Below are positions 1 to 64,000 of a DNA stretch of 64,000 nt, in pieces. Made by a program: the position numbers and the translations under genes. The stretch is from contig JANLFM010000003.1 of assembly GCA_024655865.1 (NCBI GenBank), positions 56,236 through 120,235 on the forward strand. The letters run 5' to 3'. Below the pieces are notes generated by a model. It had not been told where the DNA came from. It was given only the letters and a program-made list of their open reading frames with translations, and searched no databases. The stretch comes from Caldisericota bacterium (GTDB lineage: Bacteria > Caldisericota > JANLFM01). Numbering within the stretch: the stretch's first letter is position 1; every line of letters starts with the position of its first letter.

Positions 1-265
1 TATGGGTCCATGCGCTCGCTGGTCGTGGGGCCAGCCGAACCAATCACCTGACCGGGTTTCGGAGGTGTGGGGCCAACATAATAGATTACCTGACCCTCCA
101 GCTCGATGGGGAGTTCCTTTCCTTCCTTGATCAGTTGCACCAGCCTTTTGTGCGCAGCGTCTCTGGCGGTATAAATTTTCCCGGAAAGGAGAACTTTATC
201 CCCGATCTTCAGCCTGGCTAAATCTTCCTTTTCGAGTGGTGTTTTTAATTTGTATTCTGAGGACA
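1..265 (-). CDS. Fumarate hydratase, C-terminal/beta subunit (partial, runs off window start)
   Basis: Reverse-strand reading from ATG at 265: MSSEYKLKTPLEKEDLARLKIGDKVLLSGKIYTARDAAHKRL...GQVIYYVGPTPPKPGQVIGSAGPTTSERMDPY, typical of the class I fumarase beta domain; lies directly downstream of the alpha subunit. Confidence 0.9.
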
Positions 266-278
266 TTTTCTTTCTCCC

Positions 279-1124
279 TCAAATGACTGCTGTTTTATGG
301 CGCGCGGCATGGCACTGGATGTTCACCGCTACCGGCATACTGGCAATGTGGCAGGGCAGAGTGAGAATTTTTACTCCCAGAGCCGTTATCCTGCCCCCCA
401 ATCCCATAGGTCCGATCCCCAGACGGTTAATGCGCAAAAGGAGTTCGTCCTCCACCTGAGCCCATTTTGGCTCAGGGTGCCTGTCCCTCAAGTCCCTCAT
501 CAGGGCTTTTTTCGCCAAAAGAGCACAGGCTTCGAAGTTCCCTCCGATGCCCACGCCTACGATGATGGGAGGACAGGGGTTCCCACCTGAACGGCGCACC
601 CTGTCCACCACGAAGTTCATAACCCCTTCCAGGCCATCGGCCGGAGTAAGCATCCTTACCTCGCTCATATTCTCCGACCCTCCACCTTTCGGGGCCACGG
701 TGATTTTTAACTGGTCACCGGGAACAATATCCAGATGAATGATGGCCGGGGTGTTATCGCCGGTATTTTTCCTCTCAATCACGGGGTCATCCACCAGAGA
801 CTTACGCAGATAGCCATCCTTGTAGCCCTGCCTTACTCCCTCGTTGATCGCAGAATATAGATCGCCCCCTTTAAGGTGCAGGTCCTGCCCCAATTCCACA
901 AAAATAACGGCAACTCCCGTATCCTGGCAGGCGGGCATCTCTTCTTTTGCAGCCATCCTGTGGTTGGTTAAAATCTGGTGCAGGATCTCCTTCCCTACTG
1001 GTGATTCTTCCTGAGTCAGGGCTTCCTCCAGTTTCTCTAAAACATCCTCGCCAATATAGTAATTGGCCTCAATGCAGAGCTTTTTTACTTGTGGGATTAC
1101 TTCGGAAACATCCAGTTCCCTCAA
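279..1124 (-). CDS. Fumarate hydratase alpha subunit (class I, Fe-S)
   Basis: 281 aa; motifs PACQDTGVAVIFVELGQ, APKGGGSENMS, GIGGNFEACALLAKKAL, HIASMPVAVNIQCHAARH. Confidence 0.92.
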   Translation of the reverse strand: MRELDVSEVIPQVKKLCIEANYYIGEDVLEKLEEALTQEESPVGKEILHQILTNHRMAAKEEMPACQDTGVAVIFVELGQDLHLKGGDLYSAINEGVRQGYKDGYLRKSLVDDPVIERKNTGDNTPAIIHLDIVPGDQLKITVAPKGGGSENMSEVRMLTPADGLEGVMNFVVDRVRRSGGNPCPPIIVGVGIGGNFEACALLAKKALMRDLRDRHPEPKWAQVEDELLLRINRLGIGPMGLGGRITALGVKILTLPCHIASMPVAVNIQCHAARHKTAVI

Positions 1125-1143
1125 TCTCGCCCAGCTCCTTTCA

Positions 1144-2208
1144 TCAATCTTTTAACCCTAAAGCCATAATTATGTCCTCAGTATTGACCCCGGGCATTTC
1201 CTTATCTTTCGATTCCATGAACTGCGCAATTCTGGGGAAAAGCTCGTATTTTTCCCTTCTTGCGCCAATAATGCTTCTTTCCAGCCCTTCCCTGAGGCTT
1301 TTTCGGGGAATTAAAGTGAAATCCCCGCTTATGGATAGATCCTGAATCGTCCCTCCCAGAGAGGGGCCTTCCACTTCCTGGATAGTGCGGATCAGGCCGC
1401 CTCGGGCTTTGTGCTGTCCGAATATCAGATTCAATCCGGATTTAATCTTCAGGGAGTCAACCTCCCCTTTCTTTTTACCGAAGAGGAACTCGGGCTTCTG
1501 CATTTGCCTTTCCAGCGCCCTGGCCCTCCTCAAAAAGTCTGGAGTGAGTTCCGCTTTTTCCAGGGGACCGAGGACCTTTTGGAACTCGGCAATTAAAATC
1601 TCCTGAACTTCCTCTCGGCTGGGGAGCTCTCCCAGCTCCCTCCTCATGGTAGTGAGGTTTTCCTCCAGGGATTTATAAACCTTATCCCTCCACTTTTCGT
1701 CGGGGATTTTAGCCACTCGGGACATGGTCTGGTAATCAAAATCCATGAGCATGGAGCCCACGAAAACCATACACTCGCCGATATCCGCCCCACCCTCTCC
1801 CCCGATTTTTCTCCCGTCTTCGGTTACAAGGTCGTTTACTTCCCGGAAGCGGACCTTGATACCAAAGCGCTCATGAGCTCGACAGGGCGGTTCTGAGAGG
1901 ACTTCATAGGCTTGCTTGATCGTTTGCGGGAACCTCTTGTTCTTGCGGGAGTATATTACCTGATAAAAAATTTGATTCTCATCTAAATATGTCGTGCCGC
2001 CCCCCACTTCCCTGCGGAAGAGAGGAAGGCCAGAGGATTTGATATAGTCCAGATCCACTTCCTGATGGGCATCTTGAAAATAACCAATGCTGATTAAGGG
2101 TTTTTCCGGAGAGACAATCACCAGGGCTTCCACTCCCTCTCGGGCGAGCTCATGGAAGATCACCATCGAGAGGAGGTCGGGCATGCGATCGAGGTTAAAG
2201 AGGTACAT
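1144..2208 (-). CDS. Lipoate--protein ligase A family protein
   Basis: 354 aa; LplA-like core with LFRREVGGGTTYLDENQIFYQVI and GRKIGGEGG; next to a lipoyl-carrier (GcvH-like) gene. Confidence 0.85.
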   Translation of the reverse strand: MYLFNLDRMPDLLSMVIFHELAREGVEALVIVSPEKPLISIGYFQDAHQEVDLDYIKSSGLPLFRREVGGGTTYLDENQIFYQVIYSRKNKRFPQTIKQAYEVLSEPPCRAHERFGIKVRFREVNDLVTEDGRKIGGEGGADIGECMVFVGSMLMDFDYQTMSRVAKIPDEKWRDKVYKSLEENLTTMRRELGELPSREEVQEILIAEFQKVLGPLEKAELTPDFLRRARALERQMQKPEFLFGKKKGEVDSLKIKSGLNLIFGQHKARGGLIRTIQEVEGPSLGGTIQDLSISGDFTLIPRKSLREGLERSIIGARREKYELFPRIAQFMESKDKEMPGVNTEDIIMALGLKD

Positions 2209-2217
2209 AAGCCTACC

Positions 2218-2634
2218 TTATTTGGCCTTTTTGCGGATTTCCTCTTCCATCCACTTCAGGGCGGCCTCACCCTTGAAGAGGTTCTCGAGCTCGGAGAGAT
2301 CGGAGGCTTTGAGCTTAAACAACCACCCGGATCCATAAGGGTCGCGATTGGCAAGCGCCGGTTCATCAACGACTTCGGAGTTGACCTCGGTGATCGTGCC
2401 GCTTAAGGGTGAGTAGATCTTGCCCACCCATTTTCCGGTTTCCACGGTTCCCACGACGTCGTCCTGAGAATACTCGTCGCCCTCAGAGGGTAGCTCCAGA
2501 TAGGAAATTTCCCCGGCGAGCTTTTGAAAAAAATCGGTGACGCCGACTGTTGCGACATCACCTTCCATCCTTACCCAGAAATGCTCTTTGTGGTACCAAA
2601 GATCGTCTGGCAGCAGGTAACCCCCTACTTCCAT
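2218..2634 (-). CDS. Glycine cleavage H-like lipoyl carrier protein
   Basis: 138 aa; VGVTDFFQKLAGEISYLELP...VETGKWVGKIYSPLSGTITEVN...DPYGSGWLFKLK; conserved lysine in an unusual ETGKWVG context. Confidence 0.85.
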   Translation of the reverse strand: MEVGGYLLPDDLWYHKEHFWVRMEGDVATVGVTDFFQKLAGEISYLELPSEGDEYSQDDVVGTVETGKWVGKIYSPLSGTITEVNSEVVDEPALANRDPYGSGWLFKLKASDLSELENLFKGEAALKWMEEEIRKKAK

Positions 2635-2840
2635 AGCGTTTCCTCCTTTGAAAGTGATCCTTTATTATCCCTTGGCATGTAGGAGTCCACGATTGAAACA
2701 ATTATAACTTAAAGATAAAAATAATTCAGCATTTTTAAAACAAATTATTTTATAAATGAGTTTTGATGACAGGAATATGCTTTAATGGGAGGCTTTTTTC
2801 CTCAAGTAAAATTAGAAATAGAAAATTTTACGAAAAAGTT

Positions 2841-3248
2841 TTACTTTGTTTCCTTATGCGCGCAGATTTCTGTAAGGACGGAGTTCGTGGATTTGGGATG
2901 GAGGAAGAAGATCTTGGTCCCGTGAGCTCCCTCCCTGGGTTCCTGATCGATGAGTTCAAAGTTAGCGGCTTTGAGGAGAGCCATTTCCTCTTCAATGTCA
3001 CCCGTCTCATAGGCAATGTGGTGCAGCCCTTCTCCCCTATTCTCTAAAAATTTTCCGATCGAGCTTTCAGGAGAAGTGGGTTCCAAAAGCTCTATGTGCA
3101 CATCCCCGACCTGGAAAAAGGCCACCCTCACTTTCTGGGAGGGAACCTCCTCCACTCCTTTAAGCTCCAGCCCTAACTTTTGAAAAACGGGAATGCTCTT
3201 CTTGAGGGAGCTCACGGCAATGCCAATGTGATCAATTTTTTTGAGCAT
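2841..3248 (-). CDS. mce: Methylmalonyl-CoA epimerase
   Basis: 135 aa glyoxalase-fold protein: KIDHIGIAVSSLKKS...HIELLEPTSPESSIGKFLENRGEGLHHIAYE; in operon with mutase genes. Confidence 0.93.
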   Translation of the reverse strand: MLKKIDHIGIAVSSLKKSIPVFQKLGLELKGVEEVPSQKVRVAFFQVGDVHIELLEPTSPESSIGKFLENRGEGLHHIAYETGDIEEEMALLKAANFELIDQEPREGAHGTKIFFLHPKSTNSVLTEICAHKETK

Positions 3249-3251
3249 TTT

Positions 3252-4181
3252 CTATTCCTCCTCTCGACCTTCCAAAATCTTTTTAATCAGCTCCCGGACA
3301 ACTGTGGGAGAATAGTAATCCAGGGATAATAGTTTCATGGCATCTTCTGCCTTAAGGCGGAAATAATTTAAAAGGGACTGATAAATCTGGAAATGGACCT
3401 GCCTTTTGCGCTTCTTCTCTAATAGCTTGAGAAAGTTTTCATCCCGAGGAGAATTCTTAATAAATGCCCAGAGCTCTTCTAAGCCTTCGCCGGTCAGGGC
3501 ATCGGTGGAAAAAACAGGGGGTTTCCAGAGTGCATTCTGGAAGCGCGGCGAGTTCTCAATCAGCGATTCCAGCTCAAGTCTGAGCTTTTCAGCCCCCTGG
3601 AGCGTGCACTTGTTCACCACAAAAAGATCGGCCACTTCCATCAGGCCGGACTTCATGGCCTGAATGTCGTCCCCTAAATTGGGGACCAGAACCACGCCCA
3701 CAAGGTCCGCTAAATACATTACCTCCACTTCCGCCTGCCCTACTCCCACGGTCTCTAAAAGGAGCAAATCAAAGCCGTAGTAATCCATCAATTTAACGGA
3801 AACCACAATGCCGGGAGAAAGGCCGCCAAGGTGGCCGCGGGAGGAAAGGCTCCTGATGAACACCTTTGAGGGATCAAGATTAGGAATAGCAATCCTCAGG
3901 CGATCAGCAAGGAGAGCACCACCGGAAAAGGGGCTTGAGGGGTCAACGGCCAGAACCCCCACGCTCATATTTTCTTCCACCGCCCGGGAAACAATATTCC
4001 GGATCAGGGTGCTCTTCCCTGAGCCCGGGGGGCCGGTGAGGCCCACTTTGAAGCTCATGGGAGGCTGGGAAATGACTTCCCCGAAAACCTCCTCAGCCTT
4101 CAGGGGATCGTTTTCCGCAAGGCTGATGGCTTTCGCCAGGGCCCTTAAGTCTCGCCTTTTCAGGCCCTCAATGAGCTGCAT
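3252..4181 (-). CDS. meaB: Methylmalonyl-CoA mutase-associated GTPase MeaB
   Basis: 309 aa; [12 protein letters not shown]-loop, [37 protein letters not shown]. Confidence 0.93.
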
Positions 4182-4575
4182 CCTTCAGGGTCTTCTCGAT
4201 GAAGTCCACCACCTCATCGATCGTGGTTCCCGGAGGGAAAATTTCCTTGATCCCCTGGGACTTGAGGAAAGGGATGTCATCGGCCGGGATTACCCCACCC
4301 CCGAAGACCACGATGTCCTCCGCCCCTTTTTCCTTTAAAAGCTGTACCACTTTGGGGAAAAGCTGATTGTGTGCTCCCGAAAGCAAGCTCAAGCCCACGA
4401 ACTGGGCGTCCTCCTGGATGGCCGCCTTGACTATATCCTCGGGAGTTTGCCTGATTCCCGTATAAATTACCTCATAGCCCTTATCCCTTAAGGCCTGGGC
4501 GATGTACTTGGCGCCTCGATCGTGACCATCCAACCCCACTTTGGCTATCAGAATGCGAACCTTTCCCTTTTCCAT
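4168..4575 (-). CDS. Methylmalonyl-CoA mutase small (B12-binding) subunit
   Basis: 135 aa; [34 protein letters not shown] (DxHxxG cobalamin motif), VFGGGVIP. Confidence 0.95.
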
Positions 4576-4587
4576 TTCCGCTCCTTC

Positions 4588-6255
4588 TCAGAAAATGACC
4601 TGTTGCTGGTATTCGCCGAAAACCTTGCGCAGGGCTCCAGTTATTTCTCCCAAAGTAGCGTAAGCTTTCACGGCCTCGATGAAGTAAGGAACCAGGTTTT
4701 CCCCGGTGGAAGCTACATCCTCAATCTTTTTCAGGATGGCATTTACCTTCTCGTTGTTGCGCTTTTGCTTTACTTCCTGAATCCGCTTAATCTGCAGTTC
4801 CCTGAGACGGGGATCAACTTTGAGGATCTCCTGAGGGGACTCCTCTTCCGTCTTGAACTTGTTTAAGCCCACGATGATTCTTTCCCCGCTCTCGATGCTT
4901 TTCTGGTATTTGTAGGCGGAAGCCTGGATCTCGCGCTGGATATATCCTAATTCGATGGCCTCCACCATGCTGCCCATGCTCTCAATGCGCTCCAGGTATT
5001 CCTGGGCCCTCTTTTCAATCTGATCGGTGAGATGTTCCAGGTAATAGGAACCGCCGAGGGGATCAACTGTGTTCGTCACCCCTGATTCATAGGCTATGAT
5101 TTGCTGGGTCCTTAGGGCGATCTGGACGGATTTCTCCGTGGGCAGTCCCAGGGCCTCATCCCGGGAATTGGTGTGCAGGCTCTGAGTTCCCCCCAAAACC
5201 GCGGCCAGGGCCTGAATAGCCACGCGCACGACGTTGTTGTCGGGCTGCTGAGCCGTTAAGGTGGAGCCTCCGGTCTGGGTGTGGAAGCGAAGCATCATGG
5301 ACCTCGGGTCCTGAGCGTGGAACTTTTCCTTCATTATTTTTGCCCAGAGCCTGCGCGCGGCCCGAAATTTGGCCACTTCCTCAAAGAGGTCGTTGTGCGC
5401 GGCAAAGAAAAAGCTGAGCTGGGGGGCAAACTGGTCAATATCCATTCCCGCTTGCTGGGCGGCCTTACAGTACTCAATGGCATCAGCCAGGGTGAAGGCC
5501 ACTTCCTGCACGGCATCGGCACCTGCTTCCCTGATGTGATAACCGGAAATAGAAATGGGGTTCCATTTGGGCATTTCTCTGGCGCAGAAAGCCAGGGTAT
5601 CCACCACCAGGCGCATTGAGGGCTTAGGTGGGAAAATGTAAGTTCCCCGGGCAATGTACTCCTTGAGGATGTCGTTCTGGATCGTTCCCCGGAGCTCGGA
5701 GCGCGGCACCCCCTGCTTTTCCGCCACGGCGATGTACATAGAAAGGAGAATGGCCGCAGGGGCATTGATCGTCATGGAGGTGGACACCTTATCCAAGGGA
5801 ATGCCCTCAAAGAGGATCTCCATATCGGCCAGGCTATCTATGGCCACCCCCACCTTACCCACTTCCCCTTCTGCCAGGGGATGATCGGAATCGTAACCTA
5901 CCTGGGTGGGGAGATCAAAGGCCACGGAGAGCCCAGTCTGCCCCTGATCCAGGAGATATTTAAACCTCTGGTTGGATTGCTCTGCGGTACCGAAGCCGGC
6001 GTACTGCCTCATGGTCCAGAGTCTACCCCGGTACATATTGGGGTAAATGCCCCGGGTAAAGGGATACTCTCCCGGGAAACCTAACTTTTCCAGGTAATCC
6101 TTCTCTTCAAAATCCAAAGGAGTATAAAGCGTGGAAACAGGATTCTGGGAAACTGTGGCAAACTCCTTCTGCCTCTCCGGAGCCTTGGCCACGAAGTTTT
6201 TCAAGGTGGAATTTTCCCAGCGCTCCTTCTCATCCTTCAAGGTTTTTTCTCCCAT
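4588..6255 (-). CDS. Methylmalonyl-CoA mutase large subunit
   Basis: 555 aa; [83 protein letters not shown]. Confidence 0.96.
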
Positions 6256-6286
6256 GTCGTCCTCCTGGGTTTAACGGAAAGTTGAA

Positions 6287-7780
6287 TTATTCTATTTCAG
6301 TTAGACCTACCTCAAAGTCCTGATCGCCAATTCTGATAATGAATTTTTTCTGGGGATGTCCCTCCGGGGTGGGAAGTGAAGTCTTTAAAGCTTCCTCCCG
6401 AACTTTCTTCTTCAGGGGGTCCTTTTGCGCCTCGAAAAACTCTTTGGCCACCTTGGGGTAAAGGGCATAGGTGAGGACGTCCTCCTCCTTATCGGAATAG
6501 GGTTCCATCTCCTTTTTGGCCTTTTCCCATTCTGGAGGCAGGTGATCCGCCGGCCTTCCCTCAATGGGCTTCTCATCCCCGATGGCCTTCTTCATCACAA
6601 TGGGATCGATAGGGGCAGGCGTTCTCCCGTAAAGGCCGCGGCAGAGGTCCTTCACTTCCTGGATGATAATTTTGTAACGCTCACCGGCAAGCACGTTCAT
6701 GGTGGCCTGTGTTCCCACAATTTGCGAGGTGGGAGTGACCAGGGGAACATAACCCAACTCGGCGCGCACGCGGGGGATTTCCCGGAGCACGTCCTCGAAC
6801 TTGTCCAGGGCGTCTTGCTTCTCCAGCTGGCTCACCATGTTGGAAAGCATTCCTCCCGGGACCTGGTAAACCAGGGCGCGCACATCCACCCTTTCCGCGA
6901 TGGGGCTTAAAAGGCTCTTGTAGGCAGTGTCCTTGATCTCCTGGAAGTAATCGGCAATTTCCAGGAAGTGACTCTTGTCAATTCTCAGTTGGAACCCCGC
7001 GTCCTGAAGCATCTCCACCATGGTCTCGGTAGGGGGCTGGGAAGTGCCCATGCTGAAGGGGGAGATAGCACAGTCAATAATGTCCACTCCCGCTTCCGCC
7101 GCTTCAAAATATGCCGTAGGGGCCATGCCGGTAGTGCAGTGGGAGTGCAAGCAGATGGGTAGACCCACTTCCGTTTTGAGCTTGCTCACGAGCTCCGCAG
7201 CCGCCCTGGGCGTGATCAATCCCGCCATGTCCTTGATGGTGATGATGTCACACCCCAGTTCCTTGAGCTCTTTGGCGAACTTCACAAAGCCGTCGATGGA
7301 GTGCACCGGGCTTAAAGTGTAACTTAAAGCGCCCTGAACTATGGCCCCAGTTTTTTTGGCCACGGTGATCGCCTTTTCCATGTTGCGGATGTCGTTTAAA
7401 GCGTCAAAAATGCGGAAGACGTTGATCCCCAGCTCTGCGGCCTTTTTGATGAAGCGCTCCAGGATATCATCCGGGTAGTGCCTGTAACCCACGAGGTTCT
7501 GGCCCCGAAGAAGCATTTGCAGTTTGGTGTTCTTCGTGTATTTTTTGAAAATCCGGATCCTCTCCCAGGGGTCCTCATCGAGAAAGCGAATCATGGAATC
7601 GAAGGTCGCCCCACCCCACATCTCGAAGGACCAGTAGCCCACCTGATCCATTTTCTCGATCATGGGAATCATGTCCTTTGTCCGCATCCTCGTAGCGATC
7701 AGGGATTGATGGGCATCGCGGAATGCCGTTTCCGTTATTTCCACTAAATGCTTTTTTCCTTCCACAATCTTCTCGCTCAT
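6287..7780 (-). CDS. Carboxyltransferase 5S-like subunit (oxaloacetate decarboxylase alpha / pyruvate carboxylase B family)
   Basis: 497 aa; ITETAFRDAHQSLIATRMRTKDM, EMWGGATFDSMIRFLDEDPWERIR, MLLRGQNLVGYRHYPDD. Confidence 0.93.
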   Translation of the reverse strand: MSEKIVEGKKHLVEITETAFRDAHQSLIATRMRTKDMIPMIEKMDQVGYWSFEMWGGATFDSMIRFLDEDPWERIRIFKKYTKNTKLQMLLRGQNLVGYRHYPDDILERFIKKAAELGINVFRIFDALNDIRNMEKAITVAKKTGAIVQGALSYTLSPVHSIDGFVKFAKELKELGCDIITIKDMAGLITPRAAAELVSKLKTEVGLPICLHSHCTTGMAPTAYFEAAEAGVDIIDCAISPFSMGTSQPPTETMVEMLQDAGFQLRIDKSHFLEIADYFQEIKDTAYKSLLSPIAERVDVRALVYQVPGGMLSNMVSQLEKQDALDKFEDVLREIPRVRAELGYVPLVTPTSQIVGTQATMNVLAGERYKIIIQEVKDLCRGLYGRTPAPIDPIVMKKAIGDEKPIEGRPADHLPPEWEKAKKEMEPYSDKEEDVLTYALYPKVAKEFFEAQKDPLKKKVREEALKTSLPTPEGHPQKKFIIRIGDQDFEVGLTEIE

Positions 7781-7791
7781 TGTTGTTCCCC

Positions 7792-8196
7792 CTATTCCAC
7801 GAGAATCATGGTTTCCCCGGAGTTCACGTTCTGCCCCTCGACAACCAGGATCTCCTTTACCCTTCCCGGGAAGGGGGCGGCGATCTCGGTCTCCATTTTC
7901 ATGGCTTCCAATTTCAAAATGACGTCCCCTTCCTTGATCTCCTGACCGGGCTGGCAGAGAATTTTAAGCACTGTCCCGCTCATGGGAGCCTGAATTTTCT
8001 TTACTCCGGCAATCTCCGCCACCTTGGGTTTCCCTGAAGGCGGTTGAGGAACCTGGGGCATCTGCACGGGAATGCTCTTGGGCGCAGGGGCCGGAGGTTG
8101 TGTCATCGGGGAAACTGAGGTGATCCTTTTTGTGACCTCCTCCACCTCCACCTCATAAGTTTTGTTATCCACTTTGATCAGGTACTTGCGAATCAT
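7792..8196 (-). CDS. Biotin carboxyl carrier protein (1.3S-like)
   Basis: 134 aa; C-terminal biotinyl motif KLEAMKMETEIAAPFPGRVKEILVVEGQNV with Pro/Ala-rich linker. Confidence 0.93.
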   Translation of the reverse strand: MIRKYLIKVDNKTYEVEVEEVTKRITSVSPMTQPPAPAPKSIPVQMPQVPQPPSGKPKVAEIAGVKKIQAPMSGTVLKILCQPGQEIKEGDVILKLEAMKMETEIAAPFPGRVKEILVVEGQNVNSGETMILVE

Positions 8197-8203
8197 GTTT
8201 TCT

Positions 8204-8419
8204 CTATCCTTTCAAAAAATGGGGACAGTCCCTATTTTTTATCAAACCCATCATATTCAGGCGCCGTCCTTCCAAACCCCAGAGGTTAATCTGGGAAAGC
8301 TGGACTGGTTTAACGGACACGACCTTGAAGGAAAACTTCTCATCGTGCAGGTACCTGGCTAAAGCTGCAGCGATCACGGCCTTGATCTCTGAGGGGATCC
8401 CACTTTTTCTCTCTTCCAT
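8204..8419 (-). CDS. Small subunit of biotin-dependent carboxyltransferase/decarboxylase (OadG/MmdE-like) with a repeat-encoded C-terminus
   Basis: 71 aa; SEIKAVIAAALARYLHDEKFSFKVVSVKPV...W.LEGRRLNMM pattern, located between 12S and 1.3S genes; last ~11 residues KNRDCPHFLKG are encoded by the dispersed palindrome at 8214-8240. Confidence 0.65.
   Translation of the reverse strand: MEERKSGIPSEIKAVIAAALARYLHDEKFSFKVVSVKPVQLSQINLWGLEGRRLNMMGLIKNRDCPHFLKG
8214..8240. repeat. Dispersed palindrome copy 1
   Basis: AAAAAATGGGGACAGTCCCTATTTTTT. Confidence 0.9.
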
Positions 8420-8433
8420 TTCTCTACCCTCGC

Positions 8434-9993
8434 TTACAGGGGAATGTTTCCGTGCTTCTTGGGAGGGGTCTGATCCCTTTTGGTTCTGAAGATTGCCAGA
8501 GCCGAAGCAATCCTGCCCCTGGTCTCCTCAGGAGGGATCACAGCATCCACATATCCCCTTTTGGCCGCTTCATAAGGGTTGGAGAAGAGCCTCTCGTAAT
8601 TTTCCGTGAGCTCTTTCCTCTTTTCCTCGGCGTTCGAAGCGCTCTCAATCTCTCTGCGGAAAATGATGTTGATGGCACCTTGAGCACCCATGACAGCGAT
8701 TTCTGCCTGAGGCCAGGCGAGCATCAAATCGCATCCCAGGTCCTTGTTGCACATGGCGATGTGCGCTCCTCCGTAAGCCTTGCGCAGGGTGACCGTGATC
8801 TTGGGCACCGTGGCTTCAGCATAAGCGAAAAGGAGTTTTGCCCCGTGCCTGATTATCCCGCCATGCTCCTGCTGCTTTCCGGGAAGATATCCCGGGCAAT
8901 CCACTAACGTCACCAGGGGCACATTGAAGGCGTCGCAGAACCTTACGAAACGCGCTGCTTTGTCCGAGGAGTTGATGTCCAGGCACCCGGCGAGAACCTG
9001 GGGCTGGTTCCCCACAATTCCCACGGTCATTCCGCCGATCCGGCCAAACCCCACCACAATGTTGGGAGCGTAGAATTCCTGCACCTCCATAAAATCGCCG
9101 TTGTCCACAATTTGGGCGATTACGTCCTTGATGTTGTAGGGGAGTTTGGGATTGGTAGGAACGATGCTGCGGAGATCGTAGACCAGTCTCCCCGGATCAT
9201 CTCCGGTATCGAGCACTGGGGGATCGTCAAGGTTGTTCCCGGGAAGGAAGGAAAGCAACCTGCGTACCCCTTGAAAGCAATCTTGCTCAGATGGAAAAAG
9301 GAAGTGCGCGTTTCCCGAGACGCTGTTGTGCACCATTCCCCCGCCTAACTCCTCTACGCCAATCTCCTCGCCGGTGACGGCTTTAATCACCTGGGGACCG
9401 GTGATGTACATATTAGAGACCTTGTCCACCATGAAGACGAAATCCGTAATTGCGGGAGAATAAACTGCACCGCCAGCGCATGGGCCCAGAATCACGGAAA
9501 TTTGCGGGATCACCCCGGAGGCGCGGGTGTTGCGGAAGAAAATTTGTCCGTATCCGTGGAGGGAATCCACTCCTTCCTGAATCCGAGCTCCTCCGGAATC
9601 GTTAATCCCGATCAAAGGGACGCCCATTTTCATGGCCATGTCCTGCATCTTGGCAATTTTCATGGCATGAGCTTCTCCTAAGGACCCTCCGGCTAAGGAG
9701 AAGTCCTGAGAGTAGAGGAACACAGGGCGGCCATTCACGAGTCCGTAGCCCGTGACCACAGCGTCTGCAGGAATCTCCACCTTGTCCATGCCAAAGTTGG
9801 TGCAGCGGTGCTGGACGAAAGCGTCATACTCGATAAAGGTGTCCGGGTCAAGAAGTAATTCAATCCTTTCCCTGGCTGAGAGCTTTCCCTTTTCGTGCTG
9901 TTTTTTAGCCCGCGTACCATCAGCATCAATGATGCTGGCCCTTTTCTCCTCCAATTCCTTGATCAACTGTTCGATCGTCTTTTCAGCCATCAC
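8434..9993 (-). CDS. Methylmalonyl-/propionyl-CoA carboxyltransferase 12S subunit (acyl-CoA carboxylase beta)
   Basis: 519 aa; INDSGGARIQEGVDSLHGYGQIFFRN, GPCAGGAVYSPAITDF, FVMGAQGAINI-type C-terminus. Confidence 0.95.
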   Translation of the reverse strand: MMAEKTIEQLIKELEEKRASIIDADGTRAKKQHEKGKLSARERIELLLDPDTFIEYDAFVQHRCTNFGMDKVEIPADAVVTGYGLVNGRPVFLYSQDFSLAGGSLGEAHAMKIAKMQDMAMKMGVPLIGINDSGGARIQEGVDSLHGYGQIFFRNTRASGVIPQISVILGPCAGGAVYSPAITDFVFMVDKVSNMYITGPQVIKAVTGEEIGVEELGGGMVHNSVSGNAHFLFPSEQDCFQGVRRLLSFLPGNNLDDPPVLDTGDDPGRLVYDLRSIVPTNPKLPYNIKDVIAQIVDNGDFMEVQEFYAPNIVVGFGRIGGMTVGIVGNQPQVLAGCLDINSSDKAARFVRFCDAFNVPLVTLVDCPGYLPGKQQEHGGIIRHGAKLLFAYAEATVPKITVTLRKAYGGAHIAMCNKDLGCDLMLAWPQAEIAVMGAQGAINIIFRREIESASNAEEKRKELTENYERLFSNPYEAAKRGYVDAVIPPEETRGRIASALAIFRTKRDQTPPKKHGNIPL

Positions 9994-10094
9994 TTCTACC
10001 TCACTTGTTCAAGTGGCACGAATTTAATCTGAAACACGAATAAGCCTAATCGCTTGGATTATAAAGGAAATGCGGGGCTTTGAAAAGAAATTTT

Positions 10095-10790
10095 CTAAAA
10101 TTTTACTATGGTTCCATCTGGCAATAGAAGCTGACCAGATGGAGTTTGCAATTTTAGAAATCCCTCATCAGAGATGCCGTGGGCAATTCCAGTTATTAAA
10201 TTTTCTTTGTAAATTACCTCGATTTTTTTCCCCAAAAAGACCAGCTCTTTTTCGTACTCGGGGATGAACGAGGAAAGCCCTTGCTCCTCGAAAGTGGAGA
10301 GCATGGAAGAAAGGCGGTCTAAAAGATCAAGGAGCGCTTGCTCCGGATCGTAATCCTTTCCGGTGAGCTCTTTTAGGGAAACGGCTTTCCCTTTTAGCTC
10401 AGGGGGAAGTTCATTGTTCAGGTTGATTCCTACCCCCCAGAAGACTTTCCCCTTCACCTCAATCAAAAGCCCGGCGACCTTCCTCTCTTCAAAAACGATG
10501 TCGTTGGGCCATTTAATTCTTAAATCGGGAAACTCCGATTTTAAGGCCCTCAAAACTACTAAGGCGAGGAGCGCTGAAAGCCCGGAAAGCCTCTTTACCT
10601 GAAAAACTGCGGTAAACCAGAGCCCGCCTTCCGGACTTTCCCAGAAAGCTCCTTTTCGACCATAGCCCTTCGTTTGCCTGGCCGCCCGGACGACGAAGGG
10701 AGTCTCCACTTCCCGGGCAATTTCCCGAGCTTTAAGCATCGTGGAGCTCACTTCCGAGTAAAAGAATATGAGAAATCGCTCTCTTCCCAT
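10095..10790 (-). CDS. birA: Biotin--[acetyl-CoA-carboxylase] ligase (no N-terminal HTH)
   Basis: 231 aa; AARQTKGYGRKGAFWESPEGGLWFTAVF, IKWPNDIVFEERKVAGLLIE, WGVGINLN. Confidence 0.92.
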   Translation of the reverse strand: MGRERFLIFFYSEVSSTMLKAREIAREVETPFVVRAARQTKGYGRKGAFWESPEGGLWFTAVFQVKRLSGLSALLALVVLRALKSEFPDLRIKWPNDIVFEERKVAGLLIEVKGKVFWGVGINLNNELPPELKGKAVSLKELTGKDYDPEQALLDLLDRLSSMLSTFEEQGLSSFIPEYEKELVFLGKKIEVIYKENLITGIAHGISDEGFLKLQTPSGQLLLPDGTIVKF

Positions 10791-11028
10791 TTCTTCAAGG
10801 AAGGTTTAGCACAAATAGCATGTTTTTGGAACGTTAAGTCCTGCTTGTCAACGACCCGGTGGCCACTACTGGGCTCTAAAAGAGGCTTTTACACTTTAAA
10901 AGTGCTCCTCGGAACACCCAAAGCGGGTGATGTCAAATTAATTTGAAATTTTTTCTCCCTGGAATAATCCAGAAAAGGAAAAAATATGGTATAATGTAAC
11001 AGGCGTTTGCCAAGAAGCGGAGTGGAGC

Positions 11029-12144
11029 ATGGGTTACTTTAAAGAGCGCAAGGAAAGCTTTTCCGCTCGAGGGGAGATTCCTTCCGAATTTCCTTCTTAT
11101 ATTTTTTTGTCCCAAAGCCTTCCCCCTTCCTGCCCTTTTGATTCCGCATTATTAGCCCCACCGGATTTTTCCCTTGACTGGCTTTTGGTTTCCGACCGGG
11201 AAGCGTTTATCCGGGATTGCGATGAGTTCCTGGAGTCTGCCTTAGAGGAGGGAAAGAAGCTTCTGGAAGCTGATCAGAGCTTTCTTTTCTCCAGAAGAAA
11301 GGGGCATTGGGTTTCGGAGTTCCAGGAGTGCAGGGACCAGAAATTGCTTCAGGAAGTAGAGCGCATCATCGAGGAGAGGACTCCGGAAAAACCCCTGCTT
11401 ATCTATGGGAATAGCGAGATATTAATTCTACCAATCCCTTTAGGGAAAAAGCCCCTGAGGGCCATGGTTTTTTCTTCCTCGAAGCGCAACTGGGCAAGGG
11501 AACGGGCTTGCGCTGCTCTTTTCTTTTCCAGGGAGGTCAACTGGGCCCTTGATAACCTAAAAATTGAAATTCGGAGGGAGCGTGCAGTTTCTGAGGCAGT
11601 AAGGGCTCTCTGGCAGGCTGTTTACGCCAAGGACCCCAATTCCGCCAGGCACCTGAGTCGGTCCCAGAGAATCGGGGAGGCTTTAGCAAAAAAATTGGGG
11701 CTTCAATACAAAGAGAAAAAGCTCCTGATATACAGTCTAATGCTTCACGATATCGGGAAAATCGGCGTTCCTGGGAGTGTCCTGAACAAACCTGGTCCTC
11801 TGACCGAGGAGGAGTGGAAAATAGTGCGCCTCCACCCTGAGATTGGAGCCAAGATCCTGAAACCTTTCACAACCTTGAGAAGCATCGTGCCCGTGGTCCT
11901 GCACCACCACGAAAGGTGGGACGGTAAAGGATATCCCAATGGCCTGAAGAATGGTGAGATCCCTTTCCTTGCCCGCATCGTTTCCGTAGTGGATGCCTTT
12001 CAGGCCATGCGCTCAGATCGCCCCTATCGCAGGGCGCTTTCCTTGAGGGAAGCACTCCTTGAGCTGGAAAATGGCGCGGGGACACAGTTCGATCCTGAGG
12101 TAGTGAGGATCTTTCTGGCCATGGGAGGCGTCCTGAAAGTCTGA
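11029..12144 (+). CDS. HD-GYP domain protein (putative c-di-GMP phosphodiesterase)
   Basis: 371 aa; C-terminal LMLHDIGKIGVPGSVLNKPGPLTEEEW...HPEIGAKIL...VLHHHERWDGKGYPNGLKNGEIPFLARIVSVVDAFQAM. Confidence 0.93.
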   Translation: MGYFKERKESFSARGEIPSEFPSYIFLSQSLPPSCPFDSALLAPPDFSLDWLLVSDREAFIRDCDEFLESALEEGKKLLEADQSFLFSRRKGHWVSEFQECRDQKLLQEVERIIEERTPEKPLLIYGNSEILILPIPLGKKPLRAMVFSSSKRNWARERACAALFFSREVNWALDNLKIEIRRERAVSEAVRALWQAVYAKDPNSARHLSRSQRIGEALAKKLGLQYKEKKLLIYSLMLHDIGKIGVPGSVLNKPGPLTEEEWKIVRLHPEIGAKILKPFTTLRSIVPVVLHHHERWDGKGYPNGLKNGEIPFLARIVSVVDAFQAMRSDRPYRRALSLREALLELENGAGTQFDPEVVRIFLAMGGVLKV

Positions 12145-12336
12145 AAAGCGATAAAAAATTTCCAAACGGGCAGCTATGAGCTCTTGACTTGTTATGTGGG
12201 AGAAAAAGTAGTAAAATACTAACTCCAAAGGAACCTCTGGAAAACGAAGGAGGGATGGAAAAGGCAAGGGTATAGTATAAGGCAAGTGGGAAAATCGGGA
12301 TAGGAAAATTAGAAGTTAAAAGGAGGGAAGTGAAAG

Positions 12337-12738
12337 ATGAAAGGACAAAAGGGTTTTACGTTAATTGAGCTGATCATCGTCATCGCTATCATTGCCATTC
12401 TGGCGGCAGTGGCCATTCCGAACTACTTGGGGTTCAGGGACAGGGCAAACATCTCCGCAGCGAGGGAGTCGCTGGGGTCTTTGAGGACAGCACTGGAGGT
12501 TTACCGGGCCGACCATAATAATTATCCCGCGGCTTCCGATGCAGGAACTTTAGAAACCACCTTAACGGCTTCCAACCCTATTCCTTATTTTTCACAATCG
12601 GACTGGGATAAATTGGAAGCGAACATCTCCTCTTGGGAAAGTGTATCCGTCAGTGCTGATGACTACACAATTAAGGTTAAGGCAAAAGACCGTGCTAATA
12701 CAACAGTCACCGCTACCCCAGGTGGCATTGCGCCCTAA
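12337..12738 (+). CDS. Type IV prepilin (GspG/PilA-like)
   Basis: 133 aa; MKGQKGFTLIELIIVIAIIAILAAVAIPNYLGFRDRA prepilin motif; SD AGGAGGG upstream. Confidence 0.95.
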   Translation: MKGQKGFTLIELIIVIAIIAILAAVAIPNYLGFRDRANISAARESLGSLRTALEVYRADHNNYPAASDAGTLETTLTASNPIPYFSQSDWDKLEANISSWESVSVSADDYTIKVKAKDRANTTVTATPGGIAP

Positions 12739-12774
12739 TCCCATCAAGTAGCCGAATCTGGAAACATGAACTTT

Positions 12775-12814
12775 AACCTCAGGAGTCGGCTCAAAACCCG
12801 ACTCCTGAGGTTTT
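12775..12814 (+). terminator. Rho-independent terminator after first prepilin
   Basis: Perfect 15-bp inverted repeat AACCTCAGGAGTCGG-CTCAAAAC-CCGACTCCTGAGGTT followed by TT. Confidence 0.8.
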
Positions 12815-12847
12815 CCAGCGCTCATTTTAAAATCAAGAGGAGGTGCG

Positions 12848-13285
12848 GTGAAGAATAAGAGAATTACGATTGCCGTAATCCTCATTCTCGTGGTTATCGC
12901 TCTAATAGCCGAACTGGTCATTCCCCTTATGCGTTCCCAGCCTTCAGAGAACGAAAAAAGCACCACATCGGGAGAAGCTACCACAGTCCTTCCTGAGGAG
13001 TTAAGCCAAGCAGCAATTGCCGAAGCCAAAGCCTCTCTGGGAAGCCTCAAAACTGCGCTCGAGGCCTACCGCGCAGAGACAAACTCCTACCCCACATCGC
13101 TTAACTGGAGCGATGGCACTCCCCTCACCCCTACTTACCTGGACCCCGATGACTGGAATAGGATTCTTGCGAGTGTTGCGGACATCGGTGGCACCATCTC
13201 CCCTGATGATTACAGGATCACGGTCCACGCCAGAGATAAAAGCGGAACAACCATCATCCTCACCCCGAGAGGGTTTATTCCTTAG
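12848..13285 (+). CDS. Pilin-like paralogue lacking the prepilin peptidase motif
   Basis: 145 aa (GTG start); N-terminal TM helix MKNKRITIAVILILVVIALIAELV without GFTLIEL, but body AKASLGSLKTALEAYRAETNSYP...DDYRITVHARDKSGTTIILTPRGFIP matches the flanking pilins. Confidence 0.75.
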   Translation: MKNKRITIAVILILVVIALIAELVIPLMRSQPSENEKSTTSGEATTVLPEELSQAAIAEAKASLGSLKTALEAYRAETNSYPTSLNWSDGTPLTPTYLDPDDWNRILASVADIGGTISPDDYRITVHARDKSGTTIILTPRGFIP

Positions 13286-13369
13286 ACTGGAAATCCATGG
13301 GAGTCCTTCTGGTGTGAAGATGCAGGGCATTTCTCAAAACAAAGCAAAAAGCCCAAAAAGGCATTATCA

Positions 13370-13810
13370 ATGCGACCTGTTGATAAAATAAACAACATGG
13401 AAGGACAGAGGGGATTTACCTTGCTCGAGGTTCTGGTGGTAATCGCTATTCTTGTCATCCTTGCGGGCATTGCCATTCCTAATTATCTGGGCATCCAGCA
13501 GAGGGCCTGGCTTTCATCGGCAAAATTCTCCCTGGAGCATTTCCGGAGTTGTCTTGAGATCTACCGGGCAGATTTCAACAGGTACCCTGCGGAAGTCACG
13601 GTCTCAGGATCAGAACGGGGGTCTCCTTTTACTTCTACCGCCTGCTTGTACCTCAGCGTTGAGGACTGGGATAAAATATTAGCCAACCTGGTGGAAAACA
13701 CCCTCACCTATCAAAGCCTGGATGGAGGTTCTTCATACCTTGTAACCGCCCAAGCAAAAGATCGAAACCACACCACCCTGACCGCCACTCCCGGGGGAAT
13801 TACTCCCTGA
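13370..13810 (+). CDS. Type IV prepilin (GspG/PilA-like); likely start at 13397 (MEGQRGFTLLEV)
   Basis: GFTLLEVLVVIAILVILAGIAIPNYLGIQQRA plus a body homologous to the pilins at 12337 and 12848. Confidence 0.93.
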   Translation: MRPVDKINNMEGQRGFTLLEVLVVIAILVILAGIAIPNYLGIQQRAWLSSAKFSLEHFRSCLEIYRADFNRYPAEVTVSGSERGSPFTSTACLYLSVEDWDKILANLVENTLTYQSLDGGSSYLVTAQAKDRNHTTLTATPGGITP

Positions 13811-14214
13811 TGGGAGCTCTGAGAAAGGGGGGCTCTGAGAAAGCCGAGAGTTGGGTTCTGAAAAATCAAACTTGGGGAATTTTCTCCCCCCAGTATCCTT
13901 CGCGATGGCCCCGTTGCGCTCGGATTACTGCTTCCAATCCAGCTTTGGACAAGCCCAGGCTCAATTTTCCGCAAGTGTAGCGGAATTGCGGCAAAAGACC
14001 TGGAAACCCCATCAATCCTTGGTTATTTCTGTATCCGGAAATGTTGATTGGAAGGCAATTCCAGGGACATGCTCCGCTTCTGCTCCGCTTCCACTCCGCT
14101 TATGTCTGACAAAGTAGGCGTCAATACGCCAGACAAGGAAATTATAATTGTTTTCAAGGAAGCGGGCTTTCCTTATAATAAAATCCATGCAGGGAATGGA
14201 AAGATTATGCGTCC

Positions 14215-14982
14215 ATGGAAGCTGATGCGCTGAGACTCGTTTACGCCATCCTGGCATTCCTTTTCGGCCTGATTTTGGGTTCCTTCCTGAATTCCTTGAT
14301 CTACAGGCTTCCCCGGGGAATCTCCATTGCTCGAGGTCGTTCCTTCTGTCCCAATTGCGGGCATGAGCTTCAGGCCAAGGACCTCGTTCCTCTTTTTTCT
14401 TTCCTTTTCCTCAAGGGAAAGTGTCGATACTGCCGCGCTCCCATTTCCTGGAGGTACTCCCTCGTGGAATTTCTGGCGGGGGCAGGGCTCTTTCTCCTTT
14501 TCTGGTTTTACGGCTTTAGCGTGGCCTTTTTCCAGTGGGCGACTCTCTACCTTCTTCTCCTTCCTCTCATTTTCATTGATTTAGAGCACAAGCTCCTTCC
14601 CGACGCCCTGACCATTCCCGGAATAATTATCGGCTTAGGGTTCCAGATCGCTTTAGGAAACTTCTGGCAATCTCCCCTGGGTGCGGCCATCGGGGGCGGG
14701 CTCTTCCTTTTGATTTACCTTTTCTGGAGGGGAGGAATGGGCGGAGGAGACATCAAACTGGCCTTAATGGTGGGTGCCTTTTTAGGTTACCCCCTGGTCT
14801 TAGTCTGGTTCTTTTTATCCTTTATTCTTGGTGCGATGGGAGGGATTGCCGGCATGATTTTCTTTAAATTGAAAGGAAAAAGCGCCATTCCCTTCGGGCC
14901 TTATATGGCCCTGGGCGCCTTGATCACCGCCTTCTGGGGAGAACTGATTCTGAACGCTTACCTGAGGTTGGCCGGACTATGA
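14215..14982 (+). CDS. Prepilin peptidase (A24 family)
   Basis: 255 aa; FCPNCGHELQAKDLVPLFSFL...KCRYCRAPIS zinc motif, FIDLEHKLLPDALTIPG, GGGDIKLALMVGAFLG. Confidence 0.95.
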   Translation: MEADALRLVYAILAFLFGLILGSFLNSLIYRLPRGISIARGRSFCPNCGHELQAKDLVPLFSFLFLKGKCRYCRAPISWRYSLVEFLAGAGLFLLFWFYGFSVAFFQWATLYLLLLPLIFIDLEHKLLPDALTIPGIIIGLGFQIALGNFWQSPLGAAIGGGLFLLIYLFWRGGMGGGDIKLALMVGAFLGYPLVLVWFFLSFILGAMGGIAGMIFFKLKGKSAIPFGPYMALGALITAFWGELILNAYLRLAGL

Positions 14983-15434
14983 AAAAGAGTGGATTTGCCC
15001 TGATTGAACTCGTGATCGTCCTGGCGATCATTGCCATCCTCACCGGAATCGGAGTTCCCACATTCCAGAATTTGATCGATAAAAACAGGCTCACGACCGC
15101 CCTCAACCAGGTGGAGGCGGACCTGAGAAAGGCTCAGGCCATGGCCAAAGCAACTGGAGCGAATTACGAGGTGCTCTTTATTCCTGGAAAAAACGTCTAC
15201 TACATTTACGAGCACCCCATAACGAGCACGGCCAAGCTCAAGGAGACGATATCTCTTCCAGGAGGGGTCACCATTTACACCACCGTTTCCCCCGATAACA
15301 ACAAAATCATTTATTATGCTGCTTCCGCTCAAAGCGAGGTCAATGGAGGGACGATCACCTTCAAATCCCCCAGGGGAAAGTACGGGAAGGTAATTGTGGC
15401 CTCGATTACGGGAAGAATCCGCATCGAGCAATAA
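14979..15434 (+). CDS. GspH/FimT-like pseudopilin
   Basis: 151 aa; GFALIELVIVLAIIAILTGIGVPTFQNLIDKNRL; overlaps the peptidase stop. Confidence 0.88.
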   Translation: MKKSGFALIELVIVLAIIAILTGIGVPTFQNLIDKNRLTTALNQVEADLRKAQAMAKATGANYEVLFIPGKNVYYIYEHPITSTAKLKETISLPGGVTIYTTVSPDNNKIIYYAASAQSEVNGGTITFKSPRGKYGKVIVASITGRIRIEQ

Positions 15435-15630
15435 ATAACGTTATGAGGCTCTCCCGATAGGTAGGGTCCTTCCCTTTGTAAAAGTGGTGAAAAATGCCAA
15501 AAAGCGCAAATTTGGCAGGCCTTTTTGCCGCTTCCAGTCGTTTTTAGTCACTTTTGGGGAGTTTTGACCGCTTTCAAAGTGCTTTCATTTTGCCCCTCTA
15601 AGGGCTGGTTCGAGAAAAAAGAAAAAACTA

Positions 15631-15655
15631 CCCTCCTTAAAGGAGGGCCTTTTTC
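15631..15655. terminator. Intergenic terminator hairpin, possibly bidirectional
   Basis: CCCTCCTTAAAGGAGGG flanked by A-rich 5' (AAAAAACTA) and T-rich 3' (CCTTTTT) tracts; outer CGAGAAAAA/TTTTTCGAG arms. Confidence 0.7.
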
Positions 15656-15818
15656 GAGTGTTTTTTGCTTTCACTTCTCTTGAAGGATCGAAGCGCCATG
15701 GAGATTTCTGGACCAGCTCAATTAGAGTGATGTCGCAGCTTTCCTGCCCCAGGATGGTTCCAGATTTAGAAAAAGACTAATAAGTTTGGCCCCTTTTCTC
15801 CTCTCCAGGGCTTTTTAT

Positions 15819-15847
15819 TTGATAGTTCCTCCGGAATAAGGTATAAT
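15819..15847 (+). promoter_or_regulatory. Sigma-70-type promoter for the second pseudopilin transcription unit
   Basis: TTGATA, 17-bp spacer, TATAAT; ATG of the next ORF at 15873. Confidence 0.7.
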
Positions 15848-15872
15848 ACCATATAGAAATGCGGGGCAATTA

Positions 15873-16325
15873 ATGAGGAACAAGGGGTTTACGCTTATAG
15901 AGTTGGTGTTGGTGATTGTCATCGCTGCAATTCTTTTAGCGGTGGCGGTGCCCTGGTTCTCGAACTACCTCGATTACAAAGCCCTGCAGACGGCGATGAG
16001 ACAAGTGGAAGCGGATTTGAGAAACGCGCAGCAGAAATCTAAAGCCGCCAGCGTCCCATACAAAGTAGAGTTGGCACCTGGCAACACATTTTACAAGATC
16101 TGGGCCGCGCCCCCCGGCCAGGCAGAACAGCTGATCGAAACCAAAGAACTTCCGCAGGGAGTAAAGGTATCCGGAAACACGGCCACAGATTATAAAATAG
16201 TTTACTATCAACCAACCTACACCAGTGAAACAAACGGTGGGGTGATTACATTCATCTCCCCAAAAGGAAGAACAGGGCAGCTCACGGTCACTCCCACAAC
16301 TGGTAAAATATCTTTGAGTCCTTAA
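15873..16325 (+). CDS. GspH/FimT-like pseudopilin
   Basis: 150 aa; GFTLIELVLVIVIAAILLAVAVPWFSNYLDYKAL; paralogue of 14979..15434. Confidence 0.9.
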   Translation: MRNKGFTLIELVLVIVIAAILLAVAVPWFSNYLDYKALQTAMRQVEADLRNAQQKSKAASVPYKVELAPGNTFYKIWAAPPGQAEQLIETKELPQGVKVSGNTATDYKIVYYQPTYTSETNGGVITFISPKGRTGQLTVTPTTGKISLSP

Positions 16326-16802
16326 ATGAAAAACGGGCAAAAAGGTTTAAGTTTAGTTGAAATGATTATCGCCATAGCGATTATGGCGCTCTTTCTGGGC
16401 ATCACCGGTACATTGATTGCCCAGAGCATTCGCCTTTATTCCAAGCAATCCCTTACTGTTTCCCTCGAGGACCAACTGCGTTCAGTTCAGGATGTAATGA
16501 TCCGAGACCTGAGACCCTGTAACTGGGTAGCTGCAACCAGCACAAGCCCTAAAAGGTTATACTTCAGCACAACAGGCACAAACTTTAATCAATATTATGA
16601 ATGGAATGGAACTGTGAACACGCTTTATCGCAAGTTAAATAACGGGAACAACGACCCCATTGCTGATAATATTACCAATGCCAGTTTCCGGGTTAATTCT
16701 ATAACTCCTTCTACCTTTCAAGTAGATGTTGAGCTCACGGCTGCATTAAGGGACGTGACGAAAACGACTTCATTTTCCGTAAATTTGAGGAACTACAAAT
16801 GA
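16326..16802 (+). CDS. Pseudopilin (PilW/GspJ-like)
   Basis: 158 aa; GLSLVEMIIAIAIMALFLGITGTLIAQSIRLY. Confidence 0.85.
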   Translation: MKNGQKGLSLVEMIIAIAIMALFLGITGTLIAQSIRLYSKQSLTVSLEDQLRSVQDVMIRDLRPCNWVAATSTSPKRLYFSTTGTNFNQYYEWNGTVNTLYRKLNNGNNDPIADNITNASFRVNSITPSTFQVDVELTAALRDVTKTTSFSVNLRNYK

Positions 16803-18772
16803 GGGTGAAAAGTATTTCTTCACACGAAGGATTCTCTCTAGTTGAACTGCTCATTTCTATTGCTATTTTAGGCATCCTTGCGGTTTTTATCATCACTATA
16901 GCCACCCAGATGCTCACCTTGACGATGAAAATTCAAAGCCGGGATGTAGCCCTTTCATTGGCCCAAGCAAAAATTGAAGAGATGAGAAGCAATTTAACTA
17001 TACCTGAATTCCTCCAGGATGAGCCAAAACCGGGATATATCAGGACGGTCACCTCTACCTATGTGCTTGAGAACGGCCAGATCGTGCGTTTCCTCAGGCA
17101 CGTTACGGTCGCGGTGAAAACACCCACGGTGCTCGGGGCCAGGTTAGTTCAGCTTGAAACTAATATTCAGACTTACAGGCCGCAGGTTTACTTTACTTTC
17201 CCTGAGATCGGGGAATCCTACGTTCGTCACTATGTGAGCGAGAATCCCCCAGCTAATCTCCACACTTACCTGGAAGGGGAAATCAGGGACGATGCTTTTG
17301 ATATACCCAAATCAAGTGTAAGATACCGGACGAGAGTGGGGAACGGAACAACCTGGCAAAACTGGACTGATTGGGCCCAATTATCAGGAAGCGGAGTGGG
17401 GGAAATATATGCCGATCCCGGACCTTTTCATAGCAGTCCAGCGACTGCAACCCTCTTAATGGGAACCACATATTACTTTCAATTTAAAATTAATGGTTCC
17501 TCAAGTGATGGGGGAATGATAGAAATCCAGATTCAGGCAACCAATACTAATTCCATCAGCAACGTTCAACCCAACGCCCCGCAGGGAGGGACATCTTATA
17601 TCCGCTTGATTACCGACAACACCGCTCCCCAGTTTTCGAGTGTCAATGGTCTGCCCACAACACAAACAGTCACCACGGGGACAGAGTTCCAAAGCGGAAT
17701 TCAAGCAGCAGTCTTAGACCCAATAGCGAGTGGGGTGGCATCCGAGGTTTACGTTGTTTACACAACCATCAGCAAAACGCCTTCACCGGCCGGAAGCCCT
17801 ACCCTTTACTGGAAACTGAATGAGAATGGAACGCCGACCTGGACAAGCACGGCTAACCCGGGAGGACCATATTACCTCCCTATGGCCTATGACGGTCTTT
17901 TAGGAAAGTGGATTTTGACCCCAAGTTACACCGCTTCTGTTTTTGCCCAGTACGAACCGTTCACCAGTTACCAAATAAAACTTTGCGCAGTTGATAAGGT
18001 GAAGGGTAAAAGGAACAATTACCAGGAATTAATACCCATTCAAGGAGCTCAGTTCGGTCTCACGCAGCAGGACCCAAGTGATCCAGCCTCAGGCACTCTG
18101 CCCTACGCCTGGGTGGACACGGTTAACAATAAGGGGGCGGTAAACGCCAACTTTACCGCAACTACCCTCGTTTTGACCATGTACCCCAAACCATCAATAG
18201 AGACCTCAGCAGCCGCCCCCCTGAACCCTACTAAGACCACGCTCTACGGCAAAGCCAACTCCTACGGTTTAGCGAGCGAAGTTTGGTTCGAGTATGGACT
18301 GAATACTAATTACGGATACTCCACCCAACATCAACCTTTTTCCTCAACCTCAACTGTTGTCTACTCGGCCAATATTTCCGACCTCAGCCCCAACACCACT
18401 TATCATTATCGCACGGCGATAAAGAATGATTGGGGTGTCTTCTATGGAGAAGACAAGACATTCCTGACCCCTAATCAAGATACATCCCCAGCGATCACGG
18501 TTATTATTCCTAACGGGGGAGAAACCTGGAATGTGAATAGCACGGTAACAATCTACTGGACCTATTACAACGTTTCAGGCAATGTGAAAATTGAACTCTC
18601 CCGTGATGGCGGGGCAACATGGGAGACAATTATAGCTTCTACGCCCATAGATGATGGGCAGGAACCCTGGACGGTCACAGGTCCTACTTCCAGTAATTGC
18701 TTAATTCGCATCACAAGCATTGCAAACCCCTCCATATATGACGTTTCAGATGGACCGTTCACTATCTATTAA
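16799..18772 (+). CDS. Large minor pilin (PilV/GspI-like N-terminus) with long Ig/FN3-like extracellular region
   Basis: 657 aa; GFSLVELLISIAILGILAVFIITIATQ, then FN3-like SLASEVWFEYGLNTNYGYST...LSPNTTYHYRTAIKN and a C-terminal PNGGETWNVNSTVTIYW domain. Confidence 0.85.
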   Translation: MRVKSISSHEGFSLVELLISIAILGILAVFIITIATQMLTLTMKIQSRDVALSLAQAKIEEMRSNLTIPEFLQDEPKPGYIRTVTSTYVLENGQIVRFLRHVTVAVKTPTVLGARLVQLETNIQTYRPQVYFTFPEIGESYVRHYVSENPPANLHTYLEGEIRDDAFDIPKSSVRYRTRVGNGTTWQNWTDWAQLSGSGVGEIYADPGPFHSSPATATLLMGTTYYFQFKINGSSSDGGMIEIQIQATNTNSISNVQPNAPQGGTSYIRLITDNTAPQFSSVNGLPTTQTVTTGTEFQSGIQAAVLDPIASGVASEVYVVYTTISKTPSPAGSPTLYWKLNENGTPTWTSTANPGGPYYLPMAYDGLLGKWILTPSYTASVFAQYEPFTSYQIKLCAVDKVKGKRNNYQELIPIQGAQFGLTQQDPSDPASGTLPYAWVDTVNNKGAVNANFTATTLVLTMYPKPSIETSAAAPLNPTKTTLYGKANSYGLASEVWFEYGLNTNYGYSTQHQPFSSTSTVVYSANISDLSPNTTYHYRTAIKNDWGVFYGEDKTFLTPNQDTSPAITVIIPNGGETWNVNSTVTIYWTYYNVSGNVKIELSRDGGATWETIIASTPIDDGQEPWTVTGPTSSNCLIRITSIANPSIYDVSDGPFTIY

Positions 18773-18881
18773 AGCGTACGAGGAAAAAGGGAGGGAATTG
18801 GGCTATGGCTCTAAACTCATATTCGTGGTATAATTTTTAAGCTAAAAATTTAAGAAAGTAGAGCGAAAGGAGGTAGGAAAA

Positions 18882-20048
18882 GTGAATCAAAAAGGTCTGG
18901 CGCTGATTACGGTAATCGTAGTCTTTGCCATCGTATTAGTGACTGTGGCTGGGACGATTGTCTTGACCAGGACGGAAAGCTCTACCTCCAAAACCAATGA
19001 ACGTGCAGAGCAAGCGTTTAGCCTTGCTGAAGCGGGGATAGACTGGGCAGCAGCGAAGCTAAGAGCCAATCCGCAGTTTGCTATAACCTCAACGACATTA
19101 ATCTCCCAAACAGGGCAAACTCAGGTAATAATTACAAGAACAAGCTCAAAGGTCACGGTGATATCAACCGGTAATCTTGCTTCAGGGGGGACAGACACTC
19201 CGACGGCACAACGAGCCATTAAGGTGGAGTTCCTTTCCCAGCAAGGATTTGATGCAGGAGGAATGTGGGATCGAGCCGTAACCGCCAATGGTCATGTTGA
19301 TGCTTCAGGTAACATAAATATCCGCTGGGACGATCCTGTCAACGGCCCCACGACTCAATCAAACCTGGTAGCGGCCAATTCCATTCAGTTCACAGGAAAT
19401 ATCAATGTCTTGGGTTCTCCGGGAGTAGGGTATGTACCGGGGGGAAGCGCCCGCCTCATAGGAAATACTGGACAGACTACAGTAGGACAAGTACCGCCAG
19501 ATCCGGTTGAAGATATAGATTTGAGTTACTGGAGGAATCTTTGCCTCACCCAGCCCGGGGTTTCTTCTTATTCAGGGAATAAATCTTTCAGTGGGAACTA
19601 CTCCTTTCTTCATGGTCTATACGTAAATGGCAACCTTTCTTTGAGCGGAAATGCTACCTTAAACGGGATAATTTTTGCAGAGGGTAATATCACTATCAGC
19701 GGGAATTTCACAGGCAATGCCACTTTCGTTTCCGCGGGCAATATCACGATGACCGGAAATGTGGATATATCCGGCATGAATGGAGTTGCCATGATTGCTG
19801 CTCAAGACTTAACACTCACTGGCAACAAGCAGATCAAGGGCTACCTTTATGCAGGAGAAGATATAAACTGGCAAGGCAATGCCAACTTAATTGGAGGAAT
19901 TTCTTGTAAAGGAAACCTAAATTTTGGTGGCAATGTGGATATCCGCTTCCGGGATTTTACAGATGAATCCAACCTACCACCAGGAATGACGGTTTCCAAT
20001 GCTCCGCTTACATTACTTTCCTGGCAAGAAGTAGCGGTGACCCCTTAG
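18882..20048 (+). CDS. PilX-like minor pilin with C-terminal SGN/TGN-rich repeat region
   Basis: 388 aa; MNQKGLALITVIVVFAIVLVTVAGTIVLTRTESS...AEQAFSLAEAGIDWA, then repeated GN-[IVL]-[TS]-[ILM]-[ST]-GN units. Confidence 0.8.
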   Translation: MNQKGLALITVIVVFAIVLVTVAGTIVLTRTESSTSKTNERAEQAFSLAEAGIDWAAAKLRANPQFAITSTTLISQTGQTQVIITRTSSKVTVISTGNLASGGTDTPTAQRAIKVEFLSQQGFDAGGMWDRAVTANGHVDASGNINIRWDDPVNGPTTQSNLVAANSIQFTGNINVLGSPGVGYVPGGSARLIGNTGQTTVGQVPPDPVEDIDLSYWRNLCLTQPGVSSYSGNKSFSGNYSFLHGLYVNGNLSLSGNATLNGIIFAEGNITISGNFTGNATFVSAGNITMTGNVDISGMNGVAMIAAQDLTLTGNKQIKGYLYAGEDINWQGNANLIGGISCKGNLNFGGNVDIRFRDFTDESNLPPGMTVSNAPLTLLSWQEVAVTP

Positions 20049-20081
20049 GCGGCTGATTTAAAAGCCTCGAGAACCAGAAAC

Positions 20082-20113
20082 CCTGCGGCCTCAAGGCCGC
20101 AGGTATTTTTTAT
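20082..20113 (+). terminator. Rho-independent terminator after the pilin cluster
   Basis: CCTGCGGCC-TCAA-GGCCGCAGG followed by TATTTTTTATTTT. Confidence 0.85.
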
Positions 20114-20185
20114 TTTGGGATTTTATATCCTTTCTGATACAGAATATACTCAGGTGTTACCGATGTACTCATCTCATACACTTAC

Positions 20186-20215
20186 TTGACATCCGCCTTC
20201 TGGTTGTGCTATTTT
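20186..20215 (+). promoter_or_regulatory. Promoter of grpE-dnaK-dnaJ
   Basis: TTGACA at 20186-20191 and TATTTT at 20210-20215 (18-bp spacer), immediately upstream of CIRCE. Confidence 0.6.
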
Positions 20216-20225
20216 TCCTTTTGGT

Positions 20226-20252
20226 TTAGCACTCTCAATATGAGAGTGCTAA
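20226..20252 (+). promoter_or_regulatory. CIRCE operator (HrcA binding site)
   Basis: Exact TTAGCACTC-N9-GAGTGCTAA (TTAGCACTCTCAATATGAGAGTGCTAA). Confidence 0.97.
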
Positions 20253-20261
20253 TTTGAAAAC

Positions 20262-20924
20262 ATGGAAGAGAAAGTGAACAACGAAGAGGCACGGAAAGCG
20301 AAAAAAGAAGAACAGGCTCCCGGTGGAAGAGAGGAAGAGGGGGGCGTTTCCCCAAAAGAGGAAAGCGCAACCCCCGAGGAAGAACTCTCCCCTCTGGAGC
20401 TGGAGTTGAAGAAAAAGGAAGAGGAGATCACCTCCTTAAAGGAGAAGCTCAGCGAGAAGGAAGCTCAGATCGAGACCTTAATTGCGGAGCTCAAAAAGGA
20501 AATTGCCTCTTCCCTTTCCCGCCAGGCCATTTACGAGCGGGAGATGAAGGCTATTAAAGAGAGAGCCAATGAGGAGCTCCTGCGCAAACTTCTGGAGGTG
20601 CAGGAGAATTTCCAGCGGGCTCTCTCTGCCTTGAAGGAATCAGAAAATTCCCCGCTCAAGCTTGGCGTGGAGCTAATCTACAAGCAGTTGGAGGATCTCC
20701 TTAAGAAGGAAGGGGTGGAGGAAATCCCCTCCGTGGGAAAACCCTTCGACTGCAACCTGCACGAGGCCGAAGGTTTCGTGGAAACCGATTCCTGCCCGGA
20801 CGGGGTGATCACTGATGAGCTCCAAAAGGGCTACACCTACAAGGGAAAAATTCTGCGCCCCGCAAGGGTGCGCGTGGCGCGAAACAAAAACATTAAAGAA
20901 TCAGAGAAAGAAACGGAGGAATAG
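20262..20924 (+). CDS. grpE: Nucleotide exchange factor GrpE
   Basis: 220 aa; coiled coil then GVELIYKQLEDLLKKEGVEEIPSVGKPFDCNLHEA...GYTYKGKILRPARVRVA. Confidence 0.95.
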   Translation: MEEKVNNEEARKAKKEEQAPGGREEEGGVSPKEESATPEEELSPLELELKKKEEEITSLKEKLSEKEAQIETLIAELKKEIASSLSRQAIYEREMKAIKERANEELLRKLLEVQENFQRALSALKESENSPLKLGVELIYKQLEDLLKKEGVEEIPSVGKPFDCNLHEAEGFVETDSCPDGVITDELQKGYTYKGKILRPARVRVARNKNIKESEKETEE

Positions 20925-20927
20925 GAA

Positions 20928-22757
20928 ATGGGAGTAATTGTGGGAATCGATTTAGGAACAACAAACTCGGAAATTGCCTATCTGGACCATGGGCGTCCAG
21001 TTGTCATTCCCTCCGCTGAGGGTTCTCACCTCTTTCCCTCAGTGGTGGCTTTTACCAAGGACGGCCAGCTCCTCGTGGGGGAACCAGCTCGCCGTCAGGC
21101 AGCGCTGAACCCAGAGGGCACGGTGATGGCTATAAAACGAAAGATGGGTACAAACTACAAAGTCAACCTTCACGGCAAGGAGTACACTCCTCAGCAGATT
21201 TCGGCTTTCATCCTGCAGAAAATGAAGAGGGATGCCGAAGCCTACTTGGGGGAGAAAATTGAGAAGGCCGTGATCACCGTTCCCGCCTATTTCAATGACG
21301 CCCAGAGGACGGCCACCAAAGAGGCCGGCCAGATCGCCGGACTGGAAGTAGTGCGTTTGATCAACGAGCCCACCGCTGCGGCTTTCGCCTACGGGCTGAA
21401 CAAATCCGATAAGGAGTTGAAGATCATGGTCTTCGACTTCGGCGGAGGGACCCTGGACGTGACCATCATGGATTTCGGCCAGGGAGTCTTCGAGGTGCGC
21501 GCCACCTCCGGGGATACCCAGTTAGGCGGAACGGACATGGACAACATCCTCATCGACTACATCTGTGAGGAGTTCAAGAAGGACACGGGAATCGATCTGA
21601 GAAATGACAAGACCGTGATGCCCAGGATCAGGGAAGCTGCGGAAAAGGCGAAAATCGAGCTCTCCACGGCCTTCACCACGGATATCAATCTGCCCTTTAT
21701 CACCGCCGACGCCGCAGGTCCCAAACACTTAGTGATGAACCTTACCAGAGCGAAACTGGAAACCCTGGTGATGCCCGTCGTGCAGCGCTGCCGTGGGCCA
21801 ATCGAAAGGGCTCTGGCGGACGCCAAGCTCACTCCCCAGCAGATCGACAAGATCATCCTTGTGGGCGGACCCACCAGGATGCCCATCGTGCAGAAGTTCG
21901 TGGAGGACTTCATGGGCAAACAGGTAGAGCGGGGGATTGACCCCATGGAGTGTGTGGCTATGGGCGCTGCCATCCAGGCGGGAATCATCGGAGGCGAAAT
22001 CAAGGACGTAGTTCTTGTGGACGTCACCCCCCTTTCTTTAGGAATTGAAACCTTAGGGGGAGTATTCACCAAGATGATCGAGAGGAACACCCCCATTCCC
22101 ACACGCAAAACCCAGATTTTCACTACAGCCACGGATTACCAGCCGGCGGTGGAGGTGCATGTCCTTCAGGGTGAGCGCGCCATGGCCAAGGACAATATCT
22201 CCCTGGGCCATTTCATCCTCGACGGGATTCCTCCTGCTCCCCGGGGCGTCCCTCAAATTGAGGTGACCTACGAAATTGACGCCAACGGAATCCTCCACGT
22301 ATCGGCCAAGGACAAAGCCACCGGGAAAGAGCAGTCAATTACCATCACCGGTGGAGCTCGGCTCTCCCAGGAGGAAATTGAGAGGATGACCAAGGAGGCT
22401 GAACGCTTCGCCGAGGAAGACCGCCGTCACCGCCAGGAAGTGGAGCTCAGGAACCAGGCCGATTACCTGATTTACTCCTCGAGGAAGACCCTGAACGACT
22501 TGAAGGGCAAGGTGGACGGTACAAAGATTGAGGCTGCAGAAAAGGCTATAAATGAGCTGGAGCAGCTTCTCAAGGAGAATAAGATGGATCAGGTGGAAGC
22601 CAAGATGCGCGAAGTCTCCGAGCTTCTGGGAAAAGTGGGAGAGGAGGCCTACAAGCAGACAGGACCTCAAACCCCTCCTCCCGGAGGAGAAGGGCCATCT
22701 GCTCCAGGACCCGATCAGGGAAAAACGGTTGAGGGCGATTTTGAAGTCAAAGAGTGA
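20928..22757 (+). CDS. dnaK: Molecular chaperone DnaK
   Basis: 609 aa; [68 protein letters not shown]. Confidence 0.98.
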
Positions 22758-22781
22758 CCTAAAATACAAAAGAAATTCTCA

Positions 22782-22817
22782 CCTCAGGGGGCTCCCCTGG
22801 CCCCCTGAGGATTTTAG
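22782..22817 (+). terminator. Hairpin between dnaK and dnaJ (attenuator or processing/stability element)
   Basis: 11-bp perfect stem CCTCAGGGGGC-TCCCCTG-GCCCCCTGAGG followed by ATTTTAG TTTTT. Confidence 0.6.
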
Positions 22818-22827
22818 TTTTTAGCCC

Positions 22828-23943
22828 ATGGCAGAGTACAAGGACTACTATCAGGTTTTAGGAGTCCCCAGGAATGCCACCGAGGAGGAGATCAAGCGGG
22901 CTTACCGCCAGCTGGCGCGTCAGTATCACCCCGATTTGAACCCGGACCCTCAGGCCGCTGACAAAATGAGGGAAATCAACGAGGCTTATGAAGTGCTCTC
23001 CGATCCCGAAAAGCGGGCGCGCTACGACCAGACGGGCTCCGCTGAGGAAGCAGGCTTCGGGCCATTCACCGGAGGTTTTGGTGATTTTGGTATCGGGGAT
23101 ATCTTCGAGGCTTTCTTCGGCACTACCTTTCGCCAGACAAGGGTGAGGGAAAGGGGCCCTCAGAGGGGTAGGGATCTCTCAGTGGGCCTGAGGGTGAACC
23201 TGAAGGAAGTGGCCTTAGGGTGTGAGAAGGAAATCTCCATCCCCAGGCTGGAAAAATGCCCCGTCTGCAACGGATCCGGCGCTGAGCCCGGGACATTCCC
23301 CACTCTTTGCTCCCGCTGCCAGGGGAAGGGGGAAATCAGGCAAATTAACCAGTCCCTTTTCGGGCAATTCATCCAGGTGATCGAGTGCCCGGATTGTCAC
23401 GGAGAAGGAACGATCATCCGCAATCCCTGCAAGAACTGCCGGGGCACGGGCCTGATTCAAACAAGAAGGGAAATCAAAGTGAAAATTCCCCCGGGAGTGG
23501 AGGAGGGGACAAAAATCAGGCTTTCCGGCGAAGGAGACGCCGGCTGGAAGGGTGGCCCTGCGGGCGACCTCTATGTGCTCATTTCCGTGGAAAAAAACAA
23601 TCGCTTCCAGAGGTCGGGACCGCACCTTTTAACAACAGTGGAGGTTCCCTATCACGTCATGGCCTTAGGAGGCGTAATCGAAGTGGAATCAATCCTGGAA
23701 AAAGTACCTTTAGAAATTCCTCCCGGTACCCCTTCGGATTCTCAACTCACTTTAAGGGGAAAGGGGCTCCCGCTCTTAGGGAGAAACCAGAAAGGGGATC
23801 TTCTCGTGACCTTAAAGGTGGAGGTCCCCAAAAGGCTTTCCCAGGAAGAGAGAGAAATTCTCGAAAAGCTCGCCCAGATTCGAGGAAATGGAAAAAGCCC
23901 CCAACCCGGGAAAAAGGGGCGAGGGCTCTTCCGCAATCACTGA
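22828..23943 (+). CDS. dnaJ: Chaperone DnaJ
   Basis: 371 aa; J domain with HPD, G/F region, four CxxCxGxG zinc-finger motifs. Confidence 0.97.
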
Positions 23944-23949
23944 TTAAAA

Positions 23950-24207
23950 TTAAAGGTATCGGCGCGGGCTAAAAAGCCTGATCATCCAGAAAAAGAGGGC
24001 CCCGTTAAAGCAAGCCACAAGAAGGGGCAACCAGTGATTGGCGGGAAAATTTCCCAATCTGGCGGTCAAGTACCCTCCAAGCAAAGCGCCGGTACACGCC
24101 GTTAAAATGCCGTAGGTAATGCCGATTCCCCTTTTTGCGGGGAAAAGCAGGTGGCTGAAAATAGCCACCCCAGCTCCGCAAATCAGGAACCAGTACCAAC
24201 CGTTCAT
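23950..24207 (-). CDS. Small membrane protein, GlsB/YeaQ/YmgE-like
   Basis: 85 aa with TM segments and GITYGILTACTGALLGGYLTARLG; adjacent to tldE-like gene. Confidence 0.5.
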   Translation of the reverse strand: MNGWYWFLICGAGVAIFSHLLFPAKRGIGITYGILTACTGALLGGYLTARLGNFPANHWLPLLVACFNGALFFWMIRLFSPRRYL

Positions 24208-24208
24208 T

Positions 24209-25546
24209 TCAGAACGTCGTCTGTCCGGTGAAACGGAAGGATTTTACCTTCAAAGCAGGGACCAGATTCCCGCCGAAGAATCCTTTCTCCAGTTTGAGCT
24301 CTTTGCCCACAAGCTCTGTCCCGGCCAGGGTTTCCAAAATGCTCGCCGTGAAGCGCATGTTGCAGAGGGGATAGACTATTTTCCCATTTTCAATTTTGAA
24401 AGTTCCGTCCCTGGTCATCCCCGTGATCACCGTGAGTTTGGGGTGCACCGGACGGACGTACCAGAACCTGGTGATTAAAACACCGTCCTTTGTGGATTTA
24501 ATCATTTCCTCTAAAGTGGCGTTCCCGGGCTTTAAGACGAGGTTTAAAGGCAAGGGACCAATGGAGTTGGGCTGAGGGAGAGCATGGCCGGTGGATTCCT
24601 TCCCCTCTTTAAAAGCGGTGAAGGAATCGTAGACTACGTCCCTGGCAATCCCCTCCTCGAAGAAATAGACCTTCTTTTTGGGCTGCCCTTCAAAATCGAA
24701 GGGGAGGGGAAAGCCCCTTATGTCCAGGCCATCGTCGTAGAGCGTTATTTTCTCGGAAACCACCTTCTTTCCCCGGGCCTCGCTCATGAAGGAGCGCCCC
24801 TCCTGGAAGGAAGTGGCTCCCAGGCCCATATAGGCGAGGTAGTCAAACATCTCGGAGACGGCATAGGGAAGGAGAATAGCTTCCATCTCCTTGACCTCTG
24901 TCTGGCGCGGGTTCCGTCCATCCACGGTCCTCTTGATGGCCTCCTCGGCGATTTCCTCGGCATTGATATCTGAAACATTCCGGGATTCCCGATCGGCATA
25001 TCCTGCTGAGGTGGGAGAAAGGAGGACAGTGGAAAAGGAGGCCACGGTGGTTTGATAAAAGGCTTGAACGCCAAGAGTATTAGCCACTCCCAGGCGCAAA
25101 ACGCTCGTGGAAAAAGCTCCCGAGGCTTTTATCCCGTGAGGTTTAGCCATTTCCACAAGCTTCCTCACTGCCTCTGCCCTCTCCTCAGGGGTGGTCCTGG
25201 CGGTCTTCTCCACAAAGCCGTCAATTTGGGGAAGCGGCTTTCCTGCAGGCAGGCTGATGAACTCCTGGTTTCTGGGGGAAAGGGAGGCTATTTTGGATGC
25301 ATGCTTTACAGTTTTGACCACTTCTTCCTTAGAAAGGATGTTGGAGGAAGCAATTCCTATTTTTTTATCCTTGATCACGCGCACGATCAGGGAAGCGTCC
25401 TCCTGCATGGTATTCTGGTGAATCACGGAATTGGCGAACCTGGTAAGCTCTTCGTTCTCCGAAACCAGAACCGCTTCCGTCTGTTCCCCATCACTGGCCT
25501 CGAGGGCGGTTTTCAATATTTCCAGCACTTGTTCCTTGGTCATCAT
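24209..25546 (-). CDS. TldE/PmbA family protein
   Basis: 445 aa; LTRFANSVIHQNTMQEDASLIVRVI...; paired with TldD-like gene, lacks HExxxH. Confidence 0.88.
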   Translation of the reverse strand: MMTKEQVLEILKTALEASDGEQTEAVLVSENEELTRFANSVIHQNTMQEDASLIVRVIKDKKIGIASSNILSKEEVVKTVKHASKIASLSPRNQEFISLPAGKPLPQIDGFVEKTARTTPEERAEAVRKLVEMAKPHGIKASGAFSTSVLRLGVANTLGVQAFYQTTVASFSTVLLSPTSAGYADRESRNVSDINAEEIAEEAIKRTVDGRNPRQTEVKEMEAILLPYAVSEMFDYLAYMGLGATSFQEGRSFMSEARGKKVVSEKITLYDDGLDIRGFPLPFDFEGQPKKKVYFFEEGIARDVVYDSFTAFKEGKESTGHALPQPNSIGPLPLNLVLKPGNATLEEMIKSTKDGVLITRFWYVRPVHPKLTVITGMTRDGTFKIENGKIVYPLCNMRFTASILETLAGTELVGKELKLEKGFFGGNLVPALKVKSFRFTGQTTF

Positions 25547-26985
25547 TTCATCACCCCTACCTGAACTTTTCGGAACCGGGCAGGAGAAGCCCCGTGTCCC
25601 ACGTGCATCACCTGGGAAGGCTGGCCCTTACCGCAGTTGGTCAGGCCCCAGAGGGTCCAGTAATCCTTATTGGCTACAGCGTCACAGGAATTCCAGAACT
25701 GCGGGGTCATCCCGGTATAGGTAGCATTTTTCACGATGGCTCCCAATTTTCCATTCTTGATCTCGTAGGCCATCTCTGTCCCGAACTGGAAGTTCAAACG
25801 CTTGTCGTCAATGGACCAAGACCTGTTCGTGATCAGATAAAGCCCCTTCTTGGTGTCGGCGATGATCTCCTCTAAGGTGGCATCCCCGGGTTTCAGGCTA
25901 ATGTTCGTCATGCGGATAATAGGCATCCTTCCCCAGCCATCAGCTCTCATGCAGGCGGAGTTGGGAATCCCCAGGGCATGGGCAGTCTCCCTGCTTGTAA
26001 GATAACCCACAAAGAGCCCTTCCTTCACCAGGTCCACACACTGGGCAGGTGCTCCCTCGTCATCATAGGCGAAACTCCCTAAACCGCCGGGAGCCGTGGC
26101 GTCAGCATAGATGTTCACGTATTTGGAGCCATACTGCAATTTTCCTAAAAGGTCCGGGGTCATAAAGCTCGTCCCGGCGTAAGAGGCCTCGGTTCCCAGT
26201 ACTCGGTCGAGCTCGGTGGGATGACCGCAGGACTCGTGAATCTGAAGTGCTAACTGGGAGGAATCCAGGATGATGTCCATCTCCCCGGAAGGGCAGGGCT
26301 TGGCTTTAAGAAGCGCTACGGCTTCCTGAGCGATGCGTTCCGCGTTTTCCTCTAACTTGAGCATAGGAATGAACTCGTAGCCGTAAGCCGCCGTATTTCC
26401 CCCCATGGAGTTAGGGAAGGACCGGATCTGAAAATCCCCCTCCCCTACCGCGATGGCTTCCATACCTCCACCGGATTCTATTTTCTCCTGTTCGATGAAA
26501 GAGCCATCTGTGGAGGCAAAGACCTTGAATTCTTTGAAGAAAGCCAAGAAAGCCTTGGATACCGCTACTCCCTTTACGCTCCTCAGTCGATCATCCACTC
26601 GGGCTAAGAATTGGAGCTTCTCCTCGAGAGGCACGGTAAAGGGGTCAATTTGACAATTGGCCTGGATCTTGGCCACTACTGGTTCCACCGGGGCAAGCTC
26701 CACGTCCTTGTCCTTGACCCTGGCTGAGGCCTCGGCAATTTCCACGGCTTTAGAGGTGATTTCCTCAATCTTTTGAGACGAAATAATCCTGGAACTGGCA
26801 AAACCCCAGGCTCCATTTTTGAGAACGCGCACGCCGAAACCGAGATCATCGCTTACAGAAATTGCTTCCACGTTTCCTGATTTCAGGCTTATTTCCTGGC
26901 GTTCCCTCTTTATAATTCTGATGTCAGCGTAGGCGCATCCTGCTTTTTGCGCCTTATTCAGGCAGAGATCTGTTAATTCCCGCAA
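25543..26985 (-). CDS. TldD family metallopeptidase
   Basis: 480 aa; QIHESCGHPTELDRVLGTEASYAGTSF, GGLGSFAYDDEGAPAQ, MRADGWGRMPIIRMTN. Confidence 0.93.
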   Translation of the reverse strand: MRELTDLCLNKAQKAGCAYADIRIIKRERQEISLKSGNVEAISVSDDLGFGVRVLKNGAWGFASSRIISSQKIEEITSKAVEIAEASARVKDKDVELAPVEPVVAKIQANCQIDPFTVPLEEKLQFLARVDDRLRSVKGVAVSKAFLAFFKEFKVFASTDGSFIEQEKIESGGGMEAIAVGEGDFQIRSFPNSMGGNTAAYGYEFIPMLKLEENAERIAQEAVALLKAKPCPSGEMDIILDSSQLALQIHESCGHPTELDRVLGTEASYAGTSFMTPDLLGKLQYGSKYVNIYADATAPGGLGSFAYDDEGAPAQCVDLVKEGLFVGYLTSRETAHALGIPNSACMRADGWGRMPIIRMTNISLKPGDATLEEIIADTKKGLYLITNRSWSIDDKRLNFQFGTEMAYEIKNGKLGAIVKNATYTGMTPQFWNSCDAVANKDYWTLWGLTNCGKGQPSQVMHVGHGASPARFRKVQVGVMK

Positions 26986-27030
26986 AGAACTTCACTTCCT
27001 TTCTAAGGTGCTTGACCCTTTATTCTCCGG

Positions 27031-27261
27031 CTAAGCTTCAGTAGAATCATCACCTCCCCGATTTTCCTCTCTTTTTTCCCGCTCATCCCTCTCCCTCCTG
27101 AATTCCCGGAAAAAGAAAAAAGCAATAACCAGAAGAAGGATGGCGAAAATCAAAAAGGGCAGAAAATTGCCCTTCCAGTTAAGGATAATCCCTAAAGCGC
27201 TAAAGATCAAAAGCGCCAGTCCCAGGAAAAATGAGATGAAACCAGCAACTTTAACCTGCAC
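27031..27261 (-). CDS. Small membrane protein (probable GTG start at 27261)
   Basis: VQVKVAGFISFFLGLALLIFSALGIILNWKGNFLPFLIFAILLLVIAFFFFREFRRERDEREKREENRGG; two TM segments, overlaps upstream stop by about 11 nt. Confidence 0.6.
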   Translation of the reverse strand: MQVKVAGFISFFLGLALLIFSALGIILNWKGNFLPFLIFAILLLVIAFFFFREFRRERDEREKREENRGGDDSTEA

Positions 27262-29026
27262 CGCTACCCCCTCCTCCTCCACCGCCGCCACCGCCGCCGG
27301 AGAATCCTTCGCTTCCACCGGAGGAGGTAGAAGCGAAGGAGCTGGAAACGCGGGAATAGAAGTCGGAAATTGCGCTGGAAAAAGCGCGGCTGAAAGAGGC
27401 ACCTGAGGACGTCACATAAGCAGTAGTTACCGCACCTCCATACCACCAATCAGGGGATTGGAATCCGGGTTTTTCGCTCAGAGCCCGGGTCCATTTTTTC
27501 TCGATGCCAAAAACGATGGCGTAAGGGAGGTATTCGGAAAAAACCTGAGTAGGCTGGGCAAGCTGAGGGCGGCGCATCAATTCCTCCATGTAGTGACGAA
27601 AAGCTCTCCAGGCAGCGGCCTCTCGTGATCCGGTTACGGATCTCCGGGGCATTATCGTTCCAAAAAGGATCACGAAAAAAGAGCTCCAGATTAAAGCTAA
27701 CCCCAGGATAACCACGTTGAGCCAGAAGAGAAGAGCTGAGCCCCCAATAAAAAGGAGAAGGAACCAGAGGGTATAGCGCCCCCTGATCTTCTGGGGATCT
27801 CCTTCAAAGAACTTAAAGGGTTTGAGGTAATCCCAGACTTTTCGCTGAAGTGTTCCCATAGAATACCCCAGGGTCCTCTTTAAGGATGAGAGTCGAACTG
27901 TTCGTTCCTCCCCCTCCCTGGGCCTTCCGGACCATCGGAAGAGAAAATAGAGAAAGGTCTGCTCAAAGGGCTTAAGCTCTCCCTTTTTCCCCTTTAAGAC
28001 AAGGAGATAGTCCTTCCCCTCTTCCCTGATTTCCAGGAATCCCCGATGGGCCAGATGAAAGATGGTGGCCACCAGGCCCTTGACCGTAACTCTCTGGTTC
28101 CAGAGGGCATCCACTCCTGCAGGGGCCAGATCGGAGGGAGGGCCGGAAATCATGGCTGTGCCGGGAGGGAAACGGTATTCCCTGCCCCGGAAATACCATA
28201 AGAGGAACATGGCAATCGGAGTGAGTACCGCTATGGCGATGGCCACGATGTATTCCAAATCCTTGAGAAAACGGATGAGCTTTAACCTTTGTTCCACTTG
28301 AGCCTGTTCCGCCTGGATCTGAGCTATGATTGATTGGGAGGAGCGAGGGACGCTTTCCGGTTTCTCTATCAAACCAATAGGAAGAAGCAGGCGGCACTCT
28401 ATGCCTACGTTTGGGGCAAGGGGGGCAGCAGCTAAGTAAGCGGTGCTATCATCGAGCACCTCCACCTTCCCCGTTCCGGGATCGGGGCCGTAACCCCAAA
28501 GGTGAAGGTCCTCTTTTTTTGCCCCCTGGGGAATGTGGATATAAACCTCGGCAACTTGCATGAGCTTTTCATGATCCTGGCCGATGGTCTTAAAATAGAA
28601 TTGATCGTAATCAGAGTAAAAGGAGAGCGTTCCCAGCTGAGGCGCACCCAGGATCCTGTACCTGATATGAAAGGTGCGCTCGGTGTCGGTGTAGTCGTAG
28701 TACCAGTAAATGCTCACCAGGTTTTGGGAATCAATGACCTTGAAAGTCCCGGGAAGGCCGCTATCTTCCATCTTGTAGTTCTGGCCCTCTTCCCAGACTG
28801 AAACATCGCTGACTCCGGAAATTTTATTTTTCTCAATATCAATATAGGCGTAATGGAAGTTTCCCCAGAACCTTAAGGAACGTGTCTCCTCCACCAGGAT
28901 GGTGCCGTCTCTCTCCACGGTGAGGTCCACGCGCACCTGAGTCCAGACGTAGTCTTTGGCTTCCACGTGTCCAAAGGAAATCGTGAGAAATAAAAGGCAT
29001 AAAACGGGAATTAATAGCTTTTTCAT
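27251..29026 (-). CDS. DUF2207-family membrane protein
   Basis: 591 aa; signal peptide, VDLTVERDGTILVEETRSLRFWGNFHYAYIDI, TM segments, C-terminal poly-Gly tail GGGGGGGGGGGSGAG. Confidence 0.85.
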   Translation of the reverse strand: MKKLLIPVLCLLFLTISFGHVEAKDYVWTQVRVDLTVERDGTILVEETRSLRFWGNFHYAYIDIEKNKISGVSDVSVWEEGQNYKMEDSGLPGTFKVIDSQNLVSIYWYYDYTDTERTFHIRYRILGAPQLGTLSFYSDYDQFYFKTIGQDHEKLMQVAEVYIHIPQGAKKEDLHLWGYGPDPGTGKVEVLDDSTAYLAAAPLAPNVGIECRLLLPIGLIEKPESVPRSSQSIIAQIQAEQAQVEQRLKLIRFLKDLEYIVAIAIAVLTPIAMFLLWYFRGREYRFPPGTAMISGPPSDLAPAGVDALWNQRVTVKGLVATIFHLAHRGFLEIREEGKDYLLVLKGKKGELKPFEQTFLYFLFRWSGRPREGEERTVRLSSLKRTLGYSMGTLQRKVWDYLKPFKFFEGDPQKIRGRYTLWFLLLFIGGSALLFWLNVVILGLALIWSSFFVILFGTIMPRRSVTGSREAAAWRAFRHYMEELMRRPQLAQPTQVFSEYLPYAIVFGIEKKWTRALSEKPGFQSPDWWYGGAVTTAYVTSSGASFSRAFSSAISDFYSRVSSSFASTSSGGSEGFSGGGGGGGGGGGSGAG

Positions 29027-30027
29027 CGCCTCCTCCTCTCCAGAACCCTCCAGAGCTCCTCGTGAATCTCCGGAAGGAATTCCTCCTCATTCCCGTTCCT
29101 TCTCAAGAACATCTTTCCTGAGGCAACAAACTCCCCAATTTTCGTGAGCTCGATCCCGTTTTGAGAAAAAACTTGAAGCAATTCGTTCTCGGGAGGACAA
29201 GCGATGAGCATGGCTCCTGAGGAAAGGAGGTAAAAGGGGTCAGCTTCCAGGGTCTGGCAGATCAACATGGTCTCCGGCCTTAAAGGGAAAGATTCCACCT
29301 CTAGCACCACCCCCACTCCTGAAGCCTGCATCATCTCCCAAGCCCCGGCCATTATTCCTCCCTCAGTGATATCGTGCAAAGCGTGAGCTCCTGCTTTCCG
29401 GGAAAGAATTCCCTCTTTCATCACGGAAATCTCCTGGAGAAAAGAAGCCCCCTTACGCACGATCTCTTCCCCCAGAAGAGGAATCAGCTCCTCCTCGAAT
29501 TCCCGGGCCAGGATCGCCGTGCCCTCAAGCGCTAAGGCCTTGCTCACATAGAGGTGATCACCGGGACAGGCACCTTTTGTGGAAAGGTAGCCGTTGCGGG
29601 GCGCTTTGCCCACAGCTGTTCCCACGATCACAGGCTGGGGAAGGTAAGGGGTAAACTCTGTATGGCCTCCCAGGATCTCTATCCCCAGGGATTCAGCGGC
29701 GGCCGAGGCCTCGCTCATAATACTTTCCAGGTCTGTTCTGGAAAAGTCGGGAGGAAGGAGAATAGTCAAAAGGATGCCTACAGGCTCAGCCCCGGAGGCT
29801 GCGATATCGTTGACCGAAATATGCACCGCAAGCCACCCTATATCTCTGGAGGTCCCCGTGATGGGATCGGAGGAAAGGACACAGAGTTCTCCTCCTAAAT
29901 CGACGATCGCTGTATCCTCTCCCAGGGAGGCGTGGAGCAAGACGTCCTCCCTAATTTTGCCCAGATGAGGGAATATTAACCGCTCTAAATCCTCATTAGA
30001 AAGCTTTCCTGCACGATATCGCGGCAT
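29023..30027 (-). CDS. AIR synthase-related protein (HypE/PurM superfamily)
   Basis: 334 aa; GEDTAIVDLGGELCVLSSDPITG, VSVNDIAASGAEP-type motif, LHDITEGGIMAGAWEM. Confidence 0.85.
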   Translation of the reverse strand: MPRYRAGKLSNEDLERLIFPHLGKIREDVLLHASLGEDTAIVDLGGELCVLSSDPITGTSRDIGWLAVHISVNDIAASGAEPVGILLTILLPPDFSRTDLESIMSEASAAAESLGIEILGGHTEFTPYLPQPVIVGTAVGKAPRNGYLSTKGACPGDHLYVSKALALEGTAILAREFEEELIPLLGEEIVRKGASFLQEISVMKEGILSRKAGAHALHDITEGGIMAGAWEMMQASGVGVVLEVESFPLRPETMLICQTLEADPFYLLSSGAMLIACPPENELLQVFSQNGIELTKIGEFVASGKMFLRRNGNEEEFLPEIHEELWRVLERRRR

Positions 30028-30138
30028 TCTTCAGGTCTTGTTCCTCCAAAGAGAAGATTAAAACAGGTCTGATTTGCGGTCAAGTGAGGCCTGGAAAACC
30101 AGGGCCAGAAGAATCTAAAAAATCAGGCAGTTTCTCAT

Positions 30139-30951
30139 TTACAGGTCGCTGAGTTTTAAGACCTCGATTCCCCGGCGCTTGAGCTCCTCCAGATACGGGT
30201 TGATACCGATCATATCTGAAGCGATGTGCCCGGAAATGACGAGGTTCTTTTCCGGAAATTCCTTCCTGAGCTTTTCTAAATCCTGATAGTCAATGTGAAT
30301 GTAGAGCACGGTGTTGTAGCCGTTGCGGAAAAGGGCTTTGGCCGCTCCATAGCCTCCGTTGGTTCCTGTTCCGTGGAAGACCGCCACCCTGCCTGTGGGA
30401 GCATCCGGGGAACCCATAGCCACAACGGGAGGATTGGGGGCCTTCTGGATTTCCGGGAACTCCAGGAGTGCGGAAATCAGGTCTTTCAATTTCCAGTTTG
30501 ACTTTTCCCGCTCTTTGATCCTTCTTTCCAGAAGACGTCTGCCTAACTCGTCCAGGGGGTTGTGGATGTTCAGGTAGGGCATTTCCATAACCTTTGCCAG
30601 AAGAAGGGTATCCTCCCAGTTAGCGCGGTGGGAACTCAGGAAGATAGACTCTCTCAAAGCCCTTGTGGCCTCTTTTGCTTCCTCCTGAGGGACGCCCAGG
30701 TCCTCAAGGAGTTCTGTCTGGCGCTCTAAAATGGCGTAATAAGAAGCTTGAGCCAGGCCCCGGGGATGATGGCCGACCACGCAATGGTAACCGTTCATCC
30801 TGGCGAAAAGGAGTTCCGCAGAGGAAACATCTATGGCAAAGAGCAGGCGCTTGATCCCTTCGCCCTCCACATGAATCGCGGAATCGGCAGGGATTTCCTT
30901 CATTCCCACAAGATCCAGGGCAATTTGCATCAATTCCTTGGTGTTCATCAT
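30139..30951 (-). CDS. NIF3-like protein
   Basis: 270 aa; IKRLLFAIDVSSAELLFARMNGYHCVVGHHPRG, HRANWEDTLLLAKVMEMPYLNIHNPLDE, ISGHIASDMIGIN. Confidence 0.88.
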   Translation of the reverse strand: MMNTKELMQIALDLVGMKEIPADSAIHVEGEGIKRLLFAIDVSSAELLFARMNGYHCVVGHHPRGLAQASYYAILERQTELLEDLGVPQEEAKEATRALRESIFLSSHRANWEDTLLLAKVMEMPYLNIHNPLDELGRRLLERRIKEREKSNWKLKDLISALLEFPEIQKAPNPPVVAMGSPDAPTGRVAVFHGTGTNGGYGAAKALFRNGYNTVLYIHIDYQDLEKLRKEFPEKNLVISGHIASDMIGINPYLEELKRRGIEVLKLSDL

Positions 30952-30958
30952 CTACCTC

Positions 30959-33262
30959 CTAACCGCATTTGGAATAACCGCAATGCCGACAGACCAGACA
31001 CCCTTCGGAGTATTCCAAAATTCCCCCGCACTCCGGGCAGACCCCGCCCATCACTTTCTTTACGCTATTTTCTTCCAATTTGGGAGTGGGAAAAAGGGAA
31101 GCCTCGTGCGCCCCATAGGGCCCTGTGTAAGAAGGACCCCAGATGCGCCTGCCCATGGCCAGGGCCACCCCTTGAGCAATGGAGCGCACCAGAACCCTGG
31201 TCCCGTCCTGGGAAATGTCGAAAACCGCTTCCCGGGATTCCACCCTCCAGAGCTGCTCGATGATTTCCGCCGGGCTCACGCCAGCCCTCAAAGCAAGTGA
31301 GATTAACCTGGAGAGGCCATCCGCTTCCTGATCTCGGGACTCCACGAATACCTCACAGATCCCTTGTTCATCCTCGTTCACGGTGACGTAAATTCTCCCC
31401 CTGGGGGTTTCCACTCGCTCCGTGGTGCCCCTGGTGATCTTAGGCCGGGCGCGGGCCATGAGATGACGGGCGCGGGAGAGCTCCTCCCAGGAAAGCTCGC
31501 CCTTCTCCTCTGAAGCTTTAGGGATGGAGAGGACCTGCTCCTCCCGGCTTTTATCCCTATAAATCGTGACCCCCTTGCATCCTTCCTTGAATGCTAACAG
31601 GAAGACCTTTCGTACATCCTCAACCGTGGCCTCCTGAGGGAAGTTTACGGTTTTGGAGACGGCATTGTCGGTGTGCCTCTGGAAGGCGGCCTGCATGCGC
31701 ACATGGTATTCCGGCGTGACATCGTAGGCCGTGGGGAAGATACGCTGCACTTCCTCGGGAATTTCCTCCATTCCCCTGATAGAACCGCGATGGGCGATTC
31801 TTTCTAAAAGCTCATCGGAGTAAAAGCCTAATTTGCGGGCAATTTTTTCAAAGGAGGGGTTGACCTCAAGAAGCCTGGTTTTATCCAGAACGTTTCGCTC
31901 ATAAATAATAGCAAAAAGGGGCTCAATTCCTGAGGAGCAGCCAGCGATTATGGAAAGGGTGCCGGTGGGAGCGATGGTCGTGACCGTGGCGTTGCGCAGA
32001 GAGGGCACGCCGGGTCGGTTGTAAATGGACTTCTCGAAGTTGGGAAAGGCTCCTCTTTTTTCCGCCAGTTCCCGGGAAGCTTCCTTTCCTTCCTGATCGA
32101 TAAAACCCATGACCTCTTCCGCAAGTTTAAGCGCTTCCTCAGAATCGTAGGGAATTCCCAATTTGATCAGCATGTCAGCCCAGCCCATCACCCCCAGCCC
32201 GATTTTGCGGTTTCCCTTCACGGTTTCCGTGATCTTGGGGATGGGGAAGCGGCTGCGGTCTATGACATTATCTAAGAAATGCACTGCCAGGTGAACGGTC
32301 TTTCTCAGTTTTTCCCAGTCAATCTGCGGGGGATCCTCTTCGATCACCATGTGAGAGAGGTTTATGGAGCCGAGGTTGCAGGCTTCATATGGGAGAAGGG
32401 GTTGCTCCCCGCAGGGGTTGGTGCTTTCAATCTGCCCCAGAAGAGGGGTGGGGTTATCCCCGTTGATACGGTCAATAAAGATAATTCCGGGCTCACCAGA
32501 GCGCCAGGCGTTTTGCACAATCTGATCGAATAGCTCCCGCGCTGGTACCTTCCGCACCACTTGCCCGGTCCTGGGGTTTATCAATTGGTGCTCCCCACCC
32601 TCCTCCACTTTTCTCATGAACTCCTCGGTTAGGGCAACGGAGATGTTGAAGTTAGTGAACTCTTTGGGGTCGTTCTTACAATTGATGAATTCCTCAATAT
32701 CCGGGTGGGAGATGTGCAGGATTCCCATGTTGGCGCCCCGCCTTGTGCCTCCTTGCTTGATTACCTCGGTGGCCATGTTGAAGACGCGCATGAAGGATAC
32801 TGGGCCAGAGGCCACTCCACCCGTGCTCTTGACTACATCGTTCTTGGGACGCAAGCGGGAGAAGGAAAAACCGGTTCCGCCACCTGATTGCTGGATCAAG
32901 GCCGTGTTTTTCACGGACTCGAAAATAGAAGATAGGTCGTCCTCCACAGGAAGGACAAAGCAGGCGGAGAGCTGCTGCAATTCCCTGCCGGCGTTCATCA
33001 GTGTGGGGGAATTGGGGAGGAAATCAAGTGCAGCCATGAGGTTGTAAAATTTCAGGGCCAGGGATTCCAGGTCCGCGTTCTGATCGTAAAGGAGGTCTGC
33101 GGAAGCGATATCCTCCGCCACCCGCCAGAACATCTCTTCGGGTGTCTCGCAGGGTTTGCCCTGGAGGTCCTTTTTCAGGTATCTTTTCTCCAGAACAACC
33201 TGGGCGTTCTTACTCAGTTCAAGCTGAACCCTTTCCATGATTCCCTCTCCTATAAAACACAA
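30959..33262 (-). CDS. nrdJ: Adenosylcobalamin-dependent (class II) ribonucleotide reductase
   Basis: 767 aa; NSPTLMNAGRELQQLSACFVLPVEDDL, GGTGFSFSRLRP, STNPCGEQPLLPYEACNLGSINL, C-terminal CPECGGILEYSEGCLVCRHCGYSKCG. Confidence 0.95.
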   Translation of the reverse strand: MCFIGEGIMERVQLELSKNAQVVLEKRYLKKDLQGKPCETPEEMFWRVAEDIASADLLYDQNADLESLALKFYNLMAALDFLPNSPTLMNAGRELQQLSACFVLPVEDDLSSIFESVKNTALIQQSGGGTGFSFSRLRPKNDVVKSTGGVASGPVSFMRVFNMATEVIKQGGTRRGANMGILHISHPDIEEFINCKNDPKEFTNFNISVALTEEFMRKVEEGGEHQLINPRTGQVVRKVPARELFDQIVQNAWRSGEPGIIFIDRINGDNPTPLLGQIESTNPCGEQPLLPYEACNLGSINLSHMVIEEDPPQIDWEKLRKTVHLAVHFLDNVIDRSRFPIPKITETVKGNRKIGLGVMGWADMLIKLGIPYDSEEALKLAEEVMGFIDQEGKEASRELAEKRGAFPNFEKSIYNRPGVPSLRNATVTTIAPTGTLSIIAGCSSGIEPLFAIIYERNVLDKTRLLEVNPSFEKIARKLGFYSDELLERIAHRGSIRGMEEIPEEVQRIFPTAYDVTPEYHVRMQAAFQRHTDNAVSKTVNFPQEATVEDVRKVFLLAFKEGCKGVTIYRDKSREEQVLSIPKASEEKGELSWEELSRARHLMARARPKITRGTTERVETPRGRIYVTVNEDEQGICEVFVESRDQEADGLSRLISLALRAGVSPAEIIEQLWRVESREAVFDISQDGTRVLVRSIAQGVALAMGRRIWGPSYTGPYGAHEASLFPTPKLEENSVKKVMGGVCPECGGILEYSEGCLVCRHCGYSKCG

Positions 33263-33270
33263 TTTGTTGT
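33257..33270 (-). promoter_or_regulatory. NrdR box 1 upstream of nrdJ
   Basis: ACACAATTTGTTGT, similar to the NrdR consensus (ACACwATATATTGT-like). Confidence 0.75.
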
Positions 33271-33287
33271 AGGTTCAAAAAATACCT

Positions 33288-33301
33288 ACACAAGATATTG
33301 T
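33288..33301 (-). promoter_or_regulatory. NrdR box 2 upstream of nrdJ
   Basis: ACACAAGATATTGT; starts 31 bp from box 1, the helical phasing typical of NrdR box pairs. Confidence 0.8.
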
Positions 33302-33541
33302 TGATTATGGGGAAGAGTTTTGCAAGAGCTTATGAAATTTTTTCGGGGAGAATTTTTCATAGAGCTTTAAATTATAAAGCTATTTTCAGTGATCGAGAGG
33401 GTTGTGGGACCTGTAGGTGTTGGCCCGGAAGAGGGCTCGTGGAGGATTCAGGCTCTGCAAGTATGGGACCATGAAGAGAACTCGCACGGGCTTTTAAAAC
33501 ATGTGAGAAACGGGCGTTGAAGCAAGTGCCGGTCTTCCAAG

Positions 33542-33583
33542 GCGGCCTGTGCTTCTGGGGTGGAGCGGCCTGTGCTTCTGGGG
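33542..33583. repeat. Short tandem repeat (2 x 19 bp, period 23)
   Basis: GCGGCCTGTGCTTCTGGGG at 33542-33560 and again at 33565-33583. Confidence 0.85.
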
Positions 33584-33664
33584 GTAAAATGGGGCTCTTT
33601 CTTTGTAAACAGCCAGACGGGGCTTAAAGAAGCAGAGAAGGGTCTCATACGGATTCTTCCTCGC

Positions 33665-33747
33665 AAACACAGGCAGGAATGGTCGTGTTTTTGATCCCCT
33701 CCCAGAGATTTGAAAACCAGGTCTTCCCTGTAAACACAGGCAGGAAT
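33665..33747. repeat. Direct repeat pair AAACACAGGCAGGAAT
   Basis: 33665-33680 and 33732-33747, offset 67 bp. Confidence 0.85.
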
Positions 33748-33771
33748 AGTAGCAGGGGTCGAGGATGAGCT

Positions 33772-33867
33772 GTTTGCAAGGGGAGGAGAGGAAACAAAAT
33801 AGCTCTGCCAGTTGAGTGTTATAATAGCTCGTTGCCTCGTTTGCAAGGGGCGGCGAGGAAACAAAAT
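33772..33867. repeat. 29-bp direct repeat pair GTTTGCAAGGGGNGGNGAGGAAACAAAAT
   Basis: 33772-33800 and 33839-33867 (27/29 identical), offset also 67 bp. Confidence 0.85.
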
Positions 33868-33944
33868 ATGTCAGTCTTTATTGAATGTGTCTCCTGGCCC
33901 CTTTAAAAAATTTTCCTCTTTAGTTACAATAAAAATCCAAGCGT

Positions 33945-34031
33945 GCCGAAGTGGCGGAATTGGCAGACGCGCTACGTTCAGGGCGTAGTTGGGAAATCCC
34001 AGTGGGGGTTCGACTCCCCCCTTCGGCACCA
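33945..34031 (+). tRNA. tRNA-Leu (anticodon CAG), CCA encoded
   Basis: Acceptor GCCGAAG/CTTCGGC, D-arm GGCGGAATTGGCAGACGC, anticodon arm CTACG-TTCAGGG-CGTAG, variable arm TGGGAAATCCCA, T-arm GGGGGTTCGACTCCCCC, 3' ACCA. Confidence 0.97.
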
Positions 34032-34043
34032 ATTTGTTTGTAA

Positions 34044-34066
34044 ATAATGGGGACAGTCCCTAATTT
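34044..34066. repeat. Dispersed palindrome copy 2 (decayed flanks)
   Basis: ATAATGGGGACAGTCCCTAATTT, between tRNA-Leu and the stop of the DUF922 gene. Confidence 0.8.
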
Positions 34067-34069
34067 CAC

Positions 34070-35284
34070 TTAAGGATAACCATTCTGTAGCCACCCCGCA
34101 ATCTTACCATCCCATTCCTGCTGTTTTGCCGGGTCCGTGCCGTGTTTCGTCTCCGCGTCATACTGTTCGTCCACCTTTTTCCACTCCTCCTGTAAGTCCG
34201 CGTAAGCCTTTTGAACCTTTTTATCCAGGTCGGCAAGAGCTTCCGCCCTGGTGGCACCCGTTCCCACCAAGCCCTCAAGCACCCTCTTCAATTTTTTAGC
34301 AAAAGCCTGGGCTAAATCGAAGTGTTTTTGCTCGTGATTGAGGAGCTGTGCATAACCAGGATCGCCAGGTCCCGGCCTCATCCAGGAAGAATTCCGATCC
34401 ATGTTGGCATAGGTTGTTACGGTGCCTACGGTGGCAGTCCAGGTAGTCCCGGAGCGGGTAAAACGGGGAGTCCAGCCACCATACCCCACTCTCATTCCTA
34501 TTTCGGCGTCCTCAGAAACTTCCTCGCCCTTGGGAGGTGGTTCCTCCTTGAAATCGTCCTTGGAGATGGGACCATAAGGGCGCCAGTCCTCTTCCACATC
34601 AAAAAGCACCTCGCCCAGTAGATTCTCGTTCTGCACGGCGATTAAAGAAATGGTCCCCTCACGAATAAATCCTAATGGCTCTGCTTCGGGTTCTCCGGAA
34701 AGGGATACTGTCAACCCGTAGGGGCTGTTTCCAAAGAAAATGGGGGAAAAGAAGAACCCGTTGGGCTCCGGGAGCGTGACCCATGAAATTGGAGGGTACT
34801 CCACCATTTCGTTACCCACCTGGCTGATCTGGAATTCCACAGGGATTAAGGGGGCAGCAACCCCGCAAAGTGTAACCCTAACGGGCTCGAAAAGCGGTGC
34901 GGATAAATCAAGAACTCCTGGTCCACAGACTTCCAGGCGGGCAGTAAGAGTGGGTGCTTGGGTGGAAGGAGTTTCTTTATACAGGTAAACCATATCCGCG
35001 GTACCATCTTCCCTGCTGGACCAGGTTGCCTCGCCACCAAAGAGCTCAACTGACCAGCGGAAGGGGACATAGGTGCGGCCATTAATTATATAGGCTGTCT
35101 CGGCCTGAACTGATCCCCGGTCTGTTTCCCATTGAGAGGACCCCACTCCAGCGGAGAAAGGAATCTTTACCCAGGTGGCGTCCCTGACCGGCGAGACGTG
35201 CTCGATCGGGTGCAGTGTGCTTGCAAAAGCTGTTCCTGTGAAAAACAACAGGACACAAAGGAGAATGGCAACTCTCTTTTTCAT
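34070..35284 (-). CDS. Secreted protein with copper-amine-oxidase-like stalk domain and DUF922-type HEXXH protease domain
   Basis: 404 aa; signal peptide, YIINGRTYVPFRWSVELFGGEATW, LLNHEQKHFDLAQAFAKKLKR (HEQKH), QYDAETKHGTDPAKQQEWD. Confidence 0.75.
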   Translation of the reverse strand: MKKRVAILLCVLLFFTGTAFASTLHPIEHVSPVRDATWVKIPFSAGVGSSQWETDRGSVQAETAYIINGRTYVPFRWSVELFGGEATWSSREDGTADMVYLYKETPSTQAPTLTARLEVCGPGVLDLSAPLFEPVRVTLCGVAAPLIPVEFQISQVGNEMVEYPPISWVTLPEPNGFFFSPIFFGNSPYGLTVSLSGEPEAEPLGFIREGTISLIAVQNENLLGEVLFDVEEDWRPYGPISKDDFKEEPPPKGEEVSEDAEIGMRVGYGGWTPRFTRSGTTWTATVGTVTTYANMDRNSSWMRPGPGDPGYAQLLNHEQKHFDLAQAFAKKLKRVLEGLVGTGATRAEALADLDKKVQKAYADLQEEWKKVDEQYDAETKHGTDPAKQQEWDGKIAGWLQNGYP

Positions 35285-35653
35285 AATTTCCCTCCATTAA
35301 GAATTGCACCCCAAGAGGATGTTAAGAGCATTTGGACCACCCATATCATAGTTTGCTTGAATTCTGTTTGTTCTGCCGGTGCACTTTTAGGATACATCAA
35401 TTGGGGTCAAGGGGAAAGAAAAACTTGCCAGACATCAGGTGATTGACACAGGGAAGGTTATCTATGGGTTTGTGATTGTAAAATGCTCAGGGAAACCAAA
35501 TCCATTAAATGGGACGATATTGTAGACTGTGAAATCTCGTGGCAAGAAGCCCAAAAATATTTGAACATTGTAAATCCCCAAGGAAAGAGAGAATAAAAGA
35601 AAAAGATTTCCATTTCCAAAATCCAGAACTCAAACCAGAAAACCCATGTGTAG

Positions 35654-35679
35654 AAAAATAGGGACTGTCCCTATTTTTT
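35654..35679. repeat. Dispersed palindrome copy 3
   Basis: AAAAATAGGGACTGTCCCTATTTTTT. Confidence 0.9.
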
Positions 35680-36978
35680 CAGGTCGCTGGGAACGATGGG
35701 GCTGATTAAAAGCTCGTGAAACACCTGCCAGCGCTTTAACTGGTTCTCTTGAACTCCCCCTTGCCCTTCCACATAAGCTTTGACCAGGTCTTCTCCTAGT
35801 TTGTAATTGATCACGTAGGAACGGTAAAACTCGATGAATTTCAGGGAATGCTCCGCTTCTCCCTGTGAGAGCAAGCGGTAGCGCTTGAGCCACTCCACGG
35901 CCTCTTCCCTGTTGATTTTTCCATCTAAATATCTTCGAGCGGCCTCCACCTGGACGTAAGCAAGTTTCCGCATCAACACAAGGACATTTTCGTAGAGTCC
36001 AAGCCTTCGGGTGTTTATTCCGGCAAGAGGACATAGAATCTCAGACTCGAATCGCAGACGATCCTGGAGGGTTGGGAAAACCATCTCCACGGCAAAGTTG
36101 GCGCTCCCTTCGGCAATCAAGGCATCAGGTCCAAAAAGCGGGAACACTGAGAACTCCACCCAGCCTCTTTTCCGATAAAGCTCTTCCTCCCTGAGGCAAT
36201 TGAACACATGGTGTCCGGGGTAACCCTCGTGACAGGCAAGGGTGATAATCATATCGAGGTAAACAGGCAGATCCGTGTTCACCTGGATCAGGCTTTGAGC
36301 GTTTCCCCGAAACCAGTTGTAGCCAGACCAGGGTTTTTCTGAGACAAGCTTCACGGTGAAATTTTCCCCTTCCGGTAGGAGAATCCGCCGAGTCGTCCTG
36401 GCCCTTGCTTCTTCTATGGCAGCCTTCATGACGACGTCCAACCTCTCCTGGGGAACTCGAAACTCCTGCCTGAGGTTTTCCACTCGCTCGTTCAAAGATT
36501 CTGTTCCGGGGAGTAAGGAGTCGATTTCTTGAAGAATAGTTTGAAATTCCTCTGAAGAAAAAGAAGGAGGGGCGGCGTCGTAGAGGGCCTGGGATTCCTC
36601 GTCGAAAGTCATTGGCGCTCCGTCGAGGAGGTCTGCTTTAGCCCACATGGAGCGGAGATGGACCCTCAGGCTCCTCGTCCTGGGAGTGACAGCTACCTGC
36701 TCGATTTCCTCCAGATGAGAAAGAAGAGAGGAGATGGCCTGCTTGATCTGGGGAAGGGACCTTTTCGCTGCGGTTCCCTCTTCCTTCAGATTACCGGGGC
36801 CGAAATAGGCATCCACATAGCCCGGACAGTGCTCCTCCAAGGAGAAACAGAGGCGGACGTATTCCTCTGCAATTCCGTCGATCTCGGAATGGGACCGCTC
36901 CGGTTTTTCGTTTTGAGCTAAAAGGGAATCATCTTTAGTCATAACGGTATAATAATCCGCCCCTGCAAACCCGCGCAA
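35671..36978 (-). CDS. DUF885-like metallopeptidase-type protein
   Basis: 435 aa; LACHEGYPGHHVFNCLREEELYRKRGW, EGSANFAVEMVFP; stop codon TAG lies inside the dispersed palindrome. Confidence 0.65.
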   Translation of the reverse strand: MRGFAGADYYTVMTKDDSLLAQNEKPERSHSEIDGIAEEYVRLCFSLEEHCPGYVDAYFGPGNLKEEGTAAKRSLPQIKQAISSLLSHLEEIEQVAVTPRTRSLRVHLRSMWAKADLLDGAPMTFDEESQALYDAAPPSFSSEEFQTILQEIDSLLPGTESLNERVENLRQEFRVPQERLDVVMKAAIEEARARTTRRILLPEGENFTVKLVSEKPWSGYNWFRGNAQSLIQVNTDLPVYLDMIITLACHEGYPGHHVFNCLREEELYRKRGWVEFSVFPLFGPDALIAEGSANFAVEMVFPTLQDRLRFESEILCPLAGINTRRLGLYENVLVLMRKLAYVQVEAARRYLDGKINREEAVEWLKRYRLLSQGEAEHSLKFIEFYRSYVINYKLGEDLVKAYVEGQGGVQENQLKRWQVFHELLISPIVPSDLKK

Positions 36979-36995
36979 TTACAATGAAAACAATG

Positions 36996-37019
36996 AAAAG
37001 GGGGACAGGCTACTTTTTT
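36996..37019. repeat. Variant palindrome copy (GGCTAC type)
   Basis: AAAAGGGGGACAGGCTACTTTTTT; keeps GGGGACAG and A/T-rich flanks, other half diverged. Confidence 0.55.
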
Positions 37020-37046
37020 ACTTCTTTCAGTAAGAAATCAAAAAAT

Positions 37047-37071
37047 AAAATGGGGACTGTCCCTATTTTTT
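37047..37071. repeat. Dispersed palindrome copy 4
   Basis: AAAATGGGGACTGTCCCTATTTTTT. Confidence 0.9.
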
Positions 37072-37116
37072 GTAACCCGCATTGGAACTGCATTCTGGGA
37101 GGCAATTTTGGGAAAG

Positions 37117-37142
37117 AAAAATGGGGACTGTCCCTATTTTTT
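37117..37142. repeat. Dispersed palindrome copy 5
   Basis: AAAAATGGGGACTGTCCCTATTTTTT. Confidence 0.9.
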
Positions 37143-38290
37143 CACGGGGGGAGTTCCAGATAGCGCAACCTTGCCCCCATAGGCTCTAAGTTTTGGTAAT
37201 CAAACTCGCTCCAGGCAAGATAACGGCCATCGGTCGAGGCGGATCCTAAATAGGTTACTTTTCCCTCAGAAGTTGGCGAGGCGAGCGATAGGCGAACAAA
37301 GAGCCCATCGGAAAGCTGATGGACGTAGAGAAAAGTCCGTTGTTTTGAAGAATCGAACCAGCTCGTCACCAGGGTGTCTTTAAATATGCTTTGCACGAGC
37401 TCCTCCCGATTGAATGTGCGAGGTGCTGCCTGCTTGAAAGGGCGAAAGACCATCTTCTCCTGCGGCTCTTTAGAACTTTCATTAGATGGCACGAATGACT
37501 GATTGAAGGCAAGCCAATTTTCGGAAATCTTTCCGCCCCAGGCCCGTTCATATCGTGCCAGCTCCTGGACCGCATCCTGGGAAATTCTGATCAGATACAG
37601 GGGATTGGGATCAGCAAAAAGAGAATAAATGGCATAATTTTTGACCAGCTCTGGAAAGAGGATAAGGTCCTGGGCTTCCAAAAGCAGTGTGTCTTTCTGT
37701 TGATCAAGATCATAGAGATGCAAGCATTTCCCCTTTGCGTAAAGCAACTCGTTTCCCCAGAGGCCGAAGCTTTCCGGCAGGCGGTCCCGGATCACCGGAT
37801 CTGGGGGAAGGGCAAAAACCTCGATTTCCTGCCCGGTCCCCCGATCAATGGCTCGGATCCGATAGCCGTGAACGCCATCATTCTCTTCATCAATCTCAAT
37901 GAAGGCCAGCCAGCGCTCGTTGACTCTTGGAGATTGGAAAATGGCCCGAGGAAGGCCTGGCTCGGCCAGTTTGCGCAGAGCATGGCTGAAAATGTCGAAC
38001 TCGTAGAGCCCCTGCTCGGTCCTTTGGCCGATAATATTGAGGCCTCCACCCTCCTCCCGGTAAGCGGAAAAGTAAATCCTGCCTTGATAAAGGAAGAGAT
38101 CACCTATGGAATTCAGGTCTGGGGGTAGCGAAACCTCCTGAACCAGGTCTTCCCCTATATCCCCAACCGCATTCTCCTCTTGCAACAGGGCGGAGAATGC
38201 ATGGCCATCTTTAATCCATTGCCCCTGGCTACAACCAGCCAGAAAGAGAGAAATTATAATGGTAATCCCGATGAGAGCCCGCCCTTTCAT
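37142..38290 (-). CDS. Putative lipoprotein, TolB/beta-propeller-like
   Basis: 382 aa; lipobox IISLFLAGCSQGQ, multiple WLAF/YLAWSEFD repeats. Confidence 0.6.
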   Translation of the reverse strand: MKGRALIGITIIISLFLAGCSQGQWIKDGHAFSALLQEENAVGDIGEDLVQEVSLPPDLNSIGDLFLYQGRIYFSAYREEGGGLNIIGQRTEQGLYEFDIFSHALRKLAEPGLPRAIFQSPRVNERWLAFIEIDEENDGVHGYRIRAIDRGTGQEIEVFALPPDPVIRDRLPESFGLWGNELLYAKGKCLHLYDLDQQKDTLLLEAQDLILFPELVKNYAIYSLFADPNPLYLIRISQDAVQELARYERAWGGKISENWLAFNQSFVPSNESSKEPQEKMVFRPFKQAAPRTFNREELVQSIFKDTLVTSWFDSSKQRTFLYVHQLSDGLFVRLSLASPTSEGKVTYLGSASTDGRYLAWSEFDYQNLEPMGARLRYLELPP

Positions 38291-38299
38291 TTTTTCTCT

Positions 38300-38324
38300 A
38301 AAAATGGGGACAGTCCATTTATTT
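38300..38324. repeat. Dispersed palindrome copy 6 (short deletion)
   Basis: AAAAATGGGGACAGTCCATTTATTT. Confidence 0.8.
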
Positions 38325-39362
38325 GAAGAGCAGCTTGGCGAGCTGGTAGAGCTCTGGGGGAACGGTCTTAACCCTGCCGACCACTTTTTCCATTTCCACT
38401 ATCCCGATCTCTTCCCCCTTAAGGGCTACCATTTTCCCGAATTCTCCCTTATGCACCAGGTCCACAGCGGAGATGCCAAACCTCGTGGGGTAATAGCGGT
38501 CCCTTAAGACGGGAGAGCCACCGCGTTGAATGTGTCCAATCACAGCGTGCTTGGCCGCAATGCCCGTCCTTCTTTCGATTTCCTGAGCCACAAGCTGCCC
38601 TACTCCTCTGGCTCCCAGTCTACCGTGGCCGAACTCGTCAATCTCTCCCGTTTCCTCTTCTTTCAAGGCGCCCTCGAAGTGAACGGCCTCCGAGACCACG
38701 ACCGTGCCGAAGAGGCGGCCCTTTTGCCTTTTGTTGAGCAGATTTTGCGCCATTTCTTCAAGGTCGGCAGGAACCTCCGGGATGAGCGTCCAGTCAGCTC
38801 CCCCTGCTATGCCGGTATAGAGCGCAACCCAGCCCGCTTCCCTGCCCATGACTTCTAGGACCATGATCCGCCTGTGAGACCGAGCGGTATCCCTCAAGCG
38901 TTCCAGGGCGTCGACGGCCACGGAAACCGCGGTGTCAAAGCCAATGCAGTAGTCCGTCTCGGGAACGTCGTTGTCCATAGTTTTGGGAATCCCCACCGTA
39001 GGCAAGCCCTCTCTGGCCAGTTTTCCGGCAACGCCCAGGGTGTCGTCTCCCCCGATGGCGATCAGGGCATCCAGTCTAAGGCGGGAAAAGTTCTCAATGA
39101 CCTTCTTTTTATCCTCCTCGCTCTTGTAGGGGTTGGTCCGAGAGGTCCCCAGAACTGTTCCCCCCTGGGAGATGATCTCTCGCACGTTTTCCAGATTCAA
39201 GGGTTCAGTGTCTCCCCTGATCATCCCGGCCCATCCATCATGGATCCCGGTAACCTCGTAGCCGTAATCAGCAGCCCTCATCACCACGGCCCTGATAGCG
39301 GGATTCAAGCCAGGACAGTCTCCTCCGCCAGTAAGAACTCCGATCCTTCTTACAACGGCCAT
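38319..39362 (-). CDS. pfkA: 6-phosphofructokinase
   Basis: 347 aa; RRIGVLTGGGDCPGLNPAIRAVV, AIGGDDTLGVAGKL, PKTMDNDVPETDYCIGFDTA. Confidence 0.95.
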   Translation of the reverse strand: MAVVRRIGVLTGGGDCPGLNPAIRAVVMRAADYGYEVTGIHDGWAGMIRGDTEPLNLENVREIISQGGTVLGTSRTNPYKSEEDKKKVIENFSRLRLDALIAIGGDDTLGVAGKLAREGLPTVGIPKTMDNDVPETDYCIGFDTAVSVAVDALERLRDTARSHRRIMVLEVMGREAGWVALYTGIAGGADWTLIPEVPADLEEMAQNLLNKRQKGRLFGTVVVSEAVHFEGALKEEETGEIDEFGHGRLGARGVGQLVAQEIERRTGIAAKHAVIGHIQRGGSPVLRDRYYPTRFGISAVDLVHKGEFGKMVALKGEEIGIVEMEKVVGRVKTVPPELYQLAKLLFK

Positions 39363-39374
39363 TTTCTTCCTCCC

Positions 39375-40313
39375 CTACTCCTTATCAAACTCCTTCAGGG
39401 AGACCTGCTCATCTCTTTCCCGAGTTGGAGCGTCAGTACCTGTTGCGGCAGCCTTTCCCGAAGAACCGAAGAGCCTCATTTTGGCCTTAACCACCTTTTT
39501 GGTCTCCTCGCGGGCGCGGGTTAAGAATTTTCTCGGGTCAACCTCGTTCGGGAATTCTGCCATGGCTTCCTTAAGCCCTCTGGTGAAAGCCTTGTTCAGC
39601 TCGGTCGCCACGTTGATCTTCGAGATCCCGGCCTTGATCCCCTCACGATAGCTCTCATCGGTTACCCCTGAAGCACCGTGAAGGACGAGGGGGATGCCCA
39701 CGAGTTCCCTAATCCTTTGAATCCTCTCGATGTCCAGATGGGCTTCCTGCACCTGCATGCGGTGTATGCTACCCACGGAGACCGCGAGGGAATCCACCTG
39801 GGTTAGCTCCACGAAGCGCAGGGCCTCCTCAGGATCGGTCATCAGGGCCTTGAGCTCCTCAAAGGTGATCTCCCCTGATTGAGGCACCTTTCCTAGCTCG
39901 GCTTCTACCGGGATACCGACGGCGTGGGCGATATCCACAATTTTCCTGGTTATGGCCACGTTCTCCTCGAAGGGAAGAGCGGAGCCGTCGAACATCAAGG
40001 AGGTGAAGCCTGCGCGCAGGCAACGCACGTTCTGGATGAAATCCGTGCCGTGATCAAGGTGAAGTACCACGGGAACACTCACAGCCTCCGCTGCATTCTT
40101 CACCATGGCCACTATCTGTTCCAGTCCCGCGTATTTGATGGCCCCCTGGCTTGCCTGAAGGATCACGGGCGCCTTCTCCTCCTCTGCCGCTTCAATGATT
40201 GCCTGAACGTATTCCAGGTTGTTGGCGTTGAAGGCCCCAACCGCGTATCCCTCTTTTTGCGCTCTGATCAATAATTCCTTGCTGGTGACAAGTGGCATAT
40301 CCTGTTCCTCCAA
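39375..40313 (-). CDS. fba: Class II fructose-bisphosphate aldolase
   Basis: 312 aa; AVGAFNANNLEYVQAIIEAAEEEKAPVILQASQGA, VVLHLDHGTDF, LVLHGASGVTDE. Confidence 0.95.
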   Translation of the reverse strand: MEEQDMPLVTSKELLIRAQKEGYAVGAFNANNLEYVQAIIEAAEEEKAPVILQASQGAIKYAGLEQIVAMVKNAAEAVSVPVVLHLDHGTDFIQNVRCLRAGFTSLMFDGSALPFEENVAITRKIVDIAHAVGIPVEAELGKVPQSGEITFEELKALMTDPEEALRFVELTQVDSLAVSVGSIHRMQVQEAHLDIERIQRIRELVGIPLVLHGASGVTDESYREGIKAGISKINVATELNKAFTRGLKEAMAEFPNEVDPRKFLTRAREETKKVVKAKMRLFGSSGKAAATGTDAPTRERDEQVSLKEFDKE

Positions 40314-40408
40314 TCAAAATAAAAATTATCAATGGATTTATACCACTTTGCGGGGTTTAGGGGAACTTTGAGGAGTGGACTTCCCTCTTTTATTTTTCCT
40401 CCGGCATG

Positions 40409-40440
40409 AAAAAATTGGGGACAGTCCCCATTTTATTTTT
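40409..40440. repeat. Dispersed palindrome copy 7
   Basis: AAAAAATTGGGGACAGTCCCCATTTTATTTTT. Confidence 0.88.
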
Positions 40441-40479
40441 CAAAACCAGGGCATGGAACGCTGTCTGCATCCCGTTTAC

Positions 40480-40505
40480 AAAAAATAGGGACAGTCCCCA
40501 TTTTT
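40480..40505. repeat. Dispersed palindrome copy 8
   Basis: AAAAAATAGGGACAGTCCCCATTTTT. Confidence 0.9.
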
Positions 40506-42801
40506 ATTTCCAGGATTGGCCATCCGGGGAAAGGAGGACTTGACCGTTATCTCCCACGGCCAGCCAGGATCCCCCTCCGAAACCGAGAGCGTTGATATCA
40601 AAAGCGGTTCCTGAGGAGAGAGCCTCCCAGTGAGCCCCGTCCTTCGAGGTTAAAAGAATTCCATTTCGGCCTGCTGCCAGGAAACGCCCGTCTGCATAAT
40701 ATAGGCTCAGAATATCGGCATCCGTGCCCGAGGAAACCGCCGTCCAGTTCGCGCCATCCGACGAGGTCAAAATTATTCCCTTTTCTCCCGCTACTACCCA
40801 GAGGTCGTCTCCATGGGTGACTGCTCTCAAGTCCGGGGAATCGATCAGGCTGATCCTGTTCCACCTATTCCCATCCGAGGAAGTGAGAATGATCCCGGAA
40901 TTTCCTACGGCGACGAAACTGCCGTTCCCGTAAGCCACGGAACGGAGGCTCGCGCTTGTCCCGGAGGATCGGGATGTCCACTCGATGCCGAAACTGGAAG
41001 TAAGAATGGTTCCCTCGTCTCCCACAGCCACAAAAAGCCCCTGACCGTAATTGTCAAAACCGTAGGTGACTGCCCTCAAAAAAGCGGTGGTGTCTGTATC
41101 CCTTGTTTGCCAATTAAATCCATCATCCGAGGTGACAACAGCTCCTGCGCTTCCCACTGTAACCCAGCGACCCCCACCATAGACCAGTCCGCGCAGGAAA
41201 GAGGAAGCCGCGCTGACCGTGACAGCGGAAACGACAGTCTTTCCGGGCCCTGGGCCGGAGGAGGAAGTCGTCGTGGTATAAGTAACTGTCGGTTTGATCG
41301 TGTGGGTTTCCCAGACCAGGCCATCCTGAGAGCTGAGAATCAAGCCCGAATCGCCCACTGCAATCCAGTAGCCGCCCGAGAACCCGCAGGCGTAAAGGTC
41401 AACTCCCGAGACAACGGTTTCCCAGCTAATCCCATCTGAGGAAATCCACTGGGCTCCGGAATTGCCCAGGGCAACGTAGTTAGTGCCGTTGTATGCGATT
41501 CCTGACCAGCGCACCTGAGAGGAAATTCCACTGCGGCGCCAGTTTTTCCCGTCAGAGGAAAGAAGAAGGGTCCCGAGGGTTCCCCCCGCAAAGAGCTTAT
41601 CCTGGGTGACGAGTCCGGCAAGCAAGGTGTTCGTGACTCCAGAGTTTTTCTTTACCCAGCGAATGGCGTCCGTGGAGGTAAGAATCGTGCCGTCAAATCC
41701 CACGGCAAGGAAAAGTCCGTATCCGGAAAAAGTCCCAAAGGAAACTTTCCTTAACCCGGAGGTAATGGAAGCGTCTCTGGGGGTCCAGCTTGAGCCGTCA
41801 GGGGAAGTGAGGATCAGGCCTCCATCTCCCACAGCCACAAAATAATCAAGGCCGTAGGCCACGGACCACAGGTTCCGAGAAACTCCCGAGGTCTGTTCAT
41901 TCCAGTTTTTCCCATCAGGAGAAATGAAAATTGCCCCGTTATCCCCTACCGCCACCCAGAGGTCTGCTCCCCAGGCAACGCTCTTCAGATTGGCATTGCT
42001 TTCTGCGGAAGTGGCGGACCAGTTATACCCATCGGGGGAAACGATGACCTGGCCGTCATCCCCCACTGCCACCCAGTCACCGCCATAAGCCACCGCTCTC
42101 AGGGGCGTTCCCGTAGGGCCATAGCGCAGGGACCATTTGATCCCATCGCTGGAATTCAAAATAGCGCCTTTGTCCGTAACGGCGACGAAGAGGGAATTCT
42201 CGGCGGAAGTAGGAGTGGTAACGTCCGCCCACTCGCCTGTGATTACCGAGCCGGTACTTTCAGAAACGCTTGGAGTGCTCGTCTCCTCTTTTGGAGGAAC
42301 ACCGATGATCACCCTGTTTTTCTCGTTGTCCCAGGCTACCTCCTTTCCCAGGGCCTCTGCCACGAAACGGATGGGCACAAAGACGCGGTCCTGATAAATG
42401 AAGGGTTCTACATCTGGGATTACCTCTTTGCCATCGACGAAGATCGAGATGTTTTTAGAGGGCGCAGTAGCCGTATTTGTTTCCTCAACTGGTGCAGTCC
42501 CGATGATTACCCTGTTTTTCTCGTTGTCCCAGGCTACCTCCTTTCCCAGTGCTTCAGCTACAAAGCGAATGGGAACAAAGACCCGATCCTCAAAGATAAA
42601 GGGTTTCACATCGGGGGTGATTTCCACCCCATCCACGAAGATTTTAATATCTCTGAATTGAACTTCAATCTCTTGAGTTTTAGGCTCAGGGCTCCTGTAT
42701 GTCACTTCAATCTGCTGGGTCCCGGTGCTTGCGCTGACTAGGATCGCAGGGCTCAAAAATATCGACAGAATGCAAGTCAATGCCACAAGCTTACGCATCA
42801 T
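40504..42801 (-). CDS. Secreted protein: two copper-amine-oxidase-like stalk domains plus 14 propeller-type repeats
   Basis: 765 aa; duplicated KIFVDGVEITPDVKPFIFEDRVFVPIRFVAEALGKEVAWDNEKNRVIIG; 14 GxILTSSDGxxW-type repeats (Ycf48/BNR-like). Confidence 0.85.
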   Translation of the reverse strand: MMRKLVALTCILSIFLSPAILVSASTGTQQIEVTYRSPEPKTQEIEVQFRDIKIFVDGVEITPDVKPFIFEDRVFVPIRFVAEALGKEVAWDNEKNRVIIGTAPVEETNTATAPSKNISIFVDGKEVIPDVEPFIYQDRVFVPIRFVAEALGKEVAWDNEKNRVIIGVPPKEETSTPSVSESTGSVITGEWADVTTPTSAENSLFVAVTDKGAILNSSDGIKWSLRYGPTGTPLRAVAYGGDWVAVGDDGQVIVSPDGYNWSATSAESNANLKSVAWGADLWVAVGDNGAIFISPDGKNWNEQTSGVSRNLWSVAYGLDYFVAVGDGGLILTSPDGSSWTPRDASITSGLRKVSFGTFSGYGLFLAVGFDGTILTSTDAIRWVKKNSGVTNTLLAGLVTQDKLFAGGTLGTLLLSSDGKNWRRSGISSQVRWSGIAYNGTNYVALGNSGAQWISSDGISWETVVSGVDLYACGFSGGYWIAVGDSGLILSSQDGLVWETHTIKPTVTYTTTTSSSGPGPGKTVVSAVTVSAASSFLRGLVYGGGRWVTVGSAGAVVTSDDGFNWQTRDTDTTAFLRAVTYGFDNYGQGLFVAVGDEGTILTSSFGIEWTSRSSGTSASLRSVAYGNGSFVAVGNSGIILTSSDGNRWNRISLIDSPDLRAVTHGDDLWVVAGEKGIILTSSDGANWTAVSSGTDADILSLYYADGRFLAAGRNGILLTSKDGAHWEALSSGTAFDINALGFGGGSWLAVGDNGQVLLSPDGQSWK

Positions 42802-42822
42802 GTCTTCTCTCTCCTTTCTCTC

Positions 42823-44043
42823 TTATTCATAACGCAGGGCTTCAATGGGTTCAAGACGGGCTGCCTTCTGGGCTGGATAAAAGCCGAAAAAGACCCCCAC
42901 TGCCACGGAGAAAAGGAACCCTAAAAGCACAGAGTCTGCAGTAATGACCGCGGTAGTATTCCCCCACGAGTTGATCAGAAAAGACCCTCCAAAGCCCAGA
43001 ATAATCCCCAGTATTCCTCCGAAAGTTGAGAGGATCACAGCTTCCAGCAGAAATTGAATAATAATGTCCCTTTGCAGGGCACCAATCGCTTTGCGTAACC
43101 CAATCTCCCTCGTCCTTTCTGTCACCGACACCAACATAATGTTCATAATTCCAATTCCTCCTACAAGAAGGGAAATGCTGGCGATTCCAGCAAGGAGAGT
43201 GGTGAAGGATGCCGCCACTGAGCTCATGGTCTCAAGCAAGTCCTGCTGGTTCAGAATCGAGAAGTCATCGCTCTTCCCTTCAGCAATATTATGCCTGATA
43301 CGCAGAATCTGAGTGATTTTACTCGAAACATCGGTCATCTGCTCAACCGAGTTCACCTCCACGTTGATTTGCCCCAGGGTGCTTCTTCCGAAGAGGATTT
43401 TCTGGGCCGTAGTGATGGGGACAATAATCTGGTCATCCTGATTGGAAAAGCCGGTTCCTCCTTTAGAGGCCATCACCCCGATCACCCGGAATACGGCCTT
43501 GGTCTGGTTGACCACAAGCTGTACCGTTTGCCCTACCGGGTTCCCTTCCGGGAAAAGGGTTTGAGCTACCGTGGCCCCCAGGACAGCCACCTTGTCCCAT
43601 TGGTCCACCTCCGGCTGAGCAAAGAAAATCCCCTGGCTCAACTTGATGTTCATCAAGGCCTGATATTCAGGAGTAGTGCCCACAACAGAAGTGTTGGTGT
43701 TGTTGGAACTGACAACAGCCTGGACTCTACCAGAAAGGGTGGGAGCCACTGACTTCACGCCCTCGATGGAGCGGATAGCCTCCAGATCCTCCATGGTCAG
43801 GCTCTGGGCCTGGGAGGAGAGGGCCACACCTCCAGCACGCACGTTACCCGGCTGAATCATCAAAAGGTTGGTTCCCAGGGAGGAAATTCTTCCGGTAACT
43901 GCGGCCTGAGTACCTGCTCCCACCGAGAGCATCATTATCACCGCCGCAACCCCTATGATCACTCCCAGCATGGTGAGAAAGGAGCGACTTTTGTTGTGAG
44001 TAAGAGCGCGGAGGGCCATTTTCAGAATTCTTCCAAATTTCAT
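42823..44043 (-). CDS. MacB-like ABC transporter permease
   Basis: 406 aa; [64 protein letters not shown]. Confidence 0.93.
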
Positions 44044-44780
44044 GCCGTGACCTCCTCTTTGGGCATCTTCTCCAGGATTTGGTGCGCCAGCAGCCGAGCA
44101 GGCACGGGTTCATCCGAGACGATCAACCCATCCCGCAGGCGAATGATCCTTTTGGCGTGGTGCCCGATGTCCTGTTCGTGGGTGACCAGGACTATGGTTC
44201 GGCCTTCCTCGTTCAAGGATTGAAAAATCTCCATTACCTCCTCGGAGGACCTAGTGTCCAGGTTCCCCGTGGGCTCGTCGGCCAGGATGAGAAGCGGGTC
44301 GTTAATCAGGGCCCTGGCGATCGCTACCTTCTGCTGCTGTCCGATGGATAACTCATTAGGCCGGTGATTGAGCCTATTTCCCAGCCCCACCTTTTCTAAA
44401 GCTTCTATGGCCTTCTTGTGAGGGTTTCTGACTCCGTTATACACGAGGGGGAGCTCCACGTTTTCCAGGGCGGACATCCGAGGAAGCAAATTGAAGTTTT
44501 GAAAGACAAAACCAATCTCGTGACTGCGCAATCGTGCCAGCTGATTGTCGTTAAGCTTGCCCGTATCGACCCCTTTTAAGAGGTAACGCCCGCTCGTGGG
44601 GATATCGAGACATCCCAGAATGTGCATCAGGGTCGACTTTCCGGAACCAGAAGGTCCCATGATGGCCACGAACTCACCTGCCTCAATGGTAAAGGAAACG
44701 CCGCGCAACGCTTTTACTATTGAGCTCCGCCCTAACTGATAATTCTTCGTGAGGGCCTGGGCCTCGATCACGGCGCTCAT
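44040..44780 (-). CDS. MacB/LolD-like ABC transporter ATP-binding protein (ORF extends to 44813; second Met likely start)
   Basis: [54 protein letters not shown]. Confidence 0.94.
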
Positions 44781-44781
44781 C

Positions 44782-46404
44782 TTATGGCGACCTCCTTCCT
44801 GCGCCGGGCTCAAAGGGTATTCCTTCCAGACCTCCAGGACCCACAGGGAATTGCCTGTTCTGGCTGGAAGAACTCTGCACCGTTCCTCCTTCGAAACTCA
44901 TAGCAATCTGGTCACCTTGCTGGAGGCCGTTCTTGATTTCTGCCATAGTGTCGTTGAGGATTCCCACTTCCACTTGCTTGACCACAAAAGCACTCCCGTC
45001 CCAGACTTTCACGAGATAGCGATTCCCAATGCTCGAGAGGGCAGTGCGAGGGATTATCAAAGCATTCTGGGCCTGTGCCACTACTACCTTCACCTGAACC
45101 GTCATTCCGGGCTTCAGGGTTTTTGCGGCTTCTTCATTTAGAGAAAAGTGAGCAGTATAGCTGACAACTCCCTGGGTTTCAGTAGCCACTGGATCTATGG
45201 AGGACAGTGTGGCATTGAAAGTCTGACCAGGGTAGGCATCAGCAGTAACCCTGGCTTCCATGCCCGGTTTAATCTCCCCGATGTTTACCTCGGGAACATT
45301 GGAAGTGACTTCCAGGGCGCTGGCATTCGTCAAGACCAGAAGAGTGGTGTTTGCCCCCACGCTGTCTCCCACCTTGACGTTTATGGCGCTAACTGTTCCC
45401 GCACTGGGAGCTACAACGGAAGAGGCCGCCTTTTGAACCAGCAACTGGTTTAATTTGGTTTGCGCCTGCTCCACTTGTATTTGCTGAAGGCGGAGGTCTA
45501 CGGTGGAGGTAGAGGACATCTTTTGTTCATACTGGAGCTGAGCAAGTTTCAAGGAGTATTCGGCACTGGTGAGCTGATTCTGGGCATTTTTTAAGGAGTT
45601 CTGATTGGACATCTCCGTCTGTTTGAGGGAAAGCTGGGCCTTGCTCAGAGCGTTCTGCGCGCTTGAAACCTGTTTCTGGGCAGAAGCGATCTGCTGATCG
45701 TTGGTCAATTTCTGGCTTTCCAGTTTCTCCTTTGCCGCATCCAGGGCTTCCTGAGCAGCCTCCTTCTCCGCTTCTGTTGTGGCATTGTCCAGCTGCTTCT
45801 GGGCCTTGTCCACTTCTTTCTGCGCTGTAGTTAGAGCTCGTTCAGCGTTCTCCTTCACGAGTTCCAGGTTAGCCTGGGCATCTTCCAAATCTGATTGTGC
45901 TTGAGCCACGGAATCTTTGGCCAGTTTTTCTGAAATGGAACAGGTTTCAGTCACCTGTTCCAGGTTAGCCTGAGCGGCCTCGAGTTCCATTTTGGCCTTT
46001 TCCAGGGAAATCTCCAGGTTTTCACGGTCGTAGTCAGAAAGAGGTTCTTGAAGCTGCTTGAGCCTCAGCTGAGCTGATTCCAGACTCCACTGGGCGTCCT
46101 GGATCTGGGAATCCAGATCGCTTGTATCCAATTTGAGAAGCTCCTGCCCCTCTTTCACTTCATCCCCAACGGAAACGTTGATCGAAGCCACTTTACCGGA
46201 TACCCCAGGGGTGACATTGATCTGAGTTTTTAAAGCTACGTTTCCCGAGAGGGAGAGTTCCTTAGAAATGGAACCCTGCTGTACTTTGTAAAGGGGGGAT
46301 TGGCCTTGAGTGCTGGCCGATTTGGGCCTGAATATCCAGTAGGCACCCCCTCCAAGAAGAGCAAGGATAATTACGACCAGAAGAATTTTTTGCCAGGTTT
46401 TCAA
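44782..46404 (-). CDS. HlyD/MacA-like membrane fusion protein
   Basis: 540 aa; N-terminal [44 protein letters not shown], long coiled coil, barrel-sandwich return. Confidence 0.92.
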
Positions 46405-46643
46405 AATTATTTCCTCCTTTCCTTTTAAAATCTGCAGGCTTAAGACCCCAGTTTTGCCCGCCTTTCAGAAATCACAATTAGGGCACTAACTTTTCCGGCC
46501 TGCTCATAGTATGAGGAGGAATTTTATAAATTTTGGTTTAAAAGTTATGAAGAATTTGTAAAGATTAACAAGAAATGGAGCTTAAAGGGCGTCCTTATTT
46601 TTTTCCTTTAGGTGTATGGTAGTTTGAGAAAGTCTTATTTAAA

Positions 46644-47066
46644 TTAATCTTTGCCGTCGTTGGGGCAAAAATAAACTTCCCGGCGGAGAGCTTCTTCGAT
46701 CGCTTTCCGATCTTCCTCCGGTAACCTCTGAGCGTATTCCTGGAACAATCTCTCTAAGTATTTCACCCGAAGCAGAGCTCCCTGAGCCATAGCTTTTTCG
46801 CCAGAGACCTGCTTTTCCAGAATGCCCACAGCTTGTTCTAATTCATAGAGGCGATAGGTTAAAGTGGAATTCAAACCCGCTTGCTGGTGCAGCTCTGATC
46901 TGGAAATCATCAACTGGTCTTTTAAATGCTTTATTTCCTTTACCAGCCCCTCCATCTTTGAAATAAGACCGTCCCAGCCCTCTTTATCCCAGGAAAACCC
47001 GGGGAAGAGCTCCTCTAAACGAGCTTGAACTGTGGATAAATCTAAATTTTTCTCTTTTTTCCTCAT
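46644..47066 (-). CDS. Uncharacterised soluble coiled-coil protein downstream of a fluoride riboswitch
   Basis: 140 aa, no TM segment; ATG 10 nt after AGGAGG; preceded by the riboswitch at 47071-47137. Confidence 0.75.
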   Translation of the reverse strand: MRKKEKNLDLSTVQARLEELFPGFSWDKEGWDGLISKMEGLVKEIKHLKDQLMISRSELHQQAGLNSTLTYRLYELEQAVGILEKQVSGEKAMAQGALLRVKYLERLFQEYAQRLPEEDRKAIEEALRREVYFCPNDGKD

Positions 47067-47070
47067 AAAT

Positions 47071-47137
47071 AAAAAACCTCCTACAAGAATTTGTAGGAGT
47101 TATCAGCCCAGAGGGCGTCAGGCGAACTCCATCGCCA
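47071..47137 (-). promoter_or_regulatory. Fluoride riboswitch (crcB motif) with overlapping transcription terminator
   Basis: Minus strand: GGCGATGGAGTTCGCC TGAC GCCC-TCT-GGGC TGATAACTCCTAC AAATTCTTGTAGGAGGTTTTTT. P1 GGCGA/TCGCC, P2 GCCC/GGGC, UGAU junction and pseudoknot GGAGU:ACUCC match the crcB motif; terminator CTCCTACAA-ATTC-TTGTAGGAG plus T6 overlaps the pseudoknot strand. Confidence 0.92.
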
Positions 47138-47142
47138 GGAAA

Positions 47143-47171
47143 ATTATCTAACTTTATAAGGAGTTTATCAA
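47143..47171 (-). promoter_or_regulatory. Sigma-70-type promoter for the fluoride riboswitch leader
   Basis: Minus strand TTGATA (47166-47171), 17-bp spacer, GATAAT (47143-47148), placing +1 just before the aptamer. Confidence 0.7.
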
Positions 47172-47465
47172 TTACTTGTTATTGTTGCCTAAAGGCAAGG
47201 CCATTTTCTGGGGTGAATCGGAGAACCACGAAAAAATGCCAGGCTTTCTTTAGAAAAAGCGGAAGGAAGCGGAGGAGCCATTTCAACCCAAAAAGTTTCA
47301 CCTTAAAGTTCTCAACTAAAAATAAAAAAATTTAGAGGACCTCGAAAGTCCATCAAAAGTACAATCTAATCAAACTTTCTCTCACTGGAAAAAAGTTCCT
47401 TCTCTGAACCATGCTTGCTGGGTGTATTTTGCCTGTATGAATCTTTTTAAGGGCTGAATCAGGAC

Positions 47466-50024
47466 TTAGGGCTTTATGGGTCTTTCAAAATGCGCGATTG
47501 CAAGACCTGACCCCAGGAAATCATCCATCATTTTCTCTACTTCCCTGGCGTTCCTGGCCTTCAGAACCTCCAGGGCCAGAGAGTGACATTCGCTGAAACT
47601 GAGTTTCCTGATCAAGGCCTTAGCGGGAGGAATAGACTTAGGGTTCATGCTAAACTCATCAAGCCCGAGCCCTAAAAGTATGGGAATCGCCTCCCTCTGG
47701 CCCGCAAGTTCGCCACAAAGGCCGGCCCATTTGCCCTCAGCGTGTGCCGCTTCAATTACCTGGCGAATCAGTCGGAAAATAGAAGGGTCAAGCGGCTGAG
47801 CGAGATAATTTACCAGTTCATTTCCCCGATCAGCAGCCAGGGTGTACTGCGTGAGGTCATTGGAACCGATGCTGAAGAAATCGACCTCCTTGGCAAGGAC
47901 ATCCGCCAGAATAGCTGAGGACGGAATTTCCACCATAATCCCCACTTCGACATCCTCAACGAATTGTGCCCCTGATCGGCTCAGAGCTTCCTTTGCTTTT
48001 AAGATCAATTCCTTGGCCTGAATTACCTCATCTACAGTGGCGATCATGGGAAGCATAATCTTGATATTATGGCCCACAGCAGCCCGGAGAATAGCCTTTA
48101 ACTGCGTAAGAAAAATCTCGGGCTCTTTCAGGCAAAGCCTGATGGCGCGCAAACCCAAAAAGGGATTCATCTCGGGCTCCATTTTCAAATAGGGTAGCTG
48201 CTTATCTCCTCCAATATCCAGGGTTCTTATGATCAAAGGCCGCTTTCCCATTATTTCCGCAATCTGGAAATAGGCCTGGAATTGCTCTTCTTCAGAGGGA
48301 GCAGTTTCCCTTTCCAGGTATAAGAACTCGGTGCGCAGAAGGCCAACACCCTCCGCTCCCATCTGAATAGCTTCCAGGGCTGATTCTACATTGCCGATGT
48401 TGGCCACCACTTCAACTCTTTTCCCATCCAGAGTAGTAGCGGGTAGACTGGCCTCTCTTAGCTCCCCTTTTCTTTTCTTCACTAAAGATTCCTCTAAGGA
48501 ACGATAGCGGAGGATCTGATCCTGGGAAGGATTGATTTCTAAAGTTCCCTGGGATCCGTTCAGTGCCACAAGTGTCCCATGCTCGATGTTCAAAACTGCA
48601 TTTCCCAGCCCTACAACTGCGGGAATTCCAAGCATTCGCGCGAGAATTGCGGAATGGGAAGTGGGGCCTCCCCTAGCGGTGGCGATGCCCTTAATTTTCC
48701 CCTTTTCCAGGGTAGCGGTCTCAGAGGGCGTCAGATCCAGGGCAATTAGAATGATGTCTTCTGCCGTTTCCAATGCAGGATGGGCTTCCCTTCCAGAAAG
48801 CAGGCCCAGAAGGCGCTCCTTCACATCCCTGATATCCACCGCCCGCTCCCGCATGAGGGGATCGTCCAGTTTGGCGAATTTCTCTTCCCAGGAGGCAAAA
48901 ACTGAGGAAACCGCCCCCTCTGCATTGATCCTTTCCTTAACGATCATATCCTCGATGGCCGATTTAATGAGGTTATCGTTCAGGACTTCCTTGTGGAATT
49001 CAAAAATAGCGCCGGTCTTTTCCCCTGCTTTCGCAGAGGTCGCTTGCTGGACGATGGCTAATTGAGCTTGAGCTTCTTCCAGGGCTTTCCGGAAACGTAG
49101 AGTTTCCGCATCGGGGTCCTCCACATGGGTCACCTCCACCCTGGTTTCGCCTGGACGGTAAATGTAGGCTGGGGCTACCGCGATTCCTTCGGAGGCGGGG
49201 ACCCCTTTGAGAATTGGCAAAGGTTTAGTCACTTCTTTTTCTTCCCGCTTTTCTTCTACCCGTGCTTCTCCCACCTGAGGGGCGGCCGCAGCCGTTTCCA
49301 TTTCGCCGAAGCCTGAAAGCACCAGTTTCTTCAATTCCTCGATAGCCTTTTCGGCATCCTCACCCTGAGCCGTGATCCTGATCACTTCCCCTTGGCGCGC
49401 GGTTCCCTGGCTGGCCACCTGCATCATGCTCTTGGCATCTACCGCAGGGCGGCCGGGGTGACTGATATTCTGTACTTTAATGCGGGAAGAGAACCGGGAT
49501 GCTGTTTGGACGAAAATTGCTGCCGGACGAGCGTGCAGACCAATCGGGTTGGGAACCACAAGCTCTACGCTAAAAGTAGGGCCTTCAATGGCCTCTTCCC
49601 CCTTTTCTGAAGGGGCTTGAGCCTCCTGGGGAATTTTGGGCAAGCTTAAGGCGTTTTCTGCGGCAGCCTGTACCTGATCTAAGTTATCACCTAGGGAGGC
49701 GGCAACAGCGGCAGCGATGGCGCCTTCTACGAGTGGGGCATTGGACAGGCGGATTCTGGACCTTTTCTCCGGGGGCAACATTTCCAGATAAACCTGGGTA
49801 GTCATTACGGCACTCCCCAGATCCATAAGCACCAACACTCCGTCCTCACTAAAAGCCAATTCGATCGCTTGCTCTATTTTGAGCATGCTCGTGCCAATGC
49901 CGCCATCATCCAACCCCCCGGCTGGTATAATGGGGAGGTCCTGCCTCTGGCTCATCTGCCTGGCTAAGGCGCAAACTCCTTTAGCGAGTTCCTCGCTATG
50001 AGCCACTACAACTATTCCAACCAT
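47466..50024 (-). CDS. dhaM: DhaM (EIIA-like)-HPr-Enzyme I fusion, PTS-dependent dihydroxyacetone kinase phosphoryl donor
   Basis: 852 aa; N-term VGIVVVAHSEELAKGV...GGIGTSMLKIEQAIE; HPr NPIGLHARPAAIFVQTA; EI GGPTSHSAILARMLGIPAVVG and complete PEP-binding C-domain (IMVEIPSSAILADVLAKEVDFFSIGSNDLTQYTLAADR). Confidence 0.93.
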   Translation of the reverse strand: MVGIVVVAHSEELAKGVCALARQMSQRQDLPIIPAGGLDDGGIGTSMLKIEQAIELAFSEDGVLVLMDLGSAVMTTQVYLEMLPPEKRSRIRLSNAPLVEGAIAAAVAASLGDNLDQVQAAAENALSLPKIPQEAQAPSEKGEEAIEGPTFSVELVVPNPIGLHARPAAIFVQTASRFSSRIKVQNISHPGRPAVDAKSMMQVASQGTARQGEVIRITAQGEDAEKAIEELKKLVLSGFGEMETAAAAPQVGEARVEEKREEKEVTKPLPILKGVPASEGIAVAPAYIYRPGETRVEVTHVEDPDAETLRFRKALEEAQAQLAIVQQATSAKAGEKTGAIFEFHKEVLNDNLIKSAIEDMIVKERINAEGAVSSVFASWEEKFAKLDDPLMRERAVDIRDVKERLLGLLSGREAHPALETAEDIILIALDLTPSETATLEKGKIKGIATARGGPTSHSAILARMLGIPAVVGLGNAVLNIEHGTLVALNGSQGTLEINPSQDQILRYRSLEESLVKKRKGELREASLPATTLDGKRVEVVANIGNVESALEAIQMGAEGVGLLRTEFLYLERETAPSEEEQFQAYFQIAEIMGKRPLIIRTLDIGGDKQLPYLKMEPEMNPFLGLRAIRLCLKEPEIFLTQLKAILRAAVGHNIKIMLPMIATVDEVIQAKELILKAKEALSRSGAQFVEDVEVGIMVEIPSSAILADVLAKEVDFFSIGSNDLTQYTLAADRGNELVNYLAQPLDPSIFRLIRQVIEAAHAEGKWAGLCGELAGQREAIPILLGLGLDEFSMNPKSIPPAKALIRKLSFSECHSLALEVLKARNAREVEKMMDDFLGSGLAIAHFERPIKP

Positions 50025-50563
50025 CAGATCCTTTCTCTTACGGACCGAAGTGCTTCCATTAAAACTCGACAGTATTGGGGAATATCCTCAACCACCCTTC
50101 CCCAGACCACGTTTCCCTCGCGGAAAGCGGGTTCATTCACCCAAATGGCTCCGGCATTAATCAAGTCGTCCTTTATGCCAAGGGATCCTGTAGCTCGCAT
50201 CCCCTTTACGATACCCGCGGAGATGAGGACCAGGCCAGCATGGCAAATGCTGCCCACAATGCCACCCCTTTCATAAACCCCTCTTACTAACCTGAGCACA
50301 TCAGGATAGCGCCGAAGTTTATCGGGGGCCCATCCGCCGGTGATCAGGACAGCATGAAAATCTTCTGCATTGACCTTATCAGCACCAACCTGGACTGTCA
50401 CTTGCAGTCCCCCGGATTTGCTGGTGTAAGTATCTCCTGTTTTAATGCCCACTATCGTGACCTCGGCCTCTTCCTCTTTTAGCCTCATATAGGGAACCCA
50501 GAACTCCAGGTCTTCATATCCGGGGCCCACTAACATTGCCACTTTAATTCCCTTGAGATCCAT
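50024..50563 (-). CDS. DJ-1/PfpI family protein
   Basis: 179 aa; KVAMLVGPGYEDLEFWVPYMRLKEE, GIVGSICHAGLVLISAGI nucleophile elbow. Confidence 0.9.
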   Translation of the reverse strand: MDLKGIKVAMLVGPGYEDLEFWVPYMRLKEEEAEVTIVGIKTGDTYTSKSGGLQVTVQVGADKVNAEDFHAVLITGGWAPDKLRRYPDVLRLVRGVYERGGIVGSICHAGLVLISAGIVKGMRATGSLGIKDDLINAGAIWVNEPAFREGNVVWGRVVEDIPQYCRVLMEALRSVRERI

Positions 50564-50589
50564 AGACCTTCCTCTCTTTAAAATAGGAT

Positions 50590-51192
50590 TTAAAAATTAG
50601 AACAATTAGGACAGTCCTTTACTTCCACCGCAGGGAATTCTGGCAAGTTACCCTCACCCTTATATCCCACCGAACCACAGCTGCAGGCGTACCAGCCCTC
50701 TTTCAGATCTTTGTAAGAAACACGGGGAGAATTTAAGTCTATCTGCTCAAAATCAGTTTTCCATCGGGCATTGGTGATCAAAAAATGGCACCCTGCTTCC
50801 TGCAACTTCTGGAAATAGAGCTTGAAATGTTTGCAGTGGCGCATCAATAATATGGCTACGGTAATCCTTGATGGGAAGGGATAATCTAGGGCATTGGCAC
50901 AAATAACGTGCAAATTTCTGGGGATGCGAAAGCCCAACTCGGTTAAACCCTGAGCAACCAGGTACGGATTTACCTCAATGGCGTATACCCTTTTCGCTTT
51001 AAGGGCCACCTTATGGGCAAAATGCAAATCCCCCGCCCCGATGTCCAGAACAACATCGGAGTCTCTAATTAACTCCAGCACTCTTTCTATTAAATTCTCA
51101 GAAGAAGGGTGAAAGTACGGTTCCCAGTCGGTAAGATCGTTCCTCCTTGCAAAATCACGGAAATCTTCGTCCTCACCAGGCCTATGGGGCAT
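50590..51192 (-). CDS. SAM-dependent methyltransferase-like protein with C-terminal Cys-rich (zinc-ribbon-like) tail
   Basis: 200 aa; VVLDIGAGDLHFAHKVALKAKRVYAIEVNP; CSCGSVGY...CPNC. Confidence 0.7.
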   Translation of the reverse strand: MPHRPGEDEDFRDFARRNDLTDWEPYFHPSSENLIERVLELIRDSDVVLDIGAGDLHFAHKVALKAKRVYAIEVNPYLVAQGLTELGFRIPRNLHVICANALDYPFPSRITVAILLMRHCKHFKLYFQKLQEAGCHFLITNARWKTDFEQIDLNSPRVSYKDLKEGWYACSCGSVGYKGEGNLPEFPAVEVKDCPNCSNF

Positions 51193-51203
51193 GACTTTAG
51201 AAA

Positions 51204-51473
51204 TTAATCCTCTTTGGATCTGTTCTTAAAAATAGCCCAATCCGAACGGTACATCAAGGCCAGCCAGAACCCTACCCAGGCAATACCAAAGAGGATCATG
51301 CTCACCCACTTCCCCACTGCGTAGAACATGAACTCGCTGAGAATCAAAGGGAAGAGGAAGATGAACAGCCACCCGCCAAGGGGGATCCTCTGCGCTAAAG
51401 GTTTCTTTTTGGGGGGCGGTTGCCCGCTTAAAATCCTGGAGTCTTTAAACTTCTTTCTGGAAGGTGTCATCAT
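51204..51473 (-). CDS. Small membrane protein of unknown function
   Basis: 89 aa; two predicted TM segments; overlaps the next gene start. Confidence 0.55.
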   Translation of the reverse strand: MMTPSRKKFKDSRILSGQPPPKKKPLAQRIPLGGWLFIFLFPLILSEFMFYAVGKWVSMILFGIAWVGFWLALMYRSDWAIFKNRSKED

Positions 51474-51871
51474 CCACTACCGGTTTCTGAAGTCTTTTGA
51501 CCTACTTGCGGCAAATCCCTGGCTGCAAGGACATCAACTCCTGTGCCCAAAAAGTCCTTCAGGATCGCCTGTCCAACCTTGACTGGAGCTTCCAGCTCAA
51601 CTCCCCGCAATTTTTTAATCAACTCAAATATGAGGGGCTTGGGAATGGGGGCGGAGGTGTAAACGGGAACCAGGGGGTGCAAGCCCCCTTTCACTTTAAC
51701 CGTGGTGGTAACCATCCTCCTGGGATCCCTGAGCTCGTTCTGGGCGTATTCTATTCCTTTACGGCATTGATTGCCCTCGACCTTAATTACCTTTTGATCC
51801 TCGTGGGTGACCACAAGGGAACATCCTACGGGGCAGGTAATGCAAATTATCTTAGTTTCCATTTCAGACAT
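51470..51871 (-). CDS. DUF1667 domain protein
   Basis: 133 aa; KIICITCPVGCSLVVTHED...GNQCRKGIEYAQNELRDPRRMVTTTVKVKGG; partner of glpA/glpB-like genes. Confidence 0.9.
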   Translation of the reverse strand: MSEMETKIICITCPVGCSLVVTHEDQKVIKVEGNQCRKGIEYAQNELRDPRRMVTTTVKVKGGLHPLVPVYTSAPIPKPLIFELIKKLRGVELEAPVKVGQAILKDFLGTGVDVLAARDLPQVGQKTSETGSG

Positions 51872-51881
51872 CTTGATCTCC

Positions 51882-53168
51882 TTAACTCCTGGTCACTCTT
51901 ACCACAAGCTTATCAGCTTTTTGCACTTCGTCATAGGCCTTTTTGGGAATTTTTATAGTGACGATCTCTCCTGGTCGAACGTACCTTTCCAGCTTACGGG
52001 TAATCAAGTGCTCTCCATCAGTGACTTCCACCCAGACCTTCTCCTCAATGGGGCGCACGACCCTGAGCTGGATGCGCTGATCGGACTCTGCCAAACTTTC
52101 GCTGTCCAGGTATTGGGGAACGATGTAGCGCACATTTGCCCCGGCAACGAGTTTCACCTGTCGGGATATGCCTTTCTTCATTTCCACAGCGTATTTAGCA
52201 GCGCTTTTTCCCGCAATAAACCCTGCTTCCGTCACCCAGTCCACCAGATCATAGACATGAACGACATTTCCCGCAGCGAAGATTCCTGATACGCTGGTCT
52301 GCATAGACTCGTCCACCACCGGCCCTCCGGTGTTGGGATCGAGAATCACCCCGGCTTTGCGCGAAAGCTCGTTTTCGGGAATCAATCCTACAGAGAGCAG
52401 CAGAGTATCGCAGGGGATAATTTCTTCCGTTCCAGGAATAGGATTCCAGTTTTCATCAACCTCCACGGCCTCGACGGCTTCCACGCGGTAGTTCCCCAGA
52501 ATCCTGCTCACGGTGTGCCTTAGCTCAAGGGGAATGTTGTAGTCTAAAAGGCATTGAACATAGTTCCGGGTAAGTCCGGTAAGGAAGGGCATTATCTCCA
52601 AGACTCTTTCCACTTTAGCTCCTTCCAGGGTAAGGCGCCGGGCCATAATCATACCAATATCCCCGGAACCAAGGATTACAAAGCGATTTCCTGGCATGTA
52701 CCCTTCTACGTTCACGAATCTTTGCGCGGTTCCTGCGGTGTAGATTCCCGCCGGCCTAGTTCCCGGAATTCTAATCTGAGCGCGAGTTCTCTCTCTGCAG
52801 CCCATGGCCAGCACAATAGCCCTGGCCTCAAGCTCCACGAAACCCGCTCTTTTACCCACGGCCGTGATCTTGCGCAAGGGCGTGATGTCCAGAACCATGG
52901 TATCCGAGAGGACCTCTACTCCCAGGGAATTAGCTTCCTGAATAAACCGGTGGGCATAGAGGGGACCGGGAAGATCCTCTTTGAAAATCTCCACACCGAA
53001 GCCATTATGGATGCACTGAACCAGGATTCCTCCCAGCTCATTGTCCCTTTCAATGATTAATACGTCGTCTGCGCCGTTCTTCTTGGCAGCTATAGCTGCC
53101 CCTAAACCGCCTGGACCGCTTCCGATAACTACAACGTCATATATGGGTTTAACTCTATCAAGCGACAT
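51882..53168 (-). CDS. FAD/NAD(P)-dependent oxidoreductase (GlpB-like partner)
   Basis: 428 aa; DVVVIGSGPGGLGAAIAAKKNGADDVLIIERDNELGG, VSGIFAAGNVVHVYDLVDWV. Confidence 0.9.
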   Translation of the reverse strand: MSLDRVKPIYDVVVIGSGPGGLGAAIAAKKNGADDVLIIERDNELGGILVQCIHNGFGVEIFKEDLPGPLYAHRFIQEANSLGVEVLSDTMVLDITPLRKITAVGKRAGFVELEARAIVLAMGCRERTRAQIRIPGTRPAGIYTAGTAQRFVNVEGYMPGNRFVILGSGDIGMIMARRLTLEGAKVERVLEIMPFLTGLTRNYVQCLLDYNIPLELRHTVSRILGNYRVEAVEAVEVDENWNPIPGTEEIIPCDTLLLSVGLIPENELSRKAGVILDPNTGGPVVDESMQTSVSGIFAAGNVVHVYDLVDWVTEAGFIAGKSAAKYAVEMKKGISRQVKLVAGANVRYIVPQYLDSESLAESDQRIQLRVVRPIEEKVWVEVTDGEHLITRKLERYVRPGEIVTIKIPKKAYDEVQKADKLVVRVTRS

Positions 53169-54636
53169 CTTTCGTTCTCCTTTTTAGAAACTCCGAGCCC
53201 GGGCCTTTCTTGGTGATTTGCGTTGGGGGAACTCCTAATTCCCTTGCGAGGATTTCCACAACACGCGGGGTGTCAAAACCGCCCTGGCAACGGCCCGTTC
53301 CTAACCATGTCCTCCTCTTTATGGCATCGTAGGTCTTTGCAGGAACCGGAGCATGGATTTCAGCAACAATTTCCCCTTCGGTGACGCTCTCGCAACGGCA
53401 GACGATGCGCCCGTATCTGGGGTCATTCTGGACGAGAATCCGCTGCTCCTCCTTGGACAAATCCCTGAAGCGGGGACGAGCGGGCCTGATGGGATCCCAG
53501 TCTTTCTTTTCCTCCAGCTTCTCGCCCGCGTCCTTTAGAAGTTCGATTACTCTGGTGGCTATTGCCGGAGAGGAGACCAGCCCTGGAGATTCTATTCCCC
53601 CGAGGTTCACGAAACCCTTCACATCTGAAGGAATTTCAATCACGTAATCGTGATTGTACTTGATGTTCGGGTTGGGAGAAGGAGCGTTTCCTCCGGCTCT
53701 CAAACCAGCGAAAACGGCAATTACGTGTTTCAGCTCCAGCTTAGGGACCAATTTTAATGCCCCATTCCAAACTTCTTCCAGCCCTTCCCTGGTTACGGAA
53801 CGATCCTCTTTATCCTGAATGTCCTTGGCATTCGGTCCGATAATGGTATTCCCGTGGATGGTCGTGGTAACCAGAATCCCCTTAGTTACGGGAGTAGGAA
53901 CCGGGAAAAGAACGTTATTTATGGTGATCTCTGCCCGGTCAAAAACGTAGTACTCTCCCTTTCTGGGAGTAATGCGAAACTCTGGCCTGACCCCGGCTTT
54001 GTGCATGACCTCGTCGGAATACAGTCCCGCAGCATTAATCACCCAACGAGAAGCGAAATCCCCCCTGTTAGTCTTAATCCCCACAATCTTGTTCCCATCC
54101 ATGATGAAATCCTGAAAGACGGTCTCAAACATGATGGTGACACCGTTCATTACGGCGTTTTCCGCAGCAGCCACAGCGGCCGCAAAGGGATCGGCAATCC
54201 CTCCAGTTGAAGCCCAGAGGGCGCCGCTGACTTTGGGATTTATATTGGGCTCCCTCCTGCGAACTTCGTCGCCACTTAAGAGGACGAGCCCCGGGACTCC
54301 ATTTTGAATTCCCTGCTTCATCAGCTCTTCAAGCTTGGGAAGCTCTTCCTCCCCTATGGCCACAACGTAATCCCCTCGGCGTTCAAAAGGAATGTTGAGT
54401 TCCCCGGCAAGGGTGTCCCACATCTTGTTTCCTTTAACGTTCATTTCGGCTTTCAAACTGCCGGGGACAGGGTCGTATCCAGCATGAATGATGGCAGTAT
54501 TGGCTGCCGTGGCTCCCATGCAGACATCGGCTTCTTTCTCTATGAGAAGGATGTCCAGTTTATAGCGAGAAAGAAATCTGGCGATCATGCAGCCAATTAT
54601 TCCTGCCCCAATGATAATTACATCATATTTCTTCAT
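53158..54636 (-). CDS. FAD-dependent glycerol-3-phosphate dehydrogenase-like protein with BFD-type [2Fe-2S] domain
   Basis: 492 aa; DVIIIGAGIIGCMIARFLSRYKLDILLIEKE; C-terminal IVCRCESVTEGEIVAEI...RTWLGTGRCQGGFDTPRV. Confidence 0.9.
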   Translation of the reverse strand: MKKYDVIIIGAGIIGCMIARFLSRYKLDILLIEKEADVCMGATAANTAIIHAGYDPVPGSLKAEMNVKGNKMWDTLAGELNIPFERRGDYVVAIGEEELPKLEELMKQGIQNGVPGLVLLSGDEVRRREPNINPKVSGALWASTGGIADPFAAAVAAAENAVMNGVTIMFETVFQDFIMDGNKIVGIKTNRGDFASRWVINAAGLYSDEVMHKAGVRPEFRITPRKGEYYVFDRAEITINNVLFPVPTPVTKGILVTTTIHGNTIIGPNAKDIQDKEDRSVTREGLEEVWNGALKLVPKLELKHVIAVFAGLRAGGNAPSPNPNIKYNHDYVIEIPSDVKGFVNLGGIESPGLVSSPAIATRVIELLKDAGEKLEEKKDWDPIRPARPRFRDLSKEEQRILVQNDPRYGRIVCRCESVTEGEIVAEIHAPVPAKTYDAIKRRTWLGTGRCQGGFDTPRVVEILARELGVPPTQITKKGPGSEFLKRRTKDVA

Positions 54637-54755
54637 GTCATTTTCCCTTCACTTTTGCCTCTTATTTTATAGCGGAGGGGGGCTCCTTTTATGGGTTCCC
54701 CCCTCCTGATTAGTATTTAACTCGTTGAATAGAGCGACGAATTCGAGGTTATCGG

Positions 54756-56270
54756 TTACTCAACCCAGTTGAAGGTTCTCTCGACTGCCTTCAGCCAGCC
54801 CTTGTACAGCTTGGCCCTCGTGGCAGGGTCCATCTTGGGCTCCCAGGTTTTATCCACACCCCAGTTCTTCCTCAGGTCCTCGAGGTTATTCCAGAATCCC
54901 ACAGCCAGACCGGCAGCATAACTTGCTCCCAGAGCTGTGGTCTCGGCAACCTTGGGACGAATCACGGGAACGCCAAGGATATCGGCCTGGAATTGCATCA
55001 GGAGTTCGTTATAGACCATTCCGCCATCAACTTTCAGGGCAGCCAGCTTCACCCCGGAGTCCTTCTCCATGGCATCCAGGACCTCACGGGTCTGGAAGGC
55101 CGTGGCTTCCAGGGCTGCACGGGCGATGTGTCCCCTGTTAATGTAGCGGGTAAGGCCAACGATCACTCCGCGAGCGTCGCTCTTCCAGTAAGGAGCGAAA
55201 AGTCCGGAGAAGGCAGGCACAAAGTAGATACCGCCGTTGTCCTCCACCGTTTTCGCCAGTGCCTCTATATCTGCCGATTTTTCGAAGAACTTCAGGTTGT
55301 CCCTCAACCACTGAACGAGAGCTCCGGTGATGGCAATAGAACCCTCAAGGCAGTAAACTGCAGGCTCGTCGTTAATCTGGTAGCCCACGGTGGTTAAAAG
55401 ACCACTCTTTGAGGGAACTGGTTTTGTGCCGGTGTTGAGCAGCATGAAGCAGCCAGTGCCATAAGTGTTCTTGGCTTCTCCGGGGGAGAAACAGGTCTGT
55501 CCGACCAGGGCTCCTTGCTGGTCACCGAGGTCGCCACAGACAGGAATCGCTGCGCCAAAAGGACCATTCTTAGGAGTGTATCCATAAATGGCTGGATCAC
55601 TCGAAGGGCGAATCTTTGGCAGCATCTGGCGAGGAATGCCCAGGATTTTCAGAATTTCGTCATCCCAGTCCAGGGTCTGAAGGTTCATGAGCATGGTGCG
55701 GCTGGCATTTGTAACGTCAGTGACGTGGGCTCCTCCATTGGGTCCGCCAGTCAGCCACCAGATTTCCCAGGTATCGATATTTCCAAATATGGCGTCCCCT
55801 CTCTCGGCAGCCTGCCTTACACCAGGAACGTTATCCAGGATCCATTTGATCTTTGGGCCAGAGAAGTAGGTGGCCAGAGGCAAACCTACTTTCGGACGGA
55901 AGCGATCCTGGCCGCCATCTCTGGCTAAGGCGTCGCAGATATCCTTGGTGCGGGTGCACTGCCATACGATGGCATTGTAGTAGGGTTTACCTGTATGCTT
56001 GTCCCAGACGATGGTGGTTTCGCGTTGGTTGGTGACCCCGATGGCCGCAATTTCTTCGGGATTAATGTTGTACTTTTGGAGAGTAACTTTAATTACCTCC
56101 TGAGTTCTTTCCCAGATCTCCATGGGGTTGTGCTCGACCCATCCGGGTTGAGGATAAATCTGCTCGTGCTCTAACTGATGGTAGCCTACCACGTTGCCCC
56201 CGTGATCGAAGACCATGAACCTCGTACTTGTAGTCCCCTGGTCAACTGCAGCTGCGTACTTCTTTTCCAT
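54756..56270 (-). CDS. glpK: Glycerol kinase
   Basis: 504 aa; [62 protein letters not shown]. Confidence 0.97.
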
Positions 56271-56331
56271 TATTTCCCCTCTCCTTTCATATTTTTCTTT
56301 TTTGAAAATTGTTGCCTGGATTCCTCAAAAG

Positions 56332-57003
56332 TTATGAGCCCTGCTTCTGGGCTATCTCTAACATCGTACGGAAAAGCAGGTAGGATGACGTCGCTCCTGG
56401 GTCCTGGTGGCCAATGCTGCGTTCGCCGAGGTAGCTGGCCCTTCCCTTTTGGGCGATCATGGGGATGGTGGCTTTCATCCCCTCCTCAGCAGCGCGGGTA
56501 GTCTCTTCCAGTGCCTTTACAGGATCTGCACCATTAGCCAGTGCCTTTTTTAAGGCCTCGATCGCAGGGGCAATGGCATCAATCATTGTTTTTTCGCCAG
56601 GTTTAGACTTGCCCAGATTCATGATGCCCTTAAGGGCAGCCTCCAGCGCTTTGACAAGATCTTCAAGCGTGAATTCGTATTTGCCTTGAAGAGCCATTCC
56701 GGCCTGCATAAAGGCTGTTCCGTAAAGAGGGCCACCTGCCCCGCCGACCGTGGACACAAGAGCCATTCCGGCGGTTTTCAGAATCGTGCCTGCATCCTTT
56801 CCTTCAAAGGTTGGGAACCTGGACATAATAGCCTGAAAGCCGCGATCCATATTGATGCCGTGGTCGGCATCTCCAATCGCGGAATCTAATTCAGTCAGGT
56901 ATTCCCTGTTTTCCTTCAGTACCTCGGTAGCTCTTTGCAGGAACTCTTTAACTTTTTCGACAGTAATGGGCATCGACTTCCTCCTCAGGGATTTCCCGGG
57001 CAC
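56332..57003 (-). CDS. dhaL: Dihydroxyacetone kinase subunit DhaL
   Basis: 223 aa; YLTELDSAIGDADHGINMDRGF, GGAGGPLYGTAFMQA, GRASYLGERSIGHQDPGATSSYLL. Confidence 0.96.
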   Translation of the reverse strand: MPGKSLRRKSMPITVEKVKEFLQRATEVLKENREYLTELDSAIGDADHGINMDRGFQAIMSRFPTFEGKDAGTILKTAGMALVSTVGGAGGPLYGTAFMQAGMALQGKYEFTLEDLVKALEAALKGIMNLGKSKPGEKTMIDAIAPAIEALKKALANGADPVKALEETTRAAEEGMKATIPMIAQKGRASYLGERSIGHQDPGATSSYLLFRTMLEIAQKQGS

Positions 57004-57041
57004 CGGATTCCGGTGCCCGGGACCAAATCAAGATTTTTCTC

Positions 57042-58115
57042 TTAAGCTTTCCACCTTAAACCCGGTGTGCGAACTGGTGCGTCCCAGAGCTCGATCATCT
57101 CCTCGTCCATGCGGAGCAAAGTGATGGAACAACCTTGCATTTCAAGGGAGGTGATGTAAGGCCCTATCAGGTTGCGGACGATCTTAAGCCCTTTCTTGTT
57201 GCAGATCTCGTGAAGCTTCCTGTAAATAATGGGAAGTTCGATTAAGGGCGTACCGCCCATGCTGTTGACAAAGGCCAGGACCTTGTCTCCGGGTTTGAAG
57301 GGCGGGCTCTCAAGGTCAACATCAACCCACTCTCCCTTTTCTTCATCGAAAATGCGATGGGTTCTGCGATAAGGGGGATCATCAATGATGGAAAGGGCGA
57401 GCATCTCGGTGATTTCATCGGCGGTTTTCAGCTTCATCCTTTCCCTTCCGGGCTCTCCGTGAATTCCGATACCGATCTCCATCTCATCTTCCGCCAGTTG
57501 GAAGGTGGGTTTGCCCGCCATGGGAACAGTGCAGGGAGTGAGGGCCATGCCCATGCTCCGTCCGTTGAGGTTCACCTTCGTGCAGAGAGCAGCGAGCCTC
57601 TTAAGTTCGTAACCCTTTTCGGCAGCAGCGCCCACAATCTTTTCGGCAAGCACCGTAGTGCCTACTCCACGTCGGCCCTGGGTGTAGAGGCTGTCCTTTA
57701 CAGCTACATCGTCATCAATGATCACACTAAGGACTCTTATGCCCTCTGCTCTGGCCATATCGGCGGCCATTTCGAAGTTCATAATATCTCCGCTGTAGTT
57801 CTTCACAATGTAGAGAATCCCAGCGCCACCATGAACCGTTTTTGCGGCTTCGAGCATTTGATCCGGTGTAGGGGAAGTAAAAACCTGCCCCGGGCAGGCT
57901 GCATCAAGCATGCCCATGCCCACAAAACCACCGTGCATCGGCTCATGGCCGCTTCCTCCTCCTGAAATCACGGCCACCTTTCCCTTAACCGGAGCGTCAG
58001 CCCGGTAGACGAAGTTGGGGTCAAAGTGGACCTTGATCATGTCGGGATAAGCCAAAGCGAGGCCCTCAAGCTCCTCCTTTACTACGTCTTCTGGCTTGTT
58101 GATTAGCTTCTTCAT
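57042..58115 (-). CDS. dhaK: Dihydroxyacetone kinase subunit DhaK
   Basis: 357 aa; [51 protein letters not shown]. Confidence 0.97.
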
Positions 58116-58174
58116 CTTTCTTCACCTCCCTTCTTTTAAACTTTTACCTCAACAAAAAAGAGGAATAAGCTTTC

Positions 58175-58969
58175 TTATTCCTCTTTGGCAAGGAACGGAG
58201 AAATGAACCAGTCGTAAGTGAGTGCGCCTAATACACCACCAATCAGCGGCCCGAGTATCGGCGCGATGATCCAGTATGAACCGGTAAAGAGACCCTTGGT
58301 TCCCACAATGGCTCCAAAAAGCCTTGGACCGAAATCACGAGCGGGGTTAATAGCATATCCGCTCGGTCCGCCAAGACAGAGACCAACAGCAAGTACAACC
58401 AAGCCAACGAGCAGTGGACCTAAGTTCGCGCCCACACCGAGGTTGCGTCTGTCGCCAGTGGCCAGCACTCCCCAGAGAAGGACTGCTGTGCCGAAAATCT
58501 CAGTGATGAAAGCGGTAAGTAAAGAGTAGGTTCCAGCAGCAGCTCCTCCGGCACCACCCCAGAAGGCCTGTCCGAAAACGGAACCAGGGCCAGTGCACCA
58601 TACATTGGGTACGCCAGCAGCGACCAGTCCATCCATGTAGACGAGGTACACGCCCAGAGCACCGAGGAAGGCTCCCACAATTTGAGCGATCCAATAAGGA
58701 ATCACCTTGCTCCAAGGGAAGCCCCTCTTGACAGCCACAGCCAGAGTAACGGCGGGGTTAATGTGCGCCCCGGAAACTCCGCCGGCTACATAGACTGCCA
58801 CCATAACTGCCATAGCCCATCCGAAGGTTATTGTGTTCCAGTTGTAAGCAGGAGCTGCCAGTCTGGGAGCGAGTCCGACGTTAGCAACGACGCCATCACC
58901 AAGTAAAATGAGGATGAAGGTTCCGAAAACTTCTGCTACTAATTCCCCAAATAATCCTTTCTTTTTCAC
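58175..58969 (-). CDS. glpF: Glycerol facilitator / MIP-family aquaporin (GTG start)
   Basis: 264 aa; two NPA motifs (SGAHINPAVTLAVA, GYAINPARDFGPRL), FGTFILILLGDGVVAN. Confidence 0.95.
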   Translation of the reverse strand: MKKKGLFGELVAEVFGTFILILLGDGVVANVGLAPRLAAPAYNWNTITFGWAMAVMVAVYVAGGVSGAHINPAVTLAVAVKRGFPWSKVIPYWIAQIVGAFLGALGVYLVYMDGLVAAGVPNVWCTGPGSVFGQAFWGGAGGAAAGTYSLLTAFITEIFGTAVLLWGVLATGDRRNLGVGANLGPLLVGLVVLAVGLCLGGPSGYAINPARDFGPRLFGAIVGTKGLFTGSYWIIAPILGPLIGGVLGALTYDWFISPFLAKEE

Positions 58970-59206
58970 TTCTTTTCCCTCCTTAAAACAGTTGGATAAT
59001 TAGAAGCGCTTGCTCTGACTACAGTTTTTGGCCCTCATCACCTCCTTAAAAGATTTGGGGAACGAAAGAGAAGACTCTGCGGGGTAATAGTTAACAGGAA
59101 AAGCAGAAAGGAATAAGAAAAATTGCTCTGGAAGCCTAAAGCCTACACTTATCCGTCTAAAAAGCTCACAATTTATTAACACCACTACCCCGCTTTATTT
59201 AGAATG

Positions 59207-59235
59207 AAATAAGTGCTTATCTAATTAACTTATTT
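59207..59235. promoter_or_regulatory. Inverted repeat in glpF/threonine synthase divergent intergenic region (candidate operator)
   Basis: AAATAAGT-N13-ACTTATTT. Confidence 0.4.
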
Positions 59236-59370
59236 TAGTGGCTTTGAGAATATTTTCAAGTACATTGGAAAAATATTTTTCTTCTTTTAGTCTTTCTCAA
59301 AAAGGATGCCCTCTGGAGGAAATTCTTCAGGAAGTAGAAAGAGTTATATTATTAATCATCGGAGCTCGAA

Positions 59371-60492
59371 ATGGAAAGCCTGATCTGCTCTTTTTGCGGA
59401 AGAAAATACTCAGCCGAGGAATTGGTATGGCGCTGTGAATGTGGCCGCCCACTGGATCTCGATTTTAAAGGGCAATTAGATTTAGGGAGAATAAAAGACC
59501 GACCCCCTAACATCTGGCGGTACAGGGAGGCTCTGCCTATTGAGGACGACAAAAACATCGTTTCTCTCAGCGAGGGCTTTACCCCACTTATTGCGGCCAC
59601 GATTTCCGGGAAAACCGCCCTGCTCAAACTGGATTTTCTCTACCCCACCGGCTCCTTCAAGGACAGGGGGGCCTCTGTACTCATCAGCAAAGCCAAAGAG
59701 TTAAGAGTGATAAAGGTGGTGGAGGACTCCTCCGGGAATGCAGGCTGCGCCATTGCGGCTTACTGCGCCAGGGCAGGAATCGAATGCCACATATATGTAC
59801 CGGAATCTGCATCGCCGGCAAAACTCCTCCAGATTCAGGCCTACGGTGCCCGGCTCTTCAAAATTCCGGGAACGAGAACTGATGTGCAAAGCGCGGCTTT
59901 AGAAGCTGCCAAAAATATTTATTATGCCAGTCATGTCTGGAATCCCTTCTTCTTTCAAGGAACTAAAACCTTCGCCTTCGAGGTCTTTGAACAGCTCAAT
60001 TTCCAAGAGCCAGATACCATGATCATACCAGTAGGTAATGGGACCCTCCTCATCGGTGCTTACCTGGGATTTTCAGAACTTTTCCATCAGCATTTGATCA
60101 AGAGGATGCCCAGGCTTATAGCAGTCCAGGCTAAGGCTTGCGCTCCCCTCTACCTTGCCTTCCGCTCAGGAAAAGAAGAGATCCCAGAAATCATCCCTGA
60201 GCACACCATGGCGGAAGGGATAGCAATCCCAAAACCTCCAAGGAGCAAACAGGTCCTGGAAATCATCGAAAAAACGGGTGGAGAAGTCCTTGCAGTCTCG
60301 GAGGAAGAAATTGTAGAGGGTATAAGGATCTTAAATTCCCTGGGTATTTTCGCCGAGCCCACTTCGGCAGTGGTCATAGCAGCTTTCCTTAAGATGCCCC
60401 AACGCGAAGGGGAAAAAGTAGTCCTTCCCATAACCGGCTACGGCCTGAAAACTGTGGACAAATATTTGAGAATGGGACTCCCGATTTCTTGA
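59371..60492 (+). CDS. thrC: Threonine synthase (PLP-dependent, zinc-ribbon N-terminus)
   Basis: 373 aa; LICSFCGRKYSAEELVWRCECGRPL, LDFLYPTGSFKDRGASVLIS, DSSGNAGCAIAAYCARAGI. Confidence 0.85.
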   Translation: MESLICSFCGRKYSAEELVWRCECGRPLDLDFKGQLDLGRIKDRPPNIWRYREALPIEDDKNIVSLSEGFTPLIAATISGKTALLKLDFLYPTGSFKDRGASVLISKAKELRVIKVVEDSSGNAGCAIAAYCARAGIECHIYVPESASPAKLLQIQAYGARLFKIPGTRTDVQSAALEAAKNIYYASHVWNPFFFQGTKTFAFEVFEQLNFQEPDTMIIPVGNGTLLIGAYLGFSELFHQHLIKRMPRLIAVQAKACAPLYLAFRSGKEEIPEIIPEHTMAEGIAIPKPPRSKQVLEIIEKTGGEVLAVSEEEIVEGIRILNSLGIFAEPTSAVVIAAFLKMPQREGEKVVLPITGYGLKTVDKYLRMGLPIS

Positions 60493-60760
60493 TTCCAATT
60501 CCTTTTAAAAATTGAAACTCTATCGAATGGAACGACACTGAATAGTGCACTACCCAGTTCAAAGTAAAATCCTGAATCTTCTTTTCTCGAAGACCGCTTT
60601 CGAATTCTTTCTTGAAAGTGAACCTTCCGCGGGGCTACTGCGTATATAGTAATAAACAAAAAAGGAGGCTGTAGTAAAAGTTGCAGTCCCGTATACTTGG
60701 AAGCGGATACGCGCTCTGAATTATGAAAATTATTGGCGGAGGCCATCCTATAATAGAAGC

Positions 60761-61276
60761 ATGGTCACAGAAGAAACGGAACTGGTATCGAGGCTCAAAA
60801 AAGGGGACGAGCAGGCTTTCGCCGAGCTTTACGAAAACAATCGCCTGCAGGTTTTCCGCACAGCCTACCTCATTTTAGGAAGCAAGGAGCAAGCAGAGGA
60901 TATAATGCAAGAGACTTTTTACCAGCTCTGGAAAAATAGGGAAAAGATCAGGGAGGGACAGGTTCTGCCCTGGCTTTTGAAAGTGGCCACGAATGCTTCC
61001 TTCTCCCTCTGGAGAAGGAAGCGCGAGTTCCCCACGGAGGAAATCCCCTCCTTGAAAAGCAGGGAACTGGACCCGGAAGAGGCCGCAAGCTTCAGGGAAA
61101 TCTTAGAGGAGCTGAACAAGCTCCCCAAAAGGCAGAGAGCAGTGCTCACCTTGCGTTTGCTTTTAGATTACTCTGAGGAAGAGACGGCCAGGATCCTGGG
61201 AATTCCTCTGGGCACTGTTCGCTCCAACCTCTTCAAGGCCAAGGAAAATTTAAGGAAGAAAATCAATGGTAGATGA
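60761..61276 (+). CDS. ECF-type RNA polymerase sigma factor
   Basis: 171 aa; LKKGDEQAFAELYENNRLQVFRTAYLILGSKEQAEDIMQETFYQLW...LPKRQRAVLTLRLLLDYSEEETARILGIPLGTVRSNLFKAKENLRKK. Confidence 0.95.
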   Translation: MVTEETELVSRLKKGDEQAFAELYENNRLQVFRTAYLILGSKEQAEDIMQETFYQLWKNREKIREGQVLPWLLKVATNASFSLWRRKREFPTEEIPSLKSRELDPEEAASFREILEELNKLPKRQRAVLTLRLLLDYSEEETARILGIPLGTVRSNLFKAKENLRKKINGR

Positions 61277-62177
61277 AATTGAAACCAAACTGAAAAAAGT
61301 CCTGGAGCAGATCTCTGATCTTGCCCCTGAGCCCATAGGCGCAAGCGAACTGCTCCGGAAAAAAGCTTATGAGCACAGGAGAGCCAGGGGGATTACCCTG
61401 AGCATGGTCCCAGTGCTTTTAATTGCCCTTTTCTTCGCGGTTACCGCCTTCCCTGTTTTCGCCGGACAGGAAAACCTCCTTCAGTTTTACGCCTCCCAGA
61501 AGATAGCGCAGGAACTGAACAACTGGAACGGTCTGGCGCTGGGAAAATTAGGAGACGAGGGCCTGGCCTCGGAGCTGGGAGTTCCTGAAGAGGAAATCAG
61601 CGCCTTAAGGGTTGCAGGATATGGCTACGGGGAAATTGTCCTCATGGTTCAGCTCTCCCGCGCATCCGGCAAGGATCTTTCCCAGATTCGGGAAATGAGG
61701 GAAAGGGGCCTGGGCTGGGGAAGGATAGCTTCTGATCTGGAAGTTTCCTTAAGGGGAGCTTCTACTGAGATGGAGCGCGAAAGGGAAAGGTTGCGCCAAC
61801 GATTGGGAACCGGTTCCTCCGAAGTTCCTCAGGGTTCTGAGGAAAAGCCTAATCCTCCGGGTCAGCAAGGACCATCCGAGAAACCTAAGCCTCCCGGACA
61901 TCAGGGTCCAACGGATCATCCGAGTTCCTCCGGGCAGCAGGGACAGTTTTCAAATTCCATTTCCCCAACAGATAATTCCTCCATTTCAAACGAGCAAGAC
62001 CAGGGAAATTCCATCAATCCTCGAGAAAGCCCCGCAAGTGGAAATTCTGGAAAAGAAAAGGGTGCTGATCAAGGAAAAGGGCAAAAATCCAAGCCTCCCT
62101 CTGATGCTTCGGGGAATAAAAATCAAGGAAGCCCCTCCAGCCTACCGGAACCTCAGGGAAAGAGCAAGACTCCATAA
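61266..62177 (+). CDS. Putative anti-sigma/membrane protein with long low-complexity extracellular tail
   Basis: 303 aa; overlaps the sigma gene by 11 nt; one TM (SMVPVLLIALFFAVTAFPVFA), then PPGQQGPSEKPKPPGHQGP-type Pro/Gly/Ser-rich region. Confidence 0.65.
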   Translation: MVDEIETKLKKVLEQISDLAPEPIGASELLRKKAYEHRRARGITLSMVPVLLIALFFAVTAFPVFAGQENLLQFYASQKIAQELNNWNGLALGKLGDEGLASELGVPEEEISALRVAGYGYGEIVLMVQLSRASGKDLSQIREMRERGLGWGRIASDLEVSLRGASTEMERERERLRQRLGTGSSEVPQGSEEKPNPPGQQGPSEKPKPPGHQGPTDHPSSSGQQGQFSNSISPTDNSSISNEQDQGNSINPRESPASGNSGKEKGADQGKGQKSKPPSDASGNKNQGSPSSLPEPQGKSKTP

Positions 62178-62459
62178 TCTTTACCAATACTTCATCGATC
62201 TTTATCCAAATCCTGGGAATAATGGCTATGATATGCCTGGAGTTGATGGAAAGCTGGCGCTCATTAAAAGCCAAAGCGCTGAAACAACGTGAGAAAAGAA
62301 GGAGAAATTCTTAAAAATGTGGCAAAAAATTTTGATGCTCATAGGAATACCGGTATCACCTTGCCTTTTCTGCTCTTACTGGGGAGAGTGCTGGAGTAGA
62401 ACAGCATAATCCGGCAAGGATTGAGTTCAATCAGACAAAATGAAGCATAAGGAGAAAAA

Positions 62460-63815
62460 ATGAAAAAGTATATAGGCACCATTCTGGTGCTATTAATAGC
62501 ACTTTTTATTCAGGTCTTTCCCGTCCTGGCCTGGGATGATTGTCCCTTCGGGTTGGTGAATGACCCTTACCCGGGCTCTTGCCCTCGTTATATTGACACC
62601 AACAACGACGGAATTTGCGACCATAGCCAGAGCGCGCCGGTCGTTCCTTCTGATTCGCCAGTTGCCCCTGTCCCCGAGGGCACAGGTGGGGAAATTCAAC
62701 GTGAGGAAATTCCCCTTGCCCTGCCTGAAGAAACCACCAGTTCCACTTCCCAGAGGGGGGATCAGGATGTCCAAGGCTACGCTCAATCTCTGGAAAAGCT
62801 CTCCCTCCTTTCTCTTAAAGAGCTCAAGGCGCTCACCATTCAAGAGCTCTGGGATACTTACTATCTGCCCTCAGAGCCCCTGATTTCGGCCCTGGCTTTA
62901 AAGGGGGTTTCTGCGAATGAAGGGACTTCCCTGAATGCTATTTTGAAAGAGGGCGGATTCTCCCGTTCCGAGTTCCTGACCTTTTTAGGTGAAGTTTACG
63001 CAAGTCCGGATGCAAATTCGCAAGGGGATGCAAATTCGCAAGGGAGCGAGGCATCTTCAAATCTTGATAACACGGACATCGTTTCCCGAACTGACACTTT
63101 GAGTACCGGCACCTCCTCCACCCCTACCCTACTTGCGGTGGGAGGTTCCCAGAGGGGAAAGTCCAGCCCACTCTGGTGGACAAGGGGAGAAGCCTTCGCC
63201 CTATTCTCCACCCTGTTTCTCATCCTCCTGCTCAAGGGATTAACCCTTTACCAGAAGCGATTTCCGAAAAAATCCCTGAGCTGGTTCACCCTGAAGAACT
63301 ACCACTTTGCCCTGAACTTGATCCTTCTTGTGAGCTTCGTCCTATCATTTATCTCGGGGCTTATGGATTACCTCTCCCTGACCTTTAACCTTTTTTCGGC
63401 ATGGGGAAAGACCATCGTGGCCCTGCACTACGACTCCTCCTTCGTGATGCTCCTCGTGGGGGCGGTGCACGCTTTCTGGCACATCCCTTACTATCGCGGG
63501 TGCCTGCGCCAGACAGGGAAGCTGTGGAAGAAGAACAGAAATACCTTCTGGAAATGGGCCTTAAACGTGGTTTTGACCGCAAGCTTCATCGTTTCCATCC
63601 TCAGCGGCCTTTTGAACTACCTGGCGCTATTGTTCCGCTGGACAGGTGTGGCCTCCCCTTCCCTTGAGGTGCACATTTATTCCTCACTGGTAATGATGGC
63701 AGTCTCGGTTTTGCACACTCTCTGGCACCTAGAATACTACCGGAAGAACCTGAGCTTATCTCCCTCGAAACGGAAAAAAACAGCCTCGGAAACCGAGATC
63801 TGTCCTATATCCTAA
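62460..63815 (+). CDS. Membrane protein with two DUF4405/cytochrome b561-like helical modules
   Basis: 451 aa; signal peptide, DDCPFGLVNDPYPGSCPRYIDTNNDGICDHSQ, then duplicated LHYDSSFVMLLVGAVHAFWH / VHIYSSLVMMAVSVLHTLWH. Confidence 0.7.
   Translation: MKKYIGTILVLLIALFIQVFPVLAWDDCPFGLVNDPYPGSCPRYIDTNNDGICDHSQSAPVVPSDSPVAPVPEGTGGEIQREEIPLALPEETTSSTSQRGDQDVQGYAQSLEKLSLLSLKELKALTIQELWDTYYLPSEPLISALALKGVSANEGTSLNAILKEGGFSRSEFLTFLGEVYASPDANSQGDANSQGSEASSNLDNTDIVSRTDTLSTGTSSTPTLLAVGGSQRGKSSPLWWTRGEAFALFSTLFLILLLKGLTLYQKRFPKKSLSWFTLKNYHFALNLILLVSFVLSFISGLMDYLSLTFNLFSAWGKTIVALHYDSSFVMLLVGAVHAFWHIPYYRGCLRQTGKLWKKNRNTFWKWALNVVLTASFIVSILSGLLNYLALLFRWTGVASPSLEVHIYSSLVMMAVSVLHTLWHLEYYRKNLSLSPSKRKKTASETEICPIS
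63009..63044 (+). repeat. In-frame 18-bp tandem duplication (DANSQG x2)
   Basis: GATGCAAATTCGCAAGGG at 63009-63026 and 63027-63044. Confidence 0.85.
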
Positions 63816-63840
63816 AAAATAGGGACAGTCCCCATTTTTT
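63814..63840. repeat. Dispersed palindrome copy 9, between convergent stops
   Basis: AAAAAATAGGGACAGTCCCCATTTTTT. Confidence 0.9.
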
Positions 63841-64000
63841 ACTCGAGGGCGGTCTTAATGTTGCGGGGGAAGATCTCAATCGCATCCTTAACTCCCAGCT
63901 GAGTGAGCTTCTCCCTTATTGCTGCTCCGGAGGACGAGGATTCCGATTCCCCTTCCATCAAAACCCGGGTTTCCTCCTCCGAGAATTCCTGAGTTCCTCC
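63839..64000 (-). CDS. C-terminal end of an unidentified protein (runs off window end)
   Basis: Reverse-strand frame GGTQEFSEEETRVLMEGESESSSSGAAIREKLTQLGVKDAIEIFPRNIKTALE*; stop TAA abuts the dispersed palindrome. Confidence 0.6.
   Translation of the reverse strand, partial: GGTQEFSEEETRVLMEGESESSSSGAAIREKLTQLGVKDAIEIFPRNIKTALE

Follow-up and report, generated by a model that had tools for sequence, protein, structure and literature searches.

Riboswitch targets have repeatedly exposed previously unknown stress proteins, and CrcB had no explanation before the ligand of its riboswitch was identified. The closest described systems to the locus reported here are the fluoride riboswitches (RF01734) that control crcB/Fluc or CLC-F. 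Targets other than exporters are also on record, namely enolase, pyrophosphatase, Na+/H+ antiporters and HAD hydrolases (PMC11139923). We analysed a 64-kb stretch of DNA (the window) that carries a riboswitch sharing with those of crcB/Fluc and CLC-F its aptamer class, its full length, its ON logic and a pseudoknot strand held in common with the expression platform. Unlike them, it controls a gene that stands alone in its unit and encodes a soluble coiled coil from an undescribed protein family, and the genomes concerned have neither crcB nor an F−-type CLC. Like the targets in PMC11139923, this is a non-exporter gene under a fluoride switch that presumably aids tolerance, but those targets belong to recognised enzyme or transporter families, whereas the 140-aa protein encoded here has no known family and was found in one phylum only. 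No coiled-coil target of a fluoride riboswitch was found in the literature searched, which did not include the original 2012 Science gene listing or its supplements. The conserved switch marks an undescribed protein as the putative fluoride-responsive gene of little-studied, uncultured bacteria without the known exporters. Because a short, soluble protein of this kind can be expressed easily, tolerance of fluoride without export becomes directly testable.

A full-length fluoride riboswitch precedes the 140-aa gene

A cmscan search of the entire window against Rfam gave a single match above its gathering score, a fluoride riboswitch on the minus strand at 47145-47087, which scored 46.4 bits (E 1e-9; curated gathering cut-off for RF01734, 34 bits) and covered the model completely (positions 1-64 of 64); the genome of the window holds this one copy only. 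The original prediction had recognised the riboswitch from helices P1 and P2 and a GGAGU:ACUCC pseudoknot, and all three pair as written. P1 is formed by GGCG (47133-47136) and CGCC (47121-47124), as located by cmscan and by comparison of leaders. The leader comparison also placed the 5' pseudoknot strand GGAGU in the P1 loop (47126-47130) and defined P2 as GCCC (47113-47116) paired with GGGC (47106-47109), all on the minus strand.

The window's family (f1) was represented by five species, G000 and G001 (g1, the window's genus), G002 and G003 (g2) and G004 (g3), which are also the entire sample of the order and class; several of the genomes are MAGs, and f1 completeness ranges from 86 to 98%. 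RF01734 exceeded the cut-off in 6 of 54 genomes of the phylum, four of them in f1 (G000, G001, G003 and G004) and two in a sister family, f2 (G007 and G009). P1, P2 and the pseudoknot consist of standard pairs throughout in all six leaders, with compensatory changes in both helices; the P2 sequence differs in G004, G007 and G009, yet its pairing is retained.

The predicted sigma-70-like promoter, TTGATA-N17-GATAAT, is present at 47171-47143 on the minus strand (10/12 matches), spaced such that transcription would begin at about the aptamer's first base. By count it does not exceed chance, since 1.5 such sites are expected per 1.6 kb. It is made credible only by its position just 5' of the aptamer and by similar hexamers at the equivalent place in G001, a judgement that rests on sequence alone.

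The expression platform masks the Shine-Dalgarno sequence

Downstream of the aptamer core lies a hairpin, CUCCUACAA-AUUC-UUGUAGGAG (47078-47099, minus strand), that is incompatible with the pseudoknot. Its 5' arm overlaps the 3' pseudoknot strand ACUCC (47096-47100), the switching segment, four bases of which double as the outer part of that arm; its 3' arm contains most of the Shine-Dalgarno (SD) sequence AGGAGG (47077-47082). Folding gave the leader a minimum free energy of −27.4 kcal/mol with the hairpin versus −18.6 kcal/mol with the pseudoknot strand blocked, no pseudoknot energy being included, and upon blocking the upper part of the hairpin re-paired. A U6 tract (47071-47076) adds an intrinsic terminator to the hairpin. 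A terminator had been predicted here, and this is borne out by the hairpin (47099-47078) and the GTTTTTT that comes after it; what had been overlooked is the SD sequence (TAGGAGG) in the 3' arm, through which the hairpin also masks translation.

The SD pairing and the U-tract differ in their distribution among the leaders. The SD sequence occupies the same place in all six, lying 5-12 nt 5' of the start codon (as GGAG) in the five other than the window's, and the ACUCC strand pairs with it in every case, with pairing retained despite sequence changes. The stem is longer in G003 (CUCCUGCAUC/GAUGCAGGAG) and shorter in G007 and G009 (ACUCCU/AGGAGU). The U6 tract occurs only in G000 and G001. Since SD sequestration is common to all six leaders and the U-tract is limited to one genus, the design that has been kept is that of a translational ON switch; the platform would thus act primarily by SD sequestration, with termination as a putative addition in the window's genus only.

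That pseudoknot and SD hairpin are mutually exclusive can be read directly from the shared bases, while the response to fluoride is inferred from the RNA class. In the proposed mechanism, the dedicated promoter would produce a short mRNA headed by the fluoride aptamer. Without fluoride, ACUCC(UAC) would pair with the SD strand GUAGGAG and hide the ribosome site, and in the window's genus the hairpin and U-tract would additionally terminate transcription. Fluoride, as an Mg-F complex, would fix ACUCC in the pseudoknot, so that the SD sequence is exposed and one small cytosolic protein is translated.

The riboswitch-controlled gene encodes a soluble coiled-coil protein under purifying selection

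The riboswitch directly precedes an ORF of 140 codons (46644-47066, minus strand). Homologues were found in all five f1 species, one per species, with 39-70% identity. When 85,462 species genomes were scanned by pattern, the four other f1 homologues were the only matches; their genomes were deposited as MAGs under the labels Caldisericota or Coprothermobacterota, and the names of three point to samples from Lake Pavin. A mobile or phage origin was rejected, as no match appeared in viral contigs, phages or plasmids. Substitutions between G000 and G001 fell mostly at third codon positions (36/24/87 by position), and maximum-likelihood estimates of dN and dS were 0.23 and about 2.9 for this pair (dS saturated) and 0.09 and 0.53 for G002 and G003. 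The dN/dS ratios are well below 1, indicating purifying selection, and the homologues and the third-position bias establish the predicted ORF as real.

The conserved columns comprise GFS(W/Y), G30, G33-L34, a (Y/F)R(L/V)(Y/F)ELEQ..G.LEK block and (I/V)YF close to the end. In the structural model a helix spans residues 26-112; a conserved PGFSW..EGW..GL segment precedes the coiled coil and a C-terminal helix follows it. The protein is a long alpha-helical coiled coil that probably forms a dimeric rod, where dimer formation is inferred. The original prediction held that it has no transmembrane segment and belongs to no recognised family, and both statements withstood the searches. The maximum 19-residue hydropathy was 0.31, and no transmembrane segment was detected. 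No relative in Pfam, NCBIfam or the PDB scored above cut-off; the weak Pfam, PHROGs and NCBIfam scores, all below cut-off, were dismissed as coiled-coil noise, and the PDB sequence search returned only weak matches, mostly designed or eukaryotic coiled coils. A fold search of the model, which is of middling confidence (pLDDT 73, pTM 0.38), against the PDB and viral structures gave nothing significant. The protein matched neither CrcB/Fluc (Pfam PF02537 membrane domain), lacking any transmembrane stretch, nor the CLC fold.

A parallel arrangement in the sister family

The only two riboswitches in f2 (G007 and G009) each precede a 79-aa ORF that is purely coiled coil and is restricted to these two f2 genomes, with DegV and flavin reductase genes as neighbours of the locus. 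The protein is one complete heptad repeat (a positions V N N L I I I L L I; d positions L L L L A L L L A Y), modelled as a single helix over residues 8-78 with a pLDDT of 94.5. Thus, in both families the switch stands before a gene for a small soluble coiled-coil protein.

Whether the two proteins are related is less certain. The f1 profile matched the 79-aa protein at 13.3 bits, one of four weak matches in the phylum; the others (G044, G041 and G039) do not lie beside riboswitches, look like chance and were set aside. Comparison of the two proteins gave 12.8 bits, a score reached by 21 of 2000 heptad-preserving shuffles (p about 0.01), with an hhalign P of 6e-4, and both contain an LN(A/S)SLN(F/Y)(K/R)LY-like motif. 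These similarities are suggestive only: common ancestry may be possible but has not been shown. The 79-aa protein resembles small bacterial coiled-coil adaptors such as ZapB in size and in its all-coiled-coil build, but scored 16.0 bits with the ZapB profile against a family cut-off of 31.5 and is therefore not a ZapB member. The 140-aa protein, unlike ZapB, has additional conserved N- and C-terminal parts, and it obtained no ZapB score.

Known fluoride exporters are missing from the same genomes

CrcB (PF02537) was absent from all ten genomes searched, five of f1 and five of f2. Three f3 genomes do carry it, and no riboswitch above the cut-off was found in them. A CLC protein was found in only one of the ten, G000, and carries the motifs GSGIP and GKEGP, which we take to be the Cl−-type and not the F−-type selectivity sequence. 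A known exporter as the gene under the switch was rejected, since none was found in the riboswitch unit or elsewhere in the searched genomes. Controls were positive in most reference genomes, which indicates that the exporter searches work. Most of these genomes are drafts or MAGs, so that an absence could reflect an assembly gap, and a divergent exporter is not excluded; the absence was consistent across all ten.

A probable fluoride-response gene that is not an exporter

The regulation of the 140-aa gene is well supported, while fluoride induction and the biochemical action of its product are inferred. We consider it likely that this is a lineage-specific, monocistronic fluoride-response gene whose product is a cytosolic coiled-coil adaptor and not an exporter, an action for which there is no biochemical evidence. 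The protein would be a fluoride-tolerance effector working through partner binding and not through fluoride transport; candidate partners are an Mg-dependent enzyme sensitive to fluoride, the machinery of transcription or translation, or a transporter. Such an effector would operate in bacteria that have neither CrcB nor an F−-type CLC. The fold searches found no similar structure, and the partner-binding role is consequently an inference. The proposal of a new component of the fluoride response, with which this analysis began, gains support from the RF01734 match, the association in four of five f1 species, the f2 parallel and the lack of CrcB and F−-type CLC, although fluoride binding, induction and protection are inferred. 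A stronger version, which we hold only tentatively and would put at somewhat below an even chance, is that the small cytosolic coiled-coil protein, as the sole switched gene and in 140-aa and 79-aa versions in two families, is a non-exporter determinant of fluoride tolerance and perhaps the main defence of bacteria without CrcB or CLC-F.

The best-surviving alternative is that the 140-aa protein is not a tolerance factor itself but a trans-acting regulator that orchestrates a broader response to fluoride stress through a partner such as RNA polymerase, the ribosome or a sigma/anti-sigma type factor. Small coiled-coil proteins are often adaptors, the f2 member is nothing but coiled coil and, as each genome has a single riboswitch that controls no exporter, the one switched gene would have to carry the whole response. 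No known regulator was matched by sequence or fold, and in the absence of direct evidence we regard this role as rather unlikely, without discarding it.

The conserved unit is the riboswitch and one gene

The riboswitch lies directly 5' of the 140-aa homologue in four of the five f1 species (G000, G001, G003 and G004), so the recurrence behind crcB motifs that was to be checked does hold, despite differing neighbour genes. The neighbours are a PTS phosphotransferase and HlyD/ABC/FtsX genes in g1, a pyruvyl transferase (G003) or a HAD phosphatase, a uridine kinase and a beta-propeller protein (G002) in g2, and an amidase in g3 (G004). Because the neighbours vary by genus, the retained unit is the riboswitch plus one gene. 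The upstream neighbour in the window (47466-50024, minus strand) encodes a fused DhaM-type EIIA/HPr/PTS enzyme I of 852 aa.

The g1 arrangement raises the question of whether the riboswitch truly serves the downstream MacAB-like exporter operon (46404-42823), the 140-aa ORF being incidental. This operon, with genes assigned as HlyD, ABC and MacB/FtsX, shares the strand of the ORF and follows it at a distance of 240 nt in the window and 154 nt in G001, with no terminator identified in the gap. It is not conserved as a neighbour beyond the window's genus: the next gene is convergent in G003 (the pyruvyl transferase) and in f2, and a different gene follows in G002. Moreover, the ORF affected by the SD-masking hairpin is the first one, which is under purifying selection, and to our knowledge MacAB-type pumps are not known as fluoride exporters. 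The operon was rejected as the true target, an explanation we judge improbable. Also on the minus strand of the window, at 40504-42801, is a gene for a secreted-looking protein of 765 aa, in which two copper amine oxidase N-terminal domains precede numerous repeats of the type VAVGD.G.ILTS.DG.

In G002, no aptamer was detected upstream of the homologue, even at a relaxed threshold. Alignment of the G002 locus (L005 1900-1990, minus strand) with G003 revealed that part of the platform hairpin persists, as CCTACATCCGATCGATGCAGGAGG, with unrelated sequence 5' of it. On the simplest reading of this alignment, aptamer control has been lost and the gene may have been left constitutive. The gene is retained there without an aptamer, so its link with the riboswitch is not absolute. 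A further alternative is that the aptamer has decayed or taken on another role, no longer senses fluoride and is kept merely as an SD hairpin. This would fit G002, where the aptamer is gone but the gene and part of the hairpin remain, and one published in vitro assay, in which just 323 of the 1901 fluoride riboswitch sequences switched transcription (PMC13273304). It is nevertheless very improbable: six genomes from two families retain every conserved feature of the aptamer, with compensatory changes in both P1 and P2, and the assay used E. coli polymerase and scored termination only, thereby missing translational switches.

Other fluoride riboswitch loci

Two further sets of loci were observed. 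In G044, a fluoride riboswitch match below the cut-off (28.7 bits; L027 1012-1082, plus strand) is located some 100 nt upstream of an ORF resembling a P-type ATPase, possibly another unusual riboswitch target. In three IMG/VR viral contigs (L042 897-1427, L043 1108-1638 and L044 2-397), a fluoride riboswitch is followed by a crcB-like gene that adjoins a DNA cytosine methyltransferase-like gene, apparently representing phage-borne fluoride resistance.
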